49,210 nucleotides of DNA, taken from the NCBI GenBank assembly GCA_002689455.1, contig NZGE01000053.1, positions 1 through 49,210 of the forward strand, read 5' to 3'. The DNA is from Magnetococcales bacterium (lineage in GTDB: Bacteria > Pseudomonadota > Alphaproteobacteria > UBA2136). The first letter of the stretch is position 1. Every line of letters begins with the position of its first letter. The position numbers and the translations under genes were made by a program. Below, piece after piece: positions 1-49,210 of the stretch. The notes beneath the pieces are model-generated. The model did no database searches, was not told the origin of the DNA, and saw nothing but the letters and a program-made list of their open reading frames with translations.

Positions 1-44
1 ATTTTTATTTAAAAATCTTTTAATTCTCTGACTTTTTGTGAGGT

Positions 45-845
45 ATGCTTATGCATTCTCCAGTAAGAACTTTGAAGGTTGTATTTTTAACAGCCCTTAC
101 TTTGTCACTTTCGTTTTCAGATACAATTATCCATGAATTTGGCCACTTAATGGTTTTGCTTTTAGGTGGTGCTGAAGTTTCAACTTTTATGATTGGGCAT
201 GTCGATAGTAATATTTTGTTTTCCTTTATGTATAAAGGTATTGAATTTATTTTAAGTGAAAACTTTCACTTTATGGGCGGGCATGTTTCTTATAACCCGC
301 ATTCATTAAATCATCCGATATTATTGTGGATGTATTTAGCCAGTATGTCTGGTGTGTTTGTTGCTCTGCATTATTTGGTTTTTATTTTATGGGGTTGGGT
401 GCGCTTTGCAGGTTATAAAATAGGACTGCTCCACTTTTATGGGGTTGTTTATAAAAAAATGTTTAAGTTTTTAACTTTTGCATTTTACCCGCCACTTATG
501 TTTGATGCTTTTTCAAAGTTTATTAAAAACCCACTTCCAGAAGGAAAACGTCCTAGTTTTTGGATATTCTTAAAGTTAAAGACAAGCTCTTTGAATATCA
601 TTGCTTTTTGCATTTCCTTTTTTTGGGTTTTGATGAATGCTCAGCAGCAGCTTTATAATTGGATACCTCTTGTAGGGGTTGATGGTACAACAGATGGCGC
701 TGTGGGCTTTTATATTTTTATAAGCCTGTTTTTTGATAATTTAACTGTGGTAGAAGCTTCGCAAATTGGTGTGGGGGCTTTAGCTGGTTGGGTTATTTAT
801 TTTGTAATTGCAACGTTTGCAACTTTGGTAAAGCGCAGTGCTTAA
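45..845 (+). CDS. Multi-pass membrane protein with HExxH (IIHEFGHLMVLLLGG), M50-like metalloprotease family
   Basis: ORF; HEFGH motif in a TM context, distal 'NWIPLVGVDGTTDG' resembling the second M50 motif; followed by an intrinsic terminator. Confidence 0.7.
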   Translation: MLMHSPVRTLKVVFLTALTLSLSFSDTIIHEFGHLMVLLLGGAEVSTFMIGHVDSNILFSFMYKGIEFILSENFHFMGGHVSYNPHSLNHPILLWMYLASMSGVFVALHYLVFILWGWVRFAGYKIGLLHFYGVVYKKMFKFLTFAFYPPLMFDAFSKFIKNPLPEGKRPSFWIFLKLKTSSLNIIAFCISFFWVLMNAQQQLYNWIPLVGVDGTTDGAVGFYIFISLFFDNLTVVEASQIGVGALAGWVIYFVIATFATLVKRSA

Positions 846-860
846 CATTCGAAAATAGGA

Positions 861-886
861 AGACCCTGATTGCTCAGGGTCTTTTT
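861..886 (+). terminator. Intrinsic terminator
   Basis: agaccctgattgctcagggtctttttt. Confidence 0.85.
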
Positions 887-894
887 TGTCGCTA

Positions 895-1221
895 TCAGAG
901 GGTTTGGTCGTCAGCAACCATATTGGTTGCCAGTTCCAACCCTTCGGGGGTCAACAACACCATAACGGTGCTATTTGTTTCCCACTGCTCGTCTACGAGC
1001 CCTGTTTGGAGCAATGAATAGTGCTCCGCAGGCAACTCATACCCGAACTGGTGAGTTCGTCCATGGCCGAACTCCATGTACATATCAATCAGGTACTGAC
1101 ACTCTTCCTCGTCCAGCGGGCGCGGAAGATTTGTACCTAGTACAGTGATTGTGTTCTTGCGAACAATTTCACCGTTTCGAGCTTTCTCGGCATTGCGGAT
1201 TGTTTGAACGCGATCGTTCAT
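895..1221 (-). CDS. Hypothetical protein (108 aa)
   Basis: ORF with a strong SD (aggaggt) upstream on the minus strand. Confidence 0.75.
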   Translation of the reverse strand: MNDRVQTIRNAEKARNGEIVRKNTITVLGTNLPRPLDEEECQYLIDMYMEFGHGRTHQFGYELPAEHYSLLQTGLVDEQWETNSTVMVLLTPEGLELATNMVADDQTL

Positions 1222-1305
1222 AATGACCTCCTAGGTCTGGTTTGTTAAAAAGTGAGGTGTTTCGGTTTGTATATGTTTATGGTGTTTTACATTAGTCTTT
1301 TCAAT

Positions 1306-1331
1306 AAAAAACCCACACATAGGTGGGTTTT
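1306..1331 (-). terminator. Intrinsic terminator (bidirectional)
   Basis: aaaacccacacataggtgggtttt. Confidence 0.75.
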
Positions 1332-1339
1332 AATTCGCT

Positions 1340-1570
1340 TTAATAGTCAAATCCTTCGGCTTTTTTAAGGTAAGCACTACGACCTTTGTCGGTAATGCTA
1401 AACTGAACACCGTGCGTAACGCAGAAAAAATCTTGCGAAACCCAGCTTTTTTCAACCAATTTATGGTAAATTGGCATTTTTTGGTCGGCCATGGCTTCGT
1501 TTAAAGTTGATTTGTATGGTTTTGCCAGCAGGCTGTGTAAAATTTCCATTTCATCTTTGTTGGGTAACAT
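1340..1570 (-). CDS. Hypothetical protein (~76 aa; start reassigned from 1651 to 1570)
   Basis: ORF-track frame; MLPNKDEMEI... preceded by a gaggaa SD; the longer call would overlap another SD-led small ORF. Confidence 0.65.
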   Translation of the reverse strand: MLPNKDEMEILHSLLAKPYKSTLNEAMADQKMPIYHKLVEKSWVSQDFFCVTHGVQFSITDKGRSAYLKKAEGFDY

Positions 1571-1607
1571 GTGGGGTTCCTCGGGTATGTTATAAGTTAT
1601 AAAAAGG

Positions 1608-1757
1608 TTAGTCGTCGTCATCTTCCCATTTTTTGATCTTTGATTTGTCATATTTTAGGGGATGTTTTTCATCTTTTTTAATTTCTTTGTATAAGGGCAT
1701 TAAAGCAATGCCAGCAGCAATAAGAATGAAAAAAGAAATAAGTAGAATAGCTTGCAT
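1608..1757 (-). CDS. Small single-TM protein (49 aa), not in the ORF track
   Basis: Minus-strand translation MQAILLISFFILIAAGIALMPLYKEIKKDEKHPLKYDKSKIKKWEDDDD*; GGAGG SD 8 nt before ATG; N-terminal TM followed by a charged tail. Confidence 0.7.
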   Translation of the reverse strand: MQAILLISFFILIAAGIALMPLYKEIKKDEKHPLKYDKSKIKKWEDDDD

Positions 1758-1926
1758 GGAGAATGCCTCCATTTTTAGTTTATGTGGAAAAAGTTTATGT
1801 GTTTCTTGCTATTTGAAGGGACTGTAGTTTTTTTTAGGGGTTTTGACAAATAAATTTTCCTTAAACCTTGTAATTTTAAGTTAAATTTCTTAAAACCAGT
1901 GAACGAATGATATTGAAAGACTTCTT

Positions 1927-2634
1927 GTGATGACATTGCCTATTACCGTTGTAACCCTATTCCCAGATATGTTTCCAGGACCGTTAGATGTTTCTATTAT
2001 GAAAAGGGCACAGGATAAGGGGTTGTTTTCACTTTCAACGGTTCAAATACGTGATTTTGCCTTCGGTAAACATAAAACAGTGGATGACACACCTTACGGC
2101 GGTGGTGCAGGCATGGTTATGCGTGCTGATGTTGTGGCAAATGCCATTCGTCATGCAAAGAAAGAGTCTCCAAATGCAAAAGTTGTTTTTATGAGCCCTT
2201 CAGGGGTTAAATTTGATCAAAATAAAGCACGTGAGCTGGCAAAACATAAAGATGGTTTAATTTTGCTTTGTGGACATTATGAGGGCATTGATGACCGTGT
2301 ACTTCAAAGCGAGGTGGATGAAGAGATTTCTATTGGGGATTATGTTCTAAGTGGTGGAGAGCTTGCTGCCATGGTTGTGGTAGACGCTGTTGTGCGTAAT
2401 ATCCCTGAAAGTTTAGGTAATGAAGAAACGCTTGATGAGGAAAGCTTTGACATTGAAAGTGAACGGGGTGAAAAGCTTTTGGAATATCCACATTACACGC
2501 GCCCTGTTTCTTGGGAAGGCCAGGATGTTCCCGATGTTTTAACAAGCGGGCATCATAAAAATATTGAAAAATGGCGCATGGAAAAAGCCTTTGAAAAAAC
2601 AAAGAAAAACCGTCCTGACCTTTTAAAAGGTTAA
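1927..2634 (+). CDS. trmD: tRNA (guanine-N1)-methyltransferase TrmD
   Basis: VVTLFPDMFPGPL, DDTPYGGGAGMVM, LLCGHYEGIDDRV, EISIGDYVLSGGELAAM: hallmark TrmD motifs. Confidence 0.97.
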   Translation: MMTLPITVVTLFPDMFPGPLDVSIMKRAQDKGLFSLSTVQIRDFAFGKHKTVDDTPYGGGAGMVMRADVVANAIRHAKKESPNAKVVFMSPSGVKFDQNKARELAKHKDGLILLCGHYEGIDDRVLQSEVDEEISIGDYVLSGGELAAMVVVDAVVRNIPESLGNEETLDEESFDIESERGEKLLEYPHYTRPVSWEGQDVPDVLTSGHHKNIEKWRMEKAFEKTKKNRPDLLKG

Positions 2635-2635
2635 T

Positions 2636-3526
2636 TTATGACTGAATGATGATAATCATCAAGGCGCATAAAGCAACAATTGTGCCAGCTATAGGGTTTG
2701 CGTTGTCTTCCACTTTTAAAATTTTATGGTAAACCAAAAATATGAGTGGTGCTGTCATTACAATGGCATTAACAAAAGCGGGGTTTGGGGCTAGGGCAAC
2801 AGCCCCCCATGATGTAAAGCAACCTATTGCACCTAAAAGCCCTAAAATGACAGTACGCATGCAAAAATACTTTTCACTGCTTTTGAAGAATGGAATGCCT
2901 GTACGCATCCTTTTTAAGATAACAAGAATGCTTGTAAAAGCCCATTGGCTAAGGAAAATGATGAATCCTAAAATAAGCAATTGCTCGTTTAAGTCTTCAT
3001 TTAAGCCTTCAGGTAACATTTTTTTACCTACAATTGTGGCTATGGTTATAATCGCTCCAATGACGATACTTAAAAATAAATAACCTTCTTTTTCTTTTCT
3101 GTTTTTTTGACGCATAAAGAAGCTTGCGCCAAAAGCAGTGATGACAAGTGCAGCGCTAATAAGGGCTACAGGTTGTAATTCAATGTATTTGGTTTGTGTT
3201 TCAAGGTCTAATACAATCCATGTTATATATGTAAAAAGCATGGCGAAGTTTGTGGATATAAGGGAAACACGTCCATTATATTTGGCAGACAGGTGGAATG
3301 TAGCAAGCTGTGCAAATGTTGAACATATTCCAATAATAATGCATGCAATATAAAAATCGCTATCAGTTGGCCAGTTTGGAAAGAGTATGGCAGGGCTAAA
3401 ACATAAAAGTGCAGGAATGGATCGCCAAAAGTTTAAGCGAAGGGGTTCTAGTTTTTGGCCTCGGTTCCAGTTTGCCACAAGAAATTGTGCGCCTAAGGTT
3501 CCAAGTGCAAATATAATCCAAGCCAT
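2636..3526 (-). CDS. EamA/DMT-family transporter-like membrane protein
   Basis: ~10 TM hydrophobic ORF with DMT-like layout. Confidence 0.7.
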   Translation of the reverse strand: MAWIIFALGTLGAQFLVANWNRGQKLEPLRLNFWRSIPALLCFSPAILFPNWPTDSDFYIACIIIGICSTFAQLATFHLSAKYNGRVSLISTNFAMLFTYITWIVLDLETQTKYIELQPVALISAALVITAFGASFFMRQKNRKEKEGYLFLSIVIGAIITIATIVGKKMLPEGLNEDLNEQLLILGFIIFLSQWAFTSILVILKRMRTGIPFFKSSEKYFCMRTVILGLLGAIGCFTSWGAVALAPNPAFVNAIVMTAPLIFLVYHKILKVEDNANPIAGTIVALCALMIIIIQS

Positions 3527-3784
3527 TGAGCTTACGCTTTCATTTTAATTTTCTGTGTCAGTTATTTGTTAAGTCTTAAATATATAAGATTTTGGGCGAA
3601 AAGTGTATTTTTTGCTTTTCATTTAAGCATAAATATCGTATTTAGAGGGTCACTGTGCAAAAAGTGCAGTGGATTGAGAGTAATTTTTAACAAGCAATGT
3701 CTCTCTGAGCCGGTGGTAAGTGTGTTTGTCACAGCCAAAAGTAAGAGCTTATAGACATGATGCGAAATATAAAGGGTTCGAGCA

Positions 3785-4138
3785 ATGAACATTATTGAAC
3801 AATTAAACAAACAGACAATTGAAACTTTAGGTAAAGATATTCCTGAGTTTGCAGTAGGTGATACTTTACGTGTAAACGTAAAAGTAAAGGAAGGTTCTCG
3901 TGAGCGTATTCAGGCTTTCGAAGGTATCTGTATTGCTCGTAAAAACGACAGCGTAAACTCTAACTTCACAGTACGTAAAATTTCTTACGGTGAAGGTGTT
4001 GAGCGTGTGTTCCCACTTTACTCACCAGTAGTTGATAGTATTGATGTTGTTCGCCGTGGTGTTGTTCGCCGTGCGAAACTTTACTACCTACGTGAACTAC
4101 GTGGTAAAGCAGCTCGTATTCGCGAAAAGCGTGCTTAA
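3785..4138 (+). CDS. rplS: 50S ribosomal protein L19
   Basis: [30 protein letters not shown]...[46 protein letters not shown]. Confidence 0.98.
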
Positions 4139-4158
4139 TTCTTTTATTAAGAGTTTTG

Positions 4159-4187
4159 AAAGGCATCCGAAAGGGTGCCTTTTTATT
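4159..4187 (+). terminator. Intrinsic terminator after rplS
   Basis: aggcatccgaaagggtgcctttttattt. Confidence 0.85.
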
Positions 4188-4259
4188 TGTGCGTACCTTT
4201 ATAAGGAAATAGGAAGTACAATTCTTACCGTTTAACAATTAACACTTTTGGAGGTGTTT

Positions 4260-4814
4260 ATGAATAAGTCATTTATGGCTTTTCTTGTAACGCTTCTGCT
4301 GTCTTTACCTGTTTTTGCGGGGGAAAGTGAAGTTTTTTATTCCTTGGGTGGTGTGAGTTACCACCACCAGAAAATTGAAGGCTATGCCTTCAATGAAGTT
4401 CATCCAGGGTTTGGTGTCGAGTATATCGACACCATGTTTAAAGATGTACCCGCCTTGAAATATAGTGTTCTTGGTCATTATATGGCAAAGGACTCCTTTG
4501 AGTCTTCTGCCTATTGGGTTGGTGCTGCCGGTTTTTACCGGTTTGAGCCTTTTAGCTCATGGGAGCTTGATTAGGGTTTAGGTGCTGTTTACTTAAATAA
4601 AAATCTGGCACGTTGGAAGCAAGTGAATGGGGAAACTCAAGTTCGTTTGCTTGAAAACCAACAATTTCTGCCAATTCCATATATTGGTGTGAACAAGAGG
4701 TTTTCTGATGGTTTTGTCATCAGTAAGGTTGGTGTAAATCTTTTACATACACCGCGTATTTCAGGTGTATCGGAAATTTCTGCAACCTATCTTCAGGTAA
4801 AGGTCTCTTTTTAG
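4260..4814 (+). pseudogene. Secreted/outer-membrane beta-barrel-like protein interrupted by in-frame TAG (4572-4574)
   Basis: Signal peptide MNKSFMAFLVTLLLSLPVFAGE; ORFs 4248-4574 and 4623-4814 share a frame and reading continues GLGAVYLNKNLARWKQ... after one TAG; C-terminal ...TYLQVKVSF is OMP-like. Confidence 0.7.
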
Positions 4815-4926
4815 CGATTAATGGCTGCCAAGTACTTTTCTTGGTGGTCATTTTTATTTGTGGTGATAATGACACAATAAAATGTTATTGTTTTATAGTG
4901 TCTTAGTTGTATGTGAATGAATATGT

Positions 4927-4956
4927 TTGTGACTTATTTGCACTTTGTGCTATAAG
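4927..4956 (+). promoter_or_regulatory. Sigma70-type promoter for the LON-domain gene
   Basis: TTGTGA-N18-TATAAG; TSS expected near 4963, upstream of the ATG at 4994. Confidence 0.5.
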
Positions 4957-4993
4957 TATACACAAGAAAGTTAAACGACAAGGAGATGTAGCC

Positions 4994-5641
4994 ATGCTAC
5001 CAATCTTGCCGTTAAAGGCTGTGTGCATGCCAGGCGAACTGTTGAATGTTGAAATAACTGAAAGCCGTTACCAAAAACTTATTGAGCGCTGTATGAAGAA
5101 TACAGGCGAGCTTGCCGTAGTCTTTTGTTCGGATTACAAAAATGAACTAAGGGCCTTATGCAATGTAGGTTGCTTAGCAAAAATTACGCACTGCAATGTG
5201 TGCCCATCAGGTGTTTTCGAAATTACACTGGAGGGCTTAAAGCGTTTTAGGTTTAATGGTACCGAGCCTAAGCTTGATATTTATTATGCTAGTGAAGTTT
5301 GTTTTTTAGATGATATTATGGATATATCTGAGAATGATCCTTTGCTACAGGATGTTACACAAGCTTATAAAGTTTACATTCGTAAACTAACATCGTTTGA
5401 TAAGGAATTGGTACCAGAAGTTATTCTTGAGAATATATATTTTGATAATGTGTACAAGCTGTTAAATGATATTTCAATGCCTTGGGAGAAGAAGCAACAG
5501 GGGGTGGAAATAAACTCAATCAAAAAACGCCTTGAACATATATTATCGTGCTTACAATTTGAGGTGGACATGTTAAGCTTCGTTATAGAAAAAAGTGCTG
5601 AAGGTGAGTTGACTTTAAAAAGTTCTCAAACCCTAAATTAA
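4994..5641 (+). CDS. Stand-alone LON substrate-binding (LON/PUA) domain protein
   Basis: MLPILPLKAVCMPGELLNVEITESRYQKLIERC matches the Lon N-terminal 'lPLfPl..vlfPg..lpl.ifE.RY..m' pattern; SD aggaga before ATG 4994 (track start 4907 lies upstream of the promoter). Confidence 0.8.
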   Translation: MLPILPLKAVCMPGELLNVEITESRYQKLIERCMKNTGELAVVFCSDYKNELRALCNVGCLAKITHCNVCPSGVFEITLEGLKRFRFNGTEPKLDIYYASEVCFLDDIMDISENDPLLQDVTQAYKVYIRKLTSFDKELVPEVILENIYFDNVYKLLNDISMPWEKKQQGVEINSIKKRLEHILSCLQFEVDMLSFVIEKSAEGELTLKSSQTLN

Positions 5642-5648
5642 TTAAAAT

Positions 5649-6374
5649 TTGAAAGGTAAGTTTTTGCAAGTAAATGTACTTGAAGTTGTGCTTTCTGATA
5701 TACACCATGCAGGTGTGACAGATGCTGTTGCGGAAAACCCTTTTAACTTTTTTGAATCTAAAATTCTAAATCCTTTTGATACGCTATCTGAAGAAGTTCA
5801 GCATAACACACAGTCTATAAGCGTAAAAAATGAGGATAGTGATAAGGCATCGAAAAATACATCTAAAATATCAAAGGTGGAAAAAACGCTGTCTAAATCT
5901 GAACCTGATCGTGTGAGAGATGTGTCAGACTTAGTTTGGTCATTTGGTGGGGCAGCTGCACCGGTTCAAGTTGTCGTTTCAAGTTCAGCTGGCAAAGGTG
6001 AACATCCTTTGTCTATCCAAGCTAAAGCACTGTTTGAAAAAATGCTTCAGTCAATTGGCTTAAATGAAAATTCAGTTTCTTACATTGTATTAAATCGTGC
6101 CGATAAATATTCATCCGCTGAAAAATTGCAAGTAAAAGAATCTATGAACAATTATGGTGAATCTGCTTACAAGCTGTTTGTTGGTGAGGAAGCTGTAAAG
6201 TGCTTGTTTGATCAAACCCTTGTTCGTGCCCGTCAATGTAATATGGATTTTTCTGGTAAACCCTGTGGTTTGGTTATGCACCCTGAAAGTTTGATGACTC
6301 AACCAGTACTTAAAAAACTTGCATGGCAAGATCTATTAAAATTCCAATCTTTAACGAAAGGGTTGGCTTTATGA
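5649..6374 (+). CDS. Degenerate family-4 uracil-DNA glycosylase-like protein
   Basis: 'KALFEKMLQSIGL', 'SYIVLNR', 'LFVGEEAVKCLF' and 'HPESLMTQPVLKKLAWQDLLKFQSL' parallel UDG4 C-terminal motifs; GEAPG and Fe-S Cys positions not evident. Confidence 0.6.
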   Translation: MKGKFLQVNVLEVVLSDIHHAGVTDAVAENPFNFFESKILNPFDTLSEEVQHNTQSISVKNEDSDKASKNTSKISKVEKTLSKSEPDRVRDVSDLVWSFGGAAAPVQVVVSSSAGKGEHPLSIQAKALFEKMLQSIGLNENSVSYIVLNRADKYSSAEKLQVKESMNNYGESAYKLFVGEEAVKCLFDQTLVRARQCNMDFSGKPCGLVMHPESLMTQPVLKKLAWQDLLKFQSLTKGLAL

Positions 6375-8182
6375 AAAGGCTTGTAGCAGTTTTTGTATTG
6401 GTTGGAATGCTTTCTAGTAGCAAAGCTTGGGCGGAAGAGGGCCGTGTTATCGCTGGTCCAGGCGTTAAAAAATCTATTTCAAAAAACCTGCTTGAACAAA
6501 AACGTGTGAAACTTGGTTATTTTAGTGAAGATGTTCCTGCTGTGCTTTCTCAAACGGATGTTCGTTTGTACAAGAAAATGTTTAGAATGCAACGTAATTT
6601 GCAACGTTCTCAGGTTGCAGGGCTTGTGCCTCAGTTGCAAAATCGAGAATTGATGGGGCATTTAATAGCAGAGAGATTGCTTCACCCAAATACAAAAGCG
6701 CCATACGCAGATCTTAAAAAATGGTTGGATCGTTATGGTGATCATTCGATGGCGCCAACAATCTATGATTTGGCAAAAAAACGCCAGCCTCATAGTGATA
6801 AATATGGGCCTAAAAAACCTCCGATGGTGCTTGCATCCGTTGCAAAATATAGTGACCCTGATGAAGAATTAAGCAAAGAAGTTGTGCAAAACACACGAAA
6901 AAGACAAGCATTATTACGCAAATTAAAGAAATATCGTCAAAAAGAATATTATTCTAAGTCTATCATTCAGCTTTCAAAATCTGAAACGAAGGATTTGCTT
7001 GGTGAAGATACATGGGCCGAGGTAACTTTACGTTTAGCACGCTCCATACTAAATTACGGTGATTATAAGCGCCCTGAGCGTTTGGCGCGTATGGTTATTA
7101 ATCATACTCAATTTCGTCGTAGCGAAGCTTTGTGGGTAGCCGGGTTTAGTAATTATAAATTAGGTGATTATGAACGTTCAGCAAGTTTTTTAAGAAGGCT
7201 TTCTTACAGTGTGCCACGTAATAGTAAATATTTTGCAAAAGCCGCTTTTTGGGCGGGTAAAGCTTATGACAATATGAACCGTGATTCTATGTCACGTGTT
7301 TTTTATAGCTTAGCTTCTCAAGATTCAGATTCATTTTACGGTCAAATTGCAGCTGAAAAAGCTGGGCGTAAACGTTACTGGGCTTGGGGTGCGCCATCCA
7401 TTAGCACGAAAGATAAGCAGTTTTTATTTAATGATCCTCTCGTACGCCGTGTGATTGCATTGGCTCAAATTGGAGAACATGGTCTAGCACAAGATGAATT
7501 ACGACTCATTCATTCACGTGTTCCATATGATATGGATATGAGTTTGTTGGCTTTAGCTTCGCAGTTGAATTTGCCAAATATTCAAATGTCCCTTGCACGT
7601 AACTTGAAGGAACAAAGTATGGTTTATTATGGTGGCCTTTACCCTGAGCCTAAAGCTTGGGAACCGCGTGGTGGCTATGAAGTAGACAAGGCTCTTATTC
7701 ATGCTGTTATGCGCCAAGAAAGTGCATTTAAACCTGATGTTAAATCGCGTGCGGGGGCGCGTGGTCTTATGCAGGTTATGCCAAACACAGCTAAGTTTGT
7801 TCGCCGTCAACAAAATAGACCTGTTTACTCACGCTCTGCACTTTATAACCCTTCTGTAAACATGTCGTTGGGGCAGGATTATTTGAAGTATTTGATGGGT
7901 AAATTAGATGGTAATGTCGTGCAGGTTATTGCTTCTTACAATGCAGGGCCAGGGAATGTAAGTAAATGGCTTGAGAAAAATATTGGCAATGAAGATCCTT
8001 TGCTATTCATTGAAAGTATTCCTTTTACGGAAACTAGAAAGTATGTGAAACACGTTTTAAGTAACTTGTGGATGTACCAAGACCGTTATGGGTCAAAAGA
8101 TGCAGGGTTAAGCGTTCTTGCTCAAAATAACTGGCCTGTTTACGAAGGTTATGGAACAGCGGTTTCTATGAATCAAAAATAG
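6371..8182 (+). CDS. slt: Soluble lytic murein transglycosylase (start corrected to MKRLVAVFVLV...)
   Basis: Signal peptide; SLT domain 'ALIHAVMRQESAFKPDVKSRAGARGLMQVMPNTA', 'ASYNAGPGNVSKW'. Confidence 0.92.
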   Translation: MKRLVAVFVLVGMLSSSKAWAEEGRVIAGPGVKKSISKNLLEQKRVKLGYFSEDVPAVLSQTDVRLYKKMFRMQRNLQRSQVAGLVPQLQNRELMGHLIAERLLHPNTKAPYADLKKWLDRYGDHSMAPTIYDLAKKRQPHSDKYGPKKPPMVLASVAKYSDPDEELSKEVVQNTRKRQALLRKLKKYRQKEYYSKSIIQLSKSETKDLLGEDTWAEVTLRLARSILNYGDYKRPERLARMVINHTQFRRSEALWVAGFSNYKLGDYERSASFLRRLSYSVPRNSKYFAKAAFWAGKAYDNMNRDSMSRVFYSLASQDSDSFYGQIAAEKAGRKRYWAWGAPSISTKDKQFLFNDPLVRRVIALAQIGEHGLAQDELRLIHSRVPYDMDMSLLALASQLNLPNIQMSLARNLKEQSMVYYGGLYPEPKAWEPRGGYEVDKALIHAVMRQESAFKPDVKSRAGARGLMQVMPNTAKFVRRQQNRPVYSRSALYNPSVNMSLGQDYLKYLMGKLDGNVVQVIASYNAGPGNVSKWLEKNIGNEDPLLFIESIPFTETRKYVKHVLSNLWMYQDRYGSKDAGLSVLAQNNWPVYEGYGTAVSMNQK

Positions 8183-8202
8183 AATGTAATTTTTACTTTT
8201 TA

Positions 8203-8230
8203 AAAAGCCCTCTTTTGAGGGTTTTCTTTT
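8203..8230 (+). terminator. Intrinsic terminator
   Basis: aaaagccctcttttgagggttttctttt. Confidence 0.8.
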
Positions 8231-8283
8231 ATTTTAAATATTTCGTGCTATATTAAGTATTGAATAAATTAAAGGGTGTAAAT

Positions 8284-8901
8284 GTGTCGTTGCCAGATTT
8301 TTCAGTTGAAAAAAGCCTTATGATTAAAGGTAAAAAGTATATTGTTGGGGTTGACGAGGTTGGCCGTGGTCCTTGGGCGGGCCCTGTTGTAGCTGCTGCT
8401 GTGTGCTTAGACCCTGAAAACCTTCCTAAAGGTGCAACAGATAGTAAGAAGTTAAGTGCTAAAAAGCGTGAAGCGCTAAGCCCTGAAATATTAAAAACAG
8501 CTAAATGGTGTATTGCAGAAGCTTCTGTGGATGAGATTGACCAGTTAAATATTCGTGAGGCGACGCTTCTGGCTATGGAGCGTGCTGTAGAAGGTTTAAA
8601 ACTACCTGTAGACCATGTTTTTGTGGACGGTAATGCCATGCCTAAAAACTTGAAAACTAAAACGGCTGAATGTGTGATTAAGGGTGATTCAAAGGTTTTA
8701 TCTATTGCCTGTGCGTCAATCATTGCAAAAGTATACCGCGATAAAATGATGGCTAAATTGTCCCAAGAACATCCACACTATGCATGGGAAAAAAATGCTG
8801 GCTATGGTACAAAAGCGCATCAAGAAGGTTTAGCTCATTTTGGTGTTACGGTGCATCACCGAAAATCATTTAAACCAATTCAAAGCTTGTTAGAAGGTTA
8901 A
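8284..8901 (+). CDS. rnhB: Ribonuclease HII (likely GTG start at 8284; track start TTG 8260)
   Basis: VGVDEVGRGPWAGPVVAAAV, DSKKLSAKKRE, SIIAKVYRD. Confidence 0.95.
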   Translation: MSLPDFSVEKSLMIKGKKYIVGVDEVGRGPWAGPVVAAAVCLDPENLPKGATDSKKLSAKKREALSPEILKTAKWCIAEASVDEIDQLNIREATLLAMERAVEGLKLPVDHVFVDGNAMPKNLKTKTAECVIKGDSKVLSIACASIIAKVYRDKMMAKLSQEHPHYAWEKNAGYGTKAHQEGLAHFGVTVHHRKSFKPIQSLLEG

Positions 8902-8907
8902 GGTTAA

Positions 8908-10020
8908 ATGCCAAAGGTACGTCAAAAACACATACTGATAAATGCAATTCACTGTAAAACAGGCGGTGGGCTTGTTACTTTAAATCATGTTATTCCTTAT
9001 TTGGCAAAAGATGAAAGTTTTAAAGTTACTGTTATTGCGAATAAAGGATATGAAGAACGTATTTCAATGCCTGAAAATGTTAATTTGCAGGTGGTAAATG
9101 TTCCTGAATCATTTTTAAAGATGATTTGGTGGGAACAGGTGAATATCCCTAAAATTGCACGGAAGTTAAGGGCGGATATTACGTTTAATTTTGCAAATTA
9201 TGCACCACTTATGTCCCCCAATAATGTTTTGTATATCACCAATAACCCTGAAGTGCGACATTATGTACCCTTTAATGAAAAGCTTTATTGGTATGCGCTG
9301 ATAGGTATGACAACTTTAAGTTTGTTTTTTTCTAAAGTAGGTTTTACAAATGGTCGTTATATTCAAGGTTGTTATGCTATGTGGCCGTTTTCATTTTTAA
9401 AGAAGAAAATGGTTGTTGCAACAACTGCTTGTGATGTTTTAAAGGGTTGTAACCCTAAAAAAGAATATCAGATTTTAGCTGTTGGCGATTTTTACCCGCA
9501 TAAAAACTATCCATTACTGCTTAAGGCCTTTTCAAGGGTATTGAATGACCTGCCTGATTTAAAGTTGAATATTATTGGTCGTCCAGTGCGTGTTGACATT
9601 GCAGATGAAATGAAAAGCCTTATAAAAAAACTTAAACTTGAAGGGAATGTTCAGCTATTAGGTGCCAAGCCATTGAATGAAACGAAGGAACTTATGGCAA
9701 ACTCCCTTGTGTATGTAAACCCATCTGATGCTGAAACTTTTAGCTTAACACTGCTTGAAGCAATGACTTTAGGAACAGCTTCTATTGTTAAAAATTATGA
9801 TTTTCAAAAGGAAGTTTCAGGTGAAAGTGGTGCCTTTTATGTGCCAGCATCTAATCAAGAGCATCTCAATGTTAAGCTGTGGTCAGAAGCGATTGTTTCA
9901 CTTGTTCAAGATGAAAATAAAAGAACCATGATTGAGCAAAATGCCATGGAAAATGTGCGTGATATCTCATGGGAAAAAATGGCGACAACAATTGTTACTC
10001 AATTGAAGAATATTAAATAA
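8908..10020 (+). CDS. Glycosyltransferase (GT4-like)
   Basis: 'YQILAVGDFYPHKNYPLLLKAF', 'LNIIGRPV', 'VYVNPSDAETFSLTLLEAMTLGTASIV'. Confidence 0.9.
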   Translation: MPKVRQKHILINAIHCKTGGGLVTLNHVIPYLAKDESFKVTVIANKGYEERISMPENVNLQVVNVPESFLKMIWWEQVNIPKIARKLRADITFNFANYAPLMSPNNVLYITNNPEVRHYVPFNEKLYWYALIGMTTLSLFFSKVGFTNGRYIQGCYAMWPFSFLKKKMVVATTACDVLKGCNPKKEYQILAVGDFYPHKNYPLLLKAFSRVLNDLPDLKLNIIGRPVRVDIADEMKSLIKKLKLEGNVQLLGAKPLNETKELMANSLVYVNPSDAETFSLTLLEAMTLGTASIVKNYDFQKEVSGESGAFYVPASNQEHLNVKLWSEAIVSLVQDENKRTMIEQNAMENVRDISWEKMATTIVTQLKNIK

Positions 10021-10086
10021 GTTTGATAAATGTTCTTATTCAGTTATATTTAAAGGGTAAATTACATTTCTTTTTAGGAGGTTTTC

Positions 10087-10575
10087 ATGGAAACCTTAAA
10101 ACTTTCAGAAAATGTACGTCAATTTTTAGCTTCTTTTGGCTACGTTATTAAAAACCGCCGACAAGCTGATAATACTGTAAATGCGCTTGAAGTTTTTTTA
10201 TTATGGGCATTTATTGTTTATTTTAATGCCCATACACTTTCATTTGGAAGTGCTGTTGTTTACTTTGTATTTTTTGTGTTTTGTTCGGCTTGTATTTTTT
10301 ACGCCTTTAAGGTTTTGTTCTTGCTGGCAAGTTCAAGGTCGCACATGGAAAAATTAGCTTATCAAGCATATGTTTTTTGGCTTTTACAGTATTTTAAAAG
10401 GTTTAATAGCCGTTATGCGTTTTTATTGCCAATGGTTACAGCTTTTCTTTTGCTGTTAAATGGGTATTTATTGCCAGCGGTTTTGTTTATTTGTTCTGTT
10501 GGTTTTTTGTGGTCTATGCAAAAAAACTGCTACCCAGCTGCTGTTGAAGTTGATATACATTCAAGGCGCCTTTAA
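10087..10575 (+). CDS. Hypothetical multi-TM protein
   Basis: ORF with strong SD aggaggttttcatg; followed by a terminator. Confidence 0.75.
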   Translation: METLKLSENVRQFLASFGYVIKNRRQADNTVNALEVFLLWAFIVYFNAHTLSFGSAVVYFVFFVFCSACIFYAFKVLFLLASSRSHMEKLAYQAYVFWLLQYFKRFNSRYAFLLPMVTAFLLLLNGYLLPAVLFICSVGFLWSMQKNCYPAAVEVDIHSRRL

Positions 10576-10582
10576 ATCGAAT

Positions 10583-10609
10583 ACCTCCTTGTTTTTAGGA
10601 GGTTTTTTT
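10583..10609 (+). terminator. Intrinsic terminator
   Basis: acctccttgtttttaggaggttttttt. Confidence 0.85.
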
Positions 10610-10649
10610 GTTATTGATGTTACTGTAAATAAAAAGGTTTAGGAGTTTT

Positions 10650-11216
10650 ATGCAAGAGTTTGAAGCAAAATTTTCAGGGTTTTCATTGGAAAAAGCACGT
10701 AAGCTTTTGGAGGTGCATGGCTATCAATGTGTTACACCAGAAAAAATGATGGTGCGTAAGTCCTTTCATGTGAAGGGTAATTCGAATAAATGGGGGCGTG
10801 TTCGCAACGAGGGTGATAAAATAACTTTAACCATTAAAGAAATTACAAAAGATAATGATATTTCAGGAGTGCAAGAGGCTGAAGTTGTTATCAACTCCTT
10901 CGAAGAAGGTGAAAGTGTATTGAAAATGTGTGGATTTTATGAGGTTTCCTTTCAAGAGACTAAGCGTGAAATATGGAAAAAGAATGACGTTGAAGTAATG
11001 ATTGATACATGGCCAGGCTTAAGGTCTTTCATTGAAGTAGAGTCTAAAGATGCTTTAACTGTTCAAAATGCCTGTGCTGAACTAGGGTTGGATTATTCAC
11101 ATGCTATGTTCGGTGGTGTTGATGTTGTTTACATGAAAGAACTTAACTTGCCAGCGAGCTATATTAATAAACTATCAGTTATTACATTTAAAAACCCACC
11201 TAAAGCTGCTGCATAA
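10650..11216 (+). CDS. CYTH-domain protein (CyaB/ThTPase-like)
   Basis: N-terminal QEFEAKF ('xExExK'), 'GRVRNEGDKITLTIKE', 'EVMIDTWPGLRSFIEVES'. Confidence 0.88.
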   Translation: MQEFEAKFSGFSLEKARKLLEVHGYQCVTPEKMMVRKSFHVKGNSNKWGRVRNEGDKITLTIKEITKDNDISGVQEAEVVINSFEEGESVLKMCGFYEVSFQETKREIWKKNDVEVMIDTWPGLRSFIEVESKDALTVQNACAELGLDYSHAMFGGVDVVYMKELNLPASYINKLSVITFKNPPKAAA

Positions 11217-11246
11217 AAAAAGGCTCTAAACAATATAGAGCCTTTT
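11216..11246. terminator. Bidirectional intrinsic terminator
   Basis: aaaaaaaggctctaaacaatatagagccttttcc. Confidence 0.8.
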
Positions 11247-11255
11247 CCATGATTT

Positions 11256-11618
11256 TTATATGGTCGCTAAAAATGCAAAATCAGTTAAAATATAACTCAT
11301 ATATCCAATAGAAAAAGCATTGCTTGATTTATTGGTCCATTTGATAAATTTTTTCGCCTTGCTTTTGATGTTGAGTGCATACTCTGAAGCGCCATAAAAG
11401 CAAATTTTTCTAGTACAATATTGTGTTTTGTGGCGTTGCACTAAAAGGCGAAAAGTTGTCCTGGCTAAAATGTAAACAATAGCCTGTAATGTAAATGTTA
11501 AAATTAATATAAATGCTGCATGTGTTGGGTCTATGTATATTGCAACAAGTATTGAGCATATAGTTAAAACTATATAAGTAACCCACTGCCAATTAAATGT
11601 TTTGTTTAATAAGTACAT
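11256..11618 (-). CDS. Hypothetical membrane protein (120 aa)
   Basis: ORF with two N-terminal TM segments; SD aaggag before ATG. Confidence 0.7.
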   Translation of the reverse strand: MYLLNKTFNWQWVTYIVLTICSILVAIYIDPTHAAFILILTFTLQAIVYILARTTFRLLVQRHKTQYCTRKICFYGASEYALNIKSKAKKFIKWTNKSSNAFSIGYMSYILTDFAFLATI

Positions 11619-11729
11619 AATGTACTCCTTGGTGGAAATGTTACATACAAAGAAAACCCAGAGGGTTGAACTTTTTAAAACGTTACCTCCCGTATACGGG
11701 AAAGTCTTCTTAATTTCTTATATTTAATT

Positions 11730-12731
11730 TTATGAGCTTATAACTGACAATGCTTTTTTCATCAATGTAGAAAGTGGGGGTAGATGTGTTTTTTCGAAAA
11801 TTTCCCCTTCAATGTTCCCTTTAAAGTGCATAACATCAAATGTAAGGTCTATGTGTGTAAACACATGGCGAATTTGTCCAACATGTTCTGATTGCTCTAA
11901 AATTTCATTCATATTCTCGGGGAATTTATGGCTTTCACCTGTCCAGCCGGTTGAAGGGAGTTCCCATAAAGATGCAAGTAGTCCTTTGTTTGGCCTTTTT
12001 TGCAGGTATAGTTCACCGTTATCATTTTCAATGATGTAAACGGTGCCATGGTCCACTTTTTTGGCTTTTTTAGGCTCTTTTTTAGGGAAGTCTTGAGGGT
12101 TTAAATTTTCTTGCATAATTGTGCAGTGGTTGCTTACAGGGCATGTTTCGCATTTTGGTTTTTTAGGTGTGCAAATGGTTGCTCCTAATTCCATAATGGC
12201 GTTGCTGTATATATCGTTCTCAATGTTCGGTGTAAGTTCTTCCGCTTTTTCTTTGTAAATGGGTTTAAAGGTGGGTAACGGTTTTTCAATTTTGAAAATA
12301 CGGCTCATAACACGTTCCACGTTGCCATCTAACACGGTTGCTTTTTGATTAAACGCTATGGAAGAAATGGCAGCAGCTGTGTAAGGGCCAATACCTGGCA
12401 ACTTTAAAAGGTCTTTTTCTGTTTTAGGAAATTGACCGTTGAAGTCATTTGCAATAACTTTTGCGCATTTATGCAGGTTGCGGGCACGGGAATAATAGCC
12501 CAACCCTTGCCATAGGTGCATAATTTCTTCTTCGTTGGCGTTTGCAAGGTCAAAAACTGTTGGGAATTTATGTGTAAATTTTTCAAAGTAAGGAATCACT
12601 GTTTTAACAGTTGTTTGCTGAAGCATAATTTCACTTAACCACACCTTGTAGGGTGTAATATCTTCACGCCACGGCATTTTACGTGCATTTTTTTTGTAAT
12701 GTGTTAAAAGCTGGCTGGCAAATTTGTTCAT
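11730..12731 (-). CDS. mutY: A/G-specific adenine DNA glycosylase (likely start MNKFASQLL at 12731)
   Basis: MPWREDITPYKVWLSEIMLQQTTVKTVIPYF, LPGIGPYTAAAISSIAF, Fe-S CTPKKPKCETCPVSNHC, Nudix-like C-terminus. Confidence 0.97.
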   Translation of the reverse strand: MNKFASQLLTHYKKNARKMPWREDITPYKVWLSEIMLQQTTVKTVIPYFEKFTHKFPTVFDLANANEEEIMHLWQGLGYYSRARNLHKCAKVIANDFNGQFPKTEKDLLKLPGIGPYTAAAISSIAFNQKATVLDGNVERVMSRIFKIEKPLPTFKPIYKEKAEELTPNIENDIYSNAIMELGATICTPKKPKCETCPVSNHCTIMQENLNPQDFPKKEPKKAKKVDHGTVYIIENDNGELYLQKRPNKGLLASLWELPSTGWTGESHKFPENMNEILEQSEHVGQIRHVFTHIDLTFDVMHFKGNIEGEIFEKTHLPPLSTLMKKALSVISS

Positions 12732-12785
12732 AAGTGTGTATATTGAACATATATTTGAAATTTTCAAGAAAGAAATGGGTAAGTT

Positions 12786-13229
12786 TTGAGGCCACTTGGT
12801 TTTCTAAGTCATAATTTATTAAGGAAGCCCGCCCGTAAACGTGGTTTTGTGGAGGTTTCTGTTCTTGAAAAGTGGCCTGAAATTTTTCCATCTTATAGTA
12901 AGTTTATGCGTCCTGTAGCCATGAACAAAGGTGTTCTTAAAATTGCAACAAATAGTGGTTCGGCCGCAAATAATTTAAGAATGCAAGGTCCATATTTAAT
13001 TGCACGTATTAATCAATATTTTGGTTATGGCGCTGTAAAAGAAATAAAATTTGACATTCGCCACTTTGAAGTGGATGAAGAAACTACATTTCAACCTTTA
13101 ACAGTAAGTAAAAAGGCGGTTGAATATGCAGAGCAGACTTGCCAAAATATAAAAGATAATGCGTTAAAAGAAAGTTTCGCAAACTTGGCAATGATGGTTT
13201 ATGAAGAGAAACAAATAAAAAAGAAGTAA
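12786..13229 (+). CDS. DUF721/DciA-like protein
   Basis: 'VLEKWPEIFPSYSKFMRPVAMNKGVLKIATNSGSAANNLRMQGPYLIARINQYFGYGAVKEIKF' DUF721 pattern; exact start uncertain. Confidence 0.78.
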   Translation: MRPLGFLSHNLLRKPARKRGFVEVSVLEKWPEIFPSYSKFMRPVAMNKGVLKIATNSGSAANNLRMQGPYLIARINQYFGYGAVKEIKFDIRHFEVDEETTFQPLTVSKKAVEYAEQTCQNIKDNALKESFANLAMMVYEEKQIKKK

Positions 13230-13240
13230 GAAATTTAGTT

Positions 13241-13885
13241 ATGAAAAAAATTATATTTTCGGTTATGGCATTAGGTTTAGTGATGTACTCAGTAGTTTCA
13301 ATTGCTCAAAATGTTGTTGTGGAAGAACCCGAAGAAGTTCTAGCTGCCCTTGAAATTAAGGAAACAGACCATGTTTCTGGTGATATGAATGCTCCAATTA
13401 CAATTGTAGAGTATGCGTCTATGACCTGTGGCCACTGTGCGGACTTTCATACAAAATACTATGAAGAAGTTAAAGAAAAGCTTGTTGACACAGGTCGTGT
13501 GAAGTTTGTTTTTCGCCCACTACCATGGGATAACCGCGCTTTAGCAGTTTCTATGGTTGCTGAATGTGCACCAAAAGAAGACTACTCAACATATATTTCT
13601 GCATTTTTCAATACACATGAAACATGGGTAAGAAGTGCTGAGTTTATGGACAACATTAAGCAAATTGCGCGTTTAGGAGGTATGTCTGCAAATGATGTGG
13701 ATGCATGTATTAAAAACCCTGATGTAAATGACATTGTTCGTAAAGGTCGCGCTGAAGCTATTGATGTTGTGAAAGTAACAGGTACGCCAACTTTCTTTAT
13801 TAATGGTCATCGCTTCTCTGGTGTTATCACTGCGGGTGAGATTATTGACTATGTAACACAGTTGGAAGAGAAGGCTAAAAAATAA
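13241..13885 (+). CDS. DsbA-family thioredoxin-fold protein (CGHC)
   Basis: Signal peptide; 'IVEYASMTCGHCADFHTKYYEEV', 'VTGTPTFFINGHRFSG'. Confidence 0.92.
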   Translation: MKKIIFSVMALGLVMYSVVSIAQNVVVEEPEEVLAALEIKETDHVSGDMNAPITIVEYASMTCGHCADFHTKYYEEVKEKLVDTGRVKFVFRPLPWDNRALAVSMVAECAPKEDYSTYISAFFNTHETWVRSAEFMDNIKQIARLGGMSANDVDACIKNPDVNDIVRKGRAEAIDVVKVTGTPTFFINGHRFSGVITAGEIIDYVTQLEEKAKK

Positions 13886-14178
13886 TGTCGGATCAAAAGA
13901 ACGACTTTTCAAAGCAGCTTGACGAGATAAAATCTCGGTATAAAACACCTGAAGAAGAACAAAAAGAGTTTGAAGACCAAGGTGGAAGCGACTGGAGCGG
14001 ATATGTTCTTGGTTTAAATTTACTGGTTTCGGTTTTGGTTTGTAGTGGTATAGGTGCCGTTTTAGACCGTGTGTTTGAAACAGGTGGTTTGATGGTTGGT
14101 CTTTTTGTTATCATTGGGTTTGCAGCTGGTATGTGGCAAATTTGGAAAAATTTAAATAAAGATGATGACAGTGAATAA
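13885..14178 (+). CDS. atpI: ATP synthase protein I
   Basis: 'SGYVLGLNLLVSVLVCSGIGAVLDRVFETGGLMVGLFVIIGFAAGMWQIWK'; starts within the preceding stop. Confidence 0.88.
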   Translation: MSDQKNDFSKQLDEIKSRYKTPEEEQKEFEDQGGSDWSGYVLGLNLLVSVLVCSGIGAVLDRVFETGGLMVGLFVIIGFAAGMWQIWKNLNKDDDSE

Positions 14179-14208
14179 CAAAAAAAGAGCCTTCGGGCTC
14201 TTTTTTTG
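14179..14208 (+). terminator. Intrinsic terminator
   Basis: aaaaaaagagccttcgggctcttttttt. Confidence 0.9.
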
Positions 14209-14389
14209 TTTGGTATGTCTAGTTTTTTTAATAACTTAAAGTGCGCACTTGAAATTGCATACAAAATAACTTGCATACAATTTATATTCTTGGTTTAATG
14301 TTTCTAACATTTATTTAACTTATACGTTTTAAATTTGAAACTTAAATTTCTTTTCTCTTAATTCTGCCAATTCTTGGCGAGGAGGTCTT

Positions 14390-15475
14390 ATGACTATACT
14401 TGATTTGACAAAGAGTGATGTTAATTTTGATGAAATTAATTGGGTTGAAGTTACGGGGATAAAGTTTCCTGTTGTTAAGGTTTTGCCTATGAGGGGTTCT
14501 TTGGCTACTGATTTTGACGGTACATTACAAGGGCACCGTTATGGGGCATCACCCCATTTGAATGTTGAAAAATATTCAGAGTTGGTTGAGTCGTTGTTTG
14601 AACTGGATGATGAATTGTTGGCGCAGATTGATAGCGGTATGGAACGCGTTATCAAGTCTATACCAACAAATGAAACATATAAAACCCACAGTGATTTAGT
14701 TGAAAAAGGCGAAAAAGAGCCTTTGAAAGCTATTGCTGAATTTACAGCATCTGCGGCTCTTATCGAGTCTTGTGGTGGTTCACCTTCTGAAAGTTATGCC
14801 CTTGCGGAGAAATTGCGCCGTACGGCTAAGCTATCAAACAGACCTTTGTTTACATTTTCAGAGCATATAGCAGCTTCTGGAGGGTATTTTTTACTTTCTG
14901 CTGGTGATGAAGCATATGCATCACCTTTGGCTGATATTGGGTCAATTGGTGTTGTTACAGAACTGCAAAAATTGAACTGGTGGGGGCGTTTGTGGAATAA
15001 AATTGATTTTAGATTTTTAACTGCTGGCGCTAAAAAACGTAACAACCTTTATAATCCATTTATTAAGCATAGCAAGGAAGATGAAGAGGCTGTTATGGGC
15101 GAGTTGAAAGATATTCATAGTATCTTTATTGACTATGTTAAGGCGCGTCGTGGTGATAAAATAACAGCTCCTGATGATGAAGTTTTTACTGGTGAATGCT
15201 GGCTTGGAAAAAATGCTTTAAATTTGGGGCTTGTAGACGGTGTTGGATTGATGGAAGATGTTCTTTATGAAAAGTATGGTCCAGCCCTTCTAATTTGTGA
15301 GGTTGGTGTAACAGATGCCGCTTTGTTAGCAGATGCTATGGGTGGTATTGCTGGTATGATGCCACCTCCTGAAGGGCAACCCAAAGAGTCTGAGGCTACT
15401 TATAAACCTCGCTTTTCATATAGCTCACCGAAGCATATAAAGATAAATAGTAATTTTATTACGAATTATGATTAA
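14390..15475 (+). CDS. Peptidase S49 (SppA/SohB-like)
   Basis: 'RPLFTFSEHIAASGGYFLLSAGDEAYASPLADIGSIGVVTELQ' with catalytic-Ser ASGGY; 'YVKARRGDKI...FTGECWLGKNALNLGLVDGVG'. Confidence 0.9.
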   Translation: MTILDLTKSDVNFDEINWVEVTGIKFPVVKVLPMRGSLATDFDGTLQGHRYGASPHLNVEKYSELVESLFELDDELLAQIDSGMERVIKSIPTNETYKTHSDLVEKGEKEPLKAIAEFTASAALIESCGGSPSESYALAEKLRRTAKLSNRPLFTFSEHIAASGGYFLLSAGDEAYASPLADIGSIGVVTELQKLNWWGRLWNKIDFRFLTAGAKKRNNLYNPFIKHSKEDEEAVMGELKDIHSIFIDYVKARRGDKITAPDDEVFTGECWLGKNALNLGLVDGVGLMEDVLYEKYGPALLICEVGVTDAALLADAMGGIAGMMPPPEGQPKESEATYKPRFSYSSPKHIKINSNFITNYD

Positions 15476-15500
15476 AACTCTGTTCTTAAATTAACGATTC

Positions 15501-15529
15501 AAGCCCCCTTGCAAAAGGGGGCTTTTTTT
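15501..15529 (+). terminator. Intrinsic terminator
   Basis: aagcccccttgcaaaagggggcttttttt. Confidence 0.9.
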
Positions 15530-15623
15530 ATATGTATTTTGGTACTTTAAAGGTTGACTTTGTGGCAGATGCCCTGTAAAAACAAGCTGCATTAAAAAAG
15601 TTTTTTATGGAGTTAGAAAGTAC

Positions 15624-16370
15624 ATGGCAAATCCGTTAGAGCAGTTTGTTGTCAAGCCTTTAAGTGAAACCCCAATTATCCCAGGTACAGAAATTATGAT
15701 GACCAACCAATCTATTTGGATGTTTGGTGTCACTGTATTTCTTGGTTTATTTTTGGCATTTGGGGTGCGTAAAAAAGCGCTTGTTCCAGGACGTCTTCAA
15801 GCTTTTGTTGAAATGACATATGGTTTGGTTGAAAGTTTGTCTAAGGATATTATCGGTCCTAAAGGCAAAAAAATGATCCCTACAATCTTTGCTTTGTACA
15901 TGTTTATTACAACATTGAACCTTGCAGGTATGATTCCAGGTTCTTACACAGCAACTTCTCAAATTATCACAACAGCTATTATGGCTTTAACAGTTTTCTT
16001 TAGCGTGATTATTATTGGTTTGATGAAGCACGGATTTAAATTCTTTGGTTTGTTTGCACCAGCTGGTGTGCCATTGCCATTGCTTTTCATTTTAATTCCA
16101 CTGGAAATTGTTTCATTCTTTATTCGTCCATTCACACATGCTGTGCGTTTGGCTGCAAACATGATGGCAGGGCATATTGCACTTAAAGTCTTTGCAACTT
16201 TCGTTGTTGGGTTTATGGCTATGGAAGGGGCTGCAACATTTGGCGCTATTCTTCCATTTGCTGGCTTGTTTGGTATTACAATTTTAGAGGTGGTGGTTGC
16301 GCTGCTTCAGGCATACATTTTTACATTGTTGACTTGTGTTTACCTGAGTGACGCTGTAAATCTACACTAA
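15624..16370 (+). CDS. atpB: F0F1 ATP synthase subunit a
   Basis: 'IIPLE..SFFIRPFTHAVRLAANMMAGHIALKVF', 'LEVVVALLQAYIFTLLTCVYLSDAVNLH'. Confidence 0.97.
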   Translation: MANPLEQFVVKPLSETPIIPGTEIMMTNQSIWMFGVTVFLGLFLAFGVRKKALVPGRLQAFVEMTYGLVESLSKDIIGPKGKKMIPTIFALYMFITTLNLAGMIPGSYTATSQIITTAIMALTVFFSVIIIGLMKHGFKFFGLFAPAGVPLPLLFILIPLEIVSFFIRPFTHAVRLAANMMAGHIALKVFATFVVGFMAMEGAATFGAILPFAGLFGITILEVVVALLQAYIFTLLTCVYLSDAVNLH

Positions 16371-16465
16371 AATATAAAAGTTTCTGAAGTTTCGGCTTCA
16401 GGTTGAAAGGGCTTGCAAAGGGTGTAAGCCATATAAGTATAAATAAAAAAGTAAGGTTAATAACT

Positions 16466-16690
16466 ATGGAAATGGAAGTACTAAAATTTATTGGTGCGGG
16501 TCTAGCTGCTTTCGGGATGATCGGTGCTGGTATTGGTCTTGGTAACGTTTTCGGTAGCTACTTTAACGCTGTAGCTCGCCAACCATCTATGGAAAAAGCA
16601 TTGTCTAAATACTTGTTCATGGGCTTCGCGCTTGTGGAAGCGATTGCTATTTTGGCATTCGTACTAGGTATTCTATTGATGAATGCGTAA
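16466..16690 (+). CDS. atpE: F0F1 ATP synthase subunit c
   Basis: MEMEVLKFIGAGLAAFGMIGAGIGLGNVFGSYFNAVARQPSMEKALSKYLFMGFALVEAIAILAFVLGILLMNA; start 16466 rather than 16403. Confidence 0.97.
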   Translation: MEMEVLKFIGAGLAAFGMIGAGIGLGNVFGSYFNAVARQPSMEKALSKYLFMGFALVEAIAILAFVLGILLMNA

Positions 16691-16736
16691 GCTTTTAACA
16701 AAGCAATTTAAAAGTTAATTTAGGAGTTATATATTA

Positions 16737-17231
16737 ATGGAAATGCTATTAAACGCAGAATATCTACATACACAGGCTTTCTGGCTGGTTGTGTCCTTTG
16801 TGGCGCTGCTTGCAATTATGTGGAAATTCGTAACACCAATGCTAACAGAAACTTTAGACGCCCGTGCAAACCAAATCCGTGAGGACTTGGACCGTGCGGC
16901 AACCCTAAAAACTGAGGCTGAACAAATGCTTCAAACATATGAAAAGCAGTTGAAAACAGCTCAGGCGGAAGCAACCGACATTGTGGCGCAGGCCCGAAAG
17001 GAAGCGGAAGATCTAGCAGCTAAGCGTACTAAAGAACTGGAAGCAGAGCTTACTCGTAAAGCAGATGTTGCAGCTAAAAGCATTGAGCAAGCAAAAGAAA
17101 AAGCCATGGAAGAACTTAAACAAGAAGTGACTAACATGACAATTCTTGCAACTGAAAAAGTTGTTGGCTCTATGATGGATGCTAAATCCGCAGAGAAATT
17201 TGCTGACCAAGCAATTAAAGAGCTTAACTAA
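16737..17231 (+). CDS. atpF: F0F1 ATP synthase subunit b
   Basis: N-terminal TM 'TQAFWLVVSFVALLAIMWKFVTPMLTETLDARANQIREDLDRA' plus long amphipathic helix. Confidence 0.94.
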   Translation: MEMLLNAEYLHTQAFWLVVSFVALLAIMWKFVTPMLTETLDARANQIREDLDRAATLKTEAEQMLQTYEKQLKTAQAEATDIVAQARKEAEDLAAKRTKELEAELTRKADVAAKSIEQAKEKAMEELKQEVTNMTILATEKVVGSMMDAKSAEKFADQAIKELN

Positions 17232-17250
17232 CTCCTAAGCTTTTATAGAA

Positions 17251-17278
17251 AAAGGGTGCTTTTAGCACCCTTTTTTGT
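17251..17278 (+). terminator. Intrinsic terminator
   Basis: aaagggtgcttttagcacccttttttg. Confidence 0.9.
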
Positions 17279-17418
17279 TGTTTGGGGCTTGAAAATTAAC
17301 AGAACAAGCTGTATACATTGTATTGAAATTTACATCATCTTTTTAAAATAGGGTTTTACCCTTAAATCTTATGCGGCATTTGCCGTTTCTTTCATTCGTC
17401 TATTAAGGAGGCATCTAT

Positions 17419-18066
17419 ATGTCTGACGAAAATAAAACAAGCAATGCAGATCAAACTGTAGAAGGTAGCGCAGCTCAAGTTGAAACTCAGCAAACTGAAA
17501 CGGTGGTAGAGCCATCGTTTGCTAAACGTGCAGGTTCTGCTGCTGCTGGTGCGGCAACGTCAACAGGTAAAGCGGTTGGTCGCGGTGTAGTTGGATTTGT
17601 AGGTCGCATTTTTAGTATGTTGTTTACAACAAAGCCGGGCTTAATTCTGGTCTTGTCGTTTTTTTATATGAACTTCTATTACAATGAACTTACCTGGTCA
17701 CTATACCAACATGCAACAACTGTAGGTTTGTCCACCTTGTGGACTGAAGGTGGTGCGTTGAACTTCACGATATTATCTGTTGCGATTATTGGGTTGTTTT
17801 TATTTGCTGTCGTCCTTATTGGGGCGTTTAGAAAAATGAACCTGCTAAGTTGGCTGGCAGTTGCTGGGGTTATGGTTTGTATATATTTGCCATTATTTTA
17901 CTTTCACTTGTTTGAAGGATTTGCCAGAGAATGGATTCTTGAGCTAATTTATGCATCTGTTGCCTTAGGGCTTGTGATTAAAAACAACAAAACCTTCATG
18001 ATCCGTTGGTTGTGGGGCGATGTTGGGGTTCATCAAGAGTCTATCGATGGTGATGAATCGAACTGA
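17419..18066 (+). CDS. Hypothetical membrane protein (215 aa)
   Basis: ORF; SD aaggagg; four TM segments. Confidence 0.78.
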   Translation: MSDENKTSNADQTVEGSAAQVETQQTETVVEPSFAKRAGSAAAGAATSTGKAVGRGVVGFVGRIFSMLFTTKPGLILVLSFFYMNFYYNELTWSLYQHATTVGLSTLWTEGGALNFTILSVAIIGLFLFAVVLIGAFRKMNLLSWLAVAGVMVCIYLPLFYFHLFEGFAREWILELIYASVALGLVIKNNKTFMIRWLWGDVGVHQESIDGDESN

Positions 18067-18079
18067 TTAAAATAAGCGA

Positions 18080-18110
18080 AAAAAGCACCTCCTTCGGGAG
18101 GTGTTTTTTG
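18080..18110 (+). terminator. Intrinsic terminator
   Basis: aaaagcacctccttcgggaggtgttttttg. Confidence 0.9.
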
Positions 18111-18203
18111 TTTTTGATTTTTAGAAGGCGTTGTGTTAGTTTTTGCATATAAACAAACATCCTTCTTTCCTTTTAAATTCAATAACTTCTGTTTTGAGGT
18201 TTT

Positions 18204-18548
18204 ATGAAAATTACTATTCACCCAGATGGAAAAGCATATGTTAAAAGTGTTTTTCCGAATTTGCCTTTGCTAAAGCGCTCGTTTGATGATCTTGGAAAAT
18301 TTTCCGATGTGTTTACAAGGTCTGATGCTGCTCGTCAATGTAGCTATTTATCTCCAAAGCAAGTAGATGTAACGCTAGAACTATTACTCAATTGTTATAA
18401 TGAAGATGAATATGATTATGACCTTGCTATGGCGCTATATCCGCACGAACATGGTTTAATAATTCTTTCACACGATTCTTATAAAAAGATTACAGCTGAA
18501 ATTTACCTGCAACTTGAGCTGAAACCCTATCCGTTTAAACGTCCGTAA
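18204..18548 (+). CDS. Hypothetical protein (114 aa)
   Basis: ORF with SD tgagg; first of a two-gene unit ending in a terminator. Confidence 0.72.
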   Translation: MKITIHPDGKAYVKSVFPNLPLLKRSFDDLGKFSDVFTRSDAARQCSYLSPKQVDVTLELLLNCYNEDEYDYDLAMALYPHEHGLIILSHDSYKKITAEIYLQLELKPYPFKRP

Positions 18549-18566
18549 TTTTAAGGTCTTTTATAT

Positions 18567-18869
18567 ATGTTTAATGCGCAGATTCACCAGAGTTTACGAC
18601 CTATTTTGCAAAAATCGCAGCTTAATGCCTATACCTTTTTGTTATATGCACAACAAATTGAGCAAATTCCACAGCCAATGACACAGCTTGACCTTGAAAA
18701 GGTTTTTAATAAAGCGTCAGAAGACGTTGTTTTGGCGGTGTTGGCACTTTTGTGCTTTCATGACTTAGATGAAAAGGGTTTGCACCCACTGGATTCTAAT
18801 GCGCAAAATTTAATTTTCCGTTCAGTTATGTATAATAAAATGGTTACCATGTTAGCGAAGTTAATATAA
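18567..18869 (+). CDS. Hypothetical protein (100 aa)
   Basis: ORF 18 nt after the previous gene, same strand, followed by a terminator. Confidence 0.7.
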   Translation: MFNAQIHQSLRPILQKSQLNAYTFLLYAQQIEQIPQPMTQLDLEKVFNKASEDVVLAVLALLCFHDLDEKGLHPLDSNAQNLIFRSVMYNKMVTMLAKLI

Positions 18870-18900
18870 AAAACTCTCCTCTTGAGGAGAGTTTTTCTTT
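18868..18900 (+). terminator. Intrinsic terminator
   Basis: aaaaaactctcctcttgaggagagtttttcttt. Confidence 0.88.
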
Positions 18901-18920
18901 TTAGATTTGCGGTTTGTTAC

Positions 18921-19715
18921 TTAAAATCGGTAAATGTAGCCAAAGGTTAGCGACCCGCCCATTTCTTTTTCTACAAAAGTACTGTTTCTGGCCTCTTTGC
19001 CTAGCCTGTAAATTGAAGAACTGGCGGTAAGGGTCTGTTTTTCATCTAGTAAATATGAAACCCCTGCGTTTATACCGTAATTCACAAGGCCAGATTTTGC
19101 TTTGTAAGCAGCGCGTGTACTGGTTGCTTCGGATGCTTTAACACCAAAATAATCATTCACATAATCTTGGTCACCCCAAGTTGCAAAAGCACCGAGTGAC
19201 CCATACCATTTGTCTTTGATTTGGCAGTTACAACCTGCGTGTAATTTGATTAAGGTCCCACGATTTTCTTGAATAAGTCCTTTTGAGATGAGAATGCCAC
19301 CATTGTATTGGTTGTGACCGTATCTGAAAAATAAATTGGCAGTTGCTGTGTCATCTACTTCGGTCAAACCAGAAAGGTTTTTGTTTTCATCGGGGTCACG
19401 TTCACCGCGATAGCCAATAGAGACCCCTGCAATGCCTTGGCCAATACGTGTTTGAATGCCTAAACCTTCAGTGGTACGTAAAAAAGCGTAGTTGTTGTGA
19501 CTGTCCCATTGTTTGGTGATATCTAAATAAGGCAGTGTTGTTCCTTCATAGTTTTCAGAGCCTAAATAGTCGGCATGAATATATTGAAATAACCCCATGG
19601 AAACATCCCAATGTTTTATTTCAACATTGTTGTTTTCAGTTTCATTTGCAAAAACCATAGAAGTCTCTGCCGATAATACAGCAATTGATAAAATCCCTAT
19701 AAACCATTTTTTCAT
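18921..19715 (-). CDS. MipA/OmpV-family outer membrane protein
   Basis: Signal peptide; 'ADYLGSENYEGTTLPYLDITKQW', 'GLGIQTRIGQGIAGVSIGYRGERDPDENKNLSGLTEVDDTATANLFFRY', C-terminal GGSLTFGYIYRF. Confidence 0.85.
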   Translation of the reverse strand: MKKWFIGILSIAVLSAETSMVFANETENNNVEIKHWDVSMGLFQYIHADYLGSENYEGTTLPYLDITKQWDSHNNYAFLRTTEGLGIQTRIGQGIAGVSIGYRGERDPDENKNLSGLTEVDDTATANLFFRYGHNQYNGGILISKGLIQENRGTLIKLHAGCNCQIKDKWYGSLGAFATWGDQDYVNDYFGVKASEATSTRAAYKAKSGLVNYGINAGVSYLLDEKQTLTASSSIYRLGKEARNSTFVEKEMGGSLTFGYIYRF

Positions 19716-19812
19716 GGCAACATAACCCTGCTTGTTTTTATTGTTATTTATTTAAGGTTCATTTATTTATGTTTCACAGTCCAAATAAAGCAGAGATATT
19801 TACTGACACAAT

Positions 19813-19846
19813 AAAAAAGCCCCATAAAAAGAGGCTTTTTGTGGGG
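19813..19846 (-). terminator. Intrinsic terminator of the flgB-flgC-fliE operon
   Basis: Minus strand: ccccacaaaaagcctctttttatggggctttttt. Confidence 0.7.
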
Positions 19847-19859
19847 TTTATTGTATGTA

Positions 19860-20153
19860 TTAAATTGGCATACGCATAATTTCTTGATAAGCTTCAACCG
19901 CTTTGTCACGTACGGTTAGCATTGTTTGAAGTGTAAGTTCTGCTTCGCTGACAGATTGAATTACTTCGTGCATAGGAACATTTTCACCATTGGCTGCTGC
20001 TACAGTCATCTTTTCAGCAAGCTTTTGCGAGTCTGCTGTTTTTTCGATTGCTTTGGTTACCATATCTGAAAAAGCGTCGCCTGCACTTGGCACTTTGTTT
20101 GATAGAGAAGTTGTGCCGCCGAGTGCATTCTGGAATAAACCTTCAATTTTCAT
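19860..20153 (-). CDS. fliE: Flagellar hook-basal body protein FliE (start MKIEGLF at 20153)
   Basis: 'FSDMVTKAIEKTADSQKLAEKMTVAAANGENVPMHEVIQSVSEAELTLQTMLTVRDKAVEAYQEIMRMPI'. Confidence 0.95.
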   Translation of the reverse strand: MKIEGLFQNALGGTTSLSNKVPSAGDAFSDMVTKAIEKTADSQKLAEKMTVAAANGENVPMHEVIQSVSEAELTLQTMLTVRDKAVEAYQEIMRMPI

Positions 20154-20183
20154 ATTCTCTTCTCCTTTAAAATTTAAAAACAA

Positions 20184-20591
20184 TTATCTCAACATATCTA
20201 TTGATCTTACCATCATTTCCTTAGCCGATTCAATAGCGGACATGTTCGCTTCATAGGCACGTGAAGCGTCACGCATGTCGACTTTTTCAATTAAAGTATC
20301 TACGTTCGGTTTTGCTATAAAACCCTTTTCATCTGCCAAAGGGTGGTAGGGTGCATACTCACGTTTAAGGGGGGTTTCATAGTCCGCTTTAACGTGTTTA
20401 ACGTTCACTTCTGTCATGCCTGTTGCACGGTCGATTGATGCTTCAAATGTGATTAATTTACGACGGTAAGGCTCGCCTGTTTCGGTTACAAGAGAGTCGG
20501 CGTTGGCAATGTTTTCAGAAACGACTTGCATGCGTTTACTTTGTGCAGCCATGCCGCTTGCACTTACTTGAACTGATTTCATTAAATCCAT
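20184..20591 (-). CDS. flgC: Flagellar basal-body rod protein FlgC
   Basis: 'VSASGMAAQSKRMQVVSENIANADSLVTETGEPYRRKLITFEA', C-terminal 'DMRDASRAYEANMSAIESAKEMMVRSIDMLR'. Confidence 0.96.
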   Translation of the reverse strand: MDLMKSVQVSASGMAAQSKRMQVVSENIANADSLVTETGEPYRRKLITFEASIDRATGMTEVNVKHVKADYETPLKREYAPYHPLADEKGFIAKPNVDTLIEKVDMRDASRAYEANMSAIESAKEMMVRSIDMLR

Positions 20592-20605
20592 TTATTTACC
20601 CTTTC

Positions 20606-20983
20606 TTACTGACCTGACTTACCAAGTGCAAGCTTTTGGAAGCTGACTTGCTTTTTGTATAGTTCAGTTGCCAAACGATAATTCATTTGAATATCTTGTA
20701 GTTTTAACATTTCTTCATCCATTTTAACACTGTTTCCATCGTGTTTAATGTTTGAAGTATTTTCGGAAACTTTATGCTGACCACCTGTTATTTTTCCTTT
20801 TAGGTGGCTCCCATTGGTTGTTGCCATGTTCATAGAGCTACGGTCTACCAACTTTTCGAATGAGATGTCTTTTGAAAGGTAGCCAGGTGTTGTGGCATTG
20901 GCAATATTGCCAGAAACCATTCCTTGACGTTCAATTAAGTAGTTTAGTCGATGTTTAAGCGACATACTTACATTTTGTGGCAT
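20606..20983 (-). CDS. flgB: Flagellar basal-body rod protein FlgB
   Basis: 'MSLKHRLNYLIERQGMVSGNIANATTPGYLSKDISFEKLV'; adjacent to flgC-fliE. Confidence 0.94.
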   Translation of the reverse strand: MPQNVSMSLKHRLNYLIERQGMVSGNIANATTPGYLSKDISFEKLVDRSSMNMATTNGSHLKGKITGGQHKVSENTSNIKHDGNSVKMDEEMLKLQDIQMNYRLATELYKKQVSFQKLALGKSGQ

Positions 20984-21033
20984 TTGATTTCCCTCTCAAA
21001 TAAACTCTCTATTTAACTCCCACACACTTAAAT

Positions 21034-21049
21034 GCATAATGCGTGCCAA
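21034..21049 (-). promoter_or_regulatory. Putative sigma54 -24/-12 promoter of flgBC-fliE
   Basis: Minus strand TTGGCACGCATTATGC (TGGCAC-N5-[A/T]TGC), about 51 bp upstream of the flgB start. Confidence 0.7.
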
Positions 21050-21157
21050 AATGTTTTTAAGGTTTATTTTTAGAGCCTTGTATTTTATGTTTTAAATCTA
21101 TAAAGTGGGTTTATAAATAACTTTATCTTTTTACCTTTAAACCTTTTAGGAGGCGTT

Positions 21158-21556
21158 ATGCTTTCTGTACTATTTAGACCTTTCTTTGTTTTTCTTGTGA
21201 TCGTTTCTTATTTTATAGGTTGGTTTTTTGGGGCGTTCCCACCTAACCTTGAAGACGCAACAACTTTTGGAAAACTCTCCGCTTTCATTGGAACTGTGCT
21301 TATAATGATGGCTACGCCAACTATGGCTATTTATTTTCGCTATCGTGCGCATTTAAAAGCGCTTGGGTTTTCTAAATATGCATGGAAAACGGTGCAATTT
21401 TCATTATCGGCAAGTGTTATTGTGGCTATTGTTCATTTTATAGGTGTTCAAGTGTTGCCACTGGGTTATTTGGCTGTCCTTTATGGTATTGCTATGTTGG
21501 CATATTTATGTATGGCAAGTGCTATAAACCTTCTTGAGAAATCATTTAGCGCATAA
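21158..21556 (+). CDS. Hypothetical membrane protein (132 aa)
   Basis: ORF; SD aggagg; four TM segments. Confidence 0.75.
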   Translation: MLSVLFRPFFVFLVIVSYFIGWFFGAFPPNLEDATTFGKLSAFIGTVLIMMATPTMAIYFRYRAHLKALGFSKYAWKTVQFSLSASVIVAIVHFIGVQVLPLGYLAVLYGIAMLAYLCMASAINLLEKSFSA

Positions 21557-21590
21557 AAAAAAGCTCCCCTATAATGGGGAGTTTTCTTTT
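21554..21590. terminator. Bidirectional intrinsic terminator
   Basis: aaaaaaaagctcccctataatggggagttttcttttt. Confidence 0.85.
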
Positions 21591-21979
21591 TATAACTTAT
21601 CGGTGCCACGTTTGTAGCCTGCAAGGTGGGATTTGTTTACTTTTGCTTTTGACTTACTTGGATTTATTTCAAGCACTAAACCACATTCATAGGCTTTTCT
21701 TTTATAAGCTTCAAGCGCAAGATCGTCCACAAAGAATTGTCGGTTTTTAACGCTGTAGTAGTCCATGCCAAAGGCGCTGTTTGAAAGGTAGTCAAGGGCT
21801 TGGCTATCACGCCATTGAAACCTGATTTTTATAATCAAAAGAATAAGCCCTATGACAAAGCTTGTTGCTGCAATAGGGAATGCCCATTGCATGTCTTTGA
21901 AGAAAAACATAATTACAATGGGAACAGCTAAGCCCAACGTACGATGTGTCATAGAATAAGCTGATTGAGTTCTAAACAT
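21590..21979 (-). CDS. Hypothetical membrane protein (129 aa)
   Basis: ORF; two TM segments then a soluble tail; SD aagggggt upstream. Confidence 0.7.
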   Translation of the reverse strand: MFRTQSAYSMTHRTLGLAVPIVIMFFFKDMQWAFPIAATSFVIGLILLIIKIRFQWRDSQALDYLSNSAFGMDYYSVKNRQFFVDDLALEAYKRKAYECGLVLEINPSKSKAKVNKSHLAGYKRGTDKL

Positions 21980-22100
21980 AGAACCCCCTTGGATGATTTT
22001 AAATGTAAACGGAATATAAATGTATTGTTTTGTAAAACTATACGCCTGTCATTTTAAAAAATCAATGCATGCTTATGCTGTTTGATGTACATTGTTTTTT

Positions 22101-23177
22101 ATGGCTGATGAAGATGAAGACAAGAGTTCCAAGACGGAAGAACCCAGCGAGCGGAAACTAACCAAAGCCCGTGAACAAGGGAATGTTCCAAAAAGCAGGG
22201 AAGTGAATAACTTCTTTGTCCTTTTGGCGATCTTAATAGCCATTGTTTCAACTCTTCATTGGGCGTGGATGCGTTTGTTGAACTTATTTGGTGGCACTTT
22301 TAGTGAGCTTGGTTTTAAACGTGCATCAAACCCTTCTGAAATTGGCGCAAGTATGATGTTTATGAGCCAAGAAATGTTTTTTATTTTAGCACCAACTTTT
22401 GTTCTTTTGCTTGTATTTGCTTACTTTGGTGGGTTTGTTCAAAATGGTTTTTTATGGTCATTTGAACCTTTAAAACCAAAACTTTCGAAAATATCTATTA
22501 CAAAGGGGTTTGGTCGCTTATTTTCAATTAAGTCCTTTGCTGAGTTTTTAAAATCATTGGTTAAGATGGTTATTTTAGGGGCGCTTATTTACTTTGTTTT
22601 GATTATTCATATGGAAGAAATTATTTTATTAACAGGTAAGTCTGTTATTTCCATGGCGAGAACAGTTGAAATTATTTTAATTCGTATTATTTTGGCAGTG
22701 CTTGCCATTGCAGCCTTGCTGGCGATTGCCGACTTTTTATTTCAAAAATCTCAATATATACGAGACCAGCGCATGAGCCGTAAAGAGCTTAAAGATGAAT
22801 ATAAAGAATCGGAAGGTGACCCGCACATTAAAGGGCGTCAAAAACAAATTCGTCTCGATCGTGCCCGTGCCCGTATGATGCAGGAAATTCCAAATGCAGA
22901 CGTGGTGGTGACCAACCCAACCCATTATGCTGTTGCTTTGCGTTACGATAAAGCCAAAGAGCAAGCACCACGTATTGTGGCCATGGGAGTTGATAATATT
23001 GCCTTACGTATTCGTGAAATTGCTAATGAAAATGATGTGCCTTTGTATGAAGACCCACCCCTAGCACGCAGGTTATATGCTGATGCGGAGCTTGGAGAAG
23101 AGATTCCTTTAGAAATGTATGAAGCAGTGGCGAAAGTTGTTGCGTTTATCTACGGTATTAAGAAAAAAGCGTCTTAG
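22101..23177 (+). CDS. flhB: Flagellar export apparatus protein FlhB
   Basis: 'DKSSKTEEPSERKLTKAREQGNVPKSREVNNF', autocleavage NPTH in 'ADVVVTNPTHYAVALRYD'. Confidence 0.97.
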   Translation: MADEDEDKSSKTEEPSERKLTKAREQGNVPKSREVNNFFVLLAILIAIVSTLHWAWMRLLNLFGGTFSELGFKRASNPSEIGASMMFMSQEMFFILAPTFVLLLVFAYFGGFVQNGFLWSFEPLKPKLSKISITKGFGRLFSIKSFAEFLKSLVKMVILGALIYFVLIIHMEEIILLTGKSVISMARTVEIILIRIILAVLAIAALLAIADFLFQKSQYIRDQRMSRKELKDEYKESEGDPHIKGRQKQIRLDRARARMMQEIPNADVVVTNPTHYAVALRYDKAKEQAPRIVAMGVDNIALRIREIANENDVPLYEDPPLARRLYADAELGEEIPLEMYEAVAKVVAFIYGIKKKAS

Positions 23178-23286
23178 GTAGAACTTCCCCTTGAATTAAA
23201 GCTTTATTACGCTTACTTCATCAGTTGAAAATAACATTTTTCATTCCCTTTTTAGCGCCATGTGCGCGTATACACTGGAGAAATCT

Positions 23287-23649
23287 ATGGCAACGCCAAT
23301 TATTAAAATGGATGTTATTGTTAGCTCTTTCCAGGCATTAAGCAGCCACCGTAGTTTAACGGGGTGGATTATTAATTGTCCTCAAATAGGTGGAAGTTAT
23401 GTGCAAATTGACCGTAATGTGGGTGTAAACCCTAATGCTGTTGATGAGCTTGTTGAAAAAATTAGAGAAAAACCTGAAGGTTTTTGTGATGCTATTTCTG
23501 AAAAGGCTGAGGAGTTATTTGCAACGAAAGCTATTGAAATAACCTCCACAGAAGCGAAAGGTTTCGTAGAGGTTATGCATGAAGACGAAATTCAGGCTGA
23601 GCTGAATAATGCCTTTAAAGAAGGTGAGGCTAACGTAACTTTTTATTAA
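23287..23649 (+). CDS. Hypothetical protein (~120 aa)
   Basis: ORF with SD tggag before ATG 23287, followed by a terminator. Confidence 0.7.
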   Translation: MATPIIKMDVIVSSFQALSSHRSLTGWIINCPQIGGSYVQIDRNVGVNPNAVDELVEKIREKPEGFCDAISEKAEELFATKAIEITSTEAKGFVEVMHEDEIQAELNNAFKEGEANVTFY

Positions 23650-23655
23650 TTATCG

Positions 23656-23687
23656 AAAAAAAACACCCTTTTATGGGTGTTTTTTTA
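23656..23687. terminator. Intrinsic terminator
   Basis: aaaaaaaacacccttttatgggtgttttttta. Confidence 0.85.
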
Positions 23688-23723
23688 TGGAATTTTTGAA
23701 TTTATTTAAAATTGTTTACTTGG

Positions 23724-24197
23724 CTAGTCAGGTGAAATTTCTAAGTTAACGGTTCCACTGTAACTGCCAGATGTTGTGTATTGCATCACACTGTCAGCAA
23801 CGGTTACACGAACTTTTGCCGTGTTGCCACTGCCACAAAGTTCGTCAGAAGTTTCAGGGTTTGGAAAAGTAGTGGCGATGTTTTCATTTAAAACCACCCA
23901 ACCAGGGGCGCTGTCTTCTTCATATTCCACGGTCATGGAAATATCACTTGTACCATTGCTTAAAATATAACTATTACCTGCACCCGTACCTGTGCCTGTA
24001 ACTTTATAATTACTCTCATTGTCGTTTTGAACATAGGCGCATAGTGTGTAGGTGGATGTCATGTCTCCGCTGCCACCCCAAGCGCCAAGGGGTTGATCAG
24101 CGAGGCCTGTGATGCGTGCGCAAAGGTCTGTTGGTAAGCAGGCAGCATTTGCTTGCATTGAAAGTGTTATAAATAAACCTGTAAGCCAATAACGCAT
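23724..24197 (-). CDS. Secreted spore-coat-U (SCPU)-like domain protein
   Basis: Signal peptide ...SMQANAA; 'LCAYVQNDNESNYKVTGTGTGAGNSYILSNGTSDISMTVEYEE...LCGSGNTAKVRVTVADSVMQYTTSGSYSGTVNLEISPD' resembles the SCPU domain. Confidence 0.65.
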   Translation of the reverse strand: MRYWLTGLFITLSMQANAACLPTDLCARITGLADQPLGAWGGSGDMTSTYTLCAYVQNDNESNYKVTGTGTGAGNSYILSNGTSDISMTVEYEEDSAPGWVVLNENIATTFPNPETSDELCGSGNTAKVRVTVADSVMQYTTSGSYSGTVNLEISPD

Positions 24198-24229
24198 GTG
24201 AGTTCCTTTTGTTTTTCATAGTATATGAC

Positions 24230-24245
24230 GCAAAGTGTGTGCCAA
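24230..24245 (-). promoter_or_regulatory. Sigma54 -24/-12 promoter (perfect core) of the SCPU-like gene
   Basis: Minus strand TTGGCACACACTTTGC = TGGCAC-N5-TTGC, 33 bp upstream of the ATG. Confidence 0.78.
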
Positions 24246-24251
24246 TCAAAT

Positions 24252-24282
24252 AAAAAAGCTCCTCATAGGAGGAGCTTTTTGG
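24252..24282 (-). terminator. Intrinsic terminator, probably ending the flgF-G-A-H transcript
   Basis: Minus strand aaaaagctcctcctatgaggagctttttta. Confidence 0.8.
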
Positions 24283-24420
24283 GACCCCACAATAAAGTGG
24301 GTGGTGGTCAGCTTCTTCAAGGGAGGGGGGAGAAGAGAGCGAAACTGACCCCATAGGTTTTGACGGCAAGCCCCACCTTTAAAGGGAGGGGAGGGAGAGT
24401 TAGGTAAGGCCCACCCGCCA
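24282..24420. repeat. G/C-rich imperfect inverted-repeat region in the flgH 3' intergenic
   Basis: ccccacaataaagtgggtgg; ggtcagcttcttc...gagaagagagcgaaactgacc; paired 'cttcaagggaggggggag' and 'ctttaaagggaggggaggg' tracts. Confidence 0.5.
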
Positions 24421-24571
24421 AACTTTTCAGTGAAAATATATTTGTTTTTTCATGGCTCGCTTAGCTTTTCTAAGTGTCATTCTTTAATACAAACCTATTG
24501 TTCACTTAAAGGTAATTAGCTATTTTTGTTCGTATATCCTTTCATGTTTTTTCTTTAAAAAGGGTTAGACC

Positions 24572-25300
24572 TTAAAATGGTAGCCATTTATCAAGGAATT
24601 TAACGGCAGGTTGAGTCTCTTGTGATTCATCCACCATGCCACGCCCTGAGTATGCAATACGTGCCTCGGCAATTTTTTCCGATGGGACAGTGTTGTCCGC
24701 TGCAATATCAACTGGGCGCACAATACCGCTGATTGTCATGTTTTGTAGTTCATAGTTTACCAATACTTCACGTTGACCTTGAATAACCATGAAACCATTG
24801 GGTAGAACTTCTGTAACCATGGCAGCGATACGGCCTTCAAATGTGTCTTCACGGTTGGTTTTACCGTCACCTGTAAAGGTGCGCTGTGAGTTTGTATCAA
24901 ACATGTTTCCCGTAGCATCATCAATGATACCTGATCGACCAAGAACATTTGTCATGTTTAATAATCGGTTAATGCCTGCAAGACCATTGTGTGTGCGGTT
25001 TGATTCTGTTTCAGCTTCAACTTCTGCTTTTGCAGTTTCGTTTACAATAACCGTTACAATGTCCCCAACTGAGCGAGCACGACTGTCTTTAAAGAAGCCT
25101 TTAGAACCTGACTGCCAAAGTGAGCCACTTGCACGTGCCATTTCACGCGGCTTTGTAATTGGTGCTTCATAAACACGGTTGTCCATTTTTTGGTTTACCG
25201 ATTGGCTTACAGGTGTAAATTGTGGTCTTGTGTTATAAAAACATCCAGACACAAACACCGCTGAAGCAAGTAAACTTATGTTTAATAATTTTGTTTTCAT
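24572..25300 (-). CDS. flgH: Flagellar L-ring protein FlgH
   Basis: Lipobox VSGCFYN; 'GSLWQSGSKGFFKDSRARSVGDIVTVIVNETAKAEVEAET', 'LPNGFMVIQGQREVLVNYELQNMTISGIVRPVDI'. Confidence 0.97.
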   Translation of the reverse strand: MKTKLLNISLLASAVFVSGCFYNTRPQFTPVSQSVNQKMDNRVYEAPITKPREMARASGSLWQSGSKGFFKDSRARSVGDIVTVIVNETAKAEVEAETESNRTHNGLAGINRLLNMTNVLGRSGIIDDATGNMFDTNSQRTFTGDGKTNREDTFEGRIAAMVTEVLPNGFMVIQGQREVLVNYELQNMTISGIVRPVDIAADNTVPSEKIAEARIAYSGRGMVDESQETQPAVKFLDKWLPF

Positions 25301-25320
25301 TTTTCCCTCTCCCTAATTTT

Positions 25321-25797
25321 TTAGTTCACAAGTACTAAGCCGTTTTTTTGGACAACCCCGTGTAGCATTTGTTTAGATTCTTGGTTTAGAACCTTTACAA
25401 AGTCACCAATACTTGCATCTGCCATCACCAATCCATCAGTTGTGAGGCGAATTTTTCCTTTTTGAAAAATAACAGTTGCCATTTCCCCTTTGCGAACAGC
25501 TGGTACTTCACGGAATTGGCTTCTGTAAAGTGGCATGCCTGCGCGAATGTTACGAACGGCTTCCATGCCAATAACATTCCCAGGGTCTTTAACAATAAAC
25601 GCGGGTACAGATGCACCTGCATATTCTTGTGTTGTTATCATTTCGTACGTTACCACTTCGCCACGTGTAATTGTTTGTTTTAAAGTGGGTATTTCGTTGT
25701 CCATCAGCTCTTCTGCATTTGCCATTTTAGCGGCAAGGAGGAGAAGGCTGATGCTTGCGGCCATCATAGTACCTTTAACGATATCCATTGTTTGCAT
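25321..25797 (-). CDS. flgA: Flagellar P-ring assembly chaperone FlgA
   Basis: SAF-like 'AVRNIRAGMPLYRSQFREVPAVRKGEMATVIFQKGKIRLTTDGLVMADASIGDFVKVLN'. Confidence 0.92.
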   Translation of the reverse strand: MQTMDIVKGTMMAASISLLLLAAKMANAEELMDNEIPTLKQTITRGEVVTYEMITTQEYAGASVPAFIVKDPGNVIGMEAVRNIRAGMPLYRSQFREVPAVRKGEMATVIFQKGKIRLTTDGLVMADASIGDFVKVLNQESKQMLHGVVQKNGLVLVN

Positions 25798-25817
25798 TGT
25801 TCTTCTCCTAAGTTTTA

Positions 25818-26597
25818 TTATCTAATTTGGTTGGCTGCAGCCATCATCTCATCTGCTGTGGTGATGATTTGTGAGTTTAGCTCGTAGGCACGCTGCGCTG
25901 TAATGAGGTCGGTGATACTTTCAATTGCATCAACGTTTGAACCTTCTAAGTGTCTTTGTAAAAGTTCGCCTGAACCATCTTCACCCGCAATCACGTTTGC
26001 GGCTGCACCTGAGGCTTCAGTTTCACGGTATAAGTTGTCACCCATTGCTTCCAAGCCGGCTTCGTTTACAAACATGTTTGTTGTAATTTGCCCAAGGTTT
26101 ACAATGGTGTCATCTACAGAAGCTGTAACTGTACCGTCGCCAGCGATGTTAATATCAATGGCCTCTGGTGGTACATTAATCGCAGGGTCTAATAGGAAAC
26201 CCTGAGATGTTACAAGGTCACCATTTTCATTTAACTGAAATGCACCATCTCTAGTGTAGGCTGTGTCTCCATTTGGCATTGTGATTGTAAAGAACCCACG
26301 CCCTTGAATGGAAATATCTAAAGGAGCATCCGTACGGGTTACAGCGCCTTGTTCAAAATTACGGTAAACTGAACCAACGTTTACACCTAAGCCATATTGT
26401 ACACCGCTTGGCGCCAATGTGTTGGCGGAAGATGTTGCAGCACCTGGTGTACGTTCATTCATGTACAATAAGTCTTTGAATGAAGCACGCTGGCGTTTGA
26501 AAGCTGTTGTGTTAATGTTGGCAATGTTGTTTGAAAGAACGTCAACGTTGGATTGCTGTGCCAGCATACCCGTTGCGCCGATTTTTAATGCATTCAT
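25818..26597 (-). CDS. flgG: Flagellar distal rod protein FlgG
   Basis: 'MNALKIGATGMLAQQSNVDVLSNNIANINTTAFKRQRASFKDLLY', 'LEGSNVDAIESITDLITAQRAYELNSQIITTADEMM'. Confidence 0.97.
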   Translation of the reverse strand: MNALKIGATGMLAQQSNVDVLSNNIANINTTAFKRQRASFKDLLYMNERTPGAATSSANTLAPSGVQYGLGVNVGSVYRNFEQGAVTRTDAPLDISIQGRGFFTITMPNGDTAYTRDGAFQLNENGDLVTSQGFLLDPAINVPPEAIDINIAGDGTVTASVDDTIVNLGQITTNMFVNEAGLEAMGDNLYRETEASGAAANVIAGEDGSGELLQRHLEGSNVDAIESITDLITAQRAYELNSQIITTADEMMAAANQIR

Positions 26598-26642
26598 TGT
26601 TTCGCTCCTTGCTTGTGTTTCAGTTTATTCGTTTGTTTTTGT

Positions 26643-27365
26643 TTACGGCATACGTGATAATTCACGGATCGCACGTTGTTCTAAATCTTCTAAGTTGCCT
26701 ACTAAGCGTGAAATGCTTTGGTAGGTACGGTTAATTTCAGTAAGGTTTACACTTTCTTGAATAGGGTTGATGTTAGATGTCTCTAAAAACCCTTGTGCAA
26801 CATTAATGTTCTCAACAGCTACAGGTGCATTGCCTTCGTAAATGTAACCATGCTCACCTGTACGAATAAGTTTTTGGGGGTCATCTACATTGACAACGCC
26901 AAGGTTTGCAATGATGCCATTTTGGTTTGCAATTGAGCCGTCGCGGTTAATAATAAGTGTGCTACTGTCGGCTGGAATATTAATTTGTCCACCGTTGGTA
27001 TCTAAAACGGGGGAGCCCGTATCGGTCACAAGCATGCCTGTTTGGTCTAAACTAAAGTGACCGTTACGGGTGAGGTGGATTTGACCATTCCTTTCTGTTT
27101 GGAAAAATCCTGCGCCATTGATTGCAACGTCAAAATCATTATCTGTGCGCTCAAGGCCGCCTTGAGTGAAGTTGTAGAATGTACCGTTGTGATGTGTGAA
27201 AGAACCAACCTCTTGGGCTTTTTGTCGGCTTACGATTTCTTGGAAATCCATGCCAAGCTTTTTATACCCATTTGTATTGGCGTTAGAGATATTATCGGCC
27301 GTCATGTCCAACTTTTTGCGCTGGCCAATCATGTTAGACGATACGATATATACTGGTACAGTCAT
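26643..27365 (-). CDS. flgF: Flagellar proximal rod protein FlgF
   Basis: 'MIGQRKKLDMTADNISNANTNGYKKLGMDFQEIV', C-terminal 'SNINPIQESVNLTEINRTYQSISRLV'; upstream of flgG. Confidence 0.94.
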   Translation of the reverse strand: MTVPVYIVSSNMIGQRKKLDMTADNISNANTNGYKKLGMDFQEIVSRQKAQEVGSFTHHNGTFYNFTQGGLERTDNDFDVAINGAGFFQTERNGQIHLTRNGHFSLDQTGMLVTDTGSPVLDTNGGQINIPADSSTLIINRDGSIANQNGIIANLGVVNVDDPQKLIRTGEHGYIYEGNAPVAVENINVAQGFLETSNINPIQESVNLTEINRTYQSISRLVGNLEDLEQRAIRELSRMP

Positions 27366-27520
27366 GTTTCACTCCCTTAATTCATTTGTTTAAAAAGATT
27401 TTTTCTTTTTAAAGCGGCATATGCCTCAAATTCATTTCTCTCTATTTATTTAATTTAAGTTTTTTAGGTCTTAAATTTTTTTATTTGTTTCTCCCCAGAA
27501 ACTTTTCACTGGAATTAAAA

Positions 27521-27536
27521 GCATGAAGCGTGCCAA
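27521..27536 (-). promoter_or_regulatory. Putative sigma54 -24/-12 promoter of flgF-G-A-H
   Basis: Minus strand TTGGCACGCTTCATGC, ~156 bp upstream of the flgF ATG; same layout as the flgB site. Confidence 0.68.
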
Positions 27537-27705
27537 CTTTTTAAAAATGGCAGTTTTATTTATGTTTTGGCGGGTGGTGATGCGTTGCATTCAAGAAACA
27601 ATGTATATGTTCAAAATATTTATTAGCGTATTTATTCGGTTGTTTTGTTTGCTTTATATTTTAAAACTGGGCAAAATTAAAAAAGTTTAATGAATATAGG
27701 TATTT

Positions 27706-28434
27706 TTGATCATGAAAGATGCACCAAGCATTCTGCACGATATCCGCACAATCCGTGATATTGAAACGTCGCTGGAAGAAGCGGAAGACTTTATCTCTCG
27801 AGTGAAGTCAAATAAAGTACGTCTGACAATGACAGATGGTGCTATTAATATTTCTCGTGAAGAAATGGCAAAAATTACCGACCTTGTTGTAACATTAGAA
27901 CGTAGTGGTAAGGCCTTGGAAACAGCTGTTTCTTACTTAAGAGAACTTATGGCTTACGATGAAGTTACACAAATGTTTTCACGCCGTTATATTTTACACC
28001 TTGTTGAAAAAGAGCTTTACCGTGCATTGCGTTATGATACACACTTTAGCGTAATTGCATTTGAGTTGGACCCATTTGGTGATGATTTACAGCACATTAA
28101 TATGGGTGACATGAACATGCTTGTTGGTGAAGCAGCCCGTGCAATCCGCCACTTTATTCGTGATAGTGATTCACCAGGCCGCACAAGTGAGAAAACGTTT
28201 ATGGTTCTATGTCCAGAAACCGATGTTGAAGGCGCTAAAATATTAGCAGACCGTATTCGCCAATCTGTTGACCGCGACTATGACCTGTCTGTAGGTCGCA
28301 CACGTATGACAATGAGTGGGTGTGTGGTTGACAGTCGTGATCCTGCTGTACGTGATATGGCTGGTTTACTTTATGTTATGGACGGGAAACTGTCGCAAGC
28401 ACGTGAGCATAATCCAAATACAATTATTGCGTAG
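27706..28434 (+). CDS. Degenerate GGDEF-domain protein
   Basis: 'MAYDEVTQMFSRRYILHLVEKELYRALRYDTHFSVIAFELDPF' GGDEF fold start; signature replaced by 'GRTSEKTFMVL'. Confidence 0.78.
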   Translation: MIMKDAPSILHDIRTIRDIETSLEEAEDFISRVKSNKVRLTMTDGAINISREEMAKITDLVVTLERSGKALETAVSYLRELMAYDEVTQMFSRRYILHLVEKELYRALRYDTHFSVIAFELDPFGDDLQHINMGDMNMLVGEAARAIRHFIRDSDSPGRTSEKTFMVLCPETDVEGAKILADRIRQSVDRDYDLSVGRTRMTMSGCVVDSRDPAVRDMAGLLYVMDGKLSQAREHNPNTIIA

Positions 28435-28562
28435 TTATTGAAAAATAATAGCACTTTTTTAAAAGCCTAGTGGTTACACATTAAGGTGTCAGTAATACTA
28501 AAGTGGTATTAATGCGCACATACATAATATTTTGTGGTTAATTTAAAAGGACTTTACCGAAC

Positions 28563-30653
28563 ATGTCAGTATTAATTGTAACACCAGAGCTGTCACTTGC
28601 TGAAAAGGTAAGGGCTTTGTTTTTACGTCAAAACTCACCACTTTCAGGCAAAAGCCATGAGGCTATTGAAGGGTATGAAACTTCCCTTGTAGCTCTACAA
28701 AAGCAAGAATCATATGAAGTTATTATTATTGTATCAGACAATTATACCGAAGAATTAGCTGACTTTATTGACCATGTAGAGCGCCAGAAAAAAGGCCCTA
28801 TTTTAATGATGACAGATTCAGACGACGTTCGTGTACGCGCACGTTCTCGTAAGTTACGCTTTATTTTACCACGCACAAGTGTTGACCAAGATGTTTTTGT
28901 GAGCGTTTTAGATGCTTTGAAGGAATACCATCAGCTTGGGCAGTCTGTTCACCAGCTTGAAGAGGTCTATAGATTATCAGAACAACGTTTTAAAGATGTA
29001 GCTGACCATTTTGCTGACTGGTTATGGGAAGTAGATAAAGGTATGCGCGTTGTTTTTTCATCTAGCCGTCGCCGTTCTATGGAAAATGTTGAACATGGTA
29101 CAGCTTTTTCAAAATGTTTTTTACCTGAAGAAGAAAGTCGTTTGCTCGATAATTTTAGTCAGCTTTACAAAGAACCAAAACCTTTTCAAGACGAAGAGTA
29201 TTGGAGTTTTGATGCATACGGGTCTCGTCAGTGCTGGTCACTTTCAGGTGTACCTATTTTTGATAAAAAAGGTTTTATTATAGGTTACCGAGGGGTTGCT
29301 AAAGATATTTCAAATGAAAAAGCATCGGTAGATCACTTGTATTTCTTGTCGAATAATGATGCTTTAACGGGCTTTTACAATCGTAACCGTTTTGTTGAAG
29401 AATTAGGACGTGTCTCAAGGTCTCATATTCGTGAGGGTTTAGATGGGGCTGTTTTGGTTCTTAACCTAGACCGCTTTAAGTTTGTGAATGATACCTATGG
29501 TTATGAAGTAGGTGATAAGCTTATTGTTCATGCAGGTCAAATTATTAAGTCTATGGTTCGAAGTGAGGACTTTGTTGCACGTGTAGGTGCTGATGAATTT
29601 GCTATTATTATGCCGAATACAACAGTTGAATCTGCTGAAAAAATTGGTAAGGACTATTTACGTGCAATTTCCGCACGAGATTTTACATTTGGTAGTGGGT
29701 TCATACGTTGTACAGCTCGCATTGGTGGTGTAAGCCTTGGCTTGTATGGTTCTACCAGTGATGAATTGCTTTCCCGTGCGCACACTGCACTGGCTGAAGC
29801 CAAAAACCGTGGTAGTAACACACTTTGCATGTATGATTCATTGGAATTACGTCAAGGCGATATTGCAAAACGTATGGAATTATTAAATTTCGTTTCAAAT
29901 TGTCTAGATCAAGAACAAGAGCGTGTCATTCTTTATTATCAACCAATTGTAAGTTTGAATAATGTGGAAAAAGTTGAGCATTATGAAGTTCTTGTGAGAT
30001 TGTTAGATCAAAATAACGACATTGTATCACCGGTTAAATTTATTGAAATTGCAGAAGAATATGGCTTGATTGCAAAACTTGACCGCATTGTCGCTTGTAG
30101 AGCGCTTGATATGCTGGAACGTTGGCAAGAGCAAGGAAAAGATATTTCATTAAGTATTAATATCTCAGGTAAAACATTTGCCGACAAAGATGTGATTGAA
30201 CGCATTACACAACATCTTTCAACAAAAAACCTTAAACAGGGCAGCGCTATTTTTGAATTAACTGAAACATCTGCACTTAAAGATATTACAAGAGCACGAC
30301 GCGTTATAGCAGGCCTTAAAGAACACGGCGCATTGCTTGCATTAGATGATTGCGGGGTTGGTTATTCTTCTCTGGATTACATTCGTCAACTAGACTTAGA
30401 TTTTATTAAAATTGACGGGTCATTTATTCGTGATTTACACCGCAATAAAGAAGATGAAGCTTTTGTACGTGCACTTCGTGATGTTGCCCGTAAATTACAA
30501 ATTCAAACTGTTGCAGAAATGGTGGAAGATTCTGAAACAGTTGGTTTCCTTAAACGAATTGGAATTGACTTTGCACAAGGGTATCACTTTGCAATGCCAG
30601 CGGCCGAGCTGCCAGAAGAATTTGACGAGATTCGTAAAAAGGCGTTAAACTAA
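28563..30653 (+). CDS. GGDEF-EAL protein with N-terminal receiver-like and PAS regions
   Basis: PAS-like 'RFKDVADHFADWLWEVDKGMRVVFSS'; 'ARVGADEFAIIMP' (GADEF); EAL 'YEVLVRL', 'LDDCGVGYSSLDYIRQLDLDFIKIDGSFI', 'VAEMVED'. Confidence 0.93.
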   Translation: MSVLIVTPELSLAEKVRALFLRQNSPLSGKSHEAIEGYETSLVALQKQESYEVIIIVSDNYTEELADFIDHVERQKKGPILMMTDSDDVRVRARSRKLRFILPRTSVDQDVFVSVLDALKEYHQLGQSVHQLEEVYRLSEQRFKDVADHFADWLWEVDKGMRVVFSSSRRRSMENVEHGTAFSKCFLPEEESRLLDNFSQLYKEPKPFQDEEYWSFDAYGSRQCWSLSGVPIFDKKGFIIGYRGVAKDISNEKASVDHLYFLSNNDALTGFYNRNRFVEELGRVSRSHIREGLDGAVLVLNLDRFKFVNDTYGYEVGDKLIVHAGQIIKSMVRSEDFVARVGADEFAIIMPNTTVESAEKIGKDYLRAISARDFTFGSGFIRCTARIGGVSLGLYGSTSDELLSRAHTALAEAKNRGSNTLCMYDSLELRQGDIAKRMELLNFVSNCLDQEQERVILYYQPIVSLNNVEKVEHYEVLVRLLDQNNDIVSPVKFIEIAEEYGLIAKLDRIVACRALDMLERWQEQGKDISLSINISGKTFADKDVIERITQHLSTKNLKQGSAIFELTETSALKDITRARRVIAGLKEHGALLALDDCGVGYSSLDYIRQLDLDFIKIDGSFIRDLHRNKEDEAFVRALRDVARKLQIQTVAEMVEDSETVGFLKRIGIDFAQGYHFAMPAAELPEEFDEIRKKALN

Positions 30654-30688
30654 CGTTCTCATCATAAAACGAAAAAAGAAGCATTTGA

Positions 30689-31963
30689 ATGGCAAACTTA
30701 TATCAATATGACGACATGGTGGCGTTAAGCACCCTTTCTATAAATCGTAATGTTTTAGAAGATACAATCCCAAACGAAGTTAAAGAAAAGTTAAATCAAT
30801 TGGTTGATGATCTAGAATCTGGAGTGTTTCCAGCATTTTCTATTTCCAGTCGAGATGAAGATATTGTAGGGCTACATTTGCTTGTTGAAAATTGGAAGAA
30901 AAATTTTAAAAACCTTATAGTTATCGGCGTGGGTGGGTCATCTTTAGGGGCACAGGCTCTTGTGAATTTTAAAGGTAAATTCGCTAAAAATTCTATGGAT
31001 ATTTACTTTTTAGATAATGTCGACCCTACAACAGTTGATGGTTTAATTCAAAACTTGCCTTTAACTGAAACGGTTGTTTTGAGTGTAAGTAAGTCGGGTT
31101 CTACATTGGAAACTATGGCGCAAACACTTTTATTCTTTGAAGCTTTTAAGGTACAGGGTTTGCCTGTTGAAAATCACATTGTGGGGCTCACGGAAAATAA
31201 AACTAATACACTGCGAAACTTTCTTGAATCACATAATATTCCTATATTAAATCATCCAGAAGGTGTGGGCGGACGCTTTACTGTTTTAACATTGGTTGGG
31301 TTAATCCCAGCAATTGTAGCTGGTGTCGATGCTGTTAAAATTCGTGAAGGTGCTTTGAGTGTATTGGAAAGTTTCTTGAACTCTCCTTACCAGTCAGATT
31401 CATTTTATGGAGCGCTTTTATCTGTTTATCTTTCTGAAGAAAAAAATATTCAATATATGATGCCTTACAGTGACCGTTTGCGCAAATTTAGCGAATGGTT
31501 TGTGCAGTTATGGGCTGAAAGTTTAGGTAAAGATGGTGTGGGTACAACGCCTGTTTCTGCTGTGGGTAGTACAGATCAGCACAGCGCTTTGCAATTGCTT
31601 ATGGATGGACCAAAAGACAAATTGGTGACGCTTATTGTGCCTGACTCATTTGATGAAGGAAGTCAAATATCAAGTGAACTTGCAAACCAGGTGGGGATTG
31701 AGCATTTAAAAGGTTTAAATTTAGGTAAATTAATTTACCACCAAGCGCAAGGCACAGCCGATGCTTTAACAGCTGCTGGCGTTCCTGTTAGAACATTTTA
31801 CACTCAAAAATTAACTGAAGAGGTTTTAGGTGCACTGATTATGCACTTTATGCTTGAAACAGCTGTTGCAGGTGTTTTGTTCGACGTGAATACTTGGGAC
31901 CAACCCGGTGTTGAGGAAGGTAAAAAACGAACGCTTGAATATTTAATGACATCACATAACTAA
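30689..31963 (+). CDS. pgi: Glucose-6-phosphate isomerase (short form)
   Basis: 'VIGVGGSSLGAQAL', 'VLSVSKSGSTLETMAQ', 'EGVGGRFTVLTLVGLIPAI', 'GSTDQHSALQLLMDGP'. Confidence 0.93.
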   Translation: MANLYQYDDMVALSTLSINRNVLEDTIPNEVKEKLNQLVDDLESGVFPAFSISSRDEDIVGLHLLVENWKKNFKNLIVIGVGGSSLGAQALVNFKGKFAKNSMDIYFLDNVDPTTVDGLIQNLPLTETVVLSVSKSGSTLETMAQTLLFFEAFKVQGLPVENHIVGLTENKTNTLRNFLESHNIPILNHPEGVGGRFTVLTLVGLIPAIVAGVDAVKIREGALSVLESFLNSPYQSDSFYGALLSVYLSEEKNIQYMMPYSDRLRKFSEWFVQLWAESLGKDGVGTTPVSAVGSTDQHSALQLLMDGPKDKLVTLIVPDSFDEGSQISSELANQVGIEHLKGLNLGKLIYHQAQGTADALTAAGVPVRTFYTQKLTEEVLGALIMHFMLETAVAGVLFDVNTWDQPGVEEGKKRTLEYLMTSHN

Positions 31964-31993
31964 AAAAAAGCCCCAGTTTAATGGGCTTTTTTA
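31963..31993. terminator. Intrinsic terminator
   Basis: aaaaaaaagccccagtttaatgggctttttt. Confidence 0.75.
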
Positions 31994-32010
31994 AAGGGTT
32001 TTTATCGTTA

Positions 32011-32364
32011 TTAAACATACATGTTTTTCTTGAGGGTTAAAAATTGATGGCTATTTAAAGTGGCGTGAGGGATTTGTCCTGAATAATGTGAGAAGATTGT
32101 TTGAATATCTATTTCTTTGCCTGATTCAAGTGTAATAGTGGTTGTTTTAGATGGAAAACCGCAGTAAGTGCTATCATTACACAGTAAAATTTGAGTGGTT
32201 GGGCGCATGCCTGAATTTAAATACATTTGAATATGTTCTGCGTGTGTTGCCGCAATAAGGTTTTTATCTTCAGGTGTAAAATGGCTTGTTGGCTTTAAAG
32301 TTTCTTCTGCTATAAAAAGTTTACCATAATGATGGTTTAATACAAAAACTTGTTGTGGCTTCAT
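32011..32364 (-). CDS. Hypothetical protein (117 aa)
   Basis: ORF with strong SD (aggagg) upstream. Confidence 0.7.
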   Translation of the reverse strand: MKPQQVFVLNHHYGKLFIAEETLKPTSHFTPEDKNLIAATHAEHIQMYLNSGMRPTTQILLCNDSTYCGFPSKTTTITLESGKEIDIQTIFSHYSGQIPHATLNSHQFLTLKKNMYV

Positions 32365-32524
32365 AAGTGCCTCCTAAACAAGGTTAAGTGTTCTAAGGAA
32401 TAAATTGTTGAACGGTATGGAAGGTTGTTTTAACAAATTAAAGTCTATTGTTTTTTATGGTTTTGTCAAAGAAAATCTAATTTGTCATTTAAAAGATAAA
32501 CCTTTTCCGTTATATTCTTTCGTT

Positions 32525-34354
32525 ATGAAAAAGATACAAATATTACCAGAGTTTTTAGCCAACCAAATTGCTGCAGGTGAAGTGGTAGAACGTCCTTCAT
32601 CTGTTATTAAAGAACTTGTTGAAAATGCGTTAGATGCAGGTGCCACACATATTGATGTGGCAGTAGAAGAGTTTGGTACAAAACGCATTGTTGTTAAAGA
32701 TAATGGGCAAGGTATTTCAAAGGATCAATTGCCCTTGGCATTGGAGCGTCATGCAACCTCTAAAATCAAAGAAACAGAAGACCTATTTAATATTCATTCA
32801 TTTGGTTTTCGTGGGGAGGCATTGCCGTCTATTGCTTCGGTTTCAAGATTCTCAATTGCTTCAAAGGCAGAAGGTTTAGACGAGGCATGGGTTTATAAAA
32901 GTGAAGGTGGTAAAAACTTTAATTTAGAGCCTGCGGCACATAATCAAGGTACAACAATTGATGTGGTGGACTTGTTTTATAATACACCTGCTCGTTTAAA
33001 GTTTTTAAAAGCAAAACGCACCGAAATGGAGCATGTGCATGACGTTGTTGTTCGTTTGGCGCTTGCAAACCCAAAAGTAAGTTTCAAATTAATTTCAGAT
33101 GGTGACGAGGTTTTACGCTTTACAGCCGCAGAAAGTGAGTCCTTAGACGATATGCTACCACGTCTTTCTTCTTTTATGGGGCGAGACTTTGTGGATAATG
33201 CCATAGGTGTAGACCTTGACCGCGGTGACATGGCCATTAAAGGTTTTGTGAGTTTGCCAACATACAATGTGTCTACCACACGTAAGCAATACATGTATAT
33301 TAATGGCCGTCCTGTGAAAGATAAGCTTTTGATGGGAGCTTTAAAAAATGCTTATCACGATTTATTGCATACAGGTCGTCACCCTGCCGCTGTTTTGTTT
33401 ATTGAAATGGATGCAAGGGCTGTAGATGTGAACGTGCACCCAGCAAAAGCGGAGGTACGCTTTAAGGATGGGCGCAGCGTGTTTGGTATGATTCGTACCT
33501 GTGTGCGCCAAGCCTTAGATGAACATAGCACAGATGTTAGCACAACGCCTTCAGAAGAAGCGTTGAGACGTTTTGAAACCAAGACTTTACCCCAAAGTTC
33601 TCAGCCAAGGTTTGATTACTCGGGCTTTGGAAATTCTTCTAACTCAGCTATTGTAAGTTCTTCATTTGCACAAGCTAGAACAGTTGAAGAAGATACGCCT
33701 GAAATTTCGTATGAAGCGCCACATATTCCACAGGAAGAATATGAAGTGGAAACATCAAAGGAAAGTTTTAATAATCACCCTATGGGGGCGGCTGTGGCGC
33801 AAGTTCATGGCACCTATATTGTGGCACAAACAGAAAATAGTATGATTGTGGTGGATCAACATGCTGCCCATGAACGTTTGGTTTATGAACGATTTAAAAA
33901 ACAAATTTTAAATGGACGCGTTGAAAGGCAAGCACTGCTATTGCCTGAAATTGTTGAGCTTAAAGAAACAGATGTAGAAGCATTGATTGAACGTGAAGAC
34001 GAGCTTTTAGCCTTTGGTTTGGAAGTGGAACAGTTTGGTCCTCAGGCCATTTCTGTGCGTGCAACACCAGCACTTTTAGGCGAAGTTAATGCCAAGCAGT
34101 TGGTGCTTGATATGGTTGAAGACCTACGCAATATGAAAAAAGAAACAACACTTCAAGAAAGTTTGGAAGACTTTTTAAGTACAATGGCTTGCCATGGTTC
34201 CATTCGGGCAAACCGTAAGCTTTCAGTTGCTGATATGAATGCTATTCTGCGCGACATGGAAACAACGCCAAACAGTGCACAGTGTAATCATGGACGTCCA
34301 ACATACATTGAACTTAAAACAAACGATATTGAGCGATTGTTTGGTAGAAGATAA
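32525..34354 (+). CDS. mutL: DNA mismatch repair protein MutL (start 32525)
   Basis: 'ILPEFLANQIAAGEVVERPSSVIKELVENALDAGATHIDV', 'GFRGEALPSIASVSRF', 'MACHGSIRANRKLS', 'CNHGRPTYIEL'. Confidence 0.97.
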   Translation: MKKIQILPEFLANQIAAGEVVERPSSVIKELVENALDAGATHIDVAVEEFGTKRIVVKDNGQGISKDQLPLALERHATSKIKETEDLFNIHSFGFRGEALPSIASVSRFSIASKAEGLDEAWVYKSEGGKNFNLEPAAHNQGTTIDVVDLFYNTPARLKFLKAKRTEMEHVHDVVVRLALANPKVSFKLISDGDEVLRFTAAESESLDDMLPRLSSFMGRDFVDNAIGVDLDRGDMAIKGFVSLPTYNVSTTRKQYMYINGRPVKDKLLMGALKNAYHDLLHTGRHPAAVLFIEMDARAVDVNVHPAKAEVRFKDGRSVFGMIRTCVRQALDEHSTDVSTTPSEEALRRFETKTLPQSSQPRFDYSGFGNSSNSAIVSSSFAQARTVEEDTPEISYEAPHIPQEEYEVETSKESFNNHPMGAAVAQVHGTYIVAQTENSMIVVDQHAAHERLVYERFKKQILNGRVERQALLLPEIVELKETDVEALIEREDELLAFGLEVEQFGPQAISVRATPALLGEVNAKQLVLDMVEDLRNMKKETTLQESLEDFLSTMACHGSIRANRKLSVADMNAILRDMETTPNSAQCNHGRPTYIELKTNDIERLFGRR

Positions 34355-34373
34355 TATAAAGTAATTTAAAGCT

Positions 34374-35078
34374 ATGAGTGATCAACAAAAAACAATTGCT
34401 ATTTTTAGCCACGGTGCCAAGCCTCGTTTAGGCGCAATTCAGTCATCTTTATCGAAGGCTAATTTAAGTTGGAAGGTTTTTGAGCTTGGTAAAGGTGATA
34501 AATTGCCAGAATCAACAGATGATATTCATGGTGTTATTCTTTTAGGTGGTCCGATGGGGGCTTATGAAACTGATAAATACCCTTGGTTGGCGCATGAAAT
34601 GGATTTTGTTCAAAAAGTTATTCAACAAGGTAAAGCTGTTTTGGGGATATGCCTGGGCTGTCAAATGTTAGCTAAAATTCACAAAGGTCAGGTGTTTGCA
34701 GGTGATAAAGGCTTTTGCGTAGGTTTTAGGCATTTATATGTGCATGAACCTGACGATGTTTTTGGTTCTGAACTTGAAAATTTAAACGGTTTTAGTTGGC
34801 ACGGCGATACTTACAAGCTTGGCGAAGGTTGTGATCGCATTATTACAGGAAGCTATTACCACGAACAGGGTGTTAAATTTGGTGAAAAAGTTTATGGTGT
34901 TCAGTTTCACCCTGAAGTAACAGAGGAAATTATTCAGGCGTGGTACATGCGTGATATTCAAGCGGGCACATTGCCTGAATGTGCAAAGCCTATGCATGAA
35001 ACTCTTGAAGATGCAAAACGTTATTTGCCACCTGTGCACACTTGGTTGGAAAATTTTATAAGCCGCTTATTTTGTTAA
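34374..35078 (+). CDS. Class I glutamine amidotransferase (GMP synthase-like)
   Basis: 'VILLGGPMGAYE', nucleophile 'AVLGICLGCQMLA', 'YGVQFHPEVTEE'. Confidence 0.92.
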   Translation: MSDQQKTIAIFSHGAKPRLGAIQSSLSKANLSWKVFELGKGDKLPESTDDIHGVILLGGPMGAYETDKYPWLAHEMDFVQKVIQQGKAVLGICLGCQMLAKIHKGQVFAGDKGFCVGFRHLYVHEPDDVFGSELENLNGFSWHGDTYKLGEGCDRIITGSYYHEQGVKFGEKVYGVQFHPEVTEEIIQAWYMRDIQAGTLPECAKPMHETLEDAKRYLPPVHTWLENFISRLFC

Positions 35079-35170
35079 TGCGTACACCTTGACAAATTGT
35101 ATGCATTTCTCTATCTCTTAATGTGATTTATCGAAACACATTTCTTTTTTACAAAACCTGAGGAGGTTTT

Positions 35171-35749
35171 ATGTATCACAGTTCAAGTAACGGTAGCGGT
35201 TTTTTAATGATTGGTTTGGCTGTTTTATGGATCTCTTTTTTTGTTTCAATGGCAGGGGGAAAATCTGAACCCAGCACATCTTCAGTTCCGCCTCAAATGG
35301 AAGCGCAGGTCGGTAGTCGTACGCCTCATATGTTAGGTGATATACAAAATGAACCTGTTTCTGCTTTTGAAGCAGCATATAATGAAATTGTATATCCACC
35401 TATAATGCTGCAAAATGTTGAGCCTTTACCCAACCCTTCTGTCTATGCAGAGAAATGGTATAAAACTGTTTTGAATCCGTTTAAAGGTGTTCCGGTCACA
35501 CCTTGTAGCGGTAATGGTGTTATGTTAAGTGGTGAGCAATGTACAAGCTACATGACAAACCTTGAAACAAGTATTCGGAGCCTGGAAATTGCATTGGCAA
35601 GCCAAAAAGCAGAAAATGTGGCTTTACAACAAGCGTTGGCTACTTTGAAAGAGGAGTTGGAAACCGTAAAAGCCACAAAAGAGGAATATCAATCGGCTTT
35701 GGAAGGCATTTCAAAGCTTATTCCGAATTCTATTGAAAGTAAGAAATAG
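35171..35749 (+). CDS. Hypothetical single-TM protein with C-terminal coiled coil
   Basis: SD gaggagg; N-terminal TM; heptad-like 'LETSIRSLEIALASQKAENVALQQALATLKEELETVKATKEEYQ'. Confidence 0.78.
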   Translation: MYHSSSNGSGFLMIGLAVLWISFFVSMAGGKSEPSTSSVPPQMEAQVGSRTPHMLGDIQNEPVSAFEAAYNEIVYPPIMLQNVEPLPNPSVYAEKWYKTVLNPFKGVPVTPCSGNGVMLSGEQCTSYMTNLETSIRSLEIALASQKAENVALQQALATLKEELETVKATKEEYQSALEGISKLIPNSIESKK

Positions 35750-35760
35750 ATAGCGAAGTT

Positions 35761-35790
35761 TAAAAAACCTCCCTTTTGGGAGGTTTTTTT
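35761..35790. terminator. Bidirectional intrinsic terminator
   Basis: aaaaaacctcccttttgggaggttttttt. Confidence 0.9.
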
Positions 35791-36337
35791 ATTGCTGTTC
35801 AAGAAGGTAAAGTGTGCTTTTACCGTATTTTTTGCTTTTTAACAGTTCAAACCCTTCAGGCTCGGGGTTGAAATTCAGTTTACTTTCAACTTCAACAAGC
35901 CACAAAGTCCCAGTGGTTCCAAATTGTTCTTTCTGTTTCAATATTTCGTTTGCAAGGCCTTGGCCGTAAGGCGGGTCTGCAAATATGATTTCTGCTTTTT
36001 CTGCCATGTGGAAGTTTAAAACGTCTTGTCTTTTTACGTCCCACTGCTCGGTTGGTATTTTGCAATGTGCTAGGTTTTTTTGTGCCCATTGGGTGTCTGT
36101 ATCTACAAAAGTAACCTTTTCAGCTCCACGAGAAAGCAGTTCAATGCCGGCAGCTCCACTGCCACAGAATAGGTCTAGGCAAAGTTTATCTGCAAATTCT
36201 GTACGTGCAAAAAGCATGCTGAAGCCAGCTTCTCGAACGCGCGCTTTGGTTGGGCGAACAGGGCTTTCATCGCCTTTGAAATCAGGTGTTTCAAGGTTTC
36301 TGCCACGGTAAAGGCCGCTAATAACTTTCACACTCAT
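35789..36337 (-). CDS. rsmD: 16S rRNA (guanine966-N2)-methyltransferase RsmD
   Basis: 'VISGLYRGRNLETPD', 'RPTKARVREAGFSML', 'LDLFCGSGAAGIELLSRGA', 'IIFADPPYGQGL'. Confidence 0.95.
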   Translation of the reverse strand: MSVKVISGLYRGRNLETPDFKGDESPVRPTKARVREAGFSMLFARTEFADKLCLDLFCGSGAAGIELLSRGAEKVTFVDTDTQWAQKNLAHCKIPTEQWDVKRQDVLNFHMAEKAEIIFADPPYGQGLANEILKQKEQFGTTGTLWLVEVESKLNFNPEPEGFELLKSKKYGKSTLYLLEQQ

Positions 36338-36338
36338 A

Positions 36339-37091
36339 TTACTGTTTCACATTCATTGTTTCTAAAATAGCTTTGCAAATTTTACCAGGGACTTCATCAA
36401 TCAACCCTTTTGGTAAGCGACCAAGTTCAAACCCTCCATACGCAATTCGTTTTAAGCGAGAAACACGTAAACCTAATGCTTCCATCATATTACGAATTTC
36501 ACGGTTTTTACCTTCGGTTAAAGTTAGTGTTACCCATGAGTTTCTACCTGTGGCTTCGCCATTAATTTGTACTTTTGCTGGGGCATATTGCATACCATTG
36601 TGTTTAATGCCTTTTTCAATAGCTTTAATTTGGTCAAGGCTTAAATTCCCATCAATACGAACCTCATAAACACGTTCAATAAAAGTGCTTGGTTTCATCA
36701 GTTTGTCAGCCATAGAAGGTGTGTCGGTAAACAAAATTAAACCTTCCGAATCAAGGTCTAATCGACCAACGTTAATGAGCCTTGGTAAACCTTTTGGAAT
36801 AAGCTCAAAAATTGTTTTGCGACCTTCTGGGTCGTGTGTTGTGCAAATGTAGCCTCGTGGTTTGTGTAATCTAAAAATGCGAGGTGCTTTGTCATTTAAG
36901 GCGATGATTTCTCCTTTAACCTTTACTTCATCGCTGTTTTCAATATTTAAAGCTGGCGAATCAATTGTTTTGCCATTTACTTGTACAAAGCCTTGTTCAA
37001 TCCAACGCTCGGCTTCACGGCGTGAGCATAAGCCTGCAGCTGCAATGAACTTTGCAATTCTTTGTGGTTTGTTTTCATTATTTTGTGGCAT
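36339..37091 (-). CDS. RsuA/RluB-family pseudouridine synthase
   Basis: S4 domain 'QRIAKFIAAAGLCSRREAERWIEQGFVQVNGK'; 'NVGRLDLDSEGLILFTD', 'EGKNREIRNMMEALGLRVSRLKRIAYG'. Confidence 0.95.
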   Translation of the reverse strand: MPQNNENKPQRIAKFIAAAGLCSRREAERWIEQGFVQVNGKTIDSPALNIENSDEVKVKGEIIALNDKAPRIFRLHKPRGYICTTHDPEGRKTIFELIPKGLPRLINVGRLDLDSEGLILFTDTPSMADKLMKPSTFIERVYEVRIDGNLSLDQIKAIEKGIKHNGMQYAPAKVQINGEATGRNSWVTLTLTEGKNREIRNMMEALGLRVSRLKRIAYGGFELGRLPKGLIDEVPGKICKAILETMNVKQ

Positions 37092-37791
37092 CTATAAAGG
37101 CTTTCATGATTTTGTAATGTGGTGAGTTTTTGTCATTTATAAAAAATTCTGGGTGCCATTGAACGCCTATCGCAAATTTATGGGAAGGGATCTCTATGGC
37201 TTCGATACATTCGTCTTCACTGCACGTGGCACTCACAACTGTTTGACCTTTTACGGCTGTGACAGCTTCAGTGTGTGCGCTATTCACTTCGAAGGATTCT
37301 ATTTGGGTTATTTCAAAAAGCTTTGACTTTTTGTTAACAGTTACGCTGTGTGAAAACTCTTCTTTTGGTGCGCCGTTTAAATGGTCTATATTCGTGTTTA
37401 GTTTTTGATGTACGTTTTTAGTCATAGTTGCACCCGGTACACATGCTAAAAATTGCATGCCAGCGCAAATGCCTAAAATGGGAATGTTTTTTTCAAGTGC
37501 ACTTTGGGTTAGTTTTTTGTAAAAGTTCGACCAACTTTGTGCTTTTGGTAATTCTGCTGACTGTTCTTCGTACCATTCAGTTGGTGAAGAGAAGGAGCCC
37601 CCTGGTAATAAAATACCATCAATCATGTTTAAATAATCATCGTAGTTTTCAATGTTGTAAGTAAGCGCTATGGGTGTTCCACCAAGCGTACTAACTGCAT
37701 CGAAATAGTTTTTTTCCATGGCGTAATGCGGAAGTCTTGAAAAAGAGCTCTCCTTCATGCCAAGGGGGATTCCGATAACTGGTTTCGTCAC
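37078..37791 (-). CDS. Class I glutamine amidotransferase, gamma-glutamyl-GABA hydrolase (PuuD)-like
   Basis: 'IGIPLG', 'DGILLPGGSFSSP', 'PILGICAGMQFLA', 'AIGVQWHPEFF'; overlaps the pseudouridine synthase start by 14 nt. Confidence 0.88.
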   Translation of the reverse strand: MTKPVIGIPLGMKESSFSRLPHYAMEKNYFDAVSTLGGTPIALTYNIENYDDYLNMIDGILLPGGSFSSPTEWYEEQSAELPKAQSWSNFYKKLTQSALEKNIPILGICAGMQFLACVPGATMTKNVHQKLNTNIDHLNGAPKEEFSHSVTVNKKSKLFEITQIESFEVNSAHTEAVTAVKGQTVVSATCSEDECIEAIEIPSHKFAIGVQWHPEFFINDKNSPHYKIMKAFIDATK

Positions 37792-37880
37792 GTTTAAATA
37801 ATGTCCTTATCCTTAAGGGTTTTCGGGTATTTTTTTATCATGAAGCTGGGTTGAATACAAGTATTTAATTGACAGGTGTG

Positions 37881-37896
37881 TGTGAAATGTGTCACA
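37881..37896. promoter_or_regulatory. CRP/FNR-type operator TGTGA-N6-TCACA
   Basis: TGTGAAATGTGTCACA, perfect consensus half-sites in a divergent intergenic. Confidence 0.6.
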
Positions 37897-37979
37897 TTTT
37901 CTATTCATATTGATATATTTTAAATTAATGGTTTAAGTTTTTGATATGTATAAGAATTAATGTTTAAAGGTTTTCCTGT

Positions 37980-38459
37980 TTGAGTTTGGATATTGAAAAA
38001 TGTATGGCAATTGCTTTTGAAGAGGCTGAAAGTGCGATGCAAGAAGGTGAGATACCGGTAGGTGCCGCTTTATTTCATGGGCAAACTGGCAAATTAATTG
38101 CAAAAGCGCATAACAAAACACTGCAAAATGTTGACCCAACATGGCATGCGGAAATGGATGTTATAAAAAATGCATGCAAGACCCTTGAAACAACATATTT
38201 GAATGATTACGTATTGTTCACAACTTTAGAGCCTTGTGCAATGTGTGCAACGGCTTGTGCCCATGCCAAAGTTGGGCAAATTTACTTTGGTGCATATGAT
38301 GTAAAAAGCGGAGGAACAGTTAATGGCGCTCGGATTTTTAACCAGCAGACGTGTCACCACAAGCCCGAAGTTTACGGAGGGATTATGGAAGGAATATGTC
38401 AAGGACTCATTCGGGACTTTTTCAAGAAGAAGAGGGGTTTGGGAGCCGTCTCGTCTTGA
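37980..38459 (+). CDS. tadA: tRNA-specific adenosine deaminase TadA / nucleoside deaminase (TTG start)
   Basis: 'HAEMDVI', 'TTLEPCAMCATACAHA', 'HHKPEVYGGIMEGICQGLIRDFFKKKR'. Confidence 0.9.
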   Translation: MSLDIEKCMAIAFEEAESAMQEGEIPVGAALFHGQTGKLIAKAHNKTLQNVDPTWHAEMDVIKNACKTLETTYLNDYVLFTTLEPCAMCATACAHAKVGQIYFGAYDVKSGGTVNGARIFNQQTCHHKPEVYGGIMEGICQGLIRDFFKKKRGLGAVSS

Positions 38460-38985
38460 GAAATGGCGTGAGACTTTAGCCTCAGGCGATGTTGTTGTTG
38501 CTCCAGCTGAAGGTGTTTATGGTTATTGCTGCGACCCGTTTAACGAGCGCGCTATTTATAAAGTTATGTCTTTAAAACAGCGTTCTTCTGCAAAAGGTTT
38601 TATTGTACTTTGTCGTAATATTTTTGATGTGATGCGTGTGGCAGACGTTACAGGTGTTTACGAAAAGGAAATTCGCAGGGCGATGGATGCTCATTGGCCT
38701 GGTGCTGTTACGCTTATTTTGCCTGCAAAATCAAGTCTTTCAGATGCTCTTACAGGCGGTAAAGGTACGGTGGCTGTGCGTATTCCTTCAGTGCTTTACA
38801 TGCATGAATATTTATCGAAATGGAAAGGGCCTTTGGTTTCCACCAGTTTGAATATCTCGGGTTATCCTCCAGCGCGTTATGAGGCTGAAATTCCATACGG
38901 GCCAATTGCTTTAAAATATCCAGAAACGCTTTCTGGTACAAGCTCACGTATTTACAATGTTTTAACCGGTGAATGGCTGCGTTAA
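38323..38985 (+). CDS. Sua5/YciO/YrdC (TsaC-like) threonylcarbamoyl-AMP synthase family protein
   Basis: 'ETLASGDVVVAPAEGVYGYCCDPFNERAIYKVMSLKQR', 'HWPGAVTLILPA', 'TVAVRIPS', 'VSTSLNISGYPP'; SD GGAGG 8 nt before the ATG, inside tadA. Confidence 0.9.
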   Translation: MALGFLTSRRVTTSPKFTEGLWKEYVKDSFGTFSRRRGVWEPSRLEKWRETLASGDVVVAPAEGVYGYCCDPFNERAIYKVMSLKQRSSAKGFIVLCRNIFDVMRVADVTGVYEKEIRRAMDAHWPGAVTLILPAKSSLSDALTGGKGTVAVRIPSVLYMHEYLSKWKGPLVSTSLNISGYPPARYEAEIPYGPIALKYPETLSGTSSRIYNVLTGEWLR

Positions 38986-38999
38986 TTTTTAAAAATTTC

Positions 39000-39028
39000 T
39001 AAAAGCACCTTTTTAGGGTGCTTTTTTT
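39000..39028 (+). terminator. Intrinsic terminator
   Basis: aaaagcacctttttagggtgcttttttt. Confidence 0.88.
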
Positions 39029-39337
39029 GTGCGCGTGATGATGTGTATGTATTCAATTTTTGTTTTGAATCTGTATTTTGTATATTTTTTTTTGTTGCTT
39101 TAATAGCACGGAAAAAAGGATGCATAAACGACGCATATGAACGGATATGTATGAGAAATAAGTTTCTTTAATGCGCTTTTATAGCTGTTTTAACCCTTAA
39201 ATGTGAATGTGTACAATAAGTTTGCGTATGTTATGTGAAAAAGGTCTTAACCTGTGTCAGTTGTTAACATTGTATGTATAGGTTTTTAAGGGGTAAAATG
39301 TCAGTTTTATGGTTCTCTTGGTTTTTATTTTTTTAGT

Positions 39338-39367
39338 AAAAAAACCTCCCGTTGGGGAGGTTTTTTG
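39338..39367 (-). terminator. Intrinsic terminator of the symporter gene (bidirectional)
   Basis: aaaaaaacctcccgttggggaggttttttg. Confidence 0.85.
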
Positions 39368-39376
39368 TTTCGATGG

Positions 39377-40858
39377 TTAGCTGTTTTGTTTAGCTAAGGT
39401 TTTGTTATGTTGCATCATGGATTTAGCAACGGAAGCTTGTTCTTGCTGTTGAATTTCTTCAGCGGTGAACGGTTTACCATTTTCAGGTGAGGTTTCATTG
39501 TCTCCGTAAAAGCGGTCCATAACAGATGCGGCAACTTGGTCGCCGTAAATGTTTACACCAGTGCGTACCATGTCTAACAGTCGGTCAACTGGTAGGATAA
39601 GGGCAAGCGCTTCAATGGGGATGCCTTCCTTGGCCAGTATGCCGCCAAGAATTAATAAGCCAACACCAGGGGCACCTGGCGTACCAACCGAAGCCAGTAC
39701 AGCTTGAAAAGCAATGCCTGAAACAATGGCAAATGTTGGGTCTACACCAAACAGCATTAGTAAGAAAACAGCGGCAGCAGCTTGATAAGCGGCTGTGCCA
39801 TCCATGTTAATGGTGGCGCCAAGTGTGATAACAAACTTGCTTACCAATTTACTGATACCGCGTTTTTCAGCGGTTTCAATAGCCATTGGCATAACAGCAG
39901 AGGATGAAGATGCCGCAGCACCAACCAAAATAAGCCCTTTAATTTGGTTAAACACCTTAAGTGGGTTTTGTTTTGCAACAAACTTTAATACAATGCTAAA
40001 AAATCCTGTGGTGTGCGCAACCATAATTAAAGCAATGGTTAAGGTGTATGCGCCTAAGCTTAAAATAGAATCTAAACCGGTTTCATATATAACGTTGCCC
40101 ATAATGCTTATAACGGCAATGGGTGAAAAAGCCATAGATACTTTCACAACAAACAAAACAATTTTTTGGCAAAAGTTTAAAATATCAAGCGCTGTTGTTA
40201 AGCCACGTTTTGCGCTTTTGTCTTCATCTGTTTTTGTAGTTTCAGCTTGAATGCCCAGCATGGCAATGCCCATTACAACGGCCATAATCAATATGGTTAA
40301 AAAGTTCTTTTCGAGGAATTCTTTAACAATATTTGTTGGAAGTAAGGTTTTAATGCCTTCGCGGACGGATGTAAACATGTCGGTTGTTTCACCAGCGCCT
40401 GTAGGTGCTGCTGTAATGTTCACCGCCATGTTTTGCACTGTTGCTTGCATTTCAGGACTAACCCATTGTGCAGGGTTAATACCATACATGATAAGGGCTC
40501 CCGTGGTTACCGAAACAATGGTTGTACAAAAAAAGTAAACCAAAGTGGAACTTCCCATACCTTTTAATGTGTTTACATCATTGTTGGCAATGCCAAGGGT
40601 AACGGAAACAAATATTAAAGCAGGAAGGATAACCATGATGGGTCCTAAAAACAGGTCGGTTCCGATACCTGTGATTTGTATGAGCGCCGGGGATAGTTCT
40701 TCAATGCCAGTCCATTGGCTTGCAAGTGCAAAGGGAAAGCAAAGGAGAACGGCTGCGCCAATGCGCCCAAGTAAGTTTTTATTGCCTGTTTTAATATCGC
40801 GCACGTCAAAGGCGGAAAGTAAAAACCATAAAGGTTTCATGAAGGTTTGAAAACTCAT
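39377..40858 (-). CDS. Dicarboxylate/amino acid:cation symporter (DAACS/SDF family)
   Basis: 'AASSSSAVMPMAIETAEK', 'FVITLGATINMDGTAAYQAAAAVFLLMLFG', 'VGTPGAPGVGLLIL', 'DRLLDMVRTGVNIYGDQVAA'. Confidence 0.95.
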   Translation of the reverse strand: MSFQTFMKPLWFLLSAFDVRDIKTGNKNLLGRIGAAVLLCFPFALASQWTGIEELSPALIQITGIGTDLFLGPIMVILPALIFVSVTLGIANNDVNTLKGMGSSTLVYFFCTTIVSVTTGALIMYGINPAQWVSPEMQATVQNMAVNITAAPTGAGETTDMFTSVREGIKTLLPTNIVKEFLEKNFLTILIMAVVMGIAMLGIQAETTKTDEDKSAKRGLTTALDILNFCQKIVLFVVKVSMAFSPIAVISIMGNVIYETGLDSILSLGAYTLTIALIMVAHTTGFFSIVLKFVAKQNPLKVFNQIKGLILVGAAASSSSAVMPMAIETAEKRGISKLVSKFVITLGATINMDGTAAYQAAAAVFLLMLFGVDPTFAIVSGIAFQAVLASVGTPGAPGVGLLILGGILAKEGIPIEALALILPVDRLLDMVRTGVNIYGDQVAASVMDRFYGDNETSPENGKPFTAEEIQQQEQASVAKSMMQHNKTLAKQNS

Positions 40859-40990
40859 ATAGAGCTCCTGTGGTTATGGATTTCAAAATTGAAATCAATG
40901 AGAAAGTGAAGGGGTGTTTCGTAAATCAAAGAATAGATAAGTCTTTATGTATACAAAGTCAACCTTTAATGGTGTTTAGGGTAAAATAAA

Positions 40991-41013
40991 ACCCCCTCAC
41001 AAAAGTGAAGGGG
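40991..41013 (-). terminator. Possible intrinsic terminator after greA
   Basis: accccctcacaaaagtgaagggg hairpin; minus-strand side runs into ggttttatttt. Confidence 0.6.
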
Positions 41014-41055
41014 AATAAGAGAGTTGTCCAATGAAATTAATTGGATCGGCGTTGG

Positions 41056-41538
41056 TCAGACGTCAATCGCTTTGTAACTAACCTCAAGAACCTCGTATGA
41101 GCGTGATCCGCCAGGTGCGTTGAATGTAAATTCATCACCTTCTTCTTTGCCGATCATCGCGCGTCCCAGTGGTGAAGAGATGCTGATTAAACCTTTTTCA
41201 AGGTCAGCTTCTTCAGGGCCAACTAAAATGTATGTGTTTTCTTTATCGTCTTCGTCTACAACTTTAACAGTTGCGCTCATCATAACTTTTGAGCCTGCCA
41301 TTTTTGCAGGGTCAATTACGTCAGCACGTGAAAGCTTGCTTTCAAGGTCTTTAATAAGACCTTCGTTAATGGCTTGACGCTCTTTAGCAGCGTGGTATTC
41401 AGCGTTCTCACTTAAGTCGCCGTGTGCACGCGCTTCTTCAATATCTTCAATAATTTGTGGGCGGAGCGTACGTGTGCGGTGGTGAAGCTCTTTCTCCATT
41501 TTTGCATACCCGTATGTTGTCATAGGAACTTTTTCCAT
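41056..41538 (-). CDS. greA: Transcription elongation factor GreA (start 41538)
   Basis: 'MTTYGYAKMEKELHHRTRTLRPQIIEDIEEARAHGDLSENAEYHAAKERQA', 'ISSPLGRAMIGKEEGDEFTFNAPGGSRSYEVLEV'. Confidence 0.97.
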   Translation of the reverse strand: MEKVPMTTYGYAKMEKELHHRTRTLRPQIIEDIEEARAHGDLSENAEYHAAKERQAINEGLIKDLESKLSRADVIDPAKMAGSKVMMSATVKVVDEDDKENTYILVGPEEADLEKGLISISSPLGRAMIGKEEGDEFTFNAPGGSRSYEVLEVSYKAIDV

Positions 41539-41736
41539 TGTGCGACCTTGCTCTTTCTTTTCATTATTTATGTACTGATTAAATTTCAGAACGTGCAATT
41601 TACAGCTTCAAAATGTCTTTTGCAACTTTAAACCTTTTAAGGTGATTAAAAGATGTGCAACAAAGTATAAGTTAATGAATTTAAAAGGTTATTTTTATTT
41701 TTTTGTATGCAATTGGTATGATGTTTAATGTGGAGG

Positions 41737-41782
41737 GCGCAACTTATATAAGATTTCTTTAAAGAAGTCTTGCCATTTGCGC
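41737..41782. repeat. Long interrupted palindrome upstream of dnaG
   Basis: gcgcaa-cttatata-agatttcttt-aaagaagtct-tgccat-ttgcgc; outer arms perfect, inner 20-mer near-perfect palindrome. Confidence 0.6.
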
Positions 41783-41949
41783 TTAATTTGTGCCATTATG
41801 TGTATAATATTGCAAGGCAGTGAGGATTAGAGGTCACACACAGCTTTTATAAAGGAGTGTTTCTGACACTTTTATTTATATAAGCATGCGTTGTAGTTTT
41901 CAAAAAAATTTTCACATTTGTAATTAGGTTCGACAGTTTGAGAGGTTAA

Positions 41950-43689
41950 ATGTCAGCGGGTCGCTTTTCACCTGAAGTATTGGAACAAATTAGGCAAAGG
42001 GTTTCCCTGTCTGATGTTGTGTCTAAACATGCTCAGGGTATGAAGAAAAAAGGCCGTGACTGGTGGGCTTGCTGTCCGTTTCATCACGAAAAAACGCCGT
42101 CGTTCCATATTCATGAAAGCAAGGGTTACTACCACTGTTTTGGTTGTGGGGCACATGGCAATGTTTTTGACTTTATTAAGGAAGTACGTGGTGGCACATT
42201 TGTAGATGCCGTTGTTTATTTAGGCGAAATGTCGGGGGTCGATGTTCAATTTGAAGCTTATGACCCGCAAGAGCAGAAAAAGCGCCAAGATGGTTATGAT
42301 GTTTTAGAAAAAACAGCTTCCTTTTTTGAAGGTAATTTAAAAAAATCTGACTTAAATTACTTTGAAAACCGTGGTTTGAGCGCAGATACAATTCAAACCT
42401 TTCGTTTAGGTTTAGCTTTAGATGAATGGTCCAGCTTAACAGACCATTTAATGCAACAGGGTTATTCTAAAGAATCGCTGGTAGAGGCTAATGTTTCTTC
42501 TGAAAATAAACAAAAAAGTAAATTTTACGACCGTTTTCGAAACCGTGTGATGTTTCCAATTGAAAGTGTGGACGGTAAGGTGGTTGCCTTTGGTGGTCGT
42601 GTTTTAAACAATGACGATGATCCTAAATATTTAAACTCGTCTGAGAACAAATTCTTTAATAAGCGTTATATGCTTTACAACTTAAACCGTGCACGTGAAT
42701 TTATCCGCAAGGAAAATCAAGCGCTTGTTGTTGAAGGTTATATGGATGTTATTGGTTTGTGGCAACATGGTATTAAAACGGCTGTTGCGCCTATGGGTAC
42801 TGCTATTACAGAAGATCAAATGCGCCTGCTTTGGCGGTTTTATGAATCTCCTACAATTTGCTTGGATGGCGATAGGGCGGGGCGCGGTGCTGCGGTGCGA
42901 ATTGCTAAACGTATTTTGTCTGTTTTAGAGCCAGGTAAAACACTTCAGTTTATTTGGATGCCTGAAGGAGAAGACCCTGATAGCTTTATAAGTGTGCAAG
43001 GTAAAGAAGCTTTTGACGCACTTTTAAAGGCACCTTCAACTTTAGAAGAAGTTTTATGGAATGATATGATTGAAGGGCGAGATATTGCTTCTGGTGATGG
43101 ACGTGCAGCCATTGAAAGTGAAATTGATGAATTAATGAAGCAAGTGACGAATGAAACAATTCGTAAGCATTATGCAAGGTCACTAAAGGATCGTTTATGG
43201 CAAAGAGGTCGTAAAGAACCAGAAGTTTTACGCTTAGGTGAACAAGAAAAAGCAAAAAATATTTTGCCTGAAGATAAACAGGCACACATCTTGCTTTCTA
43301 TTTTGTTCCGAAAAATAGATTTGTTTGAAAAAGTATATGAAAAGGTTTCAACAATTCAGGTGAAAGACCCTGACTTGGAATCGTTTAAAAAAGTAATATT
43401 TAAACTTTTTTTAAACGGAGGACTTGAAAAGAATTCTTTGGAGTCTTATTTCGCTAATACGGGCATGTTAAACCGCATGAGAGAATTATTAAATTCTGAA
43501 TTAGTGGCCCGAACGCATGAAGATGAATTGGAAGAATTATGGTTCAAGGTTTATGAAGATCTTGAACGCGCCGATGCTCTGAAAAAAACAAAGCATGAAA
43601 AGGTGAATGTAGGAAGTGTTTTCAACACAGATACAGGAAGCCTTGCTTGGGAGCAAATGAAAGAAGCGCACAAAAAAAGATTGAAATAG
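41950..43689 (+). CDS. dnaG: DNA primase DnaG
   Basis: Zinc finger 'CCPFHHEKTPSFHIHESKGYYHCFGCGAHGNVFDFI', TOPRIM 'ALVVEGYMDVIGL', 'CLDGDRAGRGAA'. Confidence 0.98.
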   Translation: MSAGRFSPEVLEQIRQRVSLSDVVSKHAQGMKKKGRDWWACCPFHHEKTPSFHIHESKGYYHCFGCGAHGNVFDFIKEVRGGTFVDAVVYLGEMSGVDVQFEAYDPQEQKKRQDGYDVLEKTASFFEGNLKKSDLNYFENRGLSADTIQTFRLGLALDEWSSLTDHLMQQGYSKESLVEANVSSENKQKSKFYDRFRNRVMFPIESVDGKVVAFGGRVLNNDDDPKYLNSSENKFFNKRYMLYNLNRAREFIRKENQALVVEGYMDVIGLWQHGIKTAVAPMGTAITEDQMRLLWRFYESPTICLDGDRAGRGAAVRIAKRILSVLEPGKTLQFIWMPEGEDPDSFISVQGKEAFDALLKAPSTLEEVLWNDMIEGRDIASGDGRAAIESEIDELMKQVTNETIRKHYARSLKDRLWQRGRKEPEVLRLGEQEKAKNILPEDKQAHILLSILFRKIDLFEKVYEKVSTIQVKDPDLESFKKVIFKLFLNGGLEKNSLESYFANTGMLNRMRELLNSELVARTHEDELEELWFKVYEDLERADALKKTKHEKVNVGSVFNTDTGSLAWEQMKEAHKKRLK

Positions 43690-43788
43690 AGAATTGCTTA
43701 TAAAAAGCAACAGGGTTTTTTGACCTTTAAAGCTGGCTTTTTATATAGTTAATAAAATGTTAATACGCAAAAGTGAGGACATAAAAAT

Positions 43789-45729
43789 ATGGCTAACGTA
43801 ACGTCTGAAATGGAAATGAAAACTCAAGAAATTGCAACAGAAACAGTTTCTAAAAATGTTGTAAACCGTTTTGAATCTGATGATGTGAATGACGATGATG
43901 ATGTTGAGTTTGAAGATGAAATGGACGATGATAGTGATGATGTTACATCGACCATTGGTCGTCCTTCACTAGCAGGTCGTACATCTGACGAAGATTTGTC
44001 AACTTCAACATCTTCTGATGATATGGGGGAACACCCAGAATTCTTTGGTTCAAAAGCAGATAAAGCGGCTAAAAAGCGTACAGCTTCTGACGAATATGGC
44101 CGTACAGATGACCCTGTGCGTATGTACTTGCGTGAAATGGGTAACGTAGAGCTTTTAACACGTGAGCAAGAGGTTGCCATTGCCAAGCGTATTGAGTCTG
44201 GTAAAGAAGTGATGAACGAAGGTTTGTTCGGCACACCTTACACATTTGAAACAATTCTTTCTATGTGGTCTGGTGTTGCGTCTGGCGAAAAATACCTACG
44301 TGAACTAATTGACTTAAACATTGCTATGGGCGGCCCTTCTGAAGACGAAATAGCTGAAGAAGAGGAAATGGAAGCTTCAGGTGAGGATAAATCTGAAAAT
44401 GAATCTGAAGAATCAACTGAAGCAAAAGAAGCTTCTGAAAATGAAGATGATGAAGATGAGTCTGAGGAAGAAGATGAGCATTACTCTCTTGCTGAAATGG
44501 AAGAAATGTTAATGCCTCGCATGACAGAACTTTTCACAGATATTGAAAAGGCATATGTTGAAGTAAAAGGTATTATTTCTGAGCGTAAGGCTTCTGCTGA
44601 CCCTGCAAAAGTTTCAGCGAAAGAGAAAAAGCTGTGGAAGAAATTGCACGACCTTATGTTGGAAGTGCCACTTTCAAACGCAACAACTGAAAAGTTGGTG
44701 AACAAGTTTTACGAAACTTCACGTAACTTAACAAAGGTTGAAGGTGCGTTGATGCGTCAAGCGGTTGCTTGCGGTGTGGACCGTAAAGGTTACTTAGATG
44801 CTTACTTCGGTCAAGAAGCAAACCCAACATGGGTAGATGCAGTTAAGGGGAAAAACGCAGCTTGGGGCGCATTTTATGCAAACCACAAGGACGACATTGA
44901 AATGACAGCCGACACTGTTTCAAATCGTGTGGCAGATGTATTCTTATCTGTTGATGAGTTTAAGCGTTTGGTTGCTCAGTTGCGTAAAGGTGAACGCGAA
45001 GCTTCTGTTGCGAAGAAAGAGATGGTGGAAGCGAACTTGCGTTTGGTTATTTCCATTGCGAAGAAATATGTAAACCGTGGTTTACAATTCTTGGATCTGA
45101 TTCAAGAAGGTAACATTGGTTTGATGAAAGCTGTAGATAAGTTTGAGTACCGCCGTGGTTACAAGTTCTCTACTTACGCTACATGGTGGATTCGTCAGGC
45201 TATTACACGTAGTATTGCCGACCAGGCACGTACAATTCGTATTCCTGTACACATGATTGAAACAATCAACAAAATGGCGCGTACACAACGCCAGATGATG
45301 AACGACCTTGGCCGTGAACCAACTGTTGAAGAGCTTTCTGAAGTGCTACAAATGCCTGTTGAAAAAGTGCGTAAAGTTCAAAAAATTGCGAAAGAGCCTA
45401 TTTCACTTGAAACACCAGTAGGTGATGAAGATGATTCGAACCTAGGTGACTTCATTGAAGATACAAATGCGGTTCTTCCAATTGATGCGGCACTGCAAAA
45501 GAACTTGCGTGACAGCACAACAAAAACACTTGCAACACTAACTCCGCGTGAGGAACGTGTATTGCGTATGCGTTTTGGTATTGGTATGTCTTCTGACCAC
45601 ACGTTGGAAGAAGTGGGTCAACAGTTTAACGTAACACGTGAGCGTATTCGTCAAATTGAAGCGAAGGCTTTGAAGAAGTTACGCCACCCAACTCGTGCAC
45701 GTACACTGAAAACATACATCGAAAACTAA
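43789..45729 (+). CDS. rpoD: RNA polymerase sigma70 factor RpoD
   Basis: '[30 protein letters not shown]', '[75 protein letters not shown]', region 4 '[19 protein letters not shown]'. Confidence 0.98.
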
Positions 45730-45744
45730 GTTTTCGAATGACGG

Positions 45745-45770
45745 AAAAAGGCGCTTTTTAGCGCCTTTTT
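45745..45770 (+). terminator. Intrinsic terminator after rpoD
   Basis: aaaaaggcgctttttagcgccttttt. Confidence 0.9.
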
Positions 45771-46087
45771 CGTTTTTAGGCGTGGTTGCCTAGAAAGCCT
45801 GGGTGCCCATTTTTCAAAACAAAAAATGTATCTAAAAATATCACCTCTTAGCGAGCCTTTGATATCTAGCGGTACGCCAGTTGATTAAAACTAGGCTTAA
45901 AATTTCCCTTTGTAGCTGCCGGCTTTGAAAAACCAAAATATATCTCACTTAAATTAAAATTTTAGGGAAAGGTAAGGGAGAGTCTTTTATTACTTTTAAG
46001 TTGTTTTTCTAGTTTAATTACTTCTTTTGGTTGAGTTTTTGTTATAATATATAGGCTTACGTTAGCGATGTTGTGAAGGGTTGTTGA

Positions 46088-46795
46088 ATGTTTTCTGTTT
46101 TTGATATGTTAGTATCTGCAAATAAGGATTTTGGATTACACTTCCGGAAGGTAGAAAGTTTTGTGGGGGTTATTTTACCATTTATATCTATTTTTGCATT
46201 TATTTCTTATCTTTCAAATAGGTTTTGGTCTTCAGATGGTTTCTTTACGTTTAATTTTTTTGTGATTTATTTTTATTGCTATATGAGTGCAATGGTCGCG
46301 AGAGTTGTGGTTTATGATGTTATTTTTAATAATCCTCTTGAAGATATATGCATATATGATTTTAAGAAAGATATTATAGCTGGCTTATGGGGTTTTTCTT
46401 TTTTTGTATTGCCGTTTATGTCATGTATTATATTTCGATTAGTGTTTCCATTAAATGATTCTTTATTTTTAATTTCATTTGTTTTTTTATTTGTATTTAC
46501 TTTTATGTACTCATTTAAAATAATATGTGTTTATGTTGGTAAGGATATCTCATTTAAAAGTATGGAATTGATATTGAAAGGGAATAAAATAAAGGTTTTT
46601 CTTTATTTTATTCTATCTATATTGTTGGCTTTGATTCTCTTAATGGGGCTAACTTCACTGTTTGGAGATTGGTTTTGGGTTGAACTTTTTGTAGGTGGTT
46701 GCGTATACCTGTATTTGATGTACTTACAATTTTATGTGTTGGTAACTATTTATAAAAAAGCTGACGATTTAGGTGTGAATAGCAAAGTAAAATAA
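46088..46795 (+). CDS. Hypothetical multi-TM protein (235 aa)
   Basis: Very AT-rich ORF; six or so TM segments. Confidence 0.72.
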   Translation: MFSVFDMLVSANKDFGLHFRKVESFVGVILPFISIFAFISYLSNRFWSSDGFFTFNFFVIYFYCYMSAMVARVVVYDVIFNNPLEDICIYDFKKDIIAGLWGFSFFVLPFMSCIIFRLVFPLNDSLFLISFVFLFVFTFMYSFKIICVYVGKDISFKSMELILKGNKIKVFLYFILSILLALILLMGLTSLFGDWFWVELFVGGCVYLYLMYLQFYVLVTIYKKADDLGVNSKVK

Positions 46796-46836
46796 GCAAG
46801 ATACTATATAAATTTTTATAAAGGGTTATTACTAAA

Positions 46837-47736
46837 ATGGAAAATATAGAAAAATTACCAATTTTAAGAACTGCATATGCAGCGCATAAACAGTTTCTGA
46901 GCATTATGTTTAGTTTAAGGGGGTTTTTCTTGTTCTTGTTGCCTATTTTACTTGTTTCGGTGGGCTTACAAGCTTTGCGTCAGCTTTCCTCTTCATGGCT
47001 GCAGACAAGCAGTTTAAGTGGAGACGCTGTTGTAGTTCCTTTATTGTTGGTTTTTATATTTCTGTTTTTATATGCAATGTTTAATGCTTTTATAGCGGTT
47101 AAATGGCATAGAATGATGATTCTGGATGAAATGGTGAATGTGAAGCCCTACCAAGGACAGTGGCTTTCTTTAAAGTTTCTGTGGAAATCATTTAAGTTAG
47201 GACTTGTGTGGATTCTATTACTGTTACCATTGGTTGGGGTATTTGTGGGTGTGACCACTTTATTTGAAGGACAGCAAACGGTTATAGCGTTTTCGTCTAT
47301 TCCGCTTTTAATATTGTTTATTATTGCCTTTTTAATGCTTTTGGGTATGAGTCTGTCATTACCTGCAACTGCAGTAGGCGTTTCTTTGAAAATTAAAGAT
47401 GCTTTCAAGCTTTCTAAGGGCATACGTTTGCGTTTGTTGGGTACAACATTCGTTGCAGGGCTACCGGTTATGATTGTTATGGCGGTTCTTGGTTTTATTG
47501 CCTTCTTTATATTGTTTACAAGCTTAAGTGGTGTGTCTATTCTGCCTGGGGTTTGGGGGTTGGTTGTGTTTATTGCATGTATTGTCATGTTTTTGCTTGC
47601 TAGTTTATGGGCTATGTTTGTAGGTATTGGTGTATTGTCCATCTTTTACATGCATTACATTGTACCGCAATTGCCAATGTTAAAGGCAGATGAAGATGTG
47701 AAGGATGCGGAGCTAATCGATGCTGATGTCGAATAA
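46837..47736 (+). CDS. Hypothetical multi-TM protein (299 aa), likely a distant paralogue of the upstream gene
   Basis: TM layout; 'SLKIKDAFKLSKGIRLRLLGTTF' aligns by eye with 'ISFKSMELILKGNKIKVFLYFIL' of the upstream ORF. Confidence 0.78.
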   Translation: MENIEKLPILRTAYAAHKQFLSIMFSLRGFFLFLLPILLVSVGLQALRQLSSSWLQTSSLSGDAVVVPLLLVFIFLFLYAMFNAFIAVKWHRMMILDEMVNVKPYQGQWLSLKFLWKSFKLGLVWILLLLPLVGVFVGVTTLFEGQQTVIAFSSIPLLILFIIAFLMLLGMSLSLPATAVGVSLKIKDAFKLSKGIRLRLLGTTFVAGLPVMIVMAVLGFIAFFILFTSLSGVSILPGVWGLVVFIACIVMFLLASLWAMFVGIGVLSIFYMHYIVPQLPMLKADEDVKDAELIDADVE

Positions 47737-47776
47737 GATGATTTCATCTGTATAATGTCATACCTTTAAAATGACT

Positions 47777-47814
47777 AAAAGGTGTATTTTTTATAGGAAT
47801 ACACCTTTTTTTTG
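47777..47814 (+). terminator. Intrinsic terminator
   Basis: aaaaggtgtattttttataggaatacacctttttttt. Confidence 0.88.
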
Positions 47815-47874
47815 TTCAGTTGTTTATTTGTTCGCTACACTATAAGTATATGTAACATAAAAAGGACTTTAGAG

Positions 47875-48189
47875 ATGATAGCGACTTTTGCAAATAAACT
47901 AGAAGTACGCCCAGTACGTAATAGCGCAGCTGATGTGATATTCTATGAACATTCCTTAAGATGCCCTGTAGATGTGTGGTTTGAGAAAAGCGATAAAAAC
48001 AAATTTGGTTGGGTTATACAGTTTAAAGCGCCAAGAAGTTCTATTTTAGATGAGTTTAGAAATGACATTTTCCGTCAAGCTGTACGCTATATTGAAAGAC
48101 GTGCAAGAAGGCCTGTAACTGAAGTTTGTTACGATGATATTTTGGAAATGGCAGGTGCGCTGGAAATTAAACAAATTGACGTGCACTAA
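47875..48189 (+). CDS. Hypothetical protein (~104 aa; start MIATFANKLEV)
   Basis: ORF with SD aaagga upstream of ATG 47875; the track's longer start overlaps the terminator. Confidence 0.75.
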   Translation: MIATFANKLEVRPVRNSAADVIFYEHSLRCPVDVWFEKSDKNKFGWVIQFKAPRSSILDEFRNDIFRQAVRYIERRARRPVTEVCYDDILEMAGALEIKQIDVH

Positions 48190-48233
48190 AATTATCTAAA
48201 CAATAAATAAAAACAAAAAATGGTGAAAAGAGT

Positions 48234-48626
48234 ATGAATATTCAACAAGTCGTCGAAAATAGAAAAAGGGATGTCCCTAAAATTTCACTGACAGATAATG
48301 TCCATGAAACGGTTCGTTTATTTAGCCGTAACTCATATAAGGCGGCAGTGGTTGTGGATGAAAATCAGGCGCTTTGTGGCATAGTAACCGAGCATGACCT
48401 AGTTAGGTGTTTGGGGGACGATGGCGAACAAGCAAAACGTGCAAGCGTTGAAGATATTATGACACTTGATTTGGTTGTCTGTACACCTTCAACATCGGTT
48501 CAAGAAGCGATGCGTTTAATGTCAGAGCATAAAGTTCATCATTTGCCAGTGGTAGATGAATCGGGCCATATGCGTGGCTTTGTGAGTATGATGGAAGTTA
48601 TGGTTTCCTTTGTTGAGTCTACATAA
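48234..48626 (+). CDS. Tandem CBS-domain protein
   Basis: 'VHETVRLFSRNSYKAAVVVDENQALCGIVTEHDLVRCL', 'SVQEAMRLMSEHKVHHLPVVDESGHMRGFVSMMEVM'. Confidence 0.94.
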   Translation: MNIQQVVENRKRDVPKISLTDNVHETVRLFSRNSYKAAVVVDENQALCGIVTEHDLVRCLGDDGEQAKRASVEDIMTLDLVVCTPSTSVQEAMRLMSEHKVHHLPVVDESGHMRGFVSMMEVMVSFVEST

Positions 48627-48653
48627 TTAATAATAATCTAATAAGGGGTTGGG

Positions 48654-49210
48654 TTGTTTAAAGGGGTTTTGTTATTTACCATTTTGGTATTTTCTTCTTT
48701 TAGTGCGCAGGCACAGATGGCTTTTCCGACAGGTGTTTTTTCAAGTCATGTTGGGCGTGATGTAGGTAAATATATTCATGAAGGTCACGTTAAAGGTGCT
48801 TTGGTGCGTGTTCGTTGGTCAGAAATTGAAGCCAAGGAAGGGGGTTATGATTTTTCAGCAATTGAAAAGCAACGTAAGCCTGTAGTAGATGCCGGTAAGC
48901 AATGGTCACTTGCTGTTATTGCGGGTGCAAATGTACCAAACTGGATGTACAGTAAAACAACTGAAAGGATGGATATTTATTTCAGGCAAGATGCTATCTC
49001 GATTATTCCGTTTTGGAATAGTGTGTATCAGGATTCGGTTTCTAAATTAGCAAAAGCTTTGGCAGATAAATATGGAAAAGACCAAAGTCTTATGCTTGTG
49101 TACATTCCACAACAAACAAGTAACGGTATTGAAGGTCATTTTAATGGAAATGCCGAGTTTGTATTACGCCAGCAAGGTTTAACTGAATCAAGGTGGGTAT
49201 CGGCTGGCAA
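48654..49210 (+). CDS. Secreted clan-A glycoside-hydrolase-like (TIM barrel) protein, partial at the window edge, TTG start
   Basis: Own translation: LFKGVLLFTILVFSSFSAQAQMAFPTGVFSSHVGRDVGKYIHEGHVKGALVRVRWSEIEAKEGGYDFSAIEKQ...; signal peptide; 'VRWSEIEAKEGGYDF' typical of GH-A enzymes; absent from the track because it runs off the end. Confidence 0.6.
   Translation, partial: MFKGVLLFTILVFSSFSAQAQMAFPTGVFSSHVGRDVGKYIHEGHVKGALVRVRWSEIEAKEGGYDFSAIEKQRKPVVDAGKQWSLAVIAGANVPNWMYSKTTERMDIYFRQDAISIIPFWNSVYQDSVSKLAKALADKYGKDQSLMLVYIPQQTSNGIEGHFNGNAEFVLRQQGLTESRWVSAG

Follow-up and report, generated by a model that had tools for sequence, protein, structure and literature searches.

The window (the whole stretch of DNA that was analysed, 49,210 nucleotides from a Magnetococcales bacterium) carries the flagellar genes flgF, flgG, flgA and flgH on its minus strand and, behind flgH on the same strand, a gene for a small secreted protein, P0001. 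The spacer between flgH and this gene holds a structured RNA element, a terminator and a sigma54-type site. The features are as follows, in the direction in which the genes are read.

27521..27535, minus strand: sigma54-type site of the flgF operon, TGGCACGCTTCATGC, first in the window by the clade matrix and conserved in G001, G004 and G008
26643..27365, minus strand: flgF, assigned from sequence
25818..26597, minus strand: flgG, assigned from sequence
25321..25797, minus strand: flgA (P-ring chaperone), assigned from order and sequence
24572..25300, minus strand: flgH (L-ring protein; PF02107 match), last gene of the flgF-flgG-flgA-flgH operon
24252..24434, minus strand: conserved structured RNA element ending in a terminator (87% identity in the congener; z -4.8; helices kept)
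24253..24280, minus strand: intrinsic terminator (12-bp stem, then a T run) parting the flgH side from the SCPU-like gene
24230..24244, minus strand: sigma54-type -24/-12 core, TGGCAC-ACACT-TTGC (exact match; third in the window by the clade flagellar matrix; congener site with one mismatch)
24144..24197, minus strand: predicted signal peptide, MRYWLTGLFITLSMQANA, cut before ACLPTDLC (read from the translation by eye)
23724..24197, minus strand: P0001, a secreted SCPU-like subunit of 157 residues without an N-terminal donor-strand extension
21034..21048, minus strand: sigma54-type site of flgB, TGGCACGCATTATGC, second in the window by the clade matrix and conserved in G001

Read along the minus strand, positions 24245 to 24230 give TTGGCACACACTTTGC, in which an exact TGGCAC-N5-TTGC core occupies 24244-24230, as the initial annotation of this DNA had it. 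The gap between this core and the ATG at 24197 is short, as was also claimed, but amounts to 32 bases rather than 33 bp. Transcription beginning some 12 bases from the GC element would start near 24218; the 5' leader would then measure about 21 nt, and AAAGGAA lies ahead of the ATG. The exact string alone is weak evidence, because the genome holds 10 such cores against 5 for the pattern read backwards, and this count, only about two-fold enriched, was rejected as sole proof of a promoter.

A scoring matrix built on the flgB, flgF, flgK and flgD sites of the clade, 12 in all, gives the site 16.2 bits, which ranks it third in the window behind flgF and then flgB; scores of this size are expected by chance 0.45 times per 49-kb window. 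The flgF and flgB sites, which had been pointed out before, are both real and are both conserved in the congener. For the 374-bp intergenic spacer, the chance expectation of an exact match is about 0.001-0.003. The corresponding spacer of the congener, G001, has an aligned site, CGGCACAGCCTTTGC, in which GG, GC and their spacing are kept; it scores 15.1 bits, against 3.9 for the next-best site there, and its mismatch, at the T preceding GG, is off consensus.

It could be argued that the string is due to chance and that a sigma70 promoter, or read-through out of flgH, accounts for transcription of the gene. The modest enrichment of exact cores in the genome would fit such an account, as would a weak sigma70-like match that overlaps the site, the number of such matches being about that expected by chance. 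Against it stand the position of the core just ahead of the gene, with so low an expectation for the spacer, the aligned congener site and a terminator lying between flgH and the P0001 gene, and the account is distinctly improbable. Since this strong intrinsic terminator closes the flgH side, the SCPU-like gene probably has a promoter of its own. The site upstream is a credible sigma54 promoter and sigma54 control of the gene is very likely, the activity of the promoter and its activation by FlbD being predicted from sequence. The proposed membership of the gene in the sigma54 flagellar regulon is strengthened by a credible promoter and by a conserved link to the flagellar operon, and is tempered by a congener site that is only partly consensus.

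FlbD, the flagellar sigma54 activator, is encoded in the same genome beside fliN and a motA-like gene, and is by far the best NCBIfam model for its product. The sigma54 gene rpoN is present in all six relatives searched, including the congener; it was not found in the draft of the source genome (86% complete), where its absence probably reflects missing sequence.

Among the 10 exact cores in the genome, four look like noise, three of them falling within coding sequence and the fourth where an open reading frame begins; the other exact core in the window, at 2673-2687, is within coding sequence and was taken as chance. The remainder are upstream of or close to flgK, flgD, a glmM-like gene, a lipoprotein gene pair, an SCPU operon on contig C15 and the P0001 gene, and all but the last of these recur as exact cores at the same place in G001. 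The C15 contig encodes a chaperone and two SCPU genes. Its exact site, found in both species of the genus (L029:10508-10522 and L033:12062-12076), lies about 194 bp ahead of the two-gene SCPU operon, with the chaperone gene upstream and a gene for a trypsin-like PDZ protease downstream, and its conservation widens the case for a joint flagellum-pilus regulon. No clear sigma54 site was seen ahead of the chaperone-usher genes on contig C10. Weak matches inside the C10 usher gene fall within conserved coding sequence and were not counted, nor was a site-like string at a pilin gene of genome G006, which lacks the G of GC.

Three further sites were recorded in passing. The exact, high-scoring site of the glmM-like gene lies 160-177 bp ahead of it in both species (L023:161-175 and L105:1501-1515), and would not be expected of a cell-wall gene. 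At the end of prmC, a conserved sigma54-type site precedes by about 100 bp the lipoprotein gene pair, which has no Pfam match (L029:7505-7519 and L033:9048-9062); its conservation may be that of coding sequence only. At the 3' end of a fliK-like gene, a sigma54-type site before flgD, near 1501-1515 of L100, L027, L095 and L096 and thus conserved across four genomes from two families, is likely to be an internal flagellar promoter.

The position of the SCPU-like gene behind flgH is conserved in relatives. In the congener (UBA2136), an orthologue that is 78% identical occupies the same place, and the copies of both species have their own promoter site. In G004 and G008, from another family of the same order, SCPU genes lie behind flgH in the flgFGAH operon; G004 has two of them and G008 at least one, and the first follows flgH at 35 and 33 bp, respectively. 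The flgF sigma54 site is present in both genomes and, because the SCPU genes follow flgH within the operon at about 35 bp, they should share this promoter. The two arrangements would be expected to bring about the same co-expression with flagellar genes. The linkage to flgH is carried by only two families, in an order with few genomes. In a clade test, a single origin of the flgH-linked group was neither supported nor rejected (AU p 0.47); FlgH itself places the two linkage-bearing families near each other with moderate support, and a single move of the gene to flgH is possible. On the other side of the SCPU-like gene, convergent with it and next to flhB, positions 23260-23649 of the plus strand encode a small conserved protein of no known family, which is also found in the congener.

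The translation of P0001 begins with a predicted signal peptide, in keeping with its description as a secreted protein. The label 'SCPU-like' is justified through its homologues, which include SCPU-like pilins of the same genome, and not for P0001 itself, which has no match in Pfam or NCBIfam. It does not reach the gathering cut-off of the SCPU family PF05229, and 3 of 20 homologues match that family weakly, below the cut-off (best E 0.0011). A PDB sequence search with P0001 and its family gave no useful match, and an AlphaFold model from two sequences had a pLDDT of 41, too poor to test the fold. By profile-profile comparison, P0001 and its orthologue match usher-linked pilins at 99.5% (E 8e-23), and the match begins just past the N-terminal extension of the pilins. 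Sequence identity to the pilins is low, at about 27-31%. P0001 is accordingly placed among the pilins by homology, and is quite likely to be a pilus subunit. These results point to one-domain, donor-strand-less SCPU-like subunits as a class that sequence libraries do not recognise.

In chaperone-usher biology, the N-terminal stretch of a pilin is its donor strand. A subunit without this strand can accept one but cannot donate, and so ends the fibre at the tip; FimH is an example. Pilins of the polymerising type all carry such a stretch ahead of the domain, for instance ATQGTLDPTSNGSFEVTLTIPD. From the mature N-terminus to a conserved Asp of the core there are 31 residues in nine pilins as against 16 in P0001, and the five flgH-linked proteins, with 16-18 residues, are 13-15 shorter than all nine. 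In place of the stretch, the flgH-linked proteins have an extra N-terminal Cys pair that is not seen in pilins. That a donor strand had been missed through a misplaced start codon was discounted, as the open frame extends only six codons further and the signal peptide abuts the domain. With no donor strand, P0001 is unlikely to be the repeating unit of a fibre, and it fits a tip or initiating position, a role that may be called reasonably likely from its anatomy. Of the suggested motility-linked surface fibre or appendage subunit, the secreted, pilin-type nature is supported.

Known tip adhesins usually have a second, binding domain. P0001, with 157 residues and one domain, has no separate binding domain, a point against such a role, and the same architecture is seen in the subunits of G006, G302, G210 and G187; the tip position is predicted, and any role in adhesion putative. 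Assembly of CFA/I begins with its tip subunit CfaE, which depends on a strand from CfaB (PMC7531860).

Although the gene is solitary locally, as had been stated, it is not so in the genome as a whole. Contig C10 encodes a donor-strand-bearing pilin, a TcfC/CooC_C usher and a PapD-type chaperone (nearest TcfA), in addition to the chaperone on C15. Across the 18 genomes of the order, flgH is present in 17 and the TcfC usher in 5, and SCPU genes occur in exactly the same 5. Twelve of the 13 usher-less genomes have flgH, and none of those 12 has an SCPU gene. Treated as independent draws, this coincidence has a probability of about 1e-4, a figure that is weakened by the relatedness of the genomes. 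Every one of the five usher-bearing genomes has a donor-strand-less SCPU gene. In G006, which has no flgH-linked copy, it is divergent from, and beside, the chaperone and usher genes; in G302 and G187, too, a gene of this kind lies between pilin and usher, with a chaperone close by. From this co-occurrence and placement, the donor-strand-less kind of subunit appears to belong with the usher, its gene having been placed in the flagellar programme in two families. Genome G196, of a distant alphaproteobacterium, has two donor-strand-less SCPU genes in tandem where a contig ends (L066:10407-11423).

While the distribution of the gene suggests a pilus, its neighbours suggest the flagellum. P0001 might be a flagellar accessory protein that is built from a pilin-type domain but has ceased to belong to a pilus, and that sits in the basal body near the L/P rings, in the periplasm or the outer membrane. 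The conserved place behind flgH, within the flgFGAH operon in G004 and G008, would agree with this, as would the resemblance of the sigma54 site to those of flgF and flgB and the Cys pair peculiar to the flgH-linked proteins. However, the gene is missing from 12 further flagellated genomes of the order, and a donor-strand-less SCPU gene accompanies the usher in all five cases, beside it in G006, such that a flagellar part is fairly unlikely. A very unlikely variant has P0001 made with FlgA and FlgH as part of the flagellum, or anchoring pilus fibres at the flagellar base; if true, flagellum and chaperone-usher pilus would be physically connected. The sigma54 site might also be used for a protein that stays outside the C10 pilus, whether secreted freely, placed on the surface or serving as a cap. 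The gene does lie outside the usher operon and the protein has diverged far from the pilins, but an incomplete Ig fold would need the strand of a partner, and the presence of the gene follows that of the usher; this is quite improbable.

The preferred reading, which is held to be somewhat probable as a whole, is that P0001 is a tip- or initiator-type subunit of an alternative (TcfC/CooC usher, CS1/CFA-I-like) chaperone-usher pilus, with its gene in the sigma54 flagellar regulon. The single-domain, donor-strand-less protein would enter the periplasm via Sec, where the pilus chaperone would hold its incomplete Ig fold. At the usher it would accept the N-terminal strand of a pilin and, having no strand to donate, could occupy only the distal tip, where it would initiate the fibre. 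The gene lies outside the chaperone-usher operon, next to flgH, and would have a separate sigma54 promoter that FlbD probably activates along with the flagellar genes; pilus initiation would thereby be timed with flagellar assembly. The chaperone and usher encoded elsewhere would build a proper fibre only when the initiating subunit is present. As the C10 chaperone-usher operon is without a clear site, any tie to the flagellum would concern only some of the pilus genes. We infer all these steps of regulation and assembly from anatomy.

The CfaE gene lies within the fimbrial operon, whereas the P0001 gene stands by flgH under a sigma54 site. The system otherwise resembles alternative (alpha, CS1/CFA-I) pili in its TcfC/CooC_C usher, TcfA-like chaperone, one donor-strand-bearing pilin and separate accept-only subunit; it differs in that CfaE has an extra binding domain where P0001 has one domain, and in that its subunits look SCPU-like. 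With archaic (Csu/CupE) SCPU pili it shares the weak SCPU similarity of the pilins and the beta-rich secreted subunits, but the usher is of the TcfC/CooC_C kind, and P0001 lacks both a PF05229 match and a donor strand and differs in its cysteine pattern. The regulon is like that of Caulobacter, with an FlbD-like activator by fliN and a motA-like gene and TGGCAC-N5-WTGC sites before flgB, flgF, flgK and flgD, except that here pilin-type genes bear the same kind of site. In Campylobacter jejuni, the flagellar co-expressed determinants are secreted proteins that are not flagellar components but are coupled to the flagellar gene programme; unlike P0001 they depend on another sigma factor and another secretion route, and are not pilus subunits. 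A literature search found no report of a pilus subunit in a sigma54-FlbD flagellar regulon.

Pili and flagella are often seen as belonging to opposite life styles and as inversely regulated. Here a piece that by its anatomy would start a pilus appears within the flagellar sigma54 regulon in two families that arrange the genes differently, which suggests that joint expression has been selected for. The bacterium probably builds its pilus in step with its flagellum.

The RNA element between flgH and the SCPU-like gene is a block of about 180 bases with no apparent coding, found only in the genus, and its fold is far better than those of shuffled sequences. It consists of two long hairpins with wide C-rich loops (CUCUCCCUCCCCUCCC), followed by a small hairpin and the terminator. 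An Rfam search with the block gave no match above the cut-off. The element may represent a small RNA, its anti-Shine-Dalgarno-like, C-rich loops being complementary to ribosome-binding sites.
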